Source: Rhizobium grahamii (GTDB taxonomy: Bacteria; Pseudomonadota; Alphaproteobacteria; Rhizobiales; Rhizobiaceae). From it: DNA of 64,000 bases. Positions within the stretch are counted from its first letter, which is position 1. Each line of letters starts with the position of its first letter. Positions 1 through 64,000 of this stretch are shown here, in pieces. The notes below the pieces were generated by a model. The model was not told the DNA's origin. It ran no database searches and saw only the letters and a program-made list of their open reading frames with translations. The position numbers and the translations under genes are program-made. The DNA is taken from NCBI RefSeq assembly GCF_009498215.1, contig NZ_CP043498.1:868001-932000 (forward strand), in the 5' to 3' direction.

Positions 1-1541
1 GGCTCGAGCCGGAGATCGAAACGCTTCGCCAGAAAGTCAGCGATGCCGAGCAGAAGGTTGCCGAGTATCGCGCCGAACACGATCTCTTGCCGACAAACGG
101 CGGCAGCAATTTTCCGACACAGCAGCTGAACGACATCTCCGCGGAACTCACCCGCGTTCGCGGCGAAAGAGCCAATGCCGAGGCACGGTCGCAGGCCGTG
201 CGCAACGCGCTTTCCTCGGGCGAGGCGTCGGACACGCTGCAGGATATAATGTCGTCGCAGTCGATCCAGCGTCTGAAGGGTACTGAATCCGCGTTGCAGT
301 CGCAGATCTCCGATCTCCAGACGACGCTCCTCAGCAATCATCCGCGCTTGCGGAGCCTGAGGGCTCAGCTCACCGACATCAAGGCGCAGATCCGCGAAGA
401 GACCCAGAAGATCCTCGCAAGCATCGAGAATGAAGCAAAGGTTGCCTCGCTGCGCCAGAAGGAACTCGAGCAGCAGTCCGACAGGTTGAAGGCAAGCAGC
501 GCCCAGGCAGGAACGGATGAGGTTGGCTTGAACGCTCTGCAGCGTGAAGCCGCCGCGCAGCGCCAGTTGCTGGAAACCTACCTTGCGCGTTACCGCGAGG
601 CCGCTTCCCGTTCCGATAAGAATTCGAGCCCGGCCGATGCGCGCATCGTCTCGAACGCGATCCAGCCTGTCGATCCCTATTTCCCCAAGGTCGTACCGAT
701 CGTCACCGTCGTCGCGCTCGCGACACTCATCGTAACCTCGATTGCGATCATGCTCGCCGAACTCTTCAGTGGTCGTGCACTGCGGCCGGTTTCCCGTGCC
801 GTCGAGATCGAACAGGAAGTGATTGAAGAAGTGGTCGTACCGGAGCAGCCAAGGCGTACACCTACGCCAAGCATGCTGGCGGTTTCCGAAGACGAGGCAC
901 CTTCGGAAGCGGTCGTCGAGCCAGAAAACGAGCCGCAGGGAGAAGAGGAGAACGAGTTCTCTGTCACGGCAGTCGCCGATTATCTGATCGAGAGCCGCGC
1001 ACAGCTGGCGATCGCCATCTCGCCGACAGGCGACGATGGCTCGGCCGCAACCGTCGCCCTTGCACGCCGCCTGGCCATCGTCGGCTCGCGGGTTGTTCTT
1101 CTCGATATGACTGGTTCCGGATACCCGACCCGCCTCATGGCCGAGAATGATGAGGCGCTTGGCGTCACCGACCTGCTCTGCGGCGAGGCCGCTTTCGGCG
1201 AAACCATCCACAGCGATCGCCTGACCGATGCTCATTTGATCCCGCAGGGGATGAGCGATATGCGCCAGGCCATGCGCGGTGCGGATCGCTTGAGCCTGCT
1301 GCTCGACGCGCTGTCATCCGCTTACGACCTCGTTGTCGTCGAATGTGGCGCTGCCAACGTTGCCGCGGTGTCGCGTTTGACCCGCAGCAAGGATGTCGAG
1401 ATCATTCTCTCGATGCCTGAGATCGTCGAGGCCGAATTCCTGGCCGCGATGACGGATTTCGAGGAAGCCGGCTATCATCGTGTGCTGCTGATGAGCGGCG
1501 GCGAGGCGGAAATCTTCCCGGAATCGCGCGAGGCTGCCTGA
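1..1541 (+). CDS. Wzz/ExoP-like exopolysaccharide chain-length/BY-kinase-like protein (5' truncated)
   Basis: The reading frame is already open at base 3, so the N-terminus lies outside the window. The visible part has a long coiled coil rich in Glu, Gln and Arg (about bases 1-640), then a membrane segment (about 685-770), then a cytoplasmic domain with a P-loop ATPase fold. This is the order found in polysaccharide co-polymerases that set exopolysaccharide chain length with the Wzy polymerase (ExoP, GumC). The nucleotide-binding motifs are degenerate: the Walker A position reads SPTGDDGSAATV with no GKS/GKT, the A' strand reads VVLLDMTG, and there is no C-terminal tyrosine cluster. A kinase-dead regulatory version is therefore likely. 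Family assignment is by architecture and motif pattern. Confidence 0.8.
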   Translation, partial: LEPEIETLRQKVSDAEQKVAEYRAEHDLLPTNGGSNFPTQQLNDISAELTRVRGERANAEARSQAVRNALSSGEASDTLQDIMSSQSIQRLKGTESALQSQISDLQTTLLSNHPRLRSLRAQLTDIKAQIREETQKILASIENEAKVASLRQKELEQQSDRLKASSAQAGTDEVGLNALQREAAAQRQLLETYLARYREAASRSDKNSSPADARIVSNAIQPVDPYFPKVVPIVTVVALATLIVTSIAIMLAELFSGRALRPVSRAVEIEQEVIEEVVVPEQPRRTPTPSMLAVSEDEAPSEAVVEPENEPQGEEENEFSVTAVADYLIESRAQLAIAISPTGDDGSAATVALARRLAIVGSRVVLLDMTGSGYPTRLMAENDEALGVTDLLCGEAAFGETIHSDRLTDAHLIPQGMSDMRQAMRGADRLSLLLDALSSAYDLVVVECGAANVAAVSRLTRSKDVEIILSMPEIVEAEFLAAMTDFEEAGYHRVLLMSGGEAEIFPESREAA

Positions 1542-2792
1542 TCAGGCGAACCGACGCATCCGCTGCGCGACCTTGTAGAGCCGCGGATGCGACTTCACGA
1601 ACGCCTTGCCTCTGGTGATGGTCCGGTGAAACAGCCCCATTGCCGCGCCGCGAGCGTTTAGCGGCAGAACCACGTCGTAATGTGCCGTCTCTTCCGGCGC
1701 CCAGGAGCGCTTGTAGCTCTGGTCGCCGAGGCCGAAGTCGAACAGACTGACGCCGTGATCCTGCTGCCGCTGGATCATTTGCCAGAAGAGGAATTCGCCG
1801 GGGCTGGCATCCGCCGCGATCGTCTCGTCAATTGAGCTGAACTGGCAGATGACGTGATCGCCCTTGCGCGAGATTCCGGCGAGCGCCGCGATATGCCCCT
1901 CATGCTCGCCTTTCAGCCGGATCGCATGCATCTCGAGGCTGAAGGCCGGAATGGCAGGATCACGAGCGTCGATCGCGCCGTGCAGGAATTGCTTGGTTTC
2001 CGCATCGGAGAACACGTCGGGTAGCCCGAGCGCCTGAAAGCGCCGGCTCTTTTGCGCGAAGAACGCATCCAGAAGCTGATGCTGCTCTTCCGGTGCGCCT
2101 CCCGCGATGTATTCGAAACCACCAAGCGCTTCGAGCCGCTTCGACTGCACACGAAACTTCTTGCGGCGGTTCTTTGCATTCAGCTGCTTAAGCGTCGCTT
2201 CCCAATTTTCGAGCAGCGGCAGTTGATAGGCATAGTTCTGGTTCTGCACCGTCGGAAGACGGGTGAGGGGATTTGGACGCTCTCTCCAGGACAGCGGAAT
2301 GTTCTGCAACAGCAGAAGGTCCGCATGTTCCATAAGAGCGGTCTTCAGCATCGCGGAGAGACGGTCCGGCTCGATAGCGCCAAGGGCAGCGGCGAAGTCG
2401 GCGGCAAACAGCCCCGTGTTGATGTTGCTGTGGTCGGCGCCGATGAACTTGGCGATCCGGATACCGCGCGACGATACGATCTCCACGGGCAGGATGAAGG
2501 CAGTGTCAGCACCTGCCTTGCCGGCGATGACGGCAAGAGGCCGTCGATGCGCTTCGACCCAGGCGGCGCACCAGTCATAGCTCTGGTGCAAGGAATTGAG
2601 ATTGTCGCGGTCCAGCGCGCGCCATTCGCTTTCAATGGCCTGCAGCGAGGTAACAAGTTCAATCTGCAACCGCTCGACGGCGAGCTCGACATTCAACGCC
2701 CGTAGCTTCGCCACGCTATCAGGCACGCCGGCTTCTGCCTGCGCTTCGTGATCGACATGAAGCTGCTTTTGGTGCACGACGCCTCTCCGCAT
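1542..2792 (-). CDS. GNAT/FemAB-like acyltransferase (CelD/BcsL type)
   Basis: A 416-residue protein with the layout of the Acetyltransf_6 (CelD/BcsL) family. A variable N-terminal part precedes a GNAT-like core containing a long basic helix (KRLEALGGFEYI), a GEFLFWQMIQ segment and a DFGLGDQSYKRSWAPE motif near the C-terminus, which is typical of this family. Such proteins are usually linked to cell-surface polysaccharide decoration, which fits the neighbouring ExoP-like gene, though the acceptor cannot be read from sequence. The first ATG is taken as start; the N-terminal 20 residues are weakly constrained, so a downstream GTG could be used. Its stop codon abuts the stop of the convergent ExoP-like gene with no gap. 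Confidence 0.75.
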   Translation of the reverse strand: MRRGVVHQKQLHVDHEAQAEAGVPDSVAKLRALNVELAVERLQIELVTSLQAIESEWRALDRDNLNSLHQSYDWCAAWVEAHRRPLAVIAGKAGADTAFILPVEIVSSRGIRIAKFIGADHSNINTGLFAADFAAALGAIEPDRLSAMLKTALMEHADLLLLQNIPLSWRERPNPLTRLPTVQNQNYAYQLPLLENWEATLKQLNAKNRRKKFRVQSKRLEALGGFEYIAGGAPEEQHQLLDAFFAQKSRRFQALGLPDVFSDAETKQFLHGAIDARDPAIPAFSLEMHAIRLKGEHEGHIAALAGISRKGDHVICQFSSIDETIAADASPGEFLFWQMIQRQQDHGVSLFDFGLGDQSYKRSWAPEETAHYDVVLPLNARGAAMGLFHRTITRGKAFVKSHPRLYKVAQRMRRFA

Positions 2793-2893
2793 TATGGACG
2801 CGGAGAAGAATAGGCATCGGCACCCTATATTTTCTTTACGCTAGGCTGGTGGTGCGGCTTTTCCGGCAATCAGGGTTATTCCGTGATTAACGG

Positions 2894-3112
2894 TCACTGC
2901 TGTTTGGGACCGGCCATCCACTTGATGATGACCATCGCCGGCAGCACCCATAGCAGCCCGCTGAGCGAGAAGTAGAGAAGGTGGGCCCACCAGGGCGCTT
3001 CGCCGAGCGTTGCGACCGCAATGGTATTCGCCAGCACGGCATAGGCCAGAACGAGAACGACGATCAGGATCGTGCCGATGAATTTGCGAAGGCGGACAGG
3101 CATCGGTTTCAT
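2894..3112 (-). CDS. DUF2842 family small membrane protein
   Basis: A 72-residue protein with a short basic N-terminus (MPVRLRKFIGT) and two hydrophobic helices, the second containing LLYFSLSGLLWVLPAMVIIKWM and ending in a basic tail. This matches the alphaproteobacterial DUF2842 family, whose function is unknown. An alternative start four codons in, at the second Met, is possible. It lies divergently next to ctaA, so the roughly 100 bases between them should contain both promoters. A longer overlapping frame on the same strand (to 3188) is a shadow. Confidence 0.8.
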   Translation of the reverse strand: MKPMPVRLRKFIGTILIVVLVLAYAVLANTIAVATLGEAPWWAHLLYFSLSGLLWVLPAMVIIKWMAGPKQQ

Positions 3113-3214
3113 TCCAGTTCATACGAAGGGCGCCGCGACGGCATGCCGCAAAGGCTCGGGGCTTGTTTTGCATGAGCCGCTCGGGCAAATCAATGCCGGA
3201 AACAAGGAGCAGTC

Positions 3215-4318
3215 ATGGCATTCGCGAATACAACCACCGAACAGAGAATCTTGGGTGAGGTCCGCACGCAGGACCGCAACCGTAAGGCGGTTCGCGTCTG
3301 GCTGGGCTTCGTCCTTCTGGCGCTGTTCTGTCTTGTTATCGTCGGCGGCGCGACGCGGCTGACGAATTCCGGGCTCTCGATCACCGAATGGAAGCCGATC
3401 CACGGCGTTATCCCGCCGCTGAACGCTGCGGAATGGGAAGAAGAGTTCAAGCTGTACCAGCGCATTCCCGAATATCAGCAACTGAACAGCGACATGACGG
3501 TCGAGCAGTTCAAGGGAATCTTCTGGTGGGAATGGGCGCATCGCCTTATCGCCCGCGGGATCGGCGTTATCTTCGCGCTTCCACTGATCTATTTCTGGGC
3601 GACCGGAAAGATTGAGCGGCGCCTGCGCTGGCCGCTTCTCGGCATTCTCGCGCTGGGCGGCATGCAGGGGGCGATCGGCTGGTGGATGGTGTCATCGGGC
3701 CTGTCGGTTCGTACCGATGTCAGTCAGTACCGGCTTGCCACGCACCTGATCATGGCCTGCCTGATCTTTGCATCGTGCATGTGGATCATGCGGGGCCTGT
3801 CTCCGCATTCCGACGATGAGGCGCCGACGTCAGGTTCAAAGGCGTGGGCGGGCGTAATCGCGATCTTCGCGCTGTTCCAGATCTACCTCGGCGCGCTGGT
3901 GGCCGGGCTCGATGCCGGCTTCAGCTACAATACCTGGCCGCTCATGGACGGGGCGATCGTTCCGTCCGACCTGCTCATTCAGCAGCCTGCATGGATCAAT
4001 TTCTTCGAGAATCCGAAGACGGTGCAGTTCATCCACCGTCTCGGAGCCTATACGCTGCTGGCGCTGACGCTGCTCAACATGATCATCGCGCTGTCGGCGG
4101 CTCCATCGACCACGCACGCTCGTCGAGCCGTCGTCCTGTTCGTTCTGGTCATCGTCCAGGCTGCGATCGGTATAGCAACGCTGCTGCTGCAGGTTCCCGT
4201 GCATTGGGGCCTGTTGCATCAGGCAGGCGCCCTCGTCGTGTTCGGCTTTGCCGTCGCCAACTGGCGCGGCTTCTATGGCGAATATCCTCGCACCACAGTG
4301 ATCGCCGAGCGCGACTGA
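3215..4318 (+). CDS. ctaA: Heme A synthase (COX15/CtaA)
   Basis: Inner-membrane enzyme that oxidises the C8 methyl of heme O to the formyl group of heme A, the cofactor of aa3-type cytochrome oxidase. The 367 residues contain eight predicted membrane helices in two four-helix halves. Conserved motifs are [18 protein letters not shown] after the first helix, [11 protein letters not shown] (heme-ligand His), QYRLATHL, and in the second half FIHRLGAY and [10 protein letters not shown]. The length and the EWKP motif match the alphaproteobacterial class. Start ATG is preceded by AAGGAG at a good distance. It is followed directly by a strong terminator. Confidence 0.96.
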
Positions 4319-4334
4319 TATCAAATCGAGGCAC

Positions 4335-4368
4335 AAAAAAATCCGGCTGCACCACAGCCGGATTTTTT
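4335..4368. terminator. Bidirectional intrinsic terminator between ctaA and rne
   Basis: Perfect inverted repeat AATCCGGCTG / CAGCCGGATT with a five-to-six base loop, preceded by an A-run and followed by a T-run. It can stop transcription from both convergent genes (ctaA on plus, rne on minus). Confidence 0.9.
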
Positions 4369-4397
4369 GTTTCTACGCGTAAGCGACAGGCGGCTTC

Positions 4398-7229
4398 TTA
4401 GAAGAAGCCGCGGCGCTGCCACCAGCCAGCCTTCTTGGGCTTGCCGTCGCCATCGGTGCTCGTCGACTTCACGGTCGGCTCCGATGAGGAGATGTTCGAC
4501 TCGCGGTTTGCACGGACCGGCTTGGCTTCTTCTTCGACGGATGCCGTCAGATCCGCAGCCGCTTCAACCGTTTCCGGTTCCGCAGCAGGAGCTACCTCGG
4601 CAGCGGCTTCGACAACCGGCTCTTCCACCGGCGATGCCTTGCGGCTGCGCCGTGCGCGCTTCGGCTTGACGTCTTCGGTGACGGAAGCTGCTGTCTCGAC
4701 AGCAGCCATGGCAGTCTGGGGCTCGACAGCTTCTTCGGCAACGACCTCGATGGATTCAGCCACAGTCGCCTGTACCGGTTCTGCTACCTCGGTTTCCTCG
4801 GCGTCGGTCGCGGCCTCGTCTTCATCGCCGGCCTCAGCGGACTGCTCGCCATTTTCCTCGCGGTTGCGACGACCACCGCGCTTTCCGCGGCGGCGGCGCT
4901 TGCGGCGCTGGCTCTCATCGCCGTCAGCCTGCTCGTCGGCTGTAGCCGGTGCGGCTGCATCGGCTTCGATCGCGCCGTCCTCGTCATCACCCTCGTCGCC
5001 AGCGTCTGCCTGATCGGAGGCCGACTCGCTGGCAGCCTGCTGTTCGCCGTTACCGTTACGGCCACGACGACGCCGGCGACGCTTGCGCTTGCGACCATCG
5101 CCTTCACCTTCGGCGCGCGCTGCCGGACGTTCGGCGGCTGCGGGCTTCTCTTCGAGTTCTTCGTCTTCTTCCTCGTCAACCTCGATCACGATGTCATCGT
5201 CGTCATCGTCAGGGATGGCGGCGAAGTTGAAAAGGGTTTCGATCTTGACCGGGTTCTCGACGGCTTCGCCGCGATCGATCGCGAAATGCTGCGCGCCGAC
5301 CGCGCCATCGGCATCGATGATGATGGCCACGCCGAAGCGGGCTTCATAGTCGATGATCGTCTGGCGCTTGTGGTTCAACAGGTAGAGCGCGATGTCAGGC
5401 GTTGTCCGCACGGTGATGTCGTGCGTCGTGTTCTTGAGCAGATACTCCTCGATGCCGCGCAGCACGTGCAGCGCAACGGAGGACTGCGAGCGAACGTGAC
5501 CGGTGCCGCCGCAATGCGAGCAGACCTGTGTCGTCGATTCGAGAACCGATGCGCGGATGCGCTGGCGTGACATTTCCAGAAGGCCGAAGTGCGAGATGCG
5601 ACCGACCTGGATACGCGCACGGTCGTTCTTCAGGCATTCCTTCAGCTTCTTTTCGACCGCGCGGTTGTTGCGCTTCTCTTCCATATCGATGAAGTCGATA
5701 ACGACGAGACCCGCAAGGTCGCGCAGGCGAAGCTGGCGAGCGATTTCTTCCGCAGCTTCGAGGTTGGTCTGGAGAGCGGTGTCCTCGATCGAGTGTTCGC
5801 GCGTCGAGCGACCGGAGTTGACGTCGATCGAAACCAGCGCTTCCGTCTGGTTCATGATCAGGTAGCCGCCGGACTTCAGCGTCACCTGCGGCTGCAGCAT
5901 GCGGTCGAGCTGTGCTTCGATACCTGAGCGCGAGAAGATCGGGTGGATGTCGCGATACGGCTGGACGACCTTCGCATGGCTCGGCATTAGCATCTTCATG
6001 AAGTCTTTTGCTTCACGATAGCCTTCTTCGCCGGCAACGATGATCTCGCCGATATCCTTGTTGTAGAGGTCGCGGATCGAGCGCTTGATGAGCGAACCTT
6101 CCTCGTAGACGAGGCAGGGCGCCGTCGATTGAAGCGTCAGCGTGCGGACGTTCTCCCACAGGCGCATCAGATATTCGAAATCGCGCTTGACCTCGACCTT
6201 GGTACGGTTCGCGCCAGCGGTGCGCAGAATGACACCCATGCCTTGCGGCACTTCGAGCATGCGCGCGATTTCCTTCAGGCGCTTGCGGTCCTGCGGGCTG
6301 GTGATCTTGCGGGAAATGCCGCCACCACGCGCCGTGTTCGGCATCAGAACGGAGTAGCGACCGGCGAGCGACAGATAGGTCGTCAGCGCTGCGCCCTTGT
6401 TGCCGCGCTCTTCCTTGGCGACCTGAACGAGCAGGATCTGGCGGCGCTTGATGACTTCCTGGATGCGATACTGCTTGCGCGGCTTGCGCTGGGCCCGGTC
6501 CGGAACCTCTTCCATCGCATCTTCGGCGCCGACGGATTCGATCACTTCTTCTTCGTGGTCGTCATCGTCGTCATCGTCGTTGCGGCGGCGGGTGTCGACG
6601 TCTTCGGAGATCGAATCGGTTTCGACCATCGCGGCCATCTTGCCGCCGGAGGAGCCTTCGTCCTCATCGTCGGCGGTCGCGGGCGATTCGCTGTTGGAAG
6701 CTTCTTCCGCTACTGCCTCTTCGGCAACCGCAGGGGCAGCCTTCTTGCGACTGCGGCGCGGCTTTGCCTTCTTGGCCGGAGCCTCTTCCACCGCTTCGAC
6801 AACCTCGGCGGTCTCTACCACCTCGACAGTCGCTTCGTTGGTGGGCTCGGCAGCAGGAACGATACCGATATCGGGCTGGTCCTGCGTGGAAAGATCTACC
6901 GTTGCGGTCTCGATGTGCTCGACGTCGTCATCGCGACGATGGTCCTCGGCTTCAGCGCGCAGAAGCGCCTGACGGTCGGCGAGGGGGATCTGGTAGTAGT
7001 CGGGGTGGATTTCGGCGAAGGCCAGAAAGCCATGCCGGTTGCCGCCGTAATCGACGAACGCGGCCTGAAGCGAGGGTTCAACCCTCGTCACCTTTGCCAG
7101 GTAGATGTTGCCGCGAATCTGCTTCTTGTGCTGTGATTCGAAGTCGAACTCTTCTATGCGGTTCCCGCGAACGACAACGACGCGCGTCTCTTCCTCGTGA
7201 GACGCGTCGATAAGCATTTTGTCTGCCAT
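4398..7229 (-). CDS. rne: Ribonuclease E (degradosome endoribonuclease)
   Basis: Single-strand-specific endoribonuclease for mRNA decay and rRNA/tRNA processing. The 943 residues hold an S1 RNA-binding domain (about 37-85 and 253-297) split by a roughly 160-residue insertion rich in Glu, Asp and Ala that includes an unbroken Asp run near 218-224. The DNase I-like catalytic core follows, with Asp at about 469 (VSIDVNSGRS) and 512 (VVIDFIDME), and then the Zn-link Cys pair CSHC at about 570-573 that joins dimers. Residues after about 675 are low-complexity, alternating acidic stretches and Arg-rich boxes (KRKRRRRRRG, RRKRRRRGKRGGRR), the expected disordered scaffold that binds RNA and degradosome partners. 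The insertion is a known feature of alphaproteobacterial RNase E. The long leader upstream suits feedback control by its own cleavage, which is how rne is regulated in E. coli; that is inference here. Confidence 0.96.
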   Translation of the reverse strand: MADKMLIDASHEEETRVVVVRGNRIEEFDFESQHKKQIRGNIYLAKVTRVEPSLQAAFVDYGGNRHGFLAFAEIHPDYYQIPLADRQALLRAEAEDHRRDDDVEHIETATVDLSTQDQPDIGIVPAAEPTNEATVEVVETAEVVEAVEEAPAKKAKPRRSRKKAAPAVAEEAVAEEASNSESPATADDEDEGSSGGKMAAMVETDSISEDVDTRRRNDDDDDDDHEEEVIESVGAEDAMEEVPDRAQRKPRKQYRIQEVIKRRQILLVQVAKEERGNKGAALTTYLSLAGRYSVLMPNTARGGGISRKITSPQDRKRLKEIARMLEVPQGMGVILRTAGANRTKVEVKRDFEYLMRLWENVRTLTLQSTAPCLVYEEGSLIKRSIRDLYNKDIGEIIVAGEEGYREAKDFMKMLMPSHAKVVQPYRDIHPIFSRSGIEAQLDRMLQPQVTLKSGGYLIMNQTEALVSIDVNSGRSTREHSIEDTALQTNLEAAEEIARQLRLRDLAGLVVIDFIDMEEKRNNRAVEKKLKECLKNDRARIQVGRISHFGLLEMSRQRIRASVLESTTQVCSHCGGTGHVRSQSSVALHVLRGIEEYLLKNTTHDITVRTTPDIALYLLNHKRQTIIDYEARFGVAIIIDADGAVGAQHFAIDRGEAVENPVKIETLFNFAAIPDDDDDDIVIEVDEEEDEELEEKPAAAERPAARAEGEGDGRKRKRRRRRRGRNGNGEQQAASESASDQADAGDEGDDEDGAIEADAAAPATADEQADGDESQRRKRRRRGKRGGRRNREENGEQSAEAGDEDEAATDAEETEVAEPVQATVAESIEVVAEEAVEPQTAMAAVETAASVTEDVKPKRARRSRKASPVEEPVVEAAAEVAPAAEPETVEAAADLTASVEEEAKPVRANRESNISSSEPTVKSTSTDGDGKPKKAGWWQRRGFF

Positions 7230-7870
7230 GTAAGCTGAGCTCCTCGGCGCAGTCGAGCGGCGGCATCTCCCGCTGTCGGTGAGACAGGGGGAATGCGGTC
7301 CGTTGTTGCAGCGCCGGATAATGAAAGTCGCGATTGGTGCGGTGTGGAAGGCAGCAGCCAGACAGCAGCGGGGAAACTGTTTTCCCGGGGCCTGTAGACT
7401 TCAGATAAAACCTGCTGCGACACCATCAAAGACCAAGCGAGATCGACAAAACTAAGACCTTGTTCAGGTCCGATGAGTTTGCTCTCTCTGTAAAGAGCGG
7501 TTGGTGGCTAATCCACCGATGAAGTTCCCGCATACGCCGGAAATTCAGGATCCAATTTACGAGTGGAAACGCATAAGACGGCGGACGATTGCCGGTTGTG
7601 GCGCCAGGTCCTTCGCGGTTTGGCTGCCCTTGCAGGCGACTCTATCCCGTCAGCACTTCTACCCTGAAAATCCTTGTATGTTTTCTCCGTCATAATATCA
7701 AGGGAAAAGCCAAATGTGCCATAATATTGATGGATTTGGAGCAACATAGAAAACTACGGCAGGCGTTGGTCGATTCGGATATTGCAGGGGCGAGTCCGAT
7801 TTGCTCCTCGGGAGAGCTGCGGGACATTCAAAAGTGACATTTGAGGTTGGGCGGTCGATTGGTTGAGACG
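7230..7870. other. Divergent intergenic region / rne leader
   Basis: About 640 bases between the start codons of rne (minus) and the amidase gene (plus) with no supported gene; the short frames inside show no coding character. The rne-proximal part would be its 5' untranslated leader. An AT-rich patch at about 7675-7735 carries two copies of CATAATAT about 40 bases apart and is the likeliest place for divergent promoters. I cannot assign -10/-35 boxes with confidence. Confidence 0.5.
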
Positions 7871-9103
7871 ATGCGGCGCGGGGCGGCTGTGGCCGCCGGC
7901 TTGAGATTGGGCTGTCTTGCCATCGTGGCGGCAACGCTTGCCGCGATCGTGGCGGTCAATGCGGCGATAGCAGACGAACGACTGCTTGCCTACGGCGCAC
8001 GCATCGTGGGTGATGATGCACGCACCAGAGTTGTCATCGATTTCGACCGCGCCCCGTCGTTCTCGGTTCACTACATCGCAAACCCTGAACGCGTCATCAT
8101 CGATCTGCCGGCGACGGCCTTCGGTTTCCCGGCGAAGGATCTCGACGCGAGGGGCCTGTTCAAGGATATTCGCTACGGGACGATGGACGAGGACAGTGCC
8201 CGGATCGTCCTGACCGCGATCAAGCCGGTCAAGATCGGCCTTGCCCGCGTTCAGGCCGACGAAAGCGGCAAGGGCCACCGGCTGGTGCTCGAAGCCGAGA
8301 TGACCGACAAGGCGAAGTTCGAAGAGCTCGTCAAAGCGCAGTCCTGGAGCGATCCGACGACGCCCCAGACCACCAGCGCGATTCCCTCCGCGGAACAACC
8401 GCAGGGCGGCGATCTCGTCATCGCTGTCGACGCCGGTCATGGCGGGATAGACACCGGTGCCGTCGGCGTTGACACCAAGACGCAGGAAAAGGACGTCACG
8501 CTCGCCTTCGCCAAGGCCTTCGCCGACCGCCTGAACCGTGAGGCCGGCATTCGGGCCTTCCTGACGCGCAAGGACGATACCTTCCTGTCGCTGTCGGAGC
8601 GCGTGGAGATCGCGCGCCAGAACCACGCCAATCTTTTCGTTTCGATGCATGCAGACACGCTGAAGCAGAAGGACATTCGCGGCGCCACGGTTTATACGAT
8701 TTCCGACAAGGCTTCGGACAAGCTTGCCGCCGATCTCGCCGATCGCGAAAACCTCTCCGATCAGATTGCCGGTAAGACGGTGACGGCGGAACCGCCCGAA
8801 GTGGCCGATATCCTGCTCGATTTGACGCGCCGCGAGACGCAGGCCTTTTCGATCTCGATGGCGGAAAGCGTGCTGTCGTCTTTCAAGGACCAAGTCGGCA
8901 CCATCAACAATCCGCATCGTCACGCTGGTTTCCGGGTGCTGCAGGCACCCGACGTGCCCTCGATCCTGCTCGAACTCGGCTTCCTGTCGAACAAGGAGGA
9001 CGAGAAGCTCTTGCTTGACGAAACATGGCGATCGAAGATGGCGGACCTTTTGACAGAGGCCGTGAAGCGCTATCATTCGGCGCTGGTTGCCAATGGCGGC
9101 TGA
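7871..9103 (+). CDS. amiC: N-acetylmuramoyl-L-alanine amidase (AmiC type, AMIN + Amidase_3)
   Basis: Periplasmic Zn hydrolase that cuts the amide between N-acetylmuramic acid and the stem peptide to split septal peptidoglycan. A hydrophobic signal peptide (about 1-33, ending NAAIADE) leads to an AMIN domain (about 35-140, with TRVVIDFDRAP and ERVIIDLP), a linker, then Amidase_3: VDAGHGGIDTGA (first Zn His), NLFVSMHAD (His), and LLELGFLSNKED (catalytic Glu). The frame is also open from a TTG at 7841. ATG 7871 is preferred because it begins the signal peptide cleanly. It is followed by PBP1A, a partner in cell-wall turnover and synthesis. Confidence 0.92.
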   Translation: MRRGAAVAAGLRLGCLAIVAATLAAIVAVNAAIADERLLAYGARIVGDDARTRVVIDFDRAPSFSVHYIANPERVIIDLPATAFGFPAKDLDARGLFKDIRYGTMDEDSARIVLTAIKPVKIGLARVQADESGKGHRLVLEAEMTDKAKFEELVKAQSWSDPTTPQTTSAIPSAEQPQGGDLVIAVDAGHGGIDTGAVGVDTKTQEKDVTLAFAKAFADRLNREAGIRAFLTRKDDTFLSLSERVEIARQNHANLFVSMHADTLKQKDIRGATVYTISDKASDKLAADLADRENLSDQIAGKTVTAEPPEVADILLDLTRRETQAFSISMAESVLSSFKDQVGTINNPHRHAGFRVLQAPDVPSILLELGFLSNKEDEKLLLDETWRSKMADLLTEAVKRYHSALVANGG

Positions 9104-9345
9104 GCGGTAGCGTGGCGCAGAAGTGACAGCCTCCTCATAAAGGCCTGAAACAACGTGAATTAGCGGTATGAGCCCTAGTTTGCTCACATTCAGGCCATTA
9201 GTCACGACTATGTTTCCACACGCAAAACGGAATTGGCTTGTGGCAATAACGCTCATGGAGTAATCGGCGCAGCATGCATAAAGCCGCGATCTATGGGATC
9301 GTTAAGTTCGCGCCGATCGATAATTGAGATACCGGTAGCTTAAAT

Positions 9346-11793
9346 ATGATCAGACTTCTTGGATATTTCTTCGGAGCGGCTTGCGTCCTGTTTCTGGGCG
9401 TCGCGGGCGTCGTTGCCATTTATCTGGCGACTGTCACGAAGGATCTTCCTGATTACGCGGTGCTGAGCAGCTATGAGCCGCCGGTAACGACGCGTGTCCA
9501 TGCTGGCAACGGTGCCCTGATGGCGGAATACGCCAAGGAACGCCGGCTTTTCCTGCCGATCCAGGCTGTGCCGGATCGCGTGAAGGCTGCCTTCCTGTCG
9601 GCTGAAGACAAGAATTTCTACCAGCATCCCGGTATCGACGTCACCGGCTTCGGCCGCGCTGTCGTCGCCTATCTGACCGGCGGCCCGACCCAGGGTGGTT
9701 CGACGATCACGCAGCAGGTGGCCAAGAACTTCCTTCTGTCGAGCGAACAGACGATGGAGCGCAAGGCCAAGGAAGCCATCCTCTCCTTCCGCATCGAGCA
9801 GGCCTACAGCAAGGACAAGATCCTCGAGCTCTACCTGAACGAAATTTTCTTCGGCCTGAATTCCTACGGTATCGCCAGCGCGGCGCTGACTTATTTCAAC
9901 AAGTCGGTGAACGAGCTGACGATTGCCGATGCCGCTTATCTGGCTTCGCTCCCCAAGGGCCCGGCCAACTACCATCCGTTCCGGCATCCCGAGGCTGCGA
10001 TCACGCGCCGCAACTGGGTTATCGATCGCATGGTCGAGAACGGCTATGTCAGCCAGTCCGACGGTGCGGAAGCCAAGAAGCAGCCTCTCGGCGTCACCGG
10101 CCGCAACAGTGGCCCCTCGCTCTTCGCGTCTGGCTATTTCGCTGAAGCCGTGCGTCGCCAGCTGATCGACCAGTATGGCGAGAAGATGCTGTACGAGGGC
10201 GGCCTATCCGTCCGGACATCCTTCGATCCGCAGTTGCAGGTCTTCGCACGGAAGGCCCTGCAGGACGGCCTGACGACTTATGACGAACGCCGAGGCTTCC
10301 ACGGTCCGCTGAAACAGATCGATACCGCCGCGGACTGGGGCAAGGCGCTTGCCGACATTCCCGCACTGTCAGACGTGCCCGAGTGGCGCCTGGCCGTTGT
10401 GCTTGCTGTCGCCGACGATAGCGTCGACATTGGCCTGCAGCCTGCGAAAGACGGCGCCGGGAAGATCCCGAGCGAACGCGAACGCGGCGTCATCCAGGCA
10501 AAGAACATGCAGTGGGCCTACCGGGCGGCCGGCGGTGGCAAGACCGCGAAGTCGCCGCAAGGCGTGCTGTCGGCCGGCGACGTTGTTTACGTCGAGCGGC
10601 TCGGTGACGAAGGCTCGAACTCCTACCGGCTGCGCCAGCCGCCGAAGGTGGAGGGCGGTCTGGTCGCGATGGACCCGAAGACCGGCCGCGTTCTGGCAAT
10701 GGTCGGCGGCTTCTCCTATTCGCAGTCGGAATTCAACCGCGCCACGCAGGCGATGCGCCAGCCGGGCTCGTCCTTCAAGCCGTTCGTCTATGCGGCGGCG
10801 ATGGATAACGGCTATACGCCAGCCTCGGTTGTCAACGACGATCCGCTGCAGATCCAGACCGGAAACGGCCAGATCTGGGCGCCCGACAACTATGAGGGCG
10901 AGGGTGGCGGTGCCAACACGCTCCGTTTCGCGATCGAGCACTCGCGCAACCGCATGACGGTTCGCCTCGCCAACGATCTCGGCATGAACGTCGTCGCGGA
11001 ATATGCGGAACGCTTCGGTATCTACGATCACATGATGCCGGTGCTCGCCATGTCGCTCGGCTCCGGTGAAACCACCGTCATGCGCATGGTTTCGGCCTAT
11101 TCGGTCATCGCCAACGGCGGCAAGCAGATCAAGCCGACCTTGATCGACCGCATCCAGGACCGCTACGGCAAGACGATCTTCAAGCACGAAGAGCGCGTCT
11201 GCGAAGGTTGCAACGCCAGCGACTGGCAGAACCAGGATGAGCCCAACGTCGTCGACAACCGCGAAACCGTGCTTGATCCGATGACATCCTACCAGATCAC
11301 CTCGATGATGCAGGGCGTCATCCAACGCGGCACCGCAGCGGGCAAGGTCAACCTCGGCGGCCGCGACGTTGCCGGTAAGACCGGTACGACGAACGACGAA
11401 AAAGACGCGTGGTTCGTTGGCTTCACCCCTGACCTCGTTGCCGGCCTCTATATCGGCTTCGATACGCCATCGACGCTTGGGCGTGGCGGCACCGGCGGTT
11501 CGCTTTCGGCGCCGGTGTTCAACGAGTTCATGCAGGTGGCGGTCAAGGACATGCCGGAATCGAAGTTCGTCATTCCGGCCGGGATGAATATGATCCCGAT
11601 CGACCGCAAGACCGGCATGGCCGCGACGCAGGGTGATCCGAATACGATCATCGAGGCCTTCAAGCCCGGCACTGGCCCGGCTGACAGCTTCTCGGTCATC
11701 GGCATGGACAACACCATGGCGCCCGAGGAAATCCTGAAGACCTCTCCGCAGGCCAACCAGGCTGTTCAATCTGGCGCCGGCGGTCTCTACTGA
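9346..11793 (+). CDS. mrcA: Penicillin-binding protein 1A (bifunctional peptidoglycan synthase)
   Basis: Class A PBP of 815 residues that polymerises glycan strands and cross-links peptides at the inner membrane. An N-terminal anchor helix (about 5-30) is followed by the GT51 glycosyltransferase with AEDKNFYQHPG (catalytic Glu about 87), GGSTITQQVAKN and KEAILSFRIE. The transpeptidase domain has the SxxK motif SSFK with nucleophile Ser about 475, an SRN motif (EHSRNRMT), and KTGTT near residue 680. An OB-like insertion lies between the two domains (about 330-440). Length and order match MrcA. No strong Shine-Dalgarno is seen before the ATG. About 240 bases separate it from the amidase gene, so it may have its own promoter. 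Confidence 0.96.
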   Translation: MIRLLGYFFGAACVLFLGVAGVVAIYLATVTKDLPDYAVLSSYEPPVTTRVHAGNGALMAEYAKERRLFLPIQAVPDRVKAAFLSAEDKNFYQHPGIDVTGFGRAVVAYLTGGPTQGGSTITQQVAKNFLLSSEQTMERKAKEAILSFRIEQAYSKDKILELYLNEIFFGLNSYGIASAALTYFNKSVNELTIADAAYLASLPKGPANYHPFRHPEAAITRRNWVIDRMVENGYVSQSDGAEAKKQPLGVTGRNSGPSLFASGYFAEAVRRQLIDQYGEKMLYEGGLSVRTSFDPQLQVFARKALQDGLTTYDERRGFHGPLKQIDTAADWGKALADIPALSDVPEWRLAVVLAVADDSVDIGLQPAKDGAGKIPSERERGVIQAKNMQWAYRAAGGGKTAKSPQGVLSAGDVVYVERLGDEGSNSYRLRQPPKVEGGLVAMDPKTGRVLAMVGGFSYSQSEFNRATQAMRQPGSSFKPFVYAAAMDNGYTPASVVNDDPLQIQTGNGQIWAPDNYEGEGGGANTLRFAIEHSRNRMTVRLANDLGMNVVAEYAERFGIYDHMMPVLAMSLGSGETTVMRMVSAYSVIANGGKQIKPTLIDRIQDRYGKTIFKHEERVCEGCNASDWQNQDEPNVVDNRETVLDPMTSYQITSMMQGVIQRGTAAGKVNLGGRDVAGKTGTTNDEKDAWFVGFTPDLVAGLYIGFDTPSTLGRGGTGGSLSAPVFNEFMQVAVKDMPESKFVIPAGMNMIPIDRKTGMAATQGDPNTIIEAFKPGTGPADSFSVIGMDNTMAPEEILKTSPQANQAVQSGAGGLY

Positions 11794-11893
11794 TCTCTCT
11801 TCCAGACAGCTGTAGCGGTTGCGGCCCTTTACATCCGCAGCCGCCACAATTATTTGACGGGCAACTTTCTAAGCAACGTAAAGAAGCAGGAAA

Positions 11894-13025
11894 ATGCGAG
11901 CGGAAATCCAGAATGTAGTCGATGAAACCAAGCAGGCTATCACCCTGCTGAGGAGGCATCTTTGACTGGGACCAGGCGGTAAGACGACTGGACTGGTTAA
12001 ATAACAAGGCAGAGGATCCGAACCTCTGGAACGATGCCACCGAAGCACAGAAGCTGATGCGCGAGCGCCAGCAACTCGATGACGGCATCAATGGCGTACG
12101 CCGCTTCGAACAGCAGATAAAAGACAACATCGAGCTCATCGAGATGGGCGAGGACGAGGGCGACGAGGCCATCGTCAAGGAAGCCGAAGACGCGCTGAAG
12201 GCACTCAAGGCCGAAGCCGCGCGCCAGCAGGTCGAAGCGATGTTGTCTGGCGAAGCCGACAGCAACGACACCTATCTCGAAGTTCACTCCGGCGCCGGCG
12301 GCACGGAAAGCCAGGACTGGGCGAACATGCTTTTGCGCATGTATACCCGCTGGGCCGAACGCTCGAAGTTCAAGGTCGAACTGCTCGAAGTGCACGACGG
12401 CGAAGAAGCCGGCATCAAGTCCGCGACGCTTCTCGTCAAGGGCCACAACGCCTATGGCTGGCTGAAGACCGAATCTGGCGTTCACCGCCTGGTCCGCATC
12501 TCCCCCTACGACAGCAACGCGCGTCGCCACACCTCGTTCTCGTCCATCTGGGTCTACCCCGTCGTCGACGACTCGATCCAGATCGACATCAACGAAAGCG
12601 ATTGCCGCATCGACACCTACCGCTCGTCCGGCGCCGGCGGTCAGCACGTCAACACGACCGACTCCGCTGTCCGCATCACCCACATGCCCTCGGGCATCGT
12701 GGTGCAGTGCCAGCAGGAACGCTCGCAGCACAAGAACCGCGCCAAGGCCTGGGACATGCTTCGCGCACGTCTCTACGAAGCGGAACTGAAGAAGCGCGAA
12801 GACGCGGCCAATGCCGAAGCGGCCTCCAAGTCCGATATCGGCTGGGGGCACCAGATCCGCTCCTACGTCCTGCAGCCCTACCAGATGGTCAAGGACCTGC
12901 GCACCGGCGTTACCAGCACCGCGCCTGACGATGTGCTGGATGGAGAGCTCGACGAGTTCATGGAAGCAGCGCTCGCGCACCGCATCAGCGGCAAGGCGGA
13001 TGCCGTGGTCGACGACGTCGACTAA
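11894..13025 (+). CDS. prfB: Peptide chain release factor 2 with programmed +1 frameshift
   Basis: RF2 ends translation at UGA and UAA. The first 23 codons (from ATG 11894) end at an in-frame TGA at 11963-11965. Shifting +1 at CTT TGAC continues without a break to TAA 13023-13025, giving about 376 residues. An internal Shine-Dalgarno AGGAGG sits just upstream (11951-11956), as in the classic autoregulatory site where low RF2 lets the ribosome slip. GGQ, the peptidyl-hydrolysis loop, is at about 248-250. The stop-recognition tripeptide position reads SPY rather than the SPF of E. coli. An annotation that starts at the internal ATG 12057 loses about 54 residues. Confidence 0.96.
11950..11966 (+). 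promoter_or_regulatory. prfB: prfB +1 recoding site
   Basis: Internal Shine-Dalgarno AGGAGG, then CAT, then slippery CTT followed by TGA C. The spacing matches the E. coli site (AGGGGGTATCTTTGAC), so the ribosome is expected to slip from CUU to UUU when RF2 is scarce. Confidence 0.93.
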
Positions 13026-13026
13026 A

Positions 13027-13056
13027 GAAAAAGGCCCCGGATGGGGCCTTTTTTAT
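13027..13056 (+). terminator. Intrinsic terminator after prfB
   Basis: Stem AAGGCCCC / GGGGCCTT with a short GGAT loop, followed directly by TTTT. It begins one base after the prfB stop. Confidence 0.9.
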
Positions 13057-13092
13057 TGCCGATGACCCGTTCTGCTGGGCGGCGGCAGAATC

Positions 13093-13605
13093 TCAGTTGC
13101 TGGCCTTCCCGACGGTGACCTCGCCGAACTCGTCTATGATCACGGTCCAGCTGTCGGCTTCCGCATCGGGATCGGTCTTCAGGAAGACGGTGGCAAACAG
13201 GCCGGGCTCCTTCAGCATGCCCGTCGAGTTCTCAGGCCTGATGTCCGTGACATAAGGCTTGAGGTCGTTGAGTTCCTGGATCTCCACCGTCGAGAGCACG
13301 TCGGGACCGTCTTCCGTCTGTGCGATCTGCTGGAGGAAGACCTTGGCCGTACGATCCGGCTGGCGGACCGCGAATATCTTATAGTAGCCGTGCCGAGCCT
13401 TCGGCTGTGCCTTCTTGCTGTCGTCAGGCTTGGCCGAGGCAGCCGAATGCTGGACAACCGGAACCTCGCCGTCATCCTCCCAATAGCCGGTGCTCGTCGC
13501 GAAGGTCACCGACGCCGGGAGCAGGGTACCCGGCTCCTCGCCGGCTTCGGCCGAAAGCGGTGCGGCGAGGAGAAGCGTGCAGAAAAGTGCGTTGCGCAAG
13601 GTCAT
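13093..13605 (-). CDS. Hypothetical periplasmic protein, co-transcribed with nadK
   Basis: 170 residues with a clear signal peptide (MTLRNALFCTLLLAAPLSAEA, cleavage near residue 21). The mature part has a Ser/Lys-rich linker (about 52-70) and a C-terminal region of alternating strands (TVEIQELNDL, WTVIIDEFGEVTV). No family motif is recognised. It starts 10 bases after the nadK stop on the same strand, so the two are probably one transcript, although one product is cytoplasmic and the other exported. Confidence 0.75.
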   Translation of the reverse strand: MTLRNALFCTLLLAAPLSAEAGEEPGTLLPASVTFATSTGYWEDDGEVPVVQHSAASAKPDDSKKAQPKARHGYYKIFAVRQPDRTAKVFLQQIAQTEDGPDVLSTVEIQELNDLKPYVTDIRPENSTGMLKEPGLFATVFLKTDPDAEADSWTVIIDEFGEVTVGKASN

Positions 13606-13615
13606 CGGAACGGTC

Positions 13616-14389
13616 TCAATCTTCGAATTGCTCTGCCAGGATGCGATCGGACCATGATCGATCGGGATCGGATAGAATGCGAGCTGTCATATGCTCCGAC
13701 TGGGCGATGCGCACATGCAGCACCGACTTGACCTCCGAATTATCGGCAACCGCGTTGACCGGCCTTTTGTCGACCTCGAGAACATGAATATCGACGGTTA
13801 CCTTGTTCGGCAGCAGAGCACCGCGCCAACGGCGGGGCCGAAACGCGCTGACCGGCGTCATGGCGAGCAGCGGTGCGTCGAGCGGCAGGATAGGTCCGTG
13901 TGCCGAGAGGTTATAGGCAGTAGATCCCGCCGGCGTTGCCACCATCAGCCCGTCGCAAATGAGTTCTTCGAGCCGGACAACTCCATCCACTTCCACGCGC
14001 AGCTTGGCTGCCTGATAAGATTGCCTGAAAAGCGACACTTCGTTGATCGCAAGGGCTGTCGAATTCGTGCCGTCGGCATTCGCCGTGGTCATCTGCAGCG
14101 GACGGAACGCGTTTTCGACGGCCTCGCAGATCCTCTCCTGCAGCTTCTCGGTCCGATAGTCGTTCATCAGGAAGCCGACCGAACCGCGGTTCATGCCGTA
14201 GACCAGCTTGCCCGAGTTCATCGTGCTGTGCAGGGCCTGCAGCATGAAGCCATCGCCGCCAAGCGCAACGATCACATCCGCTTCCTGAGGGGGCACGTCG
14301 CCGTAGAGGCGAATCAGCTCTTCCCGCGCGGCCAGCGCCTCTGAGGCCGGGGAGGCCAGGAAGGAAAGCGTCTGAAATGACCGGCCCAT
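13616..14389 (-). CDS. nadK: NAD kinase
   Basis: Phosphorylates NAD to NADP with ATP in the cytoplasm. The 257 residues contain the diagnostic GGDGFML motif (IVALGGDGFMLQALH, about 40-54), MNRGSVGFLMN, the NE motif in AINEVSLFR, and the glycine-rich DGLMVATPAGSTAYNLSAHGPI (read as two adjoining motifs, DGLMVATPAG and STAYN). The start used is the ATG at 14389, preceded on its own strand by AAGGGA about seven bases away. An upstream in-frame ATG (14413) would add eight residues without a ribosome site. Confidence 0.95.
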   Translation of the reverse strand: MGRSFQTLSFLASPASEALAAREELIRLYGDVPPQEADVIVALGGDGFMLQALHSTMNSGKLVYGMNRGSVGFLMNDYRTEKLQERICEAVENAFRPLQMTTANADGTNSTALAINEVSLFRQSYQAAKLRVEVDGVVRLEELICDGLMVATPAGSTAYNLSAHGPILPLDAPLLAMTPVSAFRPRRWRGALLPNKVTVDIHVLEVDKRPVNAVADNSEVKSVLHVRIAQSEHMTARILSDPDRSWSDRILAEQFED

Positions 14390-14462
14390 GCAATTCCCTT
14401 TTGTTGAGTGCACCTAGCTAACTGATCGCAGGGTCACCCGACAAGGCGTTTTAGGCGGCAAG

Positions 14463-14513
14463 CCGTTCTCCGCCCGCGTCCCACTGATTACAGATCAGGC
14501 ACGAACACCTTTG
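14463..14513 (-). other. tRNA-Thr-like relic (anticodon arm and part of T arm)
   Basis: The minus strand holds CCTGATCTGTAATCAG followed by a GGG and CGCGGG, closely matching the anticodon arm and variable/T-arm entrance of the intact tRNA-Thr(UGU) at 15537-15612 (CCTGATTTGTAATCAG, GGGG, CGCGGG). The acceptor stem, D arm and T loop are not recognisable, so it cannot be a working tRNA. It may be a decayed duplicate or the remains of an integration event. Confidence 0.45.
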
Positions 14514-14635
14514 TGTAGGGATTGTCGCGTTCCATGTCGCATCGATGGCGCACTCAAAAGGCGCGCTGCAACGAAAGGGATCGCGTCTGGTTTGAGGCTT
14601 GGGCCTCCCCGAAGCGATGTCGGGGAGGCTGAAGT

Positions 14636-14761
14636 TCATGGCTTCTTCTGCTTACTAGCCTCGACGGTCTTAGCCCCAAGAGTAGGCGCAGCAGCAGGCG
14701 CGGCCTTGTCCTTCTTGGGTTTGCGGACCTCTTTATTGCTTTTGGCTTGACCCTTGGCCAT
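14636..14761 (-). CDS. Small Lys/Ala-rich cytoplasmic protein (41 aa)
   Basis: A 41-residue basic protein beginning MAKGQAKSNKEVRKPKKDK with a short run of Ala and Pro, then a basic end. The start is fixed by a perfect AGGAGG seven bases upstream of ATG 14761; a longer upstream in-frame Met (14818) has no such site. Composition suggests a disordered, possibly nucleic-acid-binding peptide. I recall similar small proteins in rhizobia, but no function is known to me. Confidence 0.7.
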   Translation of the reverse strand: MAKGQAKSNKEVRKPKKDKAAPAAAPTLGAKTVEASKQKKP

Positions 14762-14982
14762 CGATTCCTCCTGGTTGCGATAGAGGCTCATTACCGAGCA
14801 GCAGAGGGAAGAATGCAAGCTCTATCTTGGCTGTACGCCGTCAGGAGCGGCACCAATCGGGCGGACAGTTGTTGGTGAAGGTCGGTGTTCGCGCCCGGCC
14901 GTGATCTGGCCAGTGGTAGTTCATGTTCCGTTCATACCCGGAAGGGCATGGTCGCTCACATTACCACTGGAAAGGCGTAACC

Positions 14983-15303
14983 ATGAATAGAATTTTTTCT
15001 CGTCTCGGAATGACTGTAGTTGCAATTGTTATTGCGGCATCGAGCTTCGGCATGGCCTCGGCCGCCCCGCTCGTGGCACAGCATCAGCAAGTTACATCCG
15101 ACGTAGAACTCGCCCAGTACCGTGAAGATCGCCGGAATGACTGGCGCCGCGACAGGCACCACCGGGATCGCTATGAACACCGGCGCGACCGTCGCGGTTA
15201 TTGGAACGGCCACCGTGGATATCGCGACTACCGCCAGGGCTATCGTCGCCACAGCGATGGCTACTATTACCCGCGGTCGGTGTTCAAGCTTTACATCCGC
15301 TAA
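14983..15303 (+). CDS. Secreted Arg/Tyr-rich protein of unknown function
   Basis: About 106 residues. The signal peptide (about 1-27, basic start then hydrophobic core ending MASAAP) precedes a mature part dominated by Arg, Asp, Tyr, His and Gly in repeated short units ([30 protein letters not shown]). Such low-complexity envelope proteins are common in rhizobia. The ATG at 14983 is chosen because it starts the signal peptide and follows GGAAAGG; the frame is open 60 bases further upstream. A terminator follows. Confidence 0.7.
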
Positions 15304-15327
15304 GCGGTCTCCATCTCTTCCAAGAAG

Positions 15328-15356
15328 AGCCCCGTCAGAAATGGCGGGGCTTTCTC
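15328..15356 (+). terminator. Intrinsic terminator
   Basis: AGCCCCG / CGGGGCT stem with a roughly 10-base loop followed by TTTCTCG. It lies 25 bases after the Arg/Tyr-rich secreted protein. The rest of 15357-15536 holds no gene I can support, only a further GC-rich hairpin (AGCATGGC / GCCATGCT, about 15374-15400). Confidence 0.75.
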
Positions 15357-15536
15357 GTTCAACCGACAGAATGGAAAGAGCATGGCCTTCGCTCCTGCCA
15401 TGCTGCTTTCATGGAGTGCCATCTGGCCGTGTCTGTAAAGGGGATGGCTGCAAACCAAGTGAAACAGCTGCAAGGTCATGCGACACGAAAAATGTCAGGC
15501 AGCTCTATCATCAGAACTGATTTCGTTCAGGAATTG

Positions 15537-15612
<76 letters not shown>

Positions 15613-15695
15613 AATGCCTGCCAAGTAGCAGATTCTGCCGTCCTGTAAAGCAGAAAACGGCGCAGGCCGTCATTTGAGCGTGGAAACTCGCAGGC

Positions 15696-15833
15696 TCAGT
15701 TCTGTGCCGTCTGCCGGATGCTCGCCTGAAGGTGACCATCATCCAGGACGTTTCCGTCACCGGATGGCGACATGATCGCGATGCTGAGCACCGATACAAC
15801 CATCACCGCAATAACGACGATCATTATTCGCAC
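15696..15833 (-). CDS. Possible 45-residue single-span membrane protein
   Basis: A short frame starting with GTG at 15833, preceded by AAGGAG seven bases upstream. The product begins MRIMIVVIAVMVVSVLSIAI, a single hydrophobic helix, then a short polar tail rich in Asp, Gly and Gln. An internal ATG lies three codons in. It is followed (upstream on the strand) by a similar micro-ORF at 15898-16053, suggesting a small two-gene unit. Support is the ribosome site plus helix composition only. Confidence 0.45.
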   Translation of the reverse strand: MRIMIVVIAVMVVSVLSIAIMSPSGDGNVLDDGHLQASIRQTAQN

Positions 15834-15897
15834 ACCGGTTCTCCTTGTTGCGGAGGTGAGAACGTGTGGAGAGGCTTTCGGTTCCGGATGAGAGCAG

Positions 15898-16053
15898 CTA
15901 CTGCGCGGGTGGCCGCTGACTGGGAACCGTCGCCGGCGCGAGGGGATCGGGCTGGTGGAGCGGCTGCGTTTTGTCGATCCAGCCGATGCTGAGCACGATT
16001 GCCACCAGGATCGCGATGAAGGTGACGCCGAAGATCAAAGAGCGCAATGCCAT
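15898..16053 (-). CDS. Possible 51-residue single-span membrane protein
   Basis: ATG at 16053 is preceded by AAAGGAGA about 10 bases upstream. The product has MALRS, then a hydrophobic helix (LIFGVTFIAILVAIVLSIGW) and a Pro/Gln-rich periplasmic-type tail ending at a TAG. It lies 64 bases ahead of the similar 45-residue frame on the same strand. Neither has a family I recognise. The ribosome site and membrane helix make it more likely than chance. Confidence 0.5.
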   Translation of the reverse strand: MALRSLIFGVTFIAILVAIVLSIGWIDKTQPLHQPDPLAPATVPSQRPPAQ

Positions 16054-16121
16054 GCCGAGTTCGTCTCCTTTATATCGGGGAGTTCAGGTCGCCGTGAGAA
16101 TGCCGCATCAAATGGGCGAGG

Positions 16122-16817
16122 CTATGGACCCCTGACCATGACAAGCGGTTTGCCGCCCTCATCGGGACTTTTCTCGAACGATCCGTCCGGTCTCATGTCG
16201 AACGAGAGCGAGGCTCCATCGGTGCTCATGAGGACAAGTCCGAACCCTTCGACATGAAACAGGGAAAGGTGCAGGTCTGCGATGGCCTTGTCACAGTCTC
16301 CAGACGGTGACATTGGCGAATTGCCGTCTTCGCCGGGCTTGTTCTGAAGCGTGACCGCGCATATGGCCTGCCCCGAGGGACGTTTGAGGCGCCACTCGCC
16401 GGCAAGGCTGGCAACGGTCGGCACATGGTCAACAGCATCAGGGGCGTCGAGCAGAAGCAACGGCTGGTCGCCGTCGGTAGCAAGCGGTGAACCCTCGCTT
16501 TCGATGAAGCGCGCCAGGACCTTGCGCGTGGCATCGAGCATGATGAGGGTGCCGTCGTCACCGAAGTTCCACGCGTAGGCTTCGGCAAAGCGCGGCAGCG
16601 CCTTGGCGCAGCCGGCGGCGCCCGAAACGGCGTATCCGCCGATCGCGGTCGTCGTTTCCAGCGTTATCCTGCAACCCGGCGTGCCGTCGGCCGGGGCAAG
16701 CAGATAACTGCCTGCCTGGGCCTTGATGATGTCAGCGTCGACATCATCCGCCAGAACGGGCATTGAGGCGAAGACGCCGGCGGCGAGAAACAGGCTGCGA
16801 ATCGAAAGACGGATCAA
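16122..16817 (-). CDS. AprI/Inh-family metalloprotease inhibitor, two-domain
   Basis: 231 residues with a signal peptide (about 1-24, ending PVLADD). The mature protein carries two copies of the Inh beta-barrel pattern: first AGSYLLAPADGTPGCRITLE with a later Cys (AAGCAKAL), and second LAGEWRLKRPSGQAICAVTL with SGDCDKAI. The two-Cys spacing in each copy matches the disulphide of Inh domains. Family members sit in the periplasm and block serralysin-type proteases of the same cell. No such protease gene is in this window. The repeat of the domain is longer than the usual single-domain inhibitor. Confidence 0.8.
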   Translation of the reverse strand: MIRLSIRSLFLAAGVFASMPVLADDVDADIIKAQAGSYLLAPADGTPGCRITLETTTAIGGYAVSGAAGCAKALPRFAEAYAWNFGDDGTLIMLDATRKVLARFIESEGSPLATDGDQPLLLLDAPDAVDHVPTVASLAGEWRLKRPSGQAICAVTLQNKPGEDGNSPMSPSGDCDKAIADLHLSLFHVEGFGLVLMSTDGASLSFDMRPDGSFEKSPDEGGKPLVMVRGP

Positions 16818-16856
16818 TGCGAACCTCCCCTTGTCGCCGCCCGCTTCAGGAGCCGG

Positions 16857-17747
16857 CTACGATTTCAGATATTGCCTTGCTGCATAGAGCGCGATCGCCG
16901 CGGCGTTCGACACATTCAGTGACTTGATTTCGCCGGGCATATCGAGCCGGGCGAGTGCATTGACGGTCTCGCGCGTCTTCTGCCTCAACCCTTTGCCTTC
17001 CGAGCCGAGCACCAAGGCAACCTTGTCGCCGTTAAATGTGCCTTCGAGCGGTGCCGGCCCCTCCGAATCGAGACCGATCGTCGTGAAGCCGAGCTTGTGC
17101 AGTTCACCCAGCGCGTCGGCCAGGTTGGTGATCTGGATGTAGGGAATGAGTTCGAGCGCGCCGGAGGCCGATTTCGCGAGCACACCCGATTCGGTCGGGC
17201 TGTGACGCTGCGTCGTGATGACCGCAGCGGCATTGAAGGCGACGGCCGAGCGCATGATGGCGCCGACATTGTGCGGATCGGTTACCTGATCCAGCACGAG
17301 AAGCAGCGGGCTATCCTTGAGCGCTTCAAGCCGACGGACGGGCAGGGGGCGCGTTTCCAGCATGACGCCCTGATGGATTGCGTCGGGGCCGAGAAACTTG
17401 TCGATGTCGTGCGGGGCGACCATTTCGACGGGAATGCCGAGTGCTTCGACGTCGACTTCCAGCCGGGCAAGAGCGTTCTGCGTCACCGAAAGCTTGACGC
17501 TCTTGCGCTCCTTGTTGCCGAGCGCTGCGCGAACCGTATGCAGGCCGTAGAGATAAACCTGCTCGGGCGCGAGTGTCGGAGGCTTCCAGTCCTCGCCGCC
17601 GCGACGGCGCTTCTGTTCTGGTGGTGTCGGAATCTCGCCGCGTTCGCGCTTGTTGTCGCGATGCGCGCGGCGCAGATTCGCATAATGTGTGTCCTTGGCG
17701 GACTTGTCGTCAGCGGACCGGCCGCCTGTTTTGTTGTCTTTGCTCAT
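16857..17747 (-). CDS. rlmB: 23S rRNA (guanosine-2'-O-)-methyltransferase, TrmH/SpoU family
   Basis: Uses S-adenosylmethionine to methylate a ribose in 23S rRNA (G2251 in E. coli). After a basic disordered N-terminus (about 1-60) comes the L30e-like substrate domain (VYLYGLHTVRAAL start), then the SPOUT knot core with DQVTDPHNVGAIMRSA, VALVLGSEGKGLRQKTRE and SLNVSNAAAIALY, the three signature motifs. The basic N-terminal extension is longer than in E. coli RlmB. Other TrmH paralogues share the motifs, so the exact target is inferred. Confidence 0.88.
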   Translation of the reverse strand: MSKDNKTGGRSADDKSAKDTHYANLRRAHRDNKRERGEIPTPPEQKRRRGGEDWKPPTLAPEQVYLYGLHTVRAALGNKERKSVKLSVTQNALARLEVDVEALGIPVEMVAPHDIDKFLGPDAIHQGVMLETRPLPVRRLEALKDSPLLLVLDQVTDPHNVGAIMRSAVAFNAAAVITTQRHSPTESGVLAKSASGALELIPYIQITNLADALGELHKLGFTTIGLDSEGPAPLEGTFNGDKVALVLGSEGKGLRQKTRETVNALARLDMPGEIKSLNVSNAAAIALYAARQYLKS

Positions 17748-17850
17748 GCGGCTTTATAGCGAGGGCCTTTCTTCCCGCATAGGATTTCTTTCAGGAGCCC
17801 GGCTTTCCACGGCCGATGAAATTTTTCACATTTTTTCCACCGTCATCGTG

Positions 17851-17879
17851 TTGACATGCGGAAATCGTCCGGTCATATA
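17851..17879 (+). promoter_or_regulatory. Probable sigma-70 promoter for tRNA-Tyr/tRNA-Gly
   Basis: TTGACA (17851-17856), 17-base spacer, CATATA (17874-17879), about 70 bases before the tRNA-Tyr 5' end. The -35 is a perfect consensus. No gene reads through this position from the left on the plus strand. Confidence 0.6.
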
Positions 17880-17952
17880 CGCGGCGCAGACCGAGGGGGC
17901 GGCAACGCTTCGAAGGCCTGCAGACTTGGTCTAACGATCCGGACGAAAAACT

Positions 17953-18037
17953 GGAGAGATGCCCGAGTGGTTAAAGGGGACGGACTGTAAATCCGTTGGC
18001 TCAGCCTACGTTGGTTCAAATCCAACTCTCTCCACCA
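17953..18037 (+). tRNA. tRNA-Tyr(GUA)
   Basis: Class II tRNA with a long variable arm: acceptor GGAGAGA / TCTCTCC, anticodon loop CTGTAAA giving GUA, T loop TTCAAAT, discriminator A and encoded CCA. It is followed 25 bases later by tRNA-Gly, so both probably come from one transcript. Confidence 0.96.
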
Positions 18038-18061
18038 TTCGTCCTCGGATCGGACCATCCC

Positions 18062-18135
18062 GCGGGTATAGCTCAATGGTAGAGCAGCAGCCTTCCAAGC
18101 TGAATACGCGGGTTCGATTCCCGCTACCCGCTCCA
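18062..18135 (+). tRNA. tRNA-Gly(UCC)
   Basis: Acceptor GCGGGTA / TACCCGC, D arm GCTCAATGGTAGAGC, anticodon loop CTTCCAA giving UCC, T loop TTCGATT, encoded CCA. It is directly downstream of tRNA-Tyr. Confidence 0.96.
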
Positions 18136-18182
18136 GATCCCCAGCATAGCCATTCAGATCGTCATCTTATCTTTGTGTGCTT

Positions 18183-18692
18183 CTAGCCCCAGAGAAGAAC
18201 GAACGGCGAAGCGATCGCGATGATGCCGGCAATCGTCCACCTTTTATTTCCGTAGGTGCTGATGTCCTCCCTCGAAAGCCATTTGCGAACGGCAATGAAG
18301 CCGATCGCGATGATCGCGCTGTAGACGAGCGCGCGGAGAAGGATCGACCATCCGCCCCCGAAAAGGCCGATGGCAATGCCGAAGCCGGTGAGCGCGCCGA
18401 GAATGCCGTATCCGACGTCGAACATCAGTGTCGTCGTCGCCGAAAGCGGCGTCAGCATTTTCGGGAAGGCGATGGCAAAGGCCGCCGTCAGCAGCCAGAT
18501 CGCGACGATCGCCTGCAGCGTCGACGAACTGACGATGGATGTCGCCAAGGCTGGAAGACGTTCGGGCGAGGAGAGGCGGAGGATCTGCGCGACCCAGTCG
18601 ATCGCAGCGGCAAGTATCCACAGTACAAATGCGCAGGCGGCAAAAATCAGAAAGTTGCTTAGGGATCTCTTGGCAATTTCCTTGGGTTCCAT
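18183..18692 (-). CDS. Hypothetical multi-span membrane protein
   Basis: 169 residues from the ATG at 18692 (MEPKEIAKRSLSNF), preceded by GGGAGAC about six bases upstream. The frame stays open further 5' to 18833 but without a ribosome site. Four to five hydrophobic segments are visible: FLIFAACAFVLWILAAAI, TLQAIVAIWLLTAAFAIAF, a Gly-rich GYGILGALTGFGIAIGL, LLRALVYSAIIAIGFIAV and a C-terminal IAGIIAIASPFVLLW. No family is recognised. It is convergent with tRNA-Gly. Confidence 0.7.
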   Translation of the reverse strand: MEPKEIAKRSLSNFLIFAACAFVLWILAAAIDWVAQILRLSSPERLPALATSIVSSSTLQAIVAIWLLTAAFAIAFPKMLTPLSATTTLMFDVGYGILGALTGFGIAIGLFGGGWSILLRALVYSAIIAIGFIAVRKWLSREDISTYGNKRWTIAGIIAIASPFVLLWG

Positions 18693-18871
18693 GCGTTGTC
18701 TCCCAAACAATGCTTTGGCGTCAGGGCTGCGCAGGAAGTAGTACCACATCCTCGACAACCGGCGCCCGTTTTTCGAGAATATATCGGCGCTGCCATTTAC
18801 GATGGATATTGCCGATTGCATGCCCCGTCCCATATGGCCCGCAGGCTAGGAATACGGTCCGCAATTAGGTC

Positions 18872-18900
18872 TTGCGCAATTTCCCCGAAAGCCTTAAACG
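18872..18900 (+). promoter_or_regulatory. Possible tuf promoter
   Basis: TTGCGC (18872-18877), 17-base spacer, TAAACG (18895-18900), 55 bases before the tuf start codon. The match is moderate. It is the best candidate in the gap before this isolated tuf copy. Confidence 0.35.
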
Positions 18901-18955
18901 GCGGCACTAAACCGGTTCGCCGGGGTCATCCATTTCGTTCACAGGAAGCATTCAA

Positions 18956-20131
<1,176 letters not shown>

Positions 20132-20153
20132 TCTTCGGATTATCCAATTGAAG

Positions 20154-20184
20154 AAGCCCCGCTGGAAACAGCGGGGCTTTTTTT
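20154..20184 (+). terminator. Intrinsic terminator after tuf copy 1
   Basis: AAGCCCCGCTG / CAGCGGGGCTT stem, loop GAAA-like, followed by TTTTT. It marks this tuf copy as a monocistronic unit. Confidence 0.92.
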
Positions 20185-20293
20185 GTCCATCCTCCTGTGG
20201 CGCGCTTCGGTGGTGCAATCCCTGCTGTCGGGCACACTTGCGCTTGACCGCGAAGCCGTTATCTATGCCTCCAATTGCATACGGGAGGACATC

Positions 20294-21187
20294 ATGAAAA
20301 AGCGCATTCTCTTTACGGGTGGTTCGGGCAAGGCAGGGCGCCATGCCGTGCCTTGGCTGGTCAATGCCGGCTATGAGGTGCACAACGTCGATCTCGTGCC
20401 GCTGGACAGCCCCGGCGTGACAAACCTGATCGCCGATATCACTGACAGCGGCCAGGTATTCAACGCGCTTTCGATGCACCGGGACTTTCCCGACCTGGAT
20501 GCGGGCAGGGGCGTCCAGCCCTTTGATGCGGTTGTGCATTTCGCGGCAATCCCGCGCATCCTCATCAAGCCTGACAACGAGACCTTCCGCATCAATACGA
20601 TGGGGACTTACAATGTCATCGAAGCGGCAGTGAAGCTCGGCATCCGTAAGATCATCATCGCCTCCAGCGAAACGACCTATGGCGTCTGCTTTGCCGAAGG
20701 CCATCGGGATTTCCACCAGTTCCCGCTGGAAGAGGATTACGACGTCGATCCAATGGATTCCTACGGCCTCTCCAAGGTCGTGAACGAGAAGACGGCCCGC
20801 GCCTTTGCGGAGCGCTCCGGCTTCGACATCTATGCGCTGCGGATCGGCAACGTCATCGAGCCGCACGAATACGAGCGCTTCCCGACCTACTTTGCCAATC
20901 CGGAGATGCGCAAGCGTATCGCCTGGAGCTACATCGACGCACGCGATCTGGGTCAGATCTGCCATCTGTGCATCGAGAAGGACGGCCTCGGTTTCCAGGT
21001 CTTCAATGCCGCCAACGATACCGTTTCGGCCAATACGCCGTCAAAGGAACTCGCGCGGCGATTCTATCCGAACGTGCCGTTCCAGCGCGAGATCGGCGAA
21101 TATGAAGGCCTGCTTTCCAACCGGAAGATCCGCGAAGTGCTTGGTTTCAAGGAAGAGCACGACTGGCGGAAATACGTGAAGGTGTGA
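20294..21187 (+). CDS. NAD-dependent epimerase/dehydratase (extended SDR)
   Basis: 297 residues, cytoplasmic. N-terminal Rossmann motif GGSGKAGRH (TGxxGxxG type) at about 8-16, DLVPLDSP at the end of beta-2 giving NAD preference, VHFAAIPRI, and the active-site triad with Ser in ASSETTYG and YGLSK (Tyr-x-x-x-Lys). The C-terminal part (NTPSKELARRFYPNV) is the substrate-binding region. The substrate is probably a nucleotide sugar or uronate-like sugar; it cannot be fixed further. ATG 20294 follows GGGAGGAC at a good distance; a longer frame from 20183 overlaps the terminator. It interrupts the usual tuf to tRNA-Trp order. Confidence 0.85.
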   Translation: MKKRILFTGGSGKAGRHAVPWLVNAGYEVHNVDLVPLDSPGVTNLIADITDSGQVFNALSMHRDFPDLDAGRGVQPFDAVVHFAAIPRILIKPDNETFRINTMGTYNVIEAAVKLGIRKIIIASSETTYGVCFAEGHRDFHQFPLEEDYDVDPMDSYGLSKVVNEKTARAFAERSGFDIYALRIGNVIEPHEYERFPTYFANPEMRKRIAWSYIDARDLGQICHLCIEKDGLGFQVFNAANDTVSANTPSKELARRFYPNVPFQREIGEYEGLLSNRKIREVLGFKEEHDWRKYVKV

Positions 21188-21235
21188 TTGACGGGACTTG
21201 TGGCGACGCAGGATTGGAAAAATCGAAAAACGCAC

Positions 21236-21264
21236 TTGCCAATCCTGCGCCGCCGCCTTAAAGG
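21236..21264 (+). promoter_or_regulatory. Possible promoter for tRNA-Trp
   Basis: TTGCCA (21236-21241), 17-base spacer, TAAAGG (21259-21264), about 60 bases before the tRNA. It resembles the candidate box ahead of tuf copy 1. Confidence 0.3.
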
Positions 21265-21326
21265 AGCGCCATGCTTGCAGTTTCGCTTCGCGGCCGATCG
21301 GTCAAGAAGCTGAATGTAAAGCGTAA

Positions 21327-21402
21327 AGGGGTATAGCTCAGCTGGTAGAGCGGCGGTCTCCAAAACCGCAGGTCGGGGGTTCGAGCCCCTCTGCCCCTGC
21401 CA
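21327..21402 (+). tRNA. tRNA-Trp(CCA)
   Basis: Acceptor AGGGGTA / TGCCCCT, D arm GCTCAGCTGGTAGAGC, anticodon loop CTCCAAA giving CCA, T loop TTCGAGC, discriminator G, encoded CCA. tRNA-Trp beside secE-nusG is a conserved arrangement in many proteobacteria. Here a glycosyltransferase gene has come between. Confidence 0.96.
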
Positions 21403-21596
21403 TTTTCTCCAAAGACGGTCATTTTGCATCGGTACGCCGTATGGTTGCGTCGCCGCTGATCGCTCGCTGTTAACGCTTTTCTTTCGCTTCCCGTGTCATT
21501 GCTATAGCTGGATTGCCCGAGCAGCCCCGTGCTTGCCGGGAAACGAAACCTCTAGCGGCGTGTGCTTCACTTGGCTGAGATCGGTACCTGCGGCAA

Positions 21597-23192
21597 ATGA
21601 GCGATGAAACCATGAGCGATACTGCCGCCGCTTTTCCGCGAGCGCGCAGTGGCAACGGGGCTTCAGCACCCGCGTCATATCTCGCGGGTGCGCGCTTCTG
21701 GATCTGTGCCTTTGCTATTGTCGTCGTCGCGCTCTGCCTGCGGCTGCCGACTCTATCCAGCCGGTCGCTGTGGCTGGATGAAGCTTACAGCGCCTGGTTT
21801 GCGGCTTTGCCGCTTCGCGAATTGTGGACCGATGTCCCGCTCTATGAGACGCATCCGCCGTTCTATTACGCTCTGTTGAAGGGATGGGCGGCGCTGTTCG
21901 GCACAACGGAATGGGGCCTTCGCGGCCTGTCGGTCTTCGCCAGCGTGCTGACCGTGCTTTCTGTAGCGATCTCGGGCCGGTTGCTACGGCTTGGTGGCAA
22001 GGGTGAGGCGGCGGCCCTGATTGCAGGCTTGCTGCTCGCCGCCAATGCGGGCAACATCTTCTTCGCTCAGCAGGCGCGTCCCTATGCGTTGGAAACGCTC
22101 ACCGCGACCCTCGCGATCATCTCGTCCGTTGCGCTTTTTCATGCGATGGCCGTTCAGTTGCCTGGAAGATTCCGCGTCACGCCGGTGCTGACGCCGGCGA
22201 TCGCGCTGGCCGCGTCAGGCGGCGTAACCCTGTGGCTTCACAATACCGCTGTGTTCATCGCCTTCGGCATTTGGGTTGGTCTCTGCCTTTCGATCCTGCT
22301 GTTTCTTCCCGGACGTCGCGTGAGGTCCCTCGGTGTGGCGGTCGGGGCCGGTCTCGCTGCCCTGGCGATCTGGGCTCCGTATTTGCCGATGTACTTCTGG
22401 CAGAGCCAGCATTTCGCAAGGCTTTCCTTCTGGGTAACAACGAGCAGGCAGGATCTTATCTCCGCATGGATCCTCGCGTCGGGCGGTGATATCCCTGCCG
22501 CCGCAGCCGCTATCTTGGCCGCCATAGGGTGGTTCGCGCTTTGGAGGGCCGACCGGCCAACGGCTTTGAACCTACTGATCGTACTGTTCCTGCCGCTTTC
22601 GATGGTTCTCGCGATCAGCTTCACGATCAAGCCTATCTACATCAGCCGGTTGTTCGAATGGTTGGCACCGCTGGCGATGCTGCTTGTCGCGGTTGGTATC
22701 GTCAGCGTTTGGAAGAACCCGGCTGTTAAGGCCTTCGTTCTCGTTGGTTTCCTGGCGTTGAGCGCGATGGACGTTGCGAGAGGATATGCCCACATTGTCG
22801 AAGATCCGAGACGGATGGCGGAAGACATAGCCGCCGTCGCGGAAGCGGGCGATGTGGTCGTGGCGACGCCAAGCGAGCTCAGCGTCGAACTGCTCTATTA
22901 CGCCGAGGGACGTCTCGGCTTCCCGCCGATCGTCTATGTTCCCGGGCCATTTCCCGTGCGTGATGAGAGTGGCGGTCGCACGTTCGTCAGCAACCTCGGG
23001 GCCCCCGTTGTCATGGTAGCTGACGTTCAGAAAATGGCCGCAGCTATCCAGAGCTACCGCCGCGTGTGGCTGATCACCCGCTCGGAGGGGCTATACGATC
23101 CGGATGAACTCGTGAGAGGTGAACTCTCTTCCTCGAAGCGTGCGACGCAGACCGCAAACTACTTCGGCACCACCGTGACACTGTTCGAGTAA
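21597..23192 (+). CDS. GT39/ArnT-like membrane glycosyltransferase
   Basis: 531 residues with about 10-12 membrane helices. The first helix is followed by the periplasmic loop SRSLWLDEAYSAW (acidic catalytic motif of the lipid-linked sugar transferases), then YETHPPFYYALL and QQARPYAL, which are signatures of the PMT/ArnT superfamily. A soluble periplasmic tail (about 420-531) ends the protein. Members move a sugar from a polyprenyl phosphate carrier to a surface molecule; donor and acceptor are not readable here. Two ATGs lie 15 bases apart; the first is used. It separates tRNA-Trp from secE. Confidence 0.82.
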   Translation: MSDETMSDTAAAFPRARSGNGASAPASYLAGARFWICAFAIVVVALCLRLPTLSSRSLWLDEAYSAWFAALPLRELWTDVPLYETHPPFYYALLKGWAALFGTTEWGLRGLSVFASVLTVLSVAISGRLLRLGGKGEAAALIAGLLLAANAGNIFFAQQARPYALETLTATLAIISSVALFHAMAVQLPGRFRVTPVLTPAIALAASGGVTLWLHNTAVFIAFGIWVGLCLSILLFLPGRRVRSLGVAVGAGLAALAIWAPYLPMYFWQSQHFARLSFWVTTSRQDLISAWILASGGDIPAAAAAILAAIGWFALWRADRPTALNLLIVLFLPLSMVLAISFTIKPIYISRLFEWLAPLAMLLVAVGIVSVWKNPAVKAFVLVGFLALSAMDVARGYAHIVEDPRRMAEDIAAVAEAGDVVVATPSELSVELLYYAEGRLGFPPIVYVPGPFPVRDESGGRTFVSNLGAPVVMVADVQKMAAAIQSYRRVWLITRSEGLYDPDELVRGELSSSKRATQTANYFGTTVTLFE

Positions 23193-23491
23193 CGACCGCT
23201 CAGAGCGACGCCCCGGCAAAAGATTTCGGAGAAGCATTGCAATTCCGGCAGTGGTCGTGCTAATCACCGCGACCGAAAGGAGGACGTAGCTTGACGTCTT
23301 CCAGTAGGAGAGGGCGGTGCCAAGTGCCTGGTCGCAGGACCCGTGCAGCCGGCATCGTGATCGCCAATTTCGTTAAACTTCGGTTTCCCTCTTGTGCAAT
23401 TGGGAATCGGTGTTTATGTAAGGTTCAACAGACACGCGGTGCGTGGGGCTGATAGTTTCAGCTTTACGCGCCGTAATTGCGTGGGCAGTCG
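23193..23491. other. Intergenic region before secE, with a possible membrane-protein remnant
   Basis: No complete gene. On the minus strand a frame at about 23200-23350 encodes a 40-residue stretch with a hydrophobic segment (SSYVLLSVAVISTTTAGIAM) followed by a basic end, but it has no usable start and is blocked by a stop upstream. It could be the worn tail of a lost membrane-protein gene. The plus strand contains the likely secE promoter. Confidence 0.35.
23392..23420 (+). promoter_or_regulatory. Possible promoter of the secE-nusG operon
   Basis: TTGTGC (23392-23397), 17-base spacer, TATGTA (23415-23420), about 72 bases before the secE start codon. It is needed because the preceding glycosyltransferase gene is an unlikely source of constitutive transcription. 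Confidence 0.4.
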
Positions 23492-23692
23492 ATGGCATCC
23501 AAAACTAATCCACTTACGTTTCTGCGGCAGGTTCGCTCCGAGACGGCGAAAGTTACCTGGCCTTCGCGCCGCGAGACGATGATCTCGACGGTCATGGTGC
23601 TTGTGATGGTGATCTTTGCTGCGCTGTTCTTTTTTGCTGCGGACCAGCTCATCGGCTGGTTGTTGAGCTTCGTGCTGAACGTCGGCAACTGA
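23492..23692 (+). CDS. secE: Protein translocase subunit SecE
   Basis: 66-residue essential partner of SecY. Amphipathic N-terminus (NPLTFLRQVRSETAKVTWPSR, carrying the conserved KVTWPSR(R)ET surface helix) followed by one membrane helix (MVLVMVIFAALFFFAADQLI). This is the single-span short form normal for alphaproteobacteria. An upstream in-frame Met five codons earlier is possible but less likely. It is followed 17 bases later by nusG. Confidence 0.94.
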   Translation: MASKTNPLTFLRQVRSETAKVTWPSRRETMISTVMVLVMVIFAALFFFAADQLIGWLLSFVLNVGN

Positions 23693-23709
23693 TCGGGTGG
23701 AGTGGTAAC

Positions 23710-24240
23710 ATGGCGGCACGTTGGTACATCGTCCACGCGTATTCGAATTTTGAGAAGAAGGTGGCTGAATCCATTGAGGAGAAGGCCAGGCAGAAGGGAC
23801 TCGAGCATCTTTTTGAGAAGATTCTCGTTCCGACTGAAAAGGTGGTTGAGGTGCGTCGCGGCCGTAAGGTCGATTCCGAGCGCAAGTTCTTCCCGGGTTA
23901 TGTTCTTGTGCGTGCAAACCTCACGGACGAAGCCTACCACCTGATCAAGAATACGCCGAAGGTTACCGGCTTTCTCGGCTCTGATAACAAGCCTGTTCCG
24001 ATTCCGGACTATGAGGCCGACCGTATTCTCGGTCAGGTTCAGGAGGGTGTCGAGCGGCCGAAGGCATCTGTTACCTTCGAGATCGGCGAGCAGGTCCGCG
24101 TTTCCGATGGTCCTTTCGCCTCGTTCAACGGCACGGTTCAGGATGTGGACGAAGAGCGTTCGCGCCTGAAGGTGGAAGTGTCGATCTTTGGCCGCGCTAC
24201 GCCGGTCGAACTGGAATACGCTCAGGTCGAGAAGGTTTGA
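23710..24240 (+). CDS. nusG: Transcription termination/antitermination factor NusG
   Basis: 176 residues. The NGN domain (about 1-115; WYIVHAYSNFEKKVAESI, FFPGYVLVRANL) binds the RNA polymerase clamp helices and suppresses pausing. The C-terminal KOW domain (about 120-176; GEQVRVSDGPFASFNGTV, EYAQVEKV) contacts Rho or ribosomal protein S10. Length and domain order are standard. It is followed by a 172-base leader before rplK. Confidence 0.96.
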   Translation: MAARWYIVHAYSNFEKKVAESIEEKARQKGLEHLFEKILVPTEKVVEVRRGRKVDSERKFFPGYVLVRANLTDEAYHLIKNTPKVTGFLGSDNKPVPIPDYEADRILGQVQEGVERPKASVTFEIGEQVRVSDGPFASFNGTVQDVDEERSRLKVEVSIFGRATPVELEYAQVEKV

Positions 24241-24412
24241 GTTCGGACGTAAGCCGGCGACGGCTTATGTCCTTGCGGCGAAGGCCGTAAAGCGCGTGGA
24301 AGGTGAGGGCACCTTAGCCGGGTCCTAAAATCCGAACCACGCAACCGCAGCCGCCGGAGCGATCCGGCATTTATTGGTCGGGCAACCGACCGTCAGTGAA
24401 AGGCAGAGAGAT
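24241..24412 (+). promoter_or_regulatory. rplK leader (possible L1 control site)
   Basis: 172-base untranslated region between nusG and rplK. It contains GTAAGCCGGCGACGGCTTA, a GC hairpin, and GGTGAGGGCACC (another short hairpin). In other bacteria L1 represses the rplK-rplA mRNA by binding a leader element that mimics its 23S site. The presence of structured leader here fits that, but I cannot confirm the L1 motif by eye. Confidence 0.35.
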
Positions 24413-24844
24413 ATGGCTAAGAAAGTTGCAGGCCAGCTCAAGCTTCAGGTTAAGGCAGGATCGGCAAACCCGTCCCCGCCAATCGGCCCGGCGCTTGGTC
24501 AGCGTGGCATTAACATCATGGAATTCTGCAAGGCGTTTAACGCCGCTACGCAGGAAATGGAAAAGGGTATGCCGATCCCGGTCGTCATCACCTATTACCA
24601 GGACAAGTCCTTCACCTTCGCTATGAAGCAGCCGCCGGTTAGCTACTGGCTGAAGAAGGAAGCGAAGATCACGTCCGGTTCGAAGACGCCTGGCAAGGGC
24701 GCTACCGCCGGCAAGCTCACCAAGGCTCAGATCAAGACGATCGCAGAAGCCAAGATGAAGGATCTGAACGCAGCGGATATCGAAGGTGCAATGGCGATGA
24801 TCGAGGGCTCTGCCCGCGCCATGGGCCTGGAAGTGGTAGGATAA
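24413..24844 (+). CDS. rplK: 50S ribosomal protein L11
   Basis: 143 residues. N-terminal domain with the conserved proline-rich [21 protein letters not shown] that interacts with EF-G and thiostrepton site, and C-terminal 23S GTPase-centre-binding domain ([25 protein letters not shown]). ATG 24413 is preceded by GGCAGAGAG. A longer upstream in-frame Met is a read-in of the leader. Four bases separate it from rplA. Confidence 0.97.
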
Positions 24845-24848
24845 GACC

Positions 24849-25547
24849 ATGGCTGGCAAGCGCACCAAGAAGATCAACGAAGGTGTTGATCCCACGAAGC
24901 TCTACGCTCTGAACCTCGCCATCGGCATGGTCAAGGAACGGGCTATCGCCAAGTTCGACGAAACCGTCGAAGTATCGATGAACCTGGGTGTTGACCCGCG
25001 TCACGCAGACCAGATGGTCCGCGGCGTTGTCAACCTGCCGAACGGCACCGGCCGTGACGTTCGCGTTGCTGTCTTCGCTCGTGGCGCCAAGGCTGATGAA
25101 GCCAAGGCAGCTGGCGCAGATATCGTCGGCGCTGAAGAGCTCGTCGAAATCGTCCAGGGCGGCAAGATCGATTTCGATCGTTGCATCGCGACCCCGGACA
25201 TGATGCCGCTCGTCGGTCGCCTCGGTAAGGTTCTCGGCCCGCGTGGCATGATGCCGAACCCGAAGGTTGGTACGGTTACGATGGACGTTGCTGGTGCCGT
25301 TAAGGCGTCCAAGGGCGGCGCTGTCGAGTTCCGCGTCGAAAAGGCTGGTATCGTCCACGCTGGTATCGGCAAGGCTTCGTTCGACGCCAAGGCGCTGGAA
25401 GAAAACATCCGCGCCTTCGCTGACGCCGTCATCAAGGCAAAGCCGACTGGCGCCAAGGGCAACTACGTCAAGCGCGTAGCGATCTCTTCGACCATGGGCC
25501 CGGGCGTCAAGATCGACCCGTCGTCCGTTACGGCTCCGGCCGCTTAA
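24849..25547 (+). CDS. rplA: 50S ribosomal protein L1
   Basis: 232 residues, two-domain L1-stalk protein that binds 23S rRNA and its own mRNA. Conserved blocks are [50 protein letters not shown] and [10 protein letters not shown] near the C-terminus. It is translationally coupled to rplK by a four-base gap. Confidence 0.97.
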
Positions 25548-25873
25548 TAAATTCGCCGGGCTTCGGTCCGGCTCAAGAATTCCGGCCTCGCAAGGGGCCG
25601 GAGTATTCCGGAGAAATCCGGAATCCTGTCCGAGATTGCAGGTGGTTTTCCCTTAATCACTTGGCCTGCATGAGACGGGTAAGACCCGAATTGCTTGAAG
25701 CTCTGCTTCGATGAATTTGGTTCGAGCCTAGGATGCCTTGTGCCTCTCAGCCTTAACTGGCGCGGAGCGCGAGGGGACAGGATCCTCAAGCGTCGCTTGG
25801 GATCTCTTTTGATCCCGAGAGGCAAAGGCAACCCGATGGGCCCGTTTACGGTCCCATCTACTGGAGATAGGCA
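25548..25873 (+). promoter_or_regulatory. rplJ leader (L10-leader candidate)
   Basis: 326 bases without a gene. Three to four hairpins are visible: CCGGCCTCGCAAGGGGCCGG (25581-25600), ATTCCGGAGAAATCCGGAAT (25605-25624), and GGATCTCTTTTGATCC near 25798-25815 followed by a purine-rich stretch. The position before rplJ-rplL is where the L10(L12) complex represses its own translation in other bacteria. It probably also holds a promoter for rplJL-rpoBC, since rplK-rplA end just before. Confidence 0.5.
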
Positions 25874-26392
25874 GTGGAAAGAGCGGAAAAACGCGAATTC
25901 GTCACGGAACTGAACGAAGTCTTCAAGGCTTCGGGCTCGGTTGTCGTGGCCCACTATGCTGGTGCTACAGTCGCGCAGATGAACGACTTCCGTTCCAAGA
26001 TGCGCGCAGCTGGCGGTACCGTCAAAGTCGCGAAGAACCGCCTGGCCAAGATCGCCCTTCAGGGTACGGAAGCGGAAGGGATTTCCAATCTCTTTAACGG
26101 TCAGACGCTCATTGCTTACAGCAATGACCCGATCACCGCTCCGAAAGTCGTCGTGGATTTCGCCAAGACCAACGATAAGATCGTTGTTTTGGGCGGCGCC
26201 ATGGGAACAACGACGCTCAACGCAGAAGCAGTCAAGTCGCTCGCGACCCTGCCTTCGTTGGACGAACTGCGCGCGAAGCTGCTGGGCATGATCCAGACTC
26301 CGGCTACCCGCATCGCAGGCGTTGTTGCAGCACCGGCAAGCCAGCTTGCTCGTGTGTTTTCGGCTTACGCCAAGAAGGACGAAGCCGCATAA
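25874..26392 (+). CDS. rplJ: 50S ribosomal protein L10
   Basis: 172 residues, base of the L7/L12 stalk. N-terminal rRNA-binding domain ([34 protein letters not shown]), C-terminal helix ([24 protein letters not shown]) that docks L12 dimers. The start is GTG with a good GGAG ribosome site (CTGGAGATAGGCA) upstream. The start is preceded by a structured leader that is a likely autoregulatory target. Confidence 0.96.
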
Positions 26393-26450
26393 GGCGGTTT
26401 TTTGCTGTTTATAAACAACCGGTTCGAACCGAACATAAGGAATTGATACA

Positions 26451-26828
26451 ATGGCTGATCTCGCAAAGATCGTAGACGACCTCTCCTCGCTGACCGTTCT
26501 GGAAGCTGCAGAACTGTCCAAGCTTCTCGAAGAAAAGTGGGGCGTTTCCGCTGCTGCTCCGGTAGCAGTTGCTGCTGCTGGCGGTGGCGCTGCTCCGGCT
26601 GCTGCTGAAGAAGAAAAGACCGAGTTCGACGTTATCCTGGCTGACGCCGGCGCTAACAAGATCAACGTCATCAAGGAAGTTCGCGGCATCACCGGCCTCG
26701 GCCTGAAGGAAGCTAAGGACCTCGTTGAAGCCGCTCCGAAGGCTGTCAAGGAAGCTGTTTCCAAGGCTGAAGCTGCCGACATCAAGAAGAAGCTTGAAGA
26801 CGCCGGCGCTAAGGTCGACGTTAAGTAA
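26451..26828 (+). CDS. rplL: 50S ribosomal protein L7/L12
   Basis: 125 residues. N-terminal dimerisation helices ([27 protein letters not shown]), an Ala/Gly-rich hinge, and the C-terminal factor-binding domain ([34 protein letters not shown]). It recruits translation GTPases. Heavy use of GCT/GCC Ala codons fits very high expression. Confidence 0.97.
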
Positions 26829-27085
26829 TCTTGAATTGCATCTGGGAGGCTGGATTTCCGGCCTCCCATTTGCCGTTTTCCGGAACGAATTACCCAAAAG
26901 CCGCTTGAAAACGGCTTTTGGGTAATGGGTTCTTCAAGAGGATGGTCTCGAACCGAGACGCGAAGGCAATCCGGCCTCGTATTTCGGGAAGTGAGACGAG
27001 ATTGAAGTACACATTGATTGACGGGGTCGACTGGCCATCGGTTCCCGTCCGTTGCAGGCCCGGATGCAATTTTGAAGGAGCGACG
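26829..27085 (+). other. rplL-rpoB intergenic region with two hairpins
   Basis: 257 bases. GGGAGGC / GCCTCCC (26844-26867) followed by ATTTGCCGTTTTC, and 26890-26925 with a perfect 14-base-pair stem TTACCCAAAAGCCG / CGGCTTTTGGGTAA around an eight-base loop. Neither is followed by a clean U-run. They are likely a partial attenuator and/or RNase III site that lowers rpoB output relative to ribosomal stalk proteins, as known in E. coli. Confidence 0.6.
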
Positions 27086-31222
<4,137 letters not shown>

Positions 31223-31410
31223 CCACTTGATAGGGTGTGCGCTGTAATGCAGCGCACACCGTTCCCGCCTGGGCCCCGTAACGTGTTGGCCGGGCAGGGA
31301 CGTTTCTGCCGCATTTTGCGGTTATAGTCGTTTTTCGCTATGGCGCGGCTCCCGGGAATTTGCCGCTTGCCATCGCAGTTGAGGGCTTCAAGCCCATGAA
31401 GGAGACAGGC
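31223..31410 (+). promoter_or_regulatory. rpoB-rpoC intergenic spacer with a strong hairpin
   Basis: 188 bases, unusually long for this pair. A perfect 11-base-pair stem GGTGTGCGCTG / CAGCGCACACC with loop TAATG (31234-31260) lies 12 bases after the rpoB stop, and a second imperfect GC hairpin follows (about 31265-31305). There is no T-run, so RNase processing or pausing is more likely than termination. Confidence 0.5.
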
Positions 31411-35622
<4,212 letters not shown>

Positions 35623-35645
35623 TCGGCAGTCTGGTCCAAGAATTG

Positions 35646-35679
35646 AAAAGCCGCCCGGAGCGATCCGGGCGGCTTTTTT
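35646..35679 (+). terminator. Intrinsic terminator of the rpoBC operon
   Basis: AAAAGCCGCCCGGA / TCCGGGCGGCTTTT stem with loop GCGA, followed by TTTTTTG. It is strong and ends the secE-rpoC unit. Confidence 0.94.
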
Positions 35680-35829
35680 GTTTGAGAAGAACAATGCGGG
35701 CGCGTTGATGCCGGCGATAGCCCGAACGAACCGTTGGTCGCATCTAGCGAGCTCAAGTGGGTTGAAACATATCAAATAGTCGGCAATGTTACGATGTTTT
35801 GCGACTCTCTTCCAGAAACAACGAGGCCG

Positions 35830-35979
35830 ATGTCAAACAACGAGCGCTCAGCGGGCGACGACAGCGGGAGCGCTATATTTAGGCGCGCCGATCTGGAGCG
35901 TCATCTCAAGGCTCGTTGGAATGAACGAGGCGAAGCGCTTGGTGACAATGAGCGGCTGGCGTTTCTGTTCCGGAGCTAG
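35830..35979 (+). pseudogene. Possible 5' part of a frameshifted accessory gene
   Basis: A 49-residue frame (MSNNERSAGDD...NERLAFLFRS stop) with GAGG just upstream of its ATG. It overlaps, in a different frame, the upstream open extension of the next gene. Joining them by a -1 shift near 35970 gives a smooth protein reading NERLAFLFR then ELVSHSLSRNAGIDLPYVDLW, consistent with one gene broken by an indel (or a sequencing error). In its own frame it does not resemble a complete protein. Confidence 0.4.
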
Positions 35980-36023
35980 TAAGTCACTCGCTCTCACGGA
36001 ATGCCGGCATAGACCTTCCTTAC

Positions 36024-36857
36024 GTGGATCTTTGGGTGGCAATTTTAGACGAGTGCATAAGCTGGTTGATCAGCTTGGATGTCGTAGTGCACGCCGGCCG
36101 ACTAGAGCGCGGCATGATGAAAAATTTTGAAAAATCCATTGTCGTCCTTCTGAGCAAGATAATCTCCGACCTGACGGCAATAAGGCATCTCGTCCTGGCG
36201 GGGTTTGACGGTTCCGCGCGAACGATTGTCCGTTCAGTAGCAGAATACATGGAGGTTCTGGTTGCCGTCGTGCATGAGCCAGCCTTTGCGGACGAGTTTG
36301 TGAAAAGTGACACGCCTGAAGCGTCGCAATTATTCTGGCAAACACATCTACGCGGCGGAAAGCTTCGTCGGAGGATAACCGCAGCTTGGGCAGACTTCTT
36401 TAAAACGATTGCTGCTCATGAACGCCAGCCGATAACAGAGACTTTTGCGAACTGGGGGAGAGGATCGAACCCGATACTATCGGGTTCAACCCATCCGAGC
36501 TTCGTTGGCGGGCTCTTCGCCGCTATTCCACTGAAGGGAAAGTATAGGGATGAAAACTGGCTTGGTACCTGGGGCGACAAAGCGGACTTTTCAGTAAATA
36601 CAATTTACATCATCACGCAGTTCATGTTCCCGATTCTGCTTCTGGGATCGAAATTTCCCTTCGGTATCGTAAGAGGGGGCGACACAGAACCCTTCCCTGC
36701 CTATAACCAGCATGACGAATTCCATCGGCACGTGCGGACCGGTCGTGATATCTTGGCGAGCCTAATAATCTCGCTATGCCAAGAAACTAACCGGCCTTTC
36801 GTGTTTCCGGAATTCGACCTGAGCATCTGGCCGCCCGAACAGGCTGATTCGGCCTAA
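36024..36857 (+). CDS. Uncharacterised accessory protein (DUF5677-like helical protein), probably 5' truncated by a frameshift
   Basis: 277 residues from a GTG at 36024, which has no ribosome site. The same frame is open upstream to 35952, so the true N-terminus may lie in the frame starting at 35830. The protein is mostly helical, with FDGSARTIVRSVAEYMEVLVAV and SARTIVRSVAEY as a HEPN/DUF5677-like block and a polar C-terminus (TGRDILASLIISLCQE, FEFDLSIWPPE). Relative to its neighbours it uses more A/T-rich codons. It lies alone between rpoC and a minus-strand gene, in an otherwise highly conserved locus, so it is likely a later insertion. Family call is tentative. Confidence 0.5.
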   Translation: MDLWVAILDECISWLISLDVVVHAGRLERGMMKNFEKSIVVLLSKIISDLTAIRHLVLAGFDGSARTIVRSVAEYMEVLVAVVHEPAFADEFVKSDTPEASQLFWQTHLRGGKLRRRITAAWADFFKTIAAHERQPITETFANWGRGSNPILSGSTHPSFVGGLFAAIPLKGKYRDENWLGTWGDKADFSVNTIYIITQFMFPILLLGSKFPFGIVRGGDTEPFPAYNQHDEFHRHVRTGRDILASLIISLCQETNRPFVFPEFDLSIWPPEQADSA

Positions 36858-36864
36858 TTGCTTA

Positions 36865-37158
36865 TCAGCTGAAGCGGATGATCGCCACTTCGCCTTCGAC
36901 GGCGCCCTGGTAGGCGGAGGCGTGCGGCTCCTCGGCCGGCACTTCGGTCAACATGCCGATCTGATCGAGGTCGGCTTCGATGAATCCCTCTTCAGCAAGC
37001 GCATTCAGAGCCTCGCGAACCGCGCTGTCTTCGTCGGCGGCCCTGAGCATCACGTGAAGATCGACGCCTTCGCTGTTGTCGGACTCGTAGCCCTTGCCGA
37101 TGATGATGAAGACCATCGGGCCTTCCGAATTGTTGTCGTTGTCGGGGGCAGTGATCAT
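36865..37158 (-). CDS. Conserved hypothetical acidic protein (97 aa)
   Basis: Acidic protein with strand pattern GPMVFIIIGKGYESDNSEGVDLHVMLRAADEDSAVREALNAL (fragments MVFIIIGKGYESDNSE and VDLHVMLRAADEDSAV), fitting a small alpha/beta fold, and ending EVAIIRFS. No family or function is recognised. ATG 37158 has AAGGA seven bases upstream. It is convergent with the accessory gene, with a seven-base gap, and divergent from the rpsL leader. Confidence 0.75.
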   Translation of the reverse strand: MITAPDNDNNSEGPMVFIIIGKGYESDNSEGVDLHVMLRAADEDSAVREALNALAEEGFIEADLDQIGMLTEVPAEEPHASAYQGAVEGEVAIIRFS

Positions 37159-37643
37159 CGGATGTCCTTCGATTCGAGATTTGAATCTGATTTCATGGGC
37201 TTAGCCCCTGTAATCAGTGATTCCATAGCCGGTTTTGTTGCATTGCCCAAGTTTATCTTGCCGTGCTGCAGCGAATTCGCCTAGAAGGCCCGAAAGAGCC
37301 CTCAAACGCCCGGTTTCAAGGCGTTTGGCCGAAGTTTATTTGTTAACAGCCTTGACGAGACGGCGGGAAACCAGTAGTACCCGCGCCATCCGGACCCATG
37401 TGAGGCATGGCCATTCGGGGCGACGCGCCTCGAAGATCACCTCAAACAAGGTTCGAAACGCACGTTGAAGATATGTTGCCTGTACGCATGACGCATTTCT
37501 TTATGCGTCCTCTGCTTTCTGTGGTCCATCTGTGAAAGCGGATCGGGCCACGTTTTGCGCATTGAGACACGCGTGTGATCTTGCCGGAGACGGCGTGAGT
37601 TACGCCCGCAAGGGTTCGAGATTTAAACGTAAGGGATGGTTGA
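37159..37643 (+). promoter_or_regulatory. str operon upstream region and rpsL leader
   Basis: 485 bases without a gene. After the divergent minus-strand gene it contains a probable promoter (37352-37380), a hairpin GACGCAT / ATGCGTC (37490-37509) followed by CTCTGCTTTCT that could act as an attenuator, and the remaining leader to the rpsL ribosome site. Confidence 0.55.
37352..37380 (+). promoter_or_regulatory. Probable sigma-70 promoter of the rpsL-rpsG-fusA-tuf operon
   Basis: TTGACG (37352-37357), 17-base spacer, TAGTAC (37375-37380). It is about 260 bases before rpsL, with no other gene between on the plus strand. Confidence 0.5.
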
Positions 37644-38015
37644 ATGCCTACCGTAAACCAGCTGATCCGCAAGCCGCGCCAGCCAAACGTAAAGCGTAAC
37701 AAAGTTCCTGCACTGCAGGAAAACCCGCAGAAGCGCGGTGTTTGCACACGCGTTTACACAACGACGCCGAAGAAGCCGAACTCGGCTCTCCGTAAGGTCG
37801 CCAAGATCCGTCTGACCAATGGCTTTGAAGTCATCGGTTATATTCCTGGCGAAGGTCACAACCTGCAGGAACACTCTGTTGTCATGATCCGTGGCGGCCG
37901 CGTAAAGGACTTGCCGGGCGTTCGTTACCACATCATCCGCGGCGTTCTCGATACCCAGGGTGTCAAGAACCGCAAGCAGCGCCGTTCGAAGTACGGTGCG
38001 AAGCGTCCGAAGTAA
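37644..38015 (+). CDS. rpsL: 30S ribosomal protein S12
   Basis: 123 residues; decoding-centre protein and streptomycin target. The loop [15 protein letters not shown] keeps the wild-type lysine of the streptomycin site, and [13 protein letters not shown] holds the second one. It is the first gene of the str operon; rpsG starts 76 bases later. Confidence 0.97.
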
Positions 38016-38091
38016 TTCGGTTTTGAAATCCCGGCGCTGCGCGAGGTCCTCCGCGTGGTAGAGCGCCTTAACATTCGAAGAGACGAGAAGT

Positions 38092-38562
38092 ATGTCCAGA
38101 CGTCATAGAGCAGAAAAGCGCGAGATCAACCCGGACCCGAAGTTCGGCGATCTCATCGTCACCAAGTTCATGAATGCAATCATGCTTGACGGCAAGAAGT
38201 CCGTCGCTGAAAGCATTGTTTACGGCGCATTTGACTCCGTACAGGGCAAGTCCAAGCAGGAGCCGCTCGGCGTGTTCCATCAGGCTCTGGACAACGTTGC
38301 TCCGCACGTTGAAGTCCGTTCGCGCCGCGTTGGTGGTGCTACCTATCAGGTTCCAGTTGATGTTCGCCCGGAGCGCCGTCAGGCCCTGGCCATCCGCTGG
38401 CTGATCGCTGCTGCGCGCAAGCGTAACGAAACGACCATGATCGACCGACTGTCGGGCGAGCTTCTCGATGCATCCAACAACCGTGGTTCCGCGGTCAAGA
38501 AGCGCGAAGACACGCACAAGATGGCTGACGCCAACCGTGCGTTCTCGCATTATCGCTGGTAA
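38092..38562 (+). CDS. rpsG: 30S ribosomal protein S7
   Basis: 156 residues; primary 16S-binding protein that nucleates the 30S head and can repress its own operon. [36 protein letters not shown], and the helical [15 protein letters not shown] block are conserved. It is followed by fusA after 29 bases. Confidence 0.97.
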
Positions 38563-38591
38563 TCCCGAACGGGTTCGAAAGGCAGTCCATT

Positions 38592-40691
38592 ATGGCTCGC
38601 GAATATAAAATCGAAGACTACCGTAATTTCGGTATTATGGCGCACATCGACGCCGGCAAGACGACGACGACTGAGCGTATCCTTTACTACACCGGCAAGT
38701 CGCACAAGATCGGCGAAGTGCACGATGGCGCGGCCACGATGGACTGGATGGAGCAGGAGCAGGAGCGTGGCATCACGATCACCTCCGCTGCCACCACGAC
38801 CTTCTGGAAGGGCCGTGACGGCAAGATGCGCCGCTTCAACATCATCGACACCCCCGGCCACGTCGACTTCACCATCGAAGTCGAGCGTTCGCTGCGCGTT
38901 CTCGACGGTGCTGTTGCTCTTCTCGATGCCAACGCCGGCGTAGAGCCGCAGACGGAAACCGTCTGGCGTCAGGCTGAGAAGTACAACGTTCCGCGCATGA
39001 TCTTCTGCAACAAGATGGACAAGACCGGTGCGGACTTCTACCGCTCGGTCGAGATGATCAAGACCCGTCTCGGTGCAACGGCTGTTGTCATGCAGCTGCC
39101 GATCGGTGCAGAAAGCGAATTCAAGGGTGTTGTCGACCTGATCGAGATGAACGCTCTCATCTGGCGCGACGAATCGCTCGGCGCTCAGTGGGACGTCGTC
39201 GAAATCCCTGATGACCTGAAGGCCAAGGCTGAAGAATATCGCGAAAAGCTGATCGAGACCGTTGTCGAGATCGACGAAGCCGCGATGGAAGCCTACCTCG
39301 AAGGCACCATGCCCGACAACGACCAGATCCGCGCGCTCGTCCGTCGCGGCACGATCGACGTCAAGTTCCATCCGATGTTCTGCGGCACCGCCTTCAAGAA
39401 CAAGGGCGTTCAGCCGCTGCTCGACGCAGTTGTTGACTACCTGCCGTCGCCGATGGACATCCCTGCGATCAAGGGCATCGACTTCAAGACGGAAGCTGAA
39501 ATCGAGCGTCATGCTGACGACAACGAGCCGCTGTCCATGCTCGCGTTCAAGATCATGAACGACCCCTTCGTCGGTTCGCTCACCTTCGCCCGCATCTACT
39601 CCGGCAAGCTCGAAAAGGGCGCGTCGGTCATGAACACGGTCAAGGACAAGCGCGAGCGCGTCGGCCGCATGCTGCAGATGCACTCGAACTCGCGTGAAGA
39701 CATCGAAGAAGCCTTCGCAGGCGATATCGTTGCTCTCGCCGGTCTCAAGGAAACCACCACTGGCGATACGCTCTGCGATCCGCTGAAGCCGGTTATCCTC
39801 GAGCGCATGGAATTCCCCGAGCCGGTCATCCAGATCGCGATCGAGCCGAAGACCAAGGGCGACCAGGAAAAGATGGGCCTCGCGCTCAACCGTCTGGCAG
39901 CTGAGGATCCGTCCTTCCGCGTGAAGACTGACCAGGAATCTGGCCAGACGATCATCGCCGGCATGGGCGAACTTCACCTCGACATTCTCGTCGACCGTAT
40001 GCGTCGCGAGTTCAAGGTTGAAGCAACCGTCGGTGCGCCGCAGGTTGCCTACCGCGAAACCATCACGCGTCAGCACGAAGAAGACTACACGCACAAGAAG
40101 CAGTCCGGTGGTACCGGTCAGTTCGCACGCGTCAAGATCATCTTCGAACCGAACCCGGATGGCGAAGACTTCAAGTTCGAATCCAAGATCGTCGGCGGTG
40201 CTGTTCCGAAGGAATACATCCCGGGCGTTCAGAAGGGTATCGAAAGCGTTCTGTCTTCCGGTCCGCTCGCTGGCTTCCCGATGCTCGGCGTCAAGGCGAC
40301 GCTCGTTGACGGTGCCTTCCACGACGTTGACTCGTCGGTCCTGGCGTTCGAAATCGCTTCGCGTGCTTGCTTCCGTGAAGCAGCCAAGAAGGCCGGTGCT
40401 CAGCTCCTCGAGCCGATGATGAAGGTCGAAGTTGTCACTCCGGAAGACTACGTCGGCGACGTTATCGGCGACCTGAACTCCCGTCGTGGCCAGATCCAGG
40501 GTCAGGAACAGCGCGGTATCGCAATCGTTATCGCCGCCAACGTTCCGCTGGCGAACATGTTCAAGTACGTCGACAACCTGCGCTCCATGTCGCAGGGCCG
40601 TGCTCAGTACACGATGACCTTCGATCACTACGCGCCGGTCCCGTCGAACGTCGCAACGGAAATCCAGGCAAAGTATTCCGGTCAGAAGTGA
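38592..40691 (+). CDS. fusA: Elongation factor G
   Basis: 699 residues; GTPase that moves tRNAs and mRNA after each peptide bond. G1 [13 protein letters not shown]3 DTPGHVDF, G4 [10 protein letters not shown], and domains II-V with GETHLDI-type element [14 protein letters not shown]. Length is normal for the ribosomal EF-G1 form. It is followed by tuf copy 2. Confidence 0.97.
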
Positions 40692-40758
40692 CCGGAATAC
40701 CAATTGACCGATAACAAGAATTAAGTCCCTCGCGGACTAGCAAGAATGGAGAGCCGAA

Positions 40759-41934
<1,176 letters not shown>

Positions 41935-42247
41935 TCTTCGCAAACGGCCACTCTCAACGGGGTGGCCGCTTCGATGACAATATTATGAAGCAAGTGGCTT
42001 CGGCCGCTTGCTTATTACAAGAAAATGTTGCACATGGCGCGCGAGCGCTGTTTGCGCCCTGCTTCGTTTATCGAATCGGGTGACTACAACAAACAATAAG
42101 GTGGGCTGAAAGGCCTGAAGACTGGATAGGGGCTCGGTAACCCGCAGCCTCCATCGATCTTTGAAACCGGTGGTCCGCCTTAGGAATAAGAACAACCCGT
42201 GCCTGCCCAAAAGGCGCGCGGGATAACAAACACAAGGATAACGTCGA
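41935..42247 (+). promoter_or_regulatory. str-S10 intergenic region with hairpins
   Basis: 313 bases without a gene. CGGCCAC / GTGGCCG (41944-41968) lies soon after the tuf stop. A stronger hairpin AAGCAAGTGGC TTCG GCCGCTTGCTT (41988-42013) has an 11-base stem and a stable UUCG tetraloop, a likely terminator for the str operon with only a short T-poor tail. The rest (42014-42247) should contain the S10 promoter and leader; no clear -10/-35 pair or L4-binding structure could be assigned. Confidence 0.5.
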
Positions 42248-42556
42248 ATGAACGGCCAAAATATCCGCATTCGCCTGAAGGCGTTCGATCACCGCATTCT
42301 CGACGCTTCGACGCGCGAGATCGTGTCGACGGCGAAGCGCACCGGCGCAAGCGTCCGGGGCCCCGTTCCGCTTCCGACTCGCATCGAGAAGTTTACGGTA
42401 AACCGGTCCCCGCACATCGACAAGAAGAGCCGCGAGCAGTTCGAGATGCGCACGCATAAGCGCCTCCTCGACATCGTTGACCCGACCCCGCAGACGGTAG
42501 ACGCGCTGATGAAGCTCGATCTCGCCGCTGGTGTCGATGTTGAGATCAAGCTCTGA
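42248..42556 (+). CDS. rpsJ: 30S ribosomal protein S10
   Basis: 102 residues. Conserved [30 protein letters not shown], and RTHKRLLDI. It also acts in antitermination with NusB and binds NusG. It is the first gene of the S10 cluster; rplC follows after 34 bases. Confidence 0.97.
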
Positions 42557-42590
42557 GCCTGGCTCGAGCTGAGTTGGAAGGATTGAACCG

Positions 42591-43232
42591 ATGCGTTCAG
42601 GTGTGATTGCACAGAAGATCGGCATGACCCGCGTCTACAACGACGCCGGCGAACATGTTCCGGTGACAGTACTGCGTATGGAAGGCTGCCAGGTTGTAGC
42701 CCAGCGCACTGTTGAAAAGAATGGCTATGTCGCGGTACAGCTCGGTGCTGGCACGGCGAAGGTCAAGAATACGTCGAAGGCTATGCGCGGTAACTTTGCT
42801 GTTGCCAACGTTGAGCCGAAGGCCAAGCTTCAGGAATTCCGCGTTACGGAAGACAACCTGCTTGACGTTGGTACCGAGCTTAAGGCCGGTCACTTCGCAG
42901 CTGGTCAGCTCGTCGACGTGACGGGTACGACGATTGGTAAGGGCTTTGCCGGCGCCATGAAGCGTCACGGCTTCGGCGGTCTCCGCGCCACGCACGGTGT
43001 GTCGGTTTCGCACCGCTCGCACGGTTCGACGGGTTCGCGCCAGGATCCGGGCAAGGTTTTCAAGAACAAGAAGATGGCTGGTCACATGGGCCAGACGCGC
43101 GTAACGACTCAGAACCTTGAAGTGGTTTCGACCGATGAAGATCGCGGTCTGATCCTGATCAAGGGTGCAGTACCCGGTTCCAAGGGTGCCTGGATCATCG
43201 TGCGCGACGCCGTCAAGTCGGCCGCGAAGTAA
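42591..43232 (+). CDS. rplC: 50S ribosomal protein L3
   Basis: 213 residues, with [17 protein letters not shown] at the start and [19 protein letters not shown]-type central loop that reaches the peptidyl transferase centre ([12 protein letters not shown]). It ends 13 bases before rplD. Confidence 0.97.
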
Positions 43233-43245
43233 GGGAGCCAGACCA

Positions 43246-43866
43246 ATGGAATTCAACGTCAAGACCCTCGAGGGAAAAGACGCAGGGAAGGTTTCTCTTT
43301 CTGACGCGATTTTCGGCCTCGAGCCCCGCGAAGACATTCTCGCCCGCGTCATCCGCTGGCAGCTTGCCAAGAAGCAGCAGGGCACTCACCAGGCAAAGGG
43401 CCGCGCCGACGTATGGCGTACCGGTGCCAAGATGTACAAGCAGAAGGGTACGGGCCGCGCTCGTCACCATTCGGCTCGCGCTCCGCAGTTCCGCGGCGGT
43501 GGTAAGGCTCACGGCCCGGTTGCTCGCAGCCACGAACACGACCTTCCGAAGAAGGTTCGCGCTCTCGGCCTGCGTCTCGCTCTCTCGGCAAAGCTGAAGT
43601 CCGATGATGTCATCATCATCGACAACCTGGTTGCTGCTGAAGCAAAGACCAAGGCGCTGGCTTCGACTTTCGCGTCGCTCGGCCTGACCAACGCTCTCTT
43701 CATCGGCGGCGCTGAACTTGATGGCAACTTCAAGCTCGCAGCCCAGAACATCCCGAACATCGATGTTCTGCCGATCCAGGGCATCAACGTTTATGACATC
43801 GTGCGCCGCGGCAAGCTCGTGCTTTCCAAGGCTGCCGTTGAAGCTCTAGAGGAGCGTTTCAAGTGA
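43246..43866 (+). CDS. rplD: 50S ribosomal protein L4
   Basis: 206 residues from ATG 43246; an earlier in-frame Met in rplC is rejected. The tunnel loop contains [19 protein letters not shown]4 is the repressor of the S10 operon in E. coli. Its stop overlaps the rplW start by four bases (GTGA), so translation is coupled. Confidence 0.97.
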
Positions 43867-44156
43867 CCGATCTTCGCCACTATGATGTGATCGTCTCGCC
43901 GGCGATCACCGAAAAGTCCACGCTGGTATCGGAAAACAACCAGGTTGTTTTCAACGTCGCCAAGACGGCGTCGAAGCCGGAAATCAAGGCTGCAGTCGAG
44001 GCGCTCTTCGGCGTCAAGGTCACGGCCGTCAACACTCTGCTCCGCAAGGGCAAGACCAAGCGTTTCAAAGGTTTTGTCGGCAAGCAGAAGGACGTGAAGA
44101 AGGCTGTCGTGACGCTGGCTGAAGGCCAGACGATCGACGTCTCCACCGGTCTCTGA
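43863..44156 (+). CDS. rplW: 50S ribosomal protein L23
   Basis: 97 residues, GTG start inside the rplD stop. [37 protein letters not shown] and [16 protein letters not shown] are conserved. L23 forms part of the tunnel-exit docking site for trigger factor and SRP. Confidence 0.96.
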
Positions 44157-44167
44157 GGAATAAAAAA

Positions 44168-45004
44168 ATGGCATTGAAAACATTCAATCCTACAACCCCG
44201 AGCCAGCGTCAGCTGGTCATCGTCGACCGTTCCGCGCTCTACAAGGGCAAGCCGGTCAAGGCGCTGACGGAAGGTCTGTCGAAGAGCGGTGGTCGTAACA
44301 ACCTCGGCCGCATCACGGCTCGCTTCATCGGCGGTGGTCACAAGCGTACGTATCGTCTGGTTGACTTCAAGCGTCGCAAGTTCGACGTCGAGGGCACGGT
44401 CGAGCGTATCGAATACGACCCGAACCGTACGGCGTTCATCGCGCTCGTCTCTTACGCCGACGGCGAACAGGCCTACATCATCGCTCCGCAGCGTATCGCT
44501 GCCGGCGACAAGGTCATCGCTTCGGAAAAGGCTGTCGACGTAAAGCCCGGCAACACCATGCCGCTGCAGTACATCCCGGTTGGCTCCATCATCCACAACG
44601 TGGAAATGAAGCCGGGCAAGGGCGGTCAGATCGCTCGCTCCGCTGGTTCCTACGCACAGCTCGTAGGCCGCGACGCGGGTCTGGCGATCCTTCGTCTGAA
44701 CTCGGGCGAACAGCGCCTCGTGCCTGGCTCCTGCCTTGCTTCGATCGGTGCGGTTTCGAACCCTGACCATGCCAACATCAACGACGGCAAGGCCGGTCGT
44801 ACGGTGTGGCGCGGCAAGCGTCCGCATAACCGCGGCGTTGTCATGAACCCGGTCGATCACCCGCACGGCGGTGGTGAAGGTCGTACCTCGGGTGGCCGTC
44901 ATCCGGTTACTCCGTGGGGCAAGCCGACCAAGGGCAAGCGCACGCGGTCGAACAAGTCGACCGACAAGATGATCATGCGCTCGCGTCACCAGCGTAAGAA
45001 GTAA
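44168..45004 (+). CDS. rplB: 50S ribosomal protein L2
   Basis: 278 residues. [36 protein letters not shown]-type block ([16 protein letters not shown]) and [16 protein letters not shown], which contains the conserved His near the peptidyl transferase centre. Normal length. Confidence 0.97.
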
Positions 45005-45019
45005 GAGAGGAAGTCTCCA

Positions 45020-45298
45020 ATGGCTCGTTCAGTATGGAAAGGTCCGTTCGTTGACGGCTATCTTCTCAAGAAGGCTGAGAAGGTTCGTGAAGGCGGACGT
45101 GCAGAAGTAATCAAGATCTGGAGCCGTCGCTCCACGATCCTGCCGCAGTTCGTCGGCCTGACGTTCGGCGTCTACAACGGCAGCAAGCATGTTCCGGTCA
45201 GCGTCAATGAAGACATGGTCGGTCACAAGTTCGGTGAATTCTCTCCGAGCCGGACCTACTACGGTCACGGTGCGGACAAGAAGGCAAAGAGGAAGTAA
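45020..45298 (+). CDS. rpsS: 30S ribosomal protein S19
   Basis: 92 residues. [17 protein letters not shown] start, [26 protein letters not shown] and [12 protein letters not shown]; all typical. It binds the 30S head with S13. rplV starts two bases after its stop. Confidence 0.97.
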
Positions 45299-45300
45299 TC

Positions 45301-45693
45301 ATGGGCAAGGCAAAAGCCGAACGCCGGCTGAAGGACAACGAGGCGCAAGCAGTCGCCCGTACGCTCCGCGTCAGCCCACAGAAGCTCAACCTGGTTGCTG
45401 CGGCTATCCGCGGCAAGAAGGTCGAACGTGCACTCGCTGAGCTGGAATTCTCCCGCAAGCGGATCGCCGGTGCTGTCAAGAAGACGCTTGAATCTGCAAT
45501 CGCAAACGCCGAGAACAACCATGATCTCGACGTTGACTCGCTGGTCGTGGCTGAAGCCTACGTCGGCAAGTCGATCGTCATGAAGCGTTTCCACGCTCGT
45601 GGCCGTGGTCGTGCGTCGCGCATTGAAAAGCCCTTTGCGCACCTGACGATCGTCGTTCGCGAAGTTCAAGCTGCCACCGAGGAGGCCGCATAA
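45301..45693 (+). CDS. rplV: 50S ribosomal protein L22
   Basis: 130 residues, including a normal [16 protein letters not shown] start and the tunnel beta-hairpin [18 protein letters not shown]. Its stop TAA shares one base with the rpsC start (TAATG). Confidence 0.97.
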
Positions 45694-46412
45694 TGGGTCA
45701 GAAAATCAATCCAATTGGTTTCCGTCTTGGCATCAACCGTACCTGGGATAGCCGCTGGTTCGCGGACAACGCCGAGTACGGTCAGCTGCTGCACGAAGAC
45801 CTGAAGATGCGCAAGTTCGTCATGAGCGAACTGAAGCAGGCCGGTATCGCCAAGGTGGTCATCGAGCGTCCGCACAAGAAGTGCCGCGTCACGATCCACT
45901 CGGCTCGTCCGGGCCTCATCATCGGCAAGAAGGGCGCAGACATCGACAAGCTCCGCAAGAAGCTGTCGGACATGACGAATTCCGAAACGCACCTCAACAT
46001 CGTTGAAGTTCGTAAGCCGGAAGTCGACGCTACGCTCGTCGCACAGTCGATCGCTCAGCAGCTCGAGCGTCGTGTTGCTTTCCGTCGCGCCATGAAGCGC
46101 GCCGTTCAGTCTGCAATGCGTCTTGGCGCCGAAGGCATCAAGATCACCTGCGCAGGCCGTCTCGGTGGTGCTGAAATCGCTCGTACGGAATGGTACCGCG
46201 AAGGTCGCGTTCCGCTGCACACGCTGCGCGCTGACATTGACTACGGCACAGCCGAAGCGGAAACCGCTTTCGGTATCTGCGGCATCAAGGTTTGGATCTT
46301 CAAGGGCGAAATCCTTGAGCACGATCCGATGGCCTCCGAGCGCCGCGCACTCGAGGGTGATGCTCAGGGTCCGGCTAGCCGTGACCGCGATCGTCGCCGC
46401 GACAACGCTTGA
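45693..46412 (+). CDS. rpsC: 30S ribosomal protein S3
   Basis: 239 residues. N-terminal [17 protein letters not shown] domain with [18 protein letters not shown] (GxxG loop), and C-terminal domain [18 protein letters not shown]3 helps unwind mRNA at the entry. The C-terminal tail is basic ([12 protein letters not shown]). It is followed by rplP after 35 bases. Confidence 0.97.
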
Positions 46413-46447
46413 TAGCGTTGGTGGCACATAAGTTCGGAGAATAAGAA

Positions 46448-46861
46448 ATGTTGCAGCCAAAGCGTACTAAGTACCGCAAGCAATTCAAGGGCCGCATCAA
46501 GGGCGTCGCCAAGGGAGGTTCCGACCTCGCATTTGGTGAATTCGGCCTTAAGGCTCAGGAGCCAAACCGCGTGAATGCACGCGAGATCGAAGCGGCCCGC
46601 CGCGCGATCACGCGTTACATGAAGCGTGCTGGCCGCGTGTGGATCCGCGTGTTCCCGGATGTTCCGGTAACCGCTAAGCCGACCGAAGTCCGTATGGGTA
46701 AGGGTAAGGGCTCTGTTGAATATTGGGCATGCAAGGTCAAGCCAGGCCGCATGATGTTCGAGATCGACGGCGTCAGCGAAGAAATCGCTCGCGAAGCGCT
46801 TCGCCTCGGCTCTGCCAAGCTCTCGGTCAAGACGCGCTTCGTACAGCGCATTGCAGAGTAA
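46448..46861 (+). CDS. rplP: 50S ribosomal protein L16
   Basis: 137 residues. [19 protein letters not shown] and [21 protein letters not shown] are typical. It sits near the A-site tRNA. It is separated by 12 bases from rpmC. Confidence 0.97.
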
Positions 46862-46873
46862 GGAGCAAGGCAC

Positions 46874-47074
46874 ATGAAAGCCGAAGAAGTTCGCGGCCTG
46901 ACGGCCGATCAGCTCAAGGACAAGCTTGCCGACCTGAAGAAGGAGCAGTTCAACCTGCGCTTCCAGAAGGCCACCGGTCAGCTCGAAAAGTCCTCCCGCG
47001 TCAATGAAGTTCGCAAGGACATCGCCCGCGTGAAAACCATTGCCCGCCAGAAGGCGGCAGAAGCAAAGGCCTAA
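46874..47074 (+). CDS. rpmC: 50S ribosomal protein L29
   Basis: 66 residues, two long helices ([52 protein letters not shown]). Tunnel-exit protein beside L23. Four bases separate it from rpsQ. Confidence 0.96.
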
Positions 47075-47078
47075 GAAT

Positions 47079-47318
47079 ATGCCGAAGCGCATCCTGCAGG
47101 GCGTCGTCGTTGGCGACAAGAACGAGAAGACTGTAGTTGTCCGCGTTGAGCGTCGTTTCGCTCATCCGCTGATGCAGAAGACCGTTCGTCGTTCCAAGAA
47201 GTACAAGGCCCACGACGAAAACAATCAGTACAAGATCGGCGATACCGTATCCATCGAGGAATGCGCGCCGATCTCCAAGGACAAGCGTTGGACGGTTGTA
47301 GCCGCCCAGGCCAAGTAA
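47079..47318 (+). CDS. rpsQ: 30S ribosomal protein S17
   Basis: 79 residues from ATG 47079; an earlier in-frame Met inside rpmC is rejected. [39 protein letters not shown] and [10 protein letters not shown] match the S17 OB fold. An unusually long gap of 260 bases follows. Confidence 0.96.
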
Positions 47319-47578
47319 GATTTTTGCGCGAGGCCTTGCGTCTCGCGGAAATATCTGTATGAAGCAGCGTCAGAACGCTCGTTCGTCGAGCGTTCTTTTG
47401 CTTTGAGCGCACGGAAGGTCCCGTTGGGAAACCACCCTGGCACGATCGATCCCGCGCTATTCAAGCTATGCCGTGTTTTCGCCTGCTCTCGTGGCAAGCG
47501 GCCGGCTGACAATTTTCATAAGCCGGGGAAGGGGGCTCTGAGCCCAACCATTCCGGTAAACCAAAAAGGCGACCTGAT
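47319..47578 (+). terminator. Intercistronic region with internal terminator between rpsQ and rplN
   Basis: 260 bases that split the S10 and spc gene groups. At 47373-47399 there is a nine-base-pair stem GAACGCTCG / CGAGCGTTC with loop TTCGT and a following TTTT, a good intrinsic terminator. An upstream weaker hairpin (GCGAGGCCTTGCGTCTCGC, about 47328-47346) is also present. The remaining part (47400-47578) is likely the spc promoter and leader; no clear boxes could be assigned. Confidence 0.65.
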
Positions 47579-47947
47579 ATGATTCAGATGCAAACAAACC
47601 TCGACGTGGCGGATAATTCCGGCGCACGTCGTGTCATGTGCATCAAGGTGCTGGGCGGTTCTAAGCGCAAGTATGCCGGGATCGGCGACGTTATCGTCGT
47701 TTCGATCAAGGAAGCTATTCCGCGCGGCCGCGTGAAGAAGGGTGACGTGATGAAGGCGGTTGTTGTTCGCACCGCCAAGGAAATCCGTCGCGTTGATGGT
47801 TCCATCATCCGCTTCGACACCAATGCAGCAGTCCTCATCGACAACAAAAAAGAGCCGATCGGCACCCGTATCTTCGGACCGGTTCCGCGCGAACTTCGCG
47901 CCAAGAACCACATGAAGATCATCTCGCTCGCTCCCGAAGTACTGTAA
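47579..47947 (+). CDS. rplN: 50S ribosomal protein L14
   Basis: 122 residues. [40 protein letters not shown] and [20 protein letters not shown] are highly conserved. It starts the spc group, 12 bases before rplX. Confidence 0.97.
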
Positions 47948-47959
47948 GGAGCGCGAACG

Positions 47960-48262
47960 ATGCAAAAGATTCGTAAGGGCGACAAGGTCGTCATGCTCGC
48001 AGGCAAGGACAAGGGCCGCACTGGCGAAGTCCTTCAGGTTCTGCCTAAGGAAGATCGTGCCGTTGTTCGTGGTATCAACGTCGTAAAGCGCCACCAGCGC
48101 CAGACGCAGAACCAGGAAGCCGGCATCATCACGAAGGAAGCCGCTGTTCACCTTTCTAACGTTGCAATCGTCGACAAGGACGGCAAGCCGACCCGCGTCG
48201 GTTTCGCGGTTGTTGACGGCAAGAAGGTCCGTGTGGCCAAGCGTTCCGGTGAGGTGATCTGA
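47960..48262 (+). CDS. rplX: 50S ribosomal protein L24
   Basis: 100 residues. [20 protein letters not shown] is the KOW motif, followed by [17 protein letters not shown]. It initiates 50S assembly. Its stop TGA overlaps the rplE ATG by one base. Confidence 0.96.
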
Positions 48263-48819
48263 TGGCTGAGGCAAAGTACGAGCCGCGGCTCAAGAAGGAA
48301 TATGTCGAGCGCATTCGTGCGGCGATGCAGGAGAAGTTCTCCTTCGCCAACGAGATGCAGATTCCGAAGCTCGACAAGATCGTAATAAACATGGGTGTTG
48401 GTGAAGCAACGGCTGATTCGAAGAAGCCGACTGTTGCTGCAGCTGACCTGGCCGCTATCGCTGGTCAGAAGCCGGTCATCACCCGTGCACGCAACTCTAT
48501 CGCTGGCTTCAAGGTCCGCGAAGATATGCCGATCGGCGCAAAGGTTACCCTGCGCGGCGCTCGCATGTACGAGTTCCTGGACCGTCTGATCAACATCGCG
48601 CTTCCGCGCGTTCGCGACTTCCGCGGCCTGAACCCGAAGAGCTTTGACGGCCGTGGCAACTTCGCCATGGGCATCAAGGAGCACATTGTGTTCCCTGAGA
48701 TCAACTACGATAAGGTTGATCAGATGTGGGGCATGGACATCATCGTTTGCACGACGGCAACGAAGGACGACGAAGCGCGGGCTCTGCTGACAGAGTTCAA
48801 CTTCCCGTTCCGTCAGTAA
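48262..48819 (+). CDS. rplE: 50S ribosomal protein L5
   Basis: 185 residues. [51 protein letters not shown] and [13 protein letters not shown]-like end ([19 protein letters not shown]). It binds 5S rRNA and the P-site tRNA. Confidence 0.97.
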
Positions 48820-48851
48820 CCGTAACGACGAGCGTAGAAAAGGAACCACAC

Positions 48852-49157
48852 ATGGCGAAGACAAGCGCAGTTGAAAAGAACAAGCGCCGCCGTATTACGG
48901 TCGCTAACCAGGCCGCCAAGCGGGCTGAGCTGAAGGCGATCATCATGAACCAGGCTCTTCCGATCGAAGAGCGGTTCAAGGCCTCGATCAAGCTGGCATC
49001 CCTGCCGCGCGATGGATCGAAGACCCGTATTCGCAACCGTTGTGAAGTATCGGGCCGTCCGCGCGCATACTACCGCAAACTGCGCATGTCGCGTATCGCG
49101 CTGCGTGAACTCGGCAATCTCGGCAAGGTGCCGGGCATCGTCAAGTCGAGCTGGTAA
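48852..49157 (+). CDS. rpsN: 30S ribosomal protein S14
   Basis: 101 residues from ATG 48852; the longer upstream frame belongs to the rplE overlap. This is the long, non-zinc S14 form (no CxxC), with [19 protein letters not shown] and [15 protein letters not shown] at the C-terminus. It follows rplE after 32 bases. Confidence 0.97.
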
Positions 49158-49169
49158 GGAGCAGGTTAG

Positions 49170-49568
49170 ATGACAATGACTGATCCGTTGGGCGATATGC
49201 TCACTCGCATCCGTAACGGCGCTTCCCGCCGCAAGTCGTCGGTCTCGACGCCTGCTTCGAAGCTCCGTGCACGTGTTCTCGATGTTCTTCAGGCTGAAGG
49301 CTACATCCGTGGCTACTCCCTTGTCGATTTCGGCAATGGCAAGTCTGAACTCAGCATCGAGCTGAAGTACTACGAAGGCGCATCGGTGATCCGTGAAATC
49401 GGCCGTGTGTCCAAGCCGGGCCGCCGGGTTTATGTCTCGGTCAAGTCCATTCCGCAGGTCGCGAACGGCCTCGGCATCACCATCCTTTCGACTCCGAAGG
49501 GTGTGATGGCCGATCACCAGGCTCGCGAACAGAACGTTGGGGGCGAGGTTCTTTGCTCGGTATTCTAA
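49170..49568 (+). CDS. rpsH: 30S ribosomal protein S8
   Basis: 132 residues. [20 protein letters not shown] and [22 protein letters not shown] are typical. S8 represses spc translation in E. coli by binding the rplE region. It follows rpsN after 12 bases. Confidence 0.97.
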
Positions 49569-49610
49569 TACCGAGCATCGATCTCCATAGCGAACAGACA
49601 GGATATAAAA

Positions 49611-50144
49611 ATGTCTCGTATCGGTAAGAAGCCCGTTCAGGTACCTGCTGGGATTACGGCTACGGTCGAAGGCCAGAAGGTTACTGCAAAGGGCCCGAAG
49701 GGCGAGCTGTTCTTCGTCGCAAACGACGAAGTCGGCGTTAAGCTCGAAAATAACGCGGTTGTGGTCACGCCGCTCACGCAGTCCAAGGATGCTCGTTCGA
49801 AGTGGGGCATGTCCCGCACGATGATCGAGAACATCTTCAAGGGCGTCAAGGACGGCTTTGAGCGCAAGCTCGAAATCAACGGCGTCGGTTACCGTGCATC
49901 GCTGCAGGGCAAGAACCTGCAGCTGGCGCTCGGCTTCAGCCATGACGTTGTCTATGAGACACCGCAGGGCATCACGATTGCTGTGCCGAAGCCGACGGAA
50001 ATCATCGTTTCCGGCATCAACAAGCAGCAGGTCGGCCAGGTTGCCGCCGAAATCCGCGAATACCGCGGTCCTGAGCCTTACAAGGGCAAGGGCGTCAAGT
50101 ATGCCGAAGAGCGGATTGTCCGCAAAGAAGGCAAGAAGAAGTAA
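49611..50144 (+). CDS. rplF: 50S ribosomal protein L6
   Basis: 177 residues, two similar domains. [40 protein letters not shown] and [14 protein letters not shown] in the C-terminal loop near the sarcin-ricin loop. It is 12 bases ahead of rplR. Confidence 0.97.
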
Positions 50145-50156
50145 GGATCACGCGAA

Positions 50157-50519
50157 ATGGCTAGCAGGAAAGAAGCACTTGCACGTCGTGCCAACCGCGT
50201 GCGCCGTCATCTCAAGTCGGTGGCCAATGGCCGTCCGCGCCTGTCGGTTCATCGCTCCTCGAAGAACATCTATGTTCAGGTCATTGACGATGTTGCCGGC
50301 AAGACGCTCGCGTCCGCCTCGACTCTCGACAAGGATCTGCGCGGTTCTCTGAAGACCGGTGCTGACACCGCAGCGGCTGCCCTCGTCGGCAAGCTCGTTG
50401 CAGAGCGCGCAAAGAAGGCAGGCGTCAACGAGGTCGTATTCGACCGCGGCGCCTTCATCTACCACGGCCGCATCAAGGCCCTGGCAGACGCAGCCCGCGA
50501 AGGCGGTCTGACCTTCTAA
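50157..50519 (+). CDS. rplR: 50S ribosomal protein L18
   Basis: 120 residues; 5S rRNA-binding protein. [39 protein letters not shown] and [20 protein letters not shown] are conserved. It is followed by a gap of 132 bases containing a hairpin. Confidence 0.97.
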
Positions 50520-50651
50520 TTAGATTTCCGGCCGGAGCTTAGAGCGTCCGGCCGGATTTTCACCGGACCGCAAACGCTCCTCGATAGGGGAGGCTGATGC
50601 GGTCCTCGTTTTGTCTGCCGTTCCACCCGCAAAAGAAAAAGGAAAAGGACA
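50520..50651 (+). other. rplR-rpsE spacer with hairpin
   Basis: 132 bases. TCCGGCCGG appears twice (50527-50536 and 50547-50556) and can fold on itself, with TTTT directly after, so it may act as an attenuator. An internal rise of short ORFs in other frames has no coding support. rpsE keeps a good ribosome site (AAGGAAAAGGAC) at the end of this spacer. Confidence 0.5.
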
Positions 50652-51221
50652 ATGGCACAGGAAAGAAGAGGTTCTCGCGACGATCGCCAGAACCGCGAAG
50701 AACGCGATAGCGAATTCGTCGACAAGCTGGTCGCGATCAACCGCGTCGCCAAGGTTGTTAAGGGCGGCCGTCGTTTCGGTTTCGCCGCTCTCGTCGTCGT
50801 CGGCGACCAGAAGGGCCGCGTTGGCTTTGGTCACGGCAAGGCACGCGAAGTGCCGGAAGCAATCCGCAAGGCGACTGAAGCTGCTAAGCGCGAACTGATC
50901 TTCGTACCGCTGCGTGACGGTCGTACGCTGCATCACGACGTTCATGGCCGCCATGGCGCCGGCAAGGTCCTGCTTCGTTCGGCCAAGGTCGGTACCGGTA
51001 TCATCGCCGGTGGTCCGATGCGCGCCGTTTTCGAAACGCTCGGCGTTCACGACGTTGTCGCCAAGTCGACCGGTTCCTCGAACCCATACAACATGGTTCG
51101 TGCTACCTTCGACGCTCTGAAGCACCAGGTTCACCCGAAGGACATCGCAGCACAGCGCGGCATCAAGTATGCAACGCTTCAGGCTCGCCGTGCCGCTTCC
51201 GGCAACGCCTCTGAAGAATAA
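50652..51221 (+). CDS. rpsE: 30S ribosomal protein S5
   Basis: 189 residues. [39 protein letters not shown] (spectinomycin loop wild-type), KARGRGHRVS-type element ([11 protein letters not shown]). The N-terminus is longer than in E. coli, as usual for alphaproteobacteria. rpmD starts 14 bases later. Confidence 0.97.
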
Positions 51222-51235
51222 GAGGAGTCTGACAG

Positions 51236-51445
51236 ATGGCTAAGGCTACCAAGAAGACTGAAGCGAAGACGGTTACTGTCGAACAGATCGGCAGCCCGAT
51301 TCGCCGTCCTGATGTCCAGCAGCGCACGCTGATCGGCCTCGGACTCAACAAGATGCACCGTCGCCGCACTCTGGAAGATACGCCTTCCGTTCGTGGCATG
51401 ATCCGTGCCGTCCAGCATCTCGTTCGCATCGTCGACGAGAAGTAA
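51236..51445 (+). CDS. rpmD: 50S ribosomal protein L30
   Basis: 69 residues. [21 protein letters not shown] and [20 protein letters not shown]. Small beta-alpha-beta protein of the 50S. It is 15 bases before rplO. Confidence 0.96.
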
Positions 51446-51460
51446 GCCGGGAGATTCGCT

Positions 51461-51934
51461 ATGAAACTCAATGAAATCAAAGACAACGAAGGTTCGACCC
51501 ACAGCCGCAAGCGCCTCGGCCGCGGTATCGGTTCGGGCAAGGGCAAGACCGGTGGTCGCGGTGTGAAGGGTCAGAAGTCCCGTTCAGGCGTCGCCATCAA
51601 CGGTTTCGAAGGCGGTCAGATGCCAATCTACCGTCGCCTGCCGAAGCGCGGCTTCAACAACATCTTCAAGGCCGACTTCGTCGTCGTGTCGCTGGAGCGT
51701 GTTCAGGCTGCGATCGACGCTGGCAAGCTCGACGCCAAGTCCACGGTTGATGCAGCAGCTCTCAAGGCTGCCGGCGTTATCCGTCGCGTCAAGGACGGCG
51801 TTCGCGTTCTCGCCGACGGCGAGCTGAAGGCAAAGGTCAAGTTCGAAGTAGCCGGCGCTTCCAAGCCTGCTGTCGAAAAGATCGAAAAGGCTGGCGGTTC
51901 CGTCACGCTTCTTTCTGCCGCAGCTGCAGAGTAA
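51461..51934 (+). CDS. rplO: 50S ribosomal protein L15
   Basis: 157 residues. [39 protein letters not shown] and [18 protein letters not shown]-terminal globular part. It is followed by a terminator-like hairpin before secY. Confidence 0.97.
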
Positions 51935-51950
51935 TTTAATCTATGATAAG

Positions 51951-51982
51951 TCGCCCGGGGTGCTTCACACCGGGCGATTTTG
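51951..51982 (+). terminator. Terminator-like hairpin between rplO and secY
   Basis: TCGCCCGG / CCGGGCGA stem, loop GGTGCTTCACA, followed by TTTT. It may partly stop the operon; the 200 bases from here to secY then likely hold a second promoter. Confidence 0.8.
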
Positions 51983-52169
51983 CTCCCATATGTGAGCCTC
52001 ACAAAAACCGGCTGGACGCACGTGCGTCATGGACGGTACGACTAAACACAGGGTGAGGCATAGGTTGCGCCCGCAATCCGTCCGAAGCCCGCTTTTGAAT
52101 AATTCAGAAATGCCGATTCCGGGATGAGCCCCAGGCGGGAACCCCGAAATTGGTAGCGCGGAGAATCGC

Positions 52170-53510
52170 ATGGCGTCTGCAGCGGAACAGTTGGCTTCCA
52201 ACCTCAATTTCTCGACCTTCGCCAAAGCCGAGGATCTTAAGAAGCGCCTGTGGTTCACACTGGCAGCTCTCCTCGTGTACCGGCTGGGTACGCATATTCC
52301 GCTTCCAGGCCTCAATCCAGAAGCTTACGCTCAGGCCTTCCGCGGCCAGGCTGGCGGCATTCTCGGCCTTTTCAACATGTTCTCGGGCGGCGCTGTACAG
52401 CGCATGGCGATCTTCGCGCTCGGCATCATGCCCTACATTTCCGCTTCGATCATCGTGCAGCTGATGACCTCTGTCGTCCCGGCGCTCGAGAACCTGAAGA
52501 AGGAAGGCGAGCAGGGCCGCAAGATCATCAACCAGTACACCCGCTACGGCACCGTTCTTCTCGGCGCCCTGCAGGCCTACGGCATCTCCGTTGGCCTTGA
52601 GAGCGGCAACGGTCTCGTTGTCGATCCGGGTATCTTCTTCCGAATCTCTACCGTCATCACGCTGCTCGGCGGCACGATGTTCCTGATGTGGCTCGGCGAG
52701 CAGATCACCTCGCGCGGTATCGGCAACGGTATTTCGCTGATCATTTTCGCAGGTATTGCCGCCGGCCTTCCGCAGGCGCTTGCAGGTACGCTGGAACTTG
52801 GCCGCACCGGCGCTCTGTCGACGACGCTGATTCTTGCCGTCATCCTCATCGCGATTGCGGTTATCGCCATCATCGTCTTCGTCGAGCGCGCGCAGCGCCG
52901 CCTTCTGATCCAGTATCCGAAGCGTCAGGTCGGCAATCGCATGTTCCAGGGCGACACCTCGCATCTGCCGCTCAAGCTCAACACCTCGGGCGTCATTCCC
53001 GCGATCTTCTCGTCCTCGCTGCTTCTGCTGCCGGCGACGATTGCAGGCTTCGCAAACACCACGGCTCTTCCGTCCTGGGCGACATCGATCGTTGCAGCCC
53101 TTGGCCACGGCCAGCCGCTCTACATGCTGCTCTACGGTCTGCTGATCGCCTTCTTCGCCTTCTTCTACACGGCCATCGTCTTCAATCCGAAGGACACGGC
53201 CGACAATCTGAAGAAGCATGGCGGCTTCATTCCCGGGATCCGTCCGGGTGAGCGGACCGCCGAGTACATCGATTACGTGCTGACCCGCATTACGGTCATC
53301 GGCGCGATCTACCTCGTCTTCGTGTGCATTCTGCCGGAAATTCTGGTGTCGCAAACGGGCATTCCGCTGTCCCTCGGTGGCACGTCGCTCCTGATCGTGG
53401 TTAGCGTAACGCTCGACACGGTGGCACAGATCCAGGGTCACCTGATCGCACAGCAATACGAAGGCCTGATCAAGAAATCGAAGTTGCGTGGAGGAAAGAG
53501 GGGGCGATGA
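52170..53510 (+). CDS. secY: Protein translocase subunit SecY
   Basis: 446 residues, 10 membrane helices of the SecYEG channel. Typical [20 protein letters not shown] cytosolic start, [20 protein letters not shown] (plug region), and RISPQTGR-like C-terminal loop. It also contacts SecE, encoded 28 kb upstream. Its stop is overlapped four bases by adk (ATGA). Confidence 0.97.
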
Positions 53511-54157
53511 GACTCATACTGTTAGGGCCGCCGGGCGCGGGTAAGGGGACCCAGGCTCAGCGGATCGTGGAGAAGTACGGAATTCCGCAACTCTCCACGG
53601 GCGACATGCTCCGCGCAGCCGTTGCGGCAGGCACGGAAGTAGGCAAGCGCGCGAAGGCCGTCATGGACGCCGGCAAGCTTGTCTCGGATGAGATCGTCAA
53701 TGCCATCGTTTCTGAGCGTCTCGATGCTCCCGACTGCGCCAAGGGCTTTATCCTTGACGGCTATCCTCGCACGCTGGTTCAGGCCGACGCGACGGAAAGC
53801 ATGCTGAAGGGCAAGGGGCTGGAGCTCTCGACCGTGATCGAGATCCAGGTCGACGACAAGATCCTGGCCGATCGCGTATCCGGTCGCTACACCTGCGCCA
53901 ACTGCGGCGCCGGCTATCACGACACCAACGTGAAGCCGAAGGTCGACGGTGTCTGTGATCGCTGCGGTTCGACTCACTTCAAGCGCCGCCCGGATGACAA
54001 CCGCGAAACGGTCGTCACGCGCCTCCAGGCATACTATAAGGAAACCTCGCCGCTGATCGGCTACTACTATGCCAAGAGCAAGTTGAAGTCGGTGGACGGC
54101 ATGGCGGACATCGATCACGTCACGAACGAGATCGAAGCCATTCTTTCGAAGCTTTAG
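53507..54157 (+). CDS. adk: Adenylate kinase
   Basis: 216 residues; interconverts AMP, ADP and ATP. P-loop [12 protein letters not shown] (about 7-18), AMP-binding STGDMLRA, and the LID domain with four Cys ([23 protein letters not shown]), the zinc-bearing long-LID form rather than the E. coli form. C-terminal [16 protein letters not shown]. Translationally coupled to secY by a four-base overlap. Confidence 0.96.
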
Positions 54158-54381
54158 GGCTTTGGAAATAAACTTGGCGGAAGCGGTTGCTTTTAAGCGC
54201 TGATTCCGCTAAACACCGCGCCAACTCGCGATATCTCATGCGATCGGCGCGGACTTCCCAAGGGAATTCCGGGTTCGATCGTTTTGACTTGTTGAGAACC
54301 TGAATTGTAATTGCGACCTCTCTGGGTCGTGTAACGAGACACCACTTGCCGGATGGCAACTGGAACGCAAGGAGAATAGGC
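54158..54381 (+). other. adk-rpsM intergenic region
   Basis: 224 bases without a gene. It contains short inverted repeats (GCGCTGATTCCGC, GAATTCCGG near 54260) but no clear terminator. It likely begins the alpha group. The ribosome site AAGGAG sits nine bases before the rpsM GTG. Confidence 0.45.
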
Positions 54382-54750
54382 GTGGCACGTATCGCTGGCG
54401 TCAACATCCCGACTGCAAAGCGCGTTGTAATCGCGCTGACGTATATCCACGGGATCGGTTCGAAATTCGCTCAGGAAATCATGGAGAAGGTCGGTCTTCC
54501 GGCTGACAAGCGCGTCCATCAGTTGACGGACTCCGAGATCCTCCAGATCCGCGAAACCATCGACCGCGATTACCAGGTCGAAGGTGACCTGCGTCGCGAG
54601 ACCTCGATGAACATCAAGCGTCTGATGGACCTCGGCTGCTACCGCGGCCTGCGTCATCGCCGCGGCCTTCCGGTCCGTGGTCAGCGCACGCACACCAATG
54701 CTCGTACCCGCAAGGGCCCGGCAAAGGCTATCGCTGGTAAGAAGAAGTAA
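54382..54750 (+). CDS. rpsM: 30S ribosomal protein S13
   Basis: 122 residues, GTG start preceded by [39 protein letters not shown]-type helix and basic C-terminus ([21 protein letters not shown]). Earlier in-frame starts (54346) are rejected. S13 contacts L5 across the subunit bridge. Confidence 0.97.
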
Positions 54751-54884
54751 TTTCCGGGAAACCGGAGGTGAGGGGGCTGGCGGTCTGCGCCGGCCTCTTT
54801 TGAGTTTGGGGCAGGGCCGCGAGGTCTCGTTCCGGTGTAGCCGCTGGTATTACGGCGGTGCAGAGATCCAAGAAAGGGATACAA

Positions 54885-55274
54885 ATGGCCAAGGAAGCCG
54901 TACGCGTTCGCCGTCGCGAACGTAAAAACATTTCGTCGGGCGTTGCCCACGTCAACTCGACCTTCAACAACACGATGATCACGATCACCGACGCGCAGGG
55001 CAATGCTATTGCCTGGTCGTCTGCTGGCGCCAAGGGCTTCAAGGGCTCGCGCAAGTCGACCCCGTTCGCTGCTCAGATCGCTGCCGAAGACTGCGCCAAG
55101 AAGGCTCAGGAACATGGCATGAAGTCGCTGGAAGTCGAAGTTTGCGGTCCGGGTTCGGGTCGTGAGTCCGCTCTGCGCGCGCTCCAGGCTGCTGGTTTCA
55201 TGATCACGTCCATCCGCGACGTGACGCCGATCCCGCACAATGGCTGCCGCCCGCGCAAGAAGCGCCGCGTCTGA
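54885..55274 (+). CDS. rpsK: 30S ribosomal protein S11
   Basis: 129 residues from ATG 54885; an earlier Met 27 bases upstream is rejected because the AAGAAAGGG site fits this one. [40 protein letters not shown] and [10 protein letters not shown] end are typical. It follows rpsM after 134 bases. Confidence 0.97.
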
Positions 55275-55374
55275 TCATCGCCATTCACAACACCGGTGAG
55301 CGGATCTTCGCTCCCGGTGCTTCTCAAGCTCGGTTGTCACGATTGGATGGTGGCAACGAACGGAAGGCAAAAAT

Positions 55375-56385
55375 ATGATTCAGAAAAACTGGCAGGAATT
55401 GATCAAGCCGAACAAGGTCGAGTTCTCTTCGAGCTCGCGCACCAAGGCGACGCTCGTAGCAGAGCCGCTGGAGCGCGGTTTCGGCCTCACCCTCGGCAAC
55501 GCGCTTCGCCGCGTTCTGCTGTCCTCGCTGCGCGGTGCCGCAGTGACGGCCGTGCAGATCGATGGCGTGCTGCATGAATTCTCGTCGATCCCGGGCGTCC
55601 GCGAAGACGTTACGGACATCGTCCTCAACATCAAGGAAATCGCCATCAAGATGGATGGCGATGACGCAAAGCGCATGGTCGTGCGTAAGCAGGGCCCGGG
55701 CGTTGTAACGGCTGGCGACATCCAGACGGTCGGCGACATCGAAATCCTCAACCCCGAGCATGTGATCTGCACGCTCGACGAGGGCGCCGAAATCCGTATG
55801 GAATTCACGGTCAACAACGGCAAGGGCTATGTTCCGGCCGATCGCAATCGTGCGGAAGATGCTCCGATCGGTCTCATTCCGGTCGACAGTCTCTATTCGC
55901 CGGTCAAGAAGGTGTCCTACAAGGTAGAAAATACCCGTGAAGGACAGGTTCTCGACTACGACAAGCTGAACATGACCATCGAAACCGATGGTTCGATCTC
56001 CGGCGAAGATGCCGTCGCTTTCGCGGCTCGCATCCTGCAGGATCAGCTTGGCGTGTTCGTCAACTTCGACGAGCCGCAGAAGGAAACCGAAGAGGAAGCA
56101 GTCACCGAACTCGCTTTCAATCCGGCGCTCCTCAAGAAGGTGGACGAACTCGAACTGTCTGTTCGCTCGGCAAACTGCCTGAAGAACGACAATATCGTCT
56201 ACATCGGCGACCTCATTCAGAAGACCGAAGCAGAAATGCTCCGCACACCGAATTTTGGTCGCAAGTCGCTGAACGAAATCAAGGAAGTTCTCGCTTCCAT
56301 GGGCCTGCACCTCGGCATGGAAGTGCCGGCATGGCCGCCCGAGAACATCGAAGATCTCGCCAAGCGTTACGAAGACCAGTACTAA
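55375..56385 (+). CDS. rpoA: DNA-directed RNA polymerase subunit alpha
   Basis: 336 residues. N-terminal domain (assembly; [35 protein letters not shown]) and C-terminal domain after a linker (about 240) with [20 protein letters not shown] and [18 protein letters not shown] for UP-element and activator contacts. It is 44 bases before rplQ. Confidence 0.97.
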
Positions 56386-56429
56386 CATTCAAACGGCAGG
56401 CGGATGCCTGCAAGTGAAGGAGAATAGCA

Positions 56430-56855
56430 ATGCGCCACGGTAAAGCCGGCCGCAAGCTGAATAGAACCGCTAGCCACCGCAAGGCAATGTTTGCCAACAT
56501 GGCGGCTTCGCTCATCACCCATGAGCAGATTGTGACGACCCTGCCGAAGGCAAAGGAAATCCGTCCGATCGTTGAAAAGCTCGTAACACTCGGCAAGCGC
56601 GGCGACCTGCACGCTCGTCGTCAGGCGATCTCGCAGATCCGCGACGCCGCTGTCGTTTCGAAGCTCTTCGACACGATCGCTTCGCGCTACGCAACCCGCA
56701 ACGGCGGCTACCTGCGTATCATGAAGGCTGGCTTCCGCCAGGGCGACAACGCTGCTCTCGCAGTCATCGAATTCGTTGACCGCGACACCTATGCCAAGGG
56801 CGCAGCCGACAAGGCTCGCGTTGAAGCTGAAGCAGCCGCTGCTGAAGCCGCTTAG
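56430..56855 (+). CDS. rplQ: 50S ribosomal protein L17
   Basis: 141 residues. [40 protein letters not shown] and [14 protein letters not shown] end. The acidic Ala-rich tail beyond residue 120 is a frequent alphaproteobacterial extension. Last gene of the alpha cluster. Confidence 0.97.
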
Positions 56856-56877
56856 TCCTTTCCGGTTCGCCGGAAGC

Positions 56878-56909
56878 AAAACAGCCGGGCTGAAAAGCCC
56901 GGCTGTTTT
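56878..56909. terminator. Intrinsic terminator of the alpha operon
   Basis: AAAACAGCCGGGC / GCCCGGCTGTTTT stem with loop TGAAAA, T-run on both flanks, so it can work for both strands (rplQ and the convergent DUF817 gene). Confidence 0.93.
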
Positions 56910-56941
56910 CGTTTGTGCATCTGCCTGAGTTGCTGCGTGGT

Positions 56942-57811
56942 TCAATCGGGTACGTGGATGCAATGCTTGATGTGCTTCAGGTTGGCAACGATCGTGAACG
57001 TCATGATGACGAGAAGGCACCAGGAACTCCATTTGCCGAGATGAACGATCGACCACGCGCCGACCTGGTTGGGATACTGCCATATGCCGAGGAAGGTGCT
57101 GATATTCTCTGCGAGCCAGATGAAGAAGCCGATCAGGACGAAGGCAAAGAGCAGCGGCATCTTCCGGTCGCGGTCATAGGGCCGAAACACGACTGTTGTT
57201 CTGGCATAAAGGCCGAGAGTGCATGCCGCGATGTACCAGCGGTAGTCGCCGATATAGTGGTGGGTGAAGAAATTGGCGTAGATCGCCAGCGCCGTCAGGG
57301 CGGCCATCCAATAGGGAGGATGGTGCTTGATTCGCAGGTCGAAGAGCCGCCAGGCCTGGACGATATAGCTCCCGACCGCCGCGTACATGAACCCGGAGAA
57401 AAGCGGCACACCAAAGATCTTGCTGTAGGCGAAATCGGGATAGGACCAGGACGGGACGCTGCCCGAGGTCTTGAAAACCTCGAGTGCGAAGCCGACGAGG
57501 TGAAACAGCGAGATCGCCTTCAGCTCGTCGATGGTCTCGAGCTTCGTCCAAACCATTACGGCCTGGATGACGATTGCGATCAATAGCAGGAGATCATAGC
57601 GGGGAATTCCGGCCAGTCCTGCCCGCGGCACGGCGAAGACGGCGAGAAAGAACAATCCGGCAAAGAGGCAGGCGCGCGCTTCCTTGATGCCGAAATAGAG
57701 AAACTCGACCAGAAACCGCTTGAGGCCCCCCAGTCGATCAGCCGCCGGCCTGTCAATCAGATGTCTGTCTAGCGAGGGCAGGAGGTTTTGAAGCACAGCA
57801 GTTTTTGACAT
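56942..57811 (-). CDS. DUF817 family membrane protein
   Basis: 289 residues from ATG 57811 (MSKTAVLQNLLPSLDRHLID), with a leading soluble stretch and about eight hydrophobic segments. Conserved features include FLYFGIKEARACLFAGLFF, FALEVFKTSGSVPSWSYPD, PLFSGFMYAAVGSYIV and NFFTHHYIGDYRWYI. This matches DUF817, of unknown function. A longer frame from 57937 adds a non-coding-looking lead. Confidence 0.85.
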   Translation of the reverse strand: MSKTAVLQNLLPSLDRHLIDRPAADRLGGLKRFLVEFLYFGIKEARACLFAGLFFLAVFAVPRAGLAGIPRYDLLLLIAIVIQAVMVWTKLETIDELKAISLFHLVGFALEVFKTSGSVPSWSYPDFAYSKIFGVPLFSGFMYAAVGSYIVQAWRLFDLRIKHHPPYWMAALTALAIYANFFTHHYIGDYRWYIAACTLGLYARTTVVFRPYDRDRKMPLLFAFVLIGFFIWLAENISTFLGIWQYPNQVGAWSIVHLGKWSSWCLLVIMTFTIVANLKHIKHCIHVPD

Positions 57812-57916
57812 TGGGCCGCCAATAGAGCAGGAGATGCATTCGCGACGCGGCCGGTAGCCACGGCGCGGCGCTTCGAAGACGCCACCGCAGCTAGTATCGA
57901 GGAAATCGTTAAGATT

Positions 57917-58336
57917 GTGACCGAAGGCGCTATACACGCCGCTGCCTCTTCCTTTGCGCGGCCGAGACTCCGTTATTTTCTTTCCGTGCTGTCAGTGATT
58001 GCGGCGGGCCTCGTCTTGCGCCGATTCGGGTACGAGATCGGCTTGCCATTTCTCGTGGTCAAGTATGGTGGCTCGATGCTTTGGGGAGCCATGGTCTACC
58101 TGATATGCCGCCTGGCGGCGCCACGGACACGACTATACCTAACGGCTTTGGTCGCGGTAGCTGCTGCCGTTGCCGTCGAACTCTCACGCCTCTATCACAC
58201 GCCGGCCCTGGATGCTTTCCGTCTGACCACGGCCGGAGCTTTGCTCCTGGGGCGCGTATTTTCCGTCTGGAACGTTGTCGCCTATTCGACAGGCATATCG
58301 GCAGCCTGCCTCGTTGAAGCTTGGCGCAGGCGGTGA
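57917..58336 (+). CDS. DUF2809 family membrane protein
   Basis: 139 residues from GTG 57917. Four to five short hydrophobic segments, with YFLSVLSVIAAGLVLRRFG, KYGGSMLWGAMVYLICRL and AVELSRLYHTPALDAFR, the last the family signature (Val/Glu-Leu-x-Gln/Arg region). Function unknown; related proteins are sometimes annotated YoaI-like. Ribosome site is weak. Confidence 0.75.
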   Translation: MTEGAIHAAASSFARPRLRYFLSVLSVIAAGLVLRRFGYEIGLPFLVVKYGGSMLWGAMVYLICRLAAPRTRLYLTALVAVAAAVAVELSRLYHTPALDAFRLTTAGALLLGRVFSVWNVVAYSTGISAACLVEAWRRR

Positions 58337-58358
58337 TCATTCACATAGCGACGGGCGA

Positions 58359-59009
58359 TCAAACCGCCGCTGTGGCGCTCCGCTGCCTGCCTTGCCCGCG
58401 CTTCCTGCTCCGCGCGATCGGTCGCCAGGAACGATAGAGGATCAACAGGATGATCAGGCCGACATAGATATATTGCTCGAGGTCGAGGATTTTCGTCGAC
58501 AGCGCGAAGTGCACGGCGCCGGCCGCCGCCACGATATAGACGAGCCGGTGCAACCGCACCCAATTCGGCCCGAGCCGGCGGATCGAGAAGTTGTTCGAGG
58601 TCACTGCAAGCGGCACCAGCAGGGCAAGAGCACCCATCCCGAACATGATGAAGGGGCGTTTCAACACGTCATCAAGCACTGCCGAGAGGTCGAGCGCCTG
58701 GTCGAGCACCATGTAGACCGTGAAGTGCATCAGCGCGTAGTAGAACGTCAGCAGCCCGAGTGCGCGGCGATAGCGGAGATAGTTCCAGCCGAAGAAATCG
58801 CGGGCAGGCGAGACGGCCAGCGTCAGGATGAGAAAGCGGATCGTCCAGAGGCCGAGGAACAGTTCGAAGGTTTTCACCGGATCGGCACCGAGTTGATCCG
58901 TGGCGCCGAGATAGAACGTCCAGACGGCAGGCAGCAGCCCTACGACGTAAAGCGCCCATATGGAGGCGGACTGCCAGCGTTTCGGCAGGCTGAACGATAG
59001 ACCAGCCAT
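58359..59009 (-). CDS. msrQ: Protein-methionine-sulfoxide reductase heme-binding subunit MsrQ
   Basis: 216 residues, about six membrane helices of the ferric reductase fold. Haem ligands are in the helices around YALMHFTVYMVLD and WVRLHRLVYIVAAAGAVHF. It passes electrons from the quinone pool to MsrP in the periplasm. Its ATG overlaps the msrP stop by one base (TGATG). Confidence 0.93.
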   Translation of the reverse strand: MAGLSFSLPKRWQSASIWALYVVGLLPAVWTFYLGATDQLGADPVKTFELFLGLWTIRFLILTLAVSPARDFFGWNYLRYRRALGLLTFYYALMHFTVYMVLDQALDLSAVLDDVLKRPFIMFGMGALALLVPLAVTSNNFSIRRLGPNWVRLHRLVYIVAAAGAVHFALSTKILDLEQYIYVGLIILLILYRSWRPIARSRKRGQGRQRSATAAV

Positions 59010-59956
59010 CAGAAATTCTTCCGCAGATCCATGCCGCTGTAGAGGCTGGCGACCTCGTCGGCATATCCGTTGAACGGCAACGTTGGATGACGGCTGGCAC
59101 CGAAGAAGCCGCTTTCACCGATACGCCGCTCGCTCGCCTGGCTCCAGCGCGGATGATCGACCTCCGGGTTGACGTTGGCGTAGAAGCCGTACTCCTGCGA
59201 GTTGGTTACCTGCCAGGTGTTCTTCGGCTCCTTGTCGGTCAGGGTGATCCGGACGATCGACTTGATACCCTTGAAGCCGTATTTCCACGGCACGACCAGC
59301 CGGATCGGCGCACCATTCTGATTGGGGAGCGTCTGGCCGTAGAGGCCGACGGCGAGCAGCGTGAGTGGATGGCGTGCCTCGTCGAGCCGCAGACCTTCGA
59401 CATAAGGCCAGTCGAGCGATTGGAAGATGCCTTTCTGCCCCGGCATTTCGTCCGGTCGTACGACGGTCTCGAAGGCGACGTATTTCGCGCTCCCCAGCGG
59501 CTCCACCTTGTCGAGCAGGGAGGCAAGCGGAAAGCCGTCCCACGGAATGACCATCGACCACGCTTCGACACAGCGCATGCGATAGGTGCGGTTCTCGATC
59601 GGGAATTCCTTCATCAAGGCTTCCACATCGAAGGTGCCCGGCTTGTTGACCATGCCATCGACCTTGATCGTCCAGGGCAGGGGCTTGAAGTTTCCCGAGA
59701 GCGCGGCGGGGTCGCCTTTGTCGAGCCCGAATTCGTAGAAATTGTTGTAGGTCGTGATGTCCTTTAGCGACGTCGCCTTCTCATCGACCTTGTATTTGCT
59801 CTCGATGACAGAGAGAGCCGCGGCGCTGGCCTTGCCGGCTCCGTAGAGCGCCATAGCGCCCAGCGTGGCGGCGCCGAGGAACTCGCGGCGTCTGAGATAG
59901 ACCTGCTGTGGCGTGATCTCCGAAGATGCGATCTTGGGTGGGCGATAGGCTGGCAT
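59009..59956 (-). CDS. msrP: Periplasmic protein-methionine-sulfoxide reductase MsrP (molybdopterin)
   Basis: 315 residues. Repairs oxidised methionine in exported proteins with MsrQ. Twin-arginine signal [14 protein letters not shown] (about 22-35) ending KASAAA. The Mo-pterin fold has a coordinating Cys in [27 protein letters not shown] and the C-terminal [22 protein letters not shown] 59956 is preceded by AGGAGGTTTCCG, so the frame from 59998 is rejected. It is the first gene of the msrPQ pair and diverges from ilvD. Confidence 0.94.
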
Positions 59957-60283
59957 CGGAAACCTCCTGAGCATTGGCAGCTCGGTATAAACCTTCAACG
60001 CATCAATCGCGTCTTTGGATCATTGTTTATGCCCAGTGGCATGGCTGCGGAAAGCCAACTTTTTGTGTACGCTGTTTGATGGAATAGTCTGTAACAAAAC
60101 GACGGTGGCCATCGTATATGACCGATGCACCCGGCGAAGCAGGCGTACCGGTTTCGGCCTTCCCGGTAGTGACAGCTCAGGCCGTTTGGATTAGGACAAT
60201 TCCAAAATACGGCGATAGCCTGGCCGCTTCTAGCACTGCGCCCCCGCGTCGCCGACAGTTTCCGACACGTAAGGAATATGCCA
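59957..60283. other. msrP-ilvD divergent intergenic region
   Basis: 327 bases without a supported gene; short frames in it are shadows of ilvD or noise. It must hold promoters for both genes. No leader peptide with a branched-chain codon run is seen. Confidence 0.45.
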
Positions 60284-62122
60284 ATGCCAGCCTATCGTTC
60301 CAGAACCACGACCCACGGCCGCAATATGGCGGGTGCGCGCGGCCTTTGGCGCGCAACGGGCATGAAGGATTCGGACTTCGGCAAGCCGATTATTGCGGTG
60401 GTGAACTCCTTCACCCAGTTCGTGCCCGGCCACGTCCACCTCAAGGATCTCGGCCAGCTCGTCGCCCGCGAAATCGAAGCAGCAGGCGGTGTCGCCAAGG
60501 AGTTCAACACGATCGCCGTCGACGACGGTATCGCCATGGGCCATGACGGCATGCTCTACTCGCTGCCGTCGCGCGAACTCATCGCCGACAGCGTCGAGTA
60601 CATGGTCAACGCCCACTGCGCCGACGCCATGGTCTGCATCTCCAACTGCGACAAGATCACGCCCGGCATGTTGATGGCCTCGCTCCGCCTCAATATTCCG
60701 ACGGTCTTCGTCTCCGGCGGCCCGATGGAAGCCGGCAAGGTTGTCCTGCATGGCAAGAAGGTCGCGCTCGACCTCGTCGATGCCATGGTCGCTGCCGCCG
60801 ACGACAAGATCAGCGATGAAGATGTTGCCGTCATCGAGCGCTCGGCCTGCCCGACCTGCGGCTCGTGCTCCGGCATGTTCACGGCAAACTCGATGAACTG
60901 TCTGACCGAAGCCTTGGGCTTGTCCTTGCCTGGAAACGGCTCCACGCTCGCCACCCATTCCGACCGCAAGGAACTCTTCCTTGAAGCCGGTCGTCGCGTC
61001 GTCGAACTTGCCCGCCGTTATTACGAACAGGACGATCTGACCGCTCTGCCGCGCACCATTGCCAGCAAGGGCGCGTTTGAGAACGCCATGGCGCTTGACA
61101 TCGCCATGGGCGGCTCGACCAACACCGTCCTGCACATTCTGGCAGCCGCTCATGAGGGCGAAATCGATTTCACCATGGACGACATCGATCGTCTGTCGCG
61201 TCGCGTTCCCTGCCTGTCGAAGGTCGCGCCTGCCAAGGCCGACGTTCACATGGAAGACGTTCACCGCGCAGGCGGTATCATGGCGATCCTCGGCGAGCTC
61301 GATCGTGCCGGCCTGCTGAATGTCGACCTGCCGACCGTCCATGCTGCGACCATGCGCGAAGCACTGGCCCAATGGGATGTCGCGGTCACCGACAACAAGG
61401 CTGCCTTCGATCTCTTCAGCGCCGCACCGGGTGGCGTTCCGACGCAGGTTGCCTTCAGCCAGAGCTCTCGCTGGGAAGAACTCGACCTCGACCGCGAGAA
61501 GGGTGTTATCCGCGATGCACAGCATCCGTTCTCGAAGGATGGCGGCCTCGCCGTTCTGAAGGGCAACCTCGCGCTCGACGGCTGCATCGTGAAGACCGCA
61601 GGTGTCGACGAATCGATCCTGAAATTTTCAGGCCCGGCCAAGGTCTATGAGAGCCAGGACGCGGCCGTAAAGGCGATCCTGTCGAATGAAGTCGTCGCCG
61701 GCGATGTTGTGGTGATCCGTTACGAAGGTCCGAAGGGCGGTCCGGGCATGCAGGAAATGCTCTATCCGACCAGCTACCTGAAGTCGAAGGGCCTCGGCAA
61801 GGCTTGCGCGCTGATCACCGACGGTCGCTTCTCCGGTGGTACGTCGGGTCTTTCTATCGGCCATGCCTCGCCTGAGGCGGCCAATGGCGGCACGATCGGC
61901 CTTGTTCGCGATGGCGACATGATCGACATCGATATCCCGAACCGGACCATCAGCCTGCGGGTCGATGACAAGGAGCTGGCCACGCGCCGTGCCGCTCAGG
62001 AGGAGAAGGGCTGGCATCCGGCCGAAGTCCGCAAGCGCAACGTCACGACCGCGCTGAAAGCCTATGCCGCCTTTGCAACCAGCGCCGACCGTGGCGCTGT
62101 GCGTGACCTCGGCGGTCGCTGA
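60284..62122 (+). CDS. ilvD: Dihydroxy-acid dehydratase
   Basis: About 612 residues; makes 2-keto acids for valine, isoleucine, leucine and pantothenate. The Fe-S ligands are in [10 protein letters not shown] and [24 protein letters not shown]-type elements include SGGPMEAGK and [15 protein letters not shown]. The upstream ATG at 60278 is only two bases from AAGGA; the second ATG at 60284 has eight-base spacing and gives the usual [14 protein letters not shown] start, so it is preferred. Confidence 0.96.
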
Positions 62123-62164
62123 ACGGCGATCTCGACCCGCTGATTAAGAGTCAGCTGCTCATAT

Positions 62165-62199
62165 GGACCGGTCGCCTCAAAGCGGCCGGTTTATCTTTT
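62165..62199. terminator. Probable terminator between ilvD and the LprI-like gene
   Basis: ACCGGTCGC / GCGGCCGGT stem (one mismatch) with loop CTCAAA, followed by TTATCTTTTT. It overlaps the last codons of the convergent minus-strand gene. Confidence 0.65.
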
Positions 62200-62533
62200 T
62201 GTAGGTCGCGTCCAGCTGCAGCAGCCGTTCGTCATAGGCCGCCTTGATACAGGACGTGTCGGCGCCGCAAGCCTGTCGCTTCTTCAGCCAGGCGGTCTGT
62301 TCGTCCTGAAGCGTGCCGCGCGCTCCCATCGCCATCAGGCCGGAGAGCAGGTCGAATGTCGTCACCATCTTCACGTCGGCATCGTTGAGCGGGCGGTTGT
62401 CGCAGATCGCCTTTTCGTCAGGCTGCAGCGTTTTCGCCTCGCAATCGAAGCTGGCGGCGTGGGTGACTGTAGACAAGGACAGCAGCATGGAAGCGCCTGT
62501 CAGCGTCAAGGCAATATTTCGACGAGAGATCAT
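62177..62533 (-). CDS. LprI-like (DUF1311) secreted protein
   Basis: 118 residues from ATG 62533, with AGGAAACC upstream; a longer start at 62551 is possible. Signal peptide (about 1-26, ending VTHA), then a mature part with the family layout: FDCEAKTLQPDEKAICDNRPLND, a helix, EQTAWLKKRQACGADTSC and IKAAYDERLLQL. Four Cys likely form disulphides. Members have been proposed as lysozyme inhibitors. It overlaps the DUF1232 gene stop. Confidence 0.8.
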   Translation of the reverse strand: MISRRNIALTLTGASMLLSLSTVTHAASFDCEAKTLQPDEKAICDNRPLNDADVKMVTTFDLLSGLMAMGARGTLQDEQTAWLKKRQACGADTSCIKAAYDERLLQLDATYKKINRPL

Positions 62534-62547
62534 GCATGGTTTCCTGT

Positions 62548-62934
62548 TCAACTACGAATGGCTCTCAGAAAGAGCAGGCACATGTAGATGATGCAGCACG
62601 CCCAAACGGCAAGAATAAAGATCATGCCGGCTCGTCCCGACGGACGCTCCAGTCGTTTTGTCGCTTGAGCCCGAAGGTCTGCCATCACTGTGGGAGGGAT
62701 CAGGCGGATGGCCAGCATGATCCCGAGAGGCACGATCACCAGATCGTCCAGATAGCCCAGCACCGGAATGAAATCCGGGATGAGGTCGATGGGCGAAAGC
62801 GCATAGGCGGCGACAGCGCCGGCGACTGCCTTGGCGTGCCAGGGAACGCGGTTGTCGCGCGCCGCCAGCCAGAGTACGACGATGTCACGCTTGAGTGACT
62901 TCGTCCATGCTTTGATCTTTGTTATCAGATGCAT
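62548..62934 (-). CDS. DUF1232 (YkvA-type) membrane protein
   Basis: 128 residues. A soluble N-terminus, then the DUF1232 core LSPIDLIPDFIPVLGYLDDL (YALSPIDLIPDFIPVLGYLDD) and VIVPLGIMLAIRLIP, and a C-terminal membrane helix (MIFILAVWACCIIYMCLLFL). Function unknown. Ribosome site is weak. Confidence 0.85.
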   Translation of the reverse strand: MHLITKIKAWTKSLKRDIVVLWLAARDNRVPWHAKAVAGAVAAYALSPIDLIPDFIPVLGYLDDLVIVPLGIMLAIRLIPPTVMADLRAQATKRLERPSGRAGMIFILAVWACCIIYMCLLFLRAIRS

Positions 62935-63071
62935 ACCAATCGTCTTTGACTCAACTTCACAAGCGCTTCACGTCGTCCCGCCTTGCCGTATTCTTCCATC
63001 CTTCCGCCCTCTTTCCTTTCTAGCGTCCGGCGCTACAACGTCTTCACAAGAGAATTTCAAAAGGACTTCCC

Positions 63072-64000
63072 ATGCCAGACTTGCTAAAGCGCGCAGCCCT
63101 GCCTCTCGTGGCTCTGATGCTCGCGCTGCCGGTTGCCGCCATTGCGCAAACCGCCAAGACCGTGCCGCAGAGTCAGTTGGAGATGCAGCTCTCCTTTGCG
63201 CCGCTCGTCAAGCAGACCGCCGGCGCCGTCGTCAATGTCTATGCGGAAAAGACAGTGCGCCGGCAATCGCCCTTTGCCGGCGACCCCTTCTTCGAGCAGT
63301 TCTTCGGCCAGCAGATGCCGAACCGCAGCGAGAAACAGTCTTCGCTCGGCTCCGGTGTGATCGTCGAGGCGAACGGAACGATCGTGACGAACAACCACGT
63401 CGTCGATGGCGCTGACGATATCAAGGTCGCGTTGTCTGACGGTCGGGAATTTCCCTGCAAGGTCGTACTGAAGGACGACCGGGTCGATCTCGCCGTCTTG
63501 AAGATCGACACCAAGGAAACCTTCCCGACGCTGCCGATCGCCAACTCCGACGGCGTTGAGGTCGGCGATCTTGTGCTTGCGATCGGCAATCCCTTCGGTG
63601 TCGGCCAGACGGTGACGTCGGGCATCGTTTCGGCGCTGGCCCGCAATCAGGTCGTCAAGAACGAGTTCGGCTTCTTCATCCAGACCGACGCCTCGATCAA
63701 TCCCGGCAATTCCGGCGGCGCCTTGATGAACATGAAGGGTGAACTGATCGGCATCAATACCGCGATCTTTTCGCGCGGTGGCGGCTCGAACGGCATTGGC
63801 TTCGCCATCCCGGCCAATCTGGTGAAGGTGTTTCTTGCCTCCGCCGACGCCGGTGTAAAGGCTTTCGAGCGCCCCTATGTGGGAGCCTCGTTTGATGCCG
63901 TCACATCTGAGGTTGCCGACGCCCTCGGCCTCGCCAAGGCGCGCGGCGCAATCGTCGTCAAGGTGAGCGAAGGTGGCCCTGCTGCCAAGGCCGGCCTGAA
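63072..64000 (+). CDS. DegP/HtrA-family serine endoprotease (3' truncated by the window)
   Basis: 309 visible residues, frame open to base 64000. Signal peptide (about 1-26, ending AIAQ), then the trypsin-like domain with the catalytic triad His109 (TNNHVVDG), Asp139 (DRVDLAVLK), Ser214 (NPGNSGGAL), and the start of a first PDZ domain (FDAVTSEVADALGLAKARGA). Periplasmic quality control protease. The ATG is chosen because it starts the signal peptide; it is preceded by AAAAGGAC. DegP versus DegQ cannot be told from this part. Confidence 0.9.
   Translation, partial: MPDLLKRAALPLVALMLALPVAAIAQTAKTVPQSQLEMQLSFAPLVKQTAGAVVNVYAEKTVRRQSPFAGDPFFEQFFGQQMPNRSEKQSSLGSGVIVEANGTIVTNNHVVDGADDIKVALSDGREFPCKVVLKDDRVDLAVLKIDTKETFPTLPIANSDGVEVGDLVLAIGNPFGVGQTVTSGIVSALARNQVVKNEFGFFIQTDASINPGNSGGALMNMKGELIGINTAIFSRGGGSNGIGFAIPANLVKVFLASADAGVKAFERPYVGASFDAVTSEVADALGLAKARGAIVVKVSEGGPAAKAGL

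Follow-up and report, generated by a model that had tools for sequence, protein, structure and literature searches.

Proteins of the DUF5677 family (Pfam PF18928) are of unknown function, and the family is reportedly named in a study on Salmonella severity. We analysed a stretch of 64,000 nucleotides of Rhizobium grahamii DNA, referred to here as the window, which lies on contig 1 of a 5.89 Mb genome assembled in two contigs. Between its rpoC and rpsL genes, the window carries a coding sequence for a helical protein that touches this family at its margin. The match to the DUF5677 profile scored 16.6 bits (E 0.0083) against a gathering cut-off of 27.1, and residues 39-97 of the open reading frame (ORF) beginning at GTG 36024 covered only positions 4-64 of the 166 in the profile, which is short of most of it. 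The same kind of weak match was given by the relatives L003, L012 and L013 and by the middle piece of a close homologue, L062, none of which reached the cut-off, and there was no match from L063 or L014. By the family's own rule the intact protein would not be a member, and judging from sequence its resemblance to DUF5677 would be a distant one. A literature search on the rpoC site or on such hotspots returned nothing, in what was a weak test because all terms had to co-occur.

The features of the locus are collected in Table 1, in which the gene on the left is presumably rpoC and the gene at the right end is taken, from its sequence, to be rpsL. A preliminary description of this DNA had proposed that about 2 kb containing an inserted, AT-richer gene separates the two. 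The total distance is indeed roughly 2 kb, but the extra part amounts to only ~1.18 kb. In a DNA-level comparison with 24 relatives of the genus, the flanks matched and the insert did not in 24 of 24 cases, which agrees with an insertion. Since the DNA from about 36865 to 38000, comprising the small convergent gene, the rpsL leader and rpsL, has matching DNA in 24/24 of these relatives, the stretch from ~36865 onwards represents the normal arrangement. The convergent gene itself hit no Pfam family at cut-off (0) and no NCBIfam model (0). The edges of the inserted segment fall near 35684 on the left and at 36847-36864 on the right, each blurred by some 20 bases.

Table 1. Coordinates of the features between and around rpoC and rpsL, in window positions
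Feature	Position	Strand	Basis
rpoC (presumed), left neighbour	31360..35622	+	ORF list; start codon as listed mechanically; last part matches 24/24 genus relatives
rpoC terminator hairpin, perfect 14-bp stem then T run	35646..35677	+	Sequence
Inserted/replaced segment, ~1.18 kb	35684..36864	.	0/24 genus relatives match at DNA level; NUDIX gene instead in ten close relatives
GAGG, possible ribosome site of the original start	35823..35826	+	Sequence
Frame a, N-terminal part of the broken gene, from ATG 35830, 49 codons + TAG (35977-35979)	35830..35979	+	ORF list; matches N-terminal pieces of L062 and L063
Frame b, rest of the broken gene, 301 codons + TAA; DUF5677-like helical protein; open after TGA at 35949	35952..36857	+	Homology; -1 relative to frame a
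GTG listed as start by the ORF finder; not the original start	36024..36026	+	Homology extends upstream
Terminator-like hairpin at the gene end, weak, consensus match only	36841..36855	+	4 such sites in the region vs shuffle mean of 1.6
Small convergent gene of 97 aa; bounds the variable site on the right	36865..37158	-	ORF list; matching DNA in 24/24 genus relatives
rpsL (presumed)	37644..38015	+	ORF list

The composition of the insert fits the AT-richness noticed at the outset. GC3 is 0.568 in frame b vs 0.79 in rpoC, and this difference marks the segment as foreign; the gene is a foreign insert. The list of ORFs contained no integrase or transposase within the insert, and no clear target duplication was seen at it, the repeats found being short and chance-like. 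The respective searches did not support a link to phages or plasmids: there were no phage matches at E 0.01 and no matches among viral contigs, and the plasmid search gave a single weak match, to a Gemmobacter plasmid (24% identity over 52% of the query). Plasmid searches that used the L063 protein or the window DNA as query gave none.

The preliminary description had joined two reading frames of the insert by a -1 shift, one from ATG 35830 with its GAGG, the other open back to 35952, and had suggested a gene that is broken, recoded or affected by a sequencing error. These coordinates all check out. The split point falls within 35952-35979, the stretch that is open in both frames, and the open run of frame b exceeds the longest one obtained when the insert was mononucleotide-shuffled 2000 times (301 vs 244 codons). 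Two close homologues, each from another order of the class, served for comparison. L062 (genome G482) is 46% identical to frame b over query residues 2-294 of 301 and comes from a metagenome-assembled genome of an alphaproteobacterium, contig JAPYRI010000028.1; L064 has the same ORFs and is evidently the same record. L063 (genome G756) is 43% identical over residues 3-295 of 301. Like the window gene, both contain the same N-terminal part and nearly the whole of frame b; unlike it, each carries another lesion and lies in other genomic surroundings.

Frame a aligned with residues 2-33 of the N-terminal ORF of L062 with a score of 62 (12/32 identical; shuffle mean 21.6), and frame b aligned with residues 34-65 with a score of 97 (17/32 identical), identities being counted by hand from the printed alignment. 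In both cases the score was reached by 0 of 5000 shuffles. The two frames abut on L062 with a gap of 0 and an overlap of 0, and so the smooth join holds; the third frame of the window served as a control and scored 18, with shuffles averaging 19.1. Because a single ORF of L062 spans both parts contiguously, frames a and b of the window represent one gene that a -1 offset has divided. In L063, the piece directly before an insertion sequence (IS) matched frame a with a score of 48 (0/2000 shuffles, best shuffle 45), and the piece directly after the IS matched frame b. On these alignments, the frames from ATG 35830 and from 35952 are two parts of one gene. The homologue that keeps one frame across the split, and by which the window gene can be called a pseudogene, is L062, which is itself broken further downstream.

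The same alignments bear on the ORF that is listed from GTG 36024, the first ATG, GTG or TTG of frame b. If this were the start of a shorter functional gene and the upstream frame were there by chance, the whole DUF5677-like core would still be encoded, as it lies entirely after the GTG. Against this, homology extends beyond 36024 on its upstream side, first in frame b and then in frame a, and no Shine-Dalgarno-like sequence was seen by eye before the GTG, as the preliminary description had also stated. Homologues starting at or near the GTG, which would have spoken for it, were looked for in L062 and L063, and both continue upstream. We therefore rejected the GTG as the start of the gene, a reading largely refuted by the alignment of frames a and b and to be regarded as very improbable. 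Low-level initiation at GTG 36024 could still yield a truncated protein with the DUF5677-like core.

A programmed -1 ribosomal frameshift that joins both frames into one functional protein was also considered, since the frames overlap within 35952-35979 with the appropriate offset. The frame of ATG 35830 contains no X XXY YYZ heptamer between 35830 and 35979, and the two-frame design is not conserved: a single frame is present at this point in L062, and in L063 just after the IS, these being the only two close copies available for the comparison. Recoding, which the preliminary description had left as an option, was consequently rejected on both counts and is extremely unlikely.

The remaining question was whether the frame split belongs to the organism or to its assembly. 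A sequencing or assembly error, with the gene intact in the organism, would agree with a single lesion between two parts that are otherwise open, and the two-contig assembly suggests long reads, whose usual errors are small indels. However, there is no homopolymer longer than 3 in the overlap of 35952-35979. As a gauge of assembly quality, ~70 kb of a relative, G001, around the same place was set against the window, and no conserved sense gene was seen to be split. Of 71 reference ORFs taken longest first, 45 had a match in the window, and for 36 of the 45 it extended over at least 90% in a single frame. Eight of the remaining nine could be explained: four were antisense to conserved genes, one lay between two genes, one was an msrQ-type gene intact in the window, one ran off the window and one differed only at its start. 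The ninth was short, with 39 matched residues. When all G001 ORFs were kept, 41,063 window bases lay under reference ORFs matched in one frame, a figure that includes overlapping antisense ORFs. In addition, both other close copies are broken as well, which makes decay of the gene credible. A frameshift lesion is thus the best reading, which bears out the first of the options in the preliminary description, and a sequencing error the less likely one; we regard an error as unlikely and put the odds of a true lesion over it at about five to one. The break appears to be recent, because there is one lesion only and 301 codons have stayed open.

We then considered which genes relatives carry at this site. 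The preliminary description had proposed an inspection of the rpoC-rpsL gap in related genomes, and among the 24 genus relatives the place of the insert proved to be nearly empty in 18 and to hold other genes in six. The distance between the left and right matches was 40-112 bases in those 18. It was 456-475 bases in four (G001, G008, G015 and G022), all with a NUDIX gene on the minus strand, 1301 bases in G014, with a di-haem cytochrome c peroxidase, and 1605 bases in G016, with a NUDIX gene, a PAP2 phosphatase and a small ORF that we take to be zinc-ribbon-like. Fifteen of the 24 loci were fetched, which took in every one of the six long gaps and nine of the short ones. In 14/15 the left match reached 35676-35704; the exception is L050, the locus of G014, where it goes no further than the rpoC stop codon at 35622.

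Ten further relatives were taken as those with the best right-flank scores among the matches listed in 148 genus genomes (87-95% identity). A NUDIX gene occupies the site in 10/10 of them, and in 9/10 it lies directly between the flanks. All counts given for the site come from these ten relatives and the 24 above. In the exception, G051, an IS110-type transposase gene stands between rpoC and the NUDIX gene (L083 reverse complement, between 3740 and 5635). In G053, one of the nine, the NUDIX match falls in two frames (L080 1087-1500, minus strand), and the NUDIX gene may therefore be decaying too in one species. No NUDIX copy of this type was recognisable in the genome of the window, in a search that had no positive control and whose query protein matches relatives. 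The lineage of the window has probably swapped the NUDIX gene for the DUF5677-like gene, and replacement of a NUDIX gene would be the simplest history.

Taken together, the observations suggest the following course. A gene encoding a helical, distantly DUF5677-like protein would have arrived by horizontal transfer and displaced the NUDIX gene that close relatives have downstream of the rpoC terminator, ahead of the small convergent gene. A frame-shifting lesion would then have arisen between 35952 and 35979, so that translation from the original start, ATG 35830, would now stop after 49 codons, and the long downstream part would be left without a good start of its own. The most likely outcome is a recent, non-functional pseudogene. 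The insertion, its foreign composition and, in the assembly, the distribution of one homologous gene over two frames are shown by the data; we infer from them that a NUDIX ancestor was replaced, that the organism itself carries the lesion and that the gene yields no functional product. We assign the whole account, a foreign DUF5677-like gene swapped for a NUDIX gene, then frameshifted and now a non-functional pseudogene, a probability of roughly 0.82.

All three close copies that were found are broken (3/3), each in a different way. L062 is interrupted further downstream by two in-frame stops, TAA and TAG, the first of them ~32 residues after the point that matches the split in the window. In L063 the interruption is an IS5-type element that encodes its transposase in two parts (DUF4096 and DDE_Tnp_1) and has CTAG on either side. 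We also observed that this element, at about 638-1484, has similar inverted ends and lies a few codons upstream of the equivalent of the window split. The lesions of the window gene and of L063 affect the same short N-terminal stretch. Breakage of 3/3 copies may be accidental, may reflect the loss of a gene that is seldom useful or may result from selection against the full protein, and three copies cannot decide among these. It is conceivable, though improbable, that the full-length protein is harmful outside a special setting, for instance as a growth-stopping effector of a defence system, and that acquired copies are repeatedly inactivated.

Protein and profile searches covered 100 and 148 genomes of the genus (the 148 include the source genome), 297 of the family, 397 of the order, 385 of the class and 398 of the phylum, in sets that overlap, as well as 14 genomes and 1 genome around two matches (L062 and L063). 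One of the genus searches returned, at E 0.001, nine genomes besides that of the window, and in eight of these the matches were short and weak (E 6e-5 to 7e-4) and lay around residues 177-247. More distant relatives with open ORFs of 284-363 aa were L003, L060, L061 and L013. Identity was 34% over query residues 64-209 for L003 and L060 and 34% over residues 64-193 for L061; these three are intact ORFs of 348, 363 and 328 aa, respectively, from three other genomes of the genus. Unlike the window gene, none of the three is located at rpoC: L003 and L060 lie between genes that we presume, from the ORFs, to be of the ComM-type AAA and cysK types, and L061 lies beside an unrelated ORF. A pattern scan of contigs returned only L064 and missed the genome of L063. 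Because of this, and because the search sets are limited, there may be intact close copies that the searches missed.

An alignment of eight sequences, the window included, contained seven invariant residues. Among them are the G, A, R and E of a 'GFD..AR...R...E' motif (residues 84-98 in window numbering) and the histidine of 'LS...HPS' (residue 181). The AlphaFold model was all-helical, at a mean pLDDT of 46.6, a low confidence that makes it not usable. A sequence search of the PDB gave nothing at E 1, NCBIfam gave no match, and PHROGs gave none for the window piece and two weak ones for L063 (E 0.13 and 0.23). The PADLOC models of anti-phage defence matched neither of the two window pieces, and among five relatives they matched only L013, weakly (PDC-S52, E 0.002). 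Our best guess, held with low confidence, is that the intact form would be a small helical effector or scaffold; the window copy is predicted to have no function.

We consider this to be an ordinary accessory gene that broke recently and occupies a variable site. For annotation, this means that the ORF listed from GTG 36024 should be labelled as part of a gene that is no longer intact. That each of the three close copies of a rare subfamily is broken is a minor lead. For the genus, genes turn over at the site that follows the rpoC terminator and precedes the convergent gene, although the core region around it is conserved, and its occupants range from none at all to a NUDIX gene, a NUDIX gene with PAP2, a NUDIX gene with an IS110-type element, a cytochrome c peroxidase and the DUF5677-like gene.
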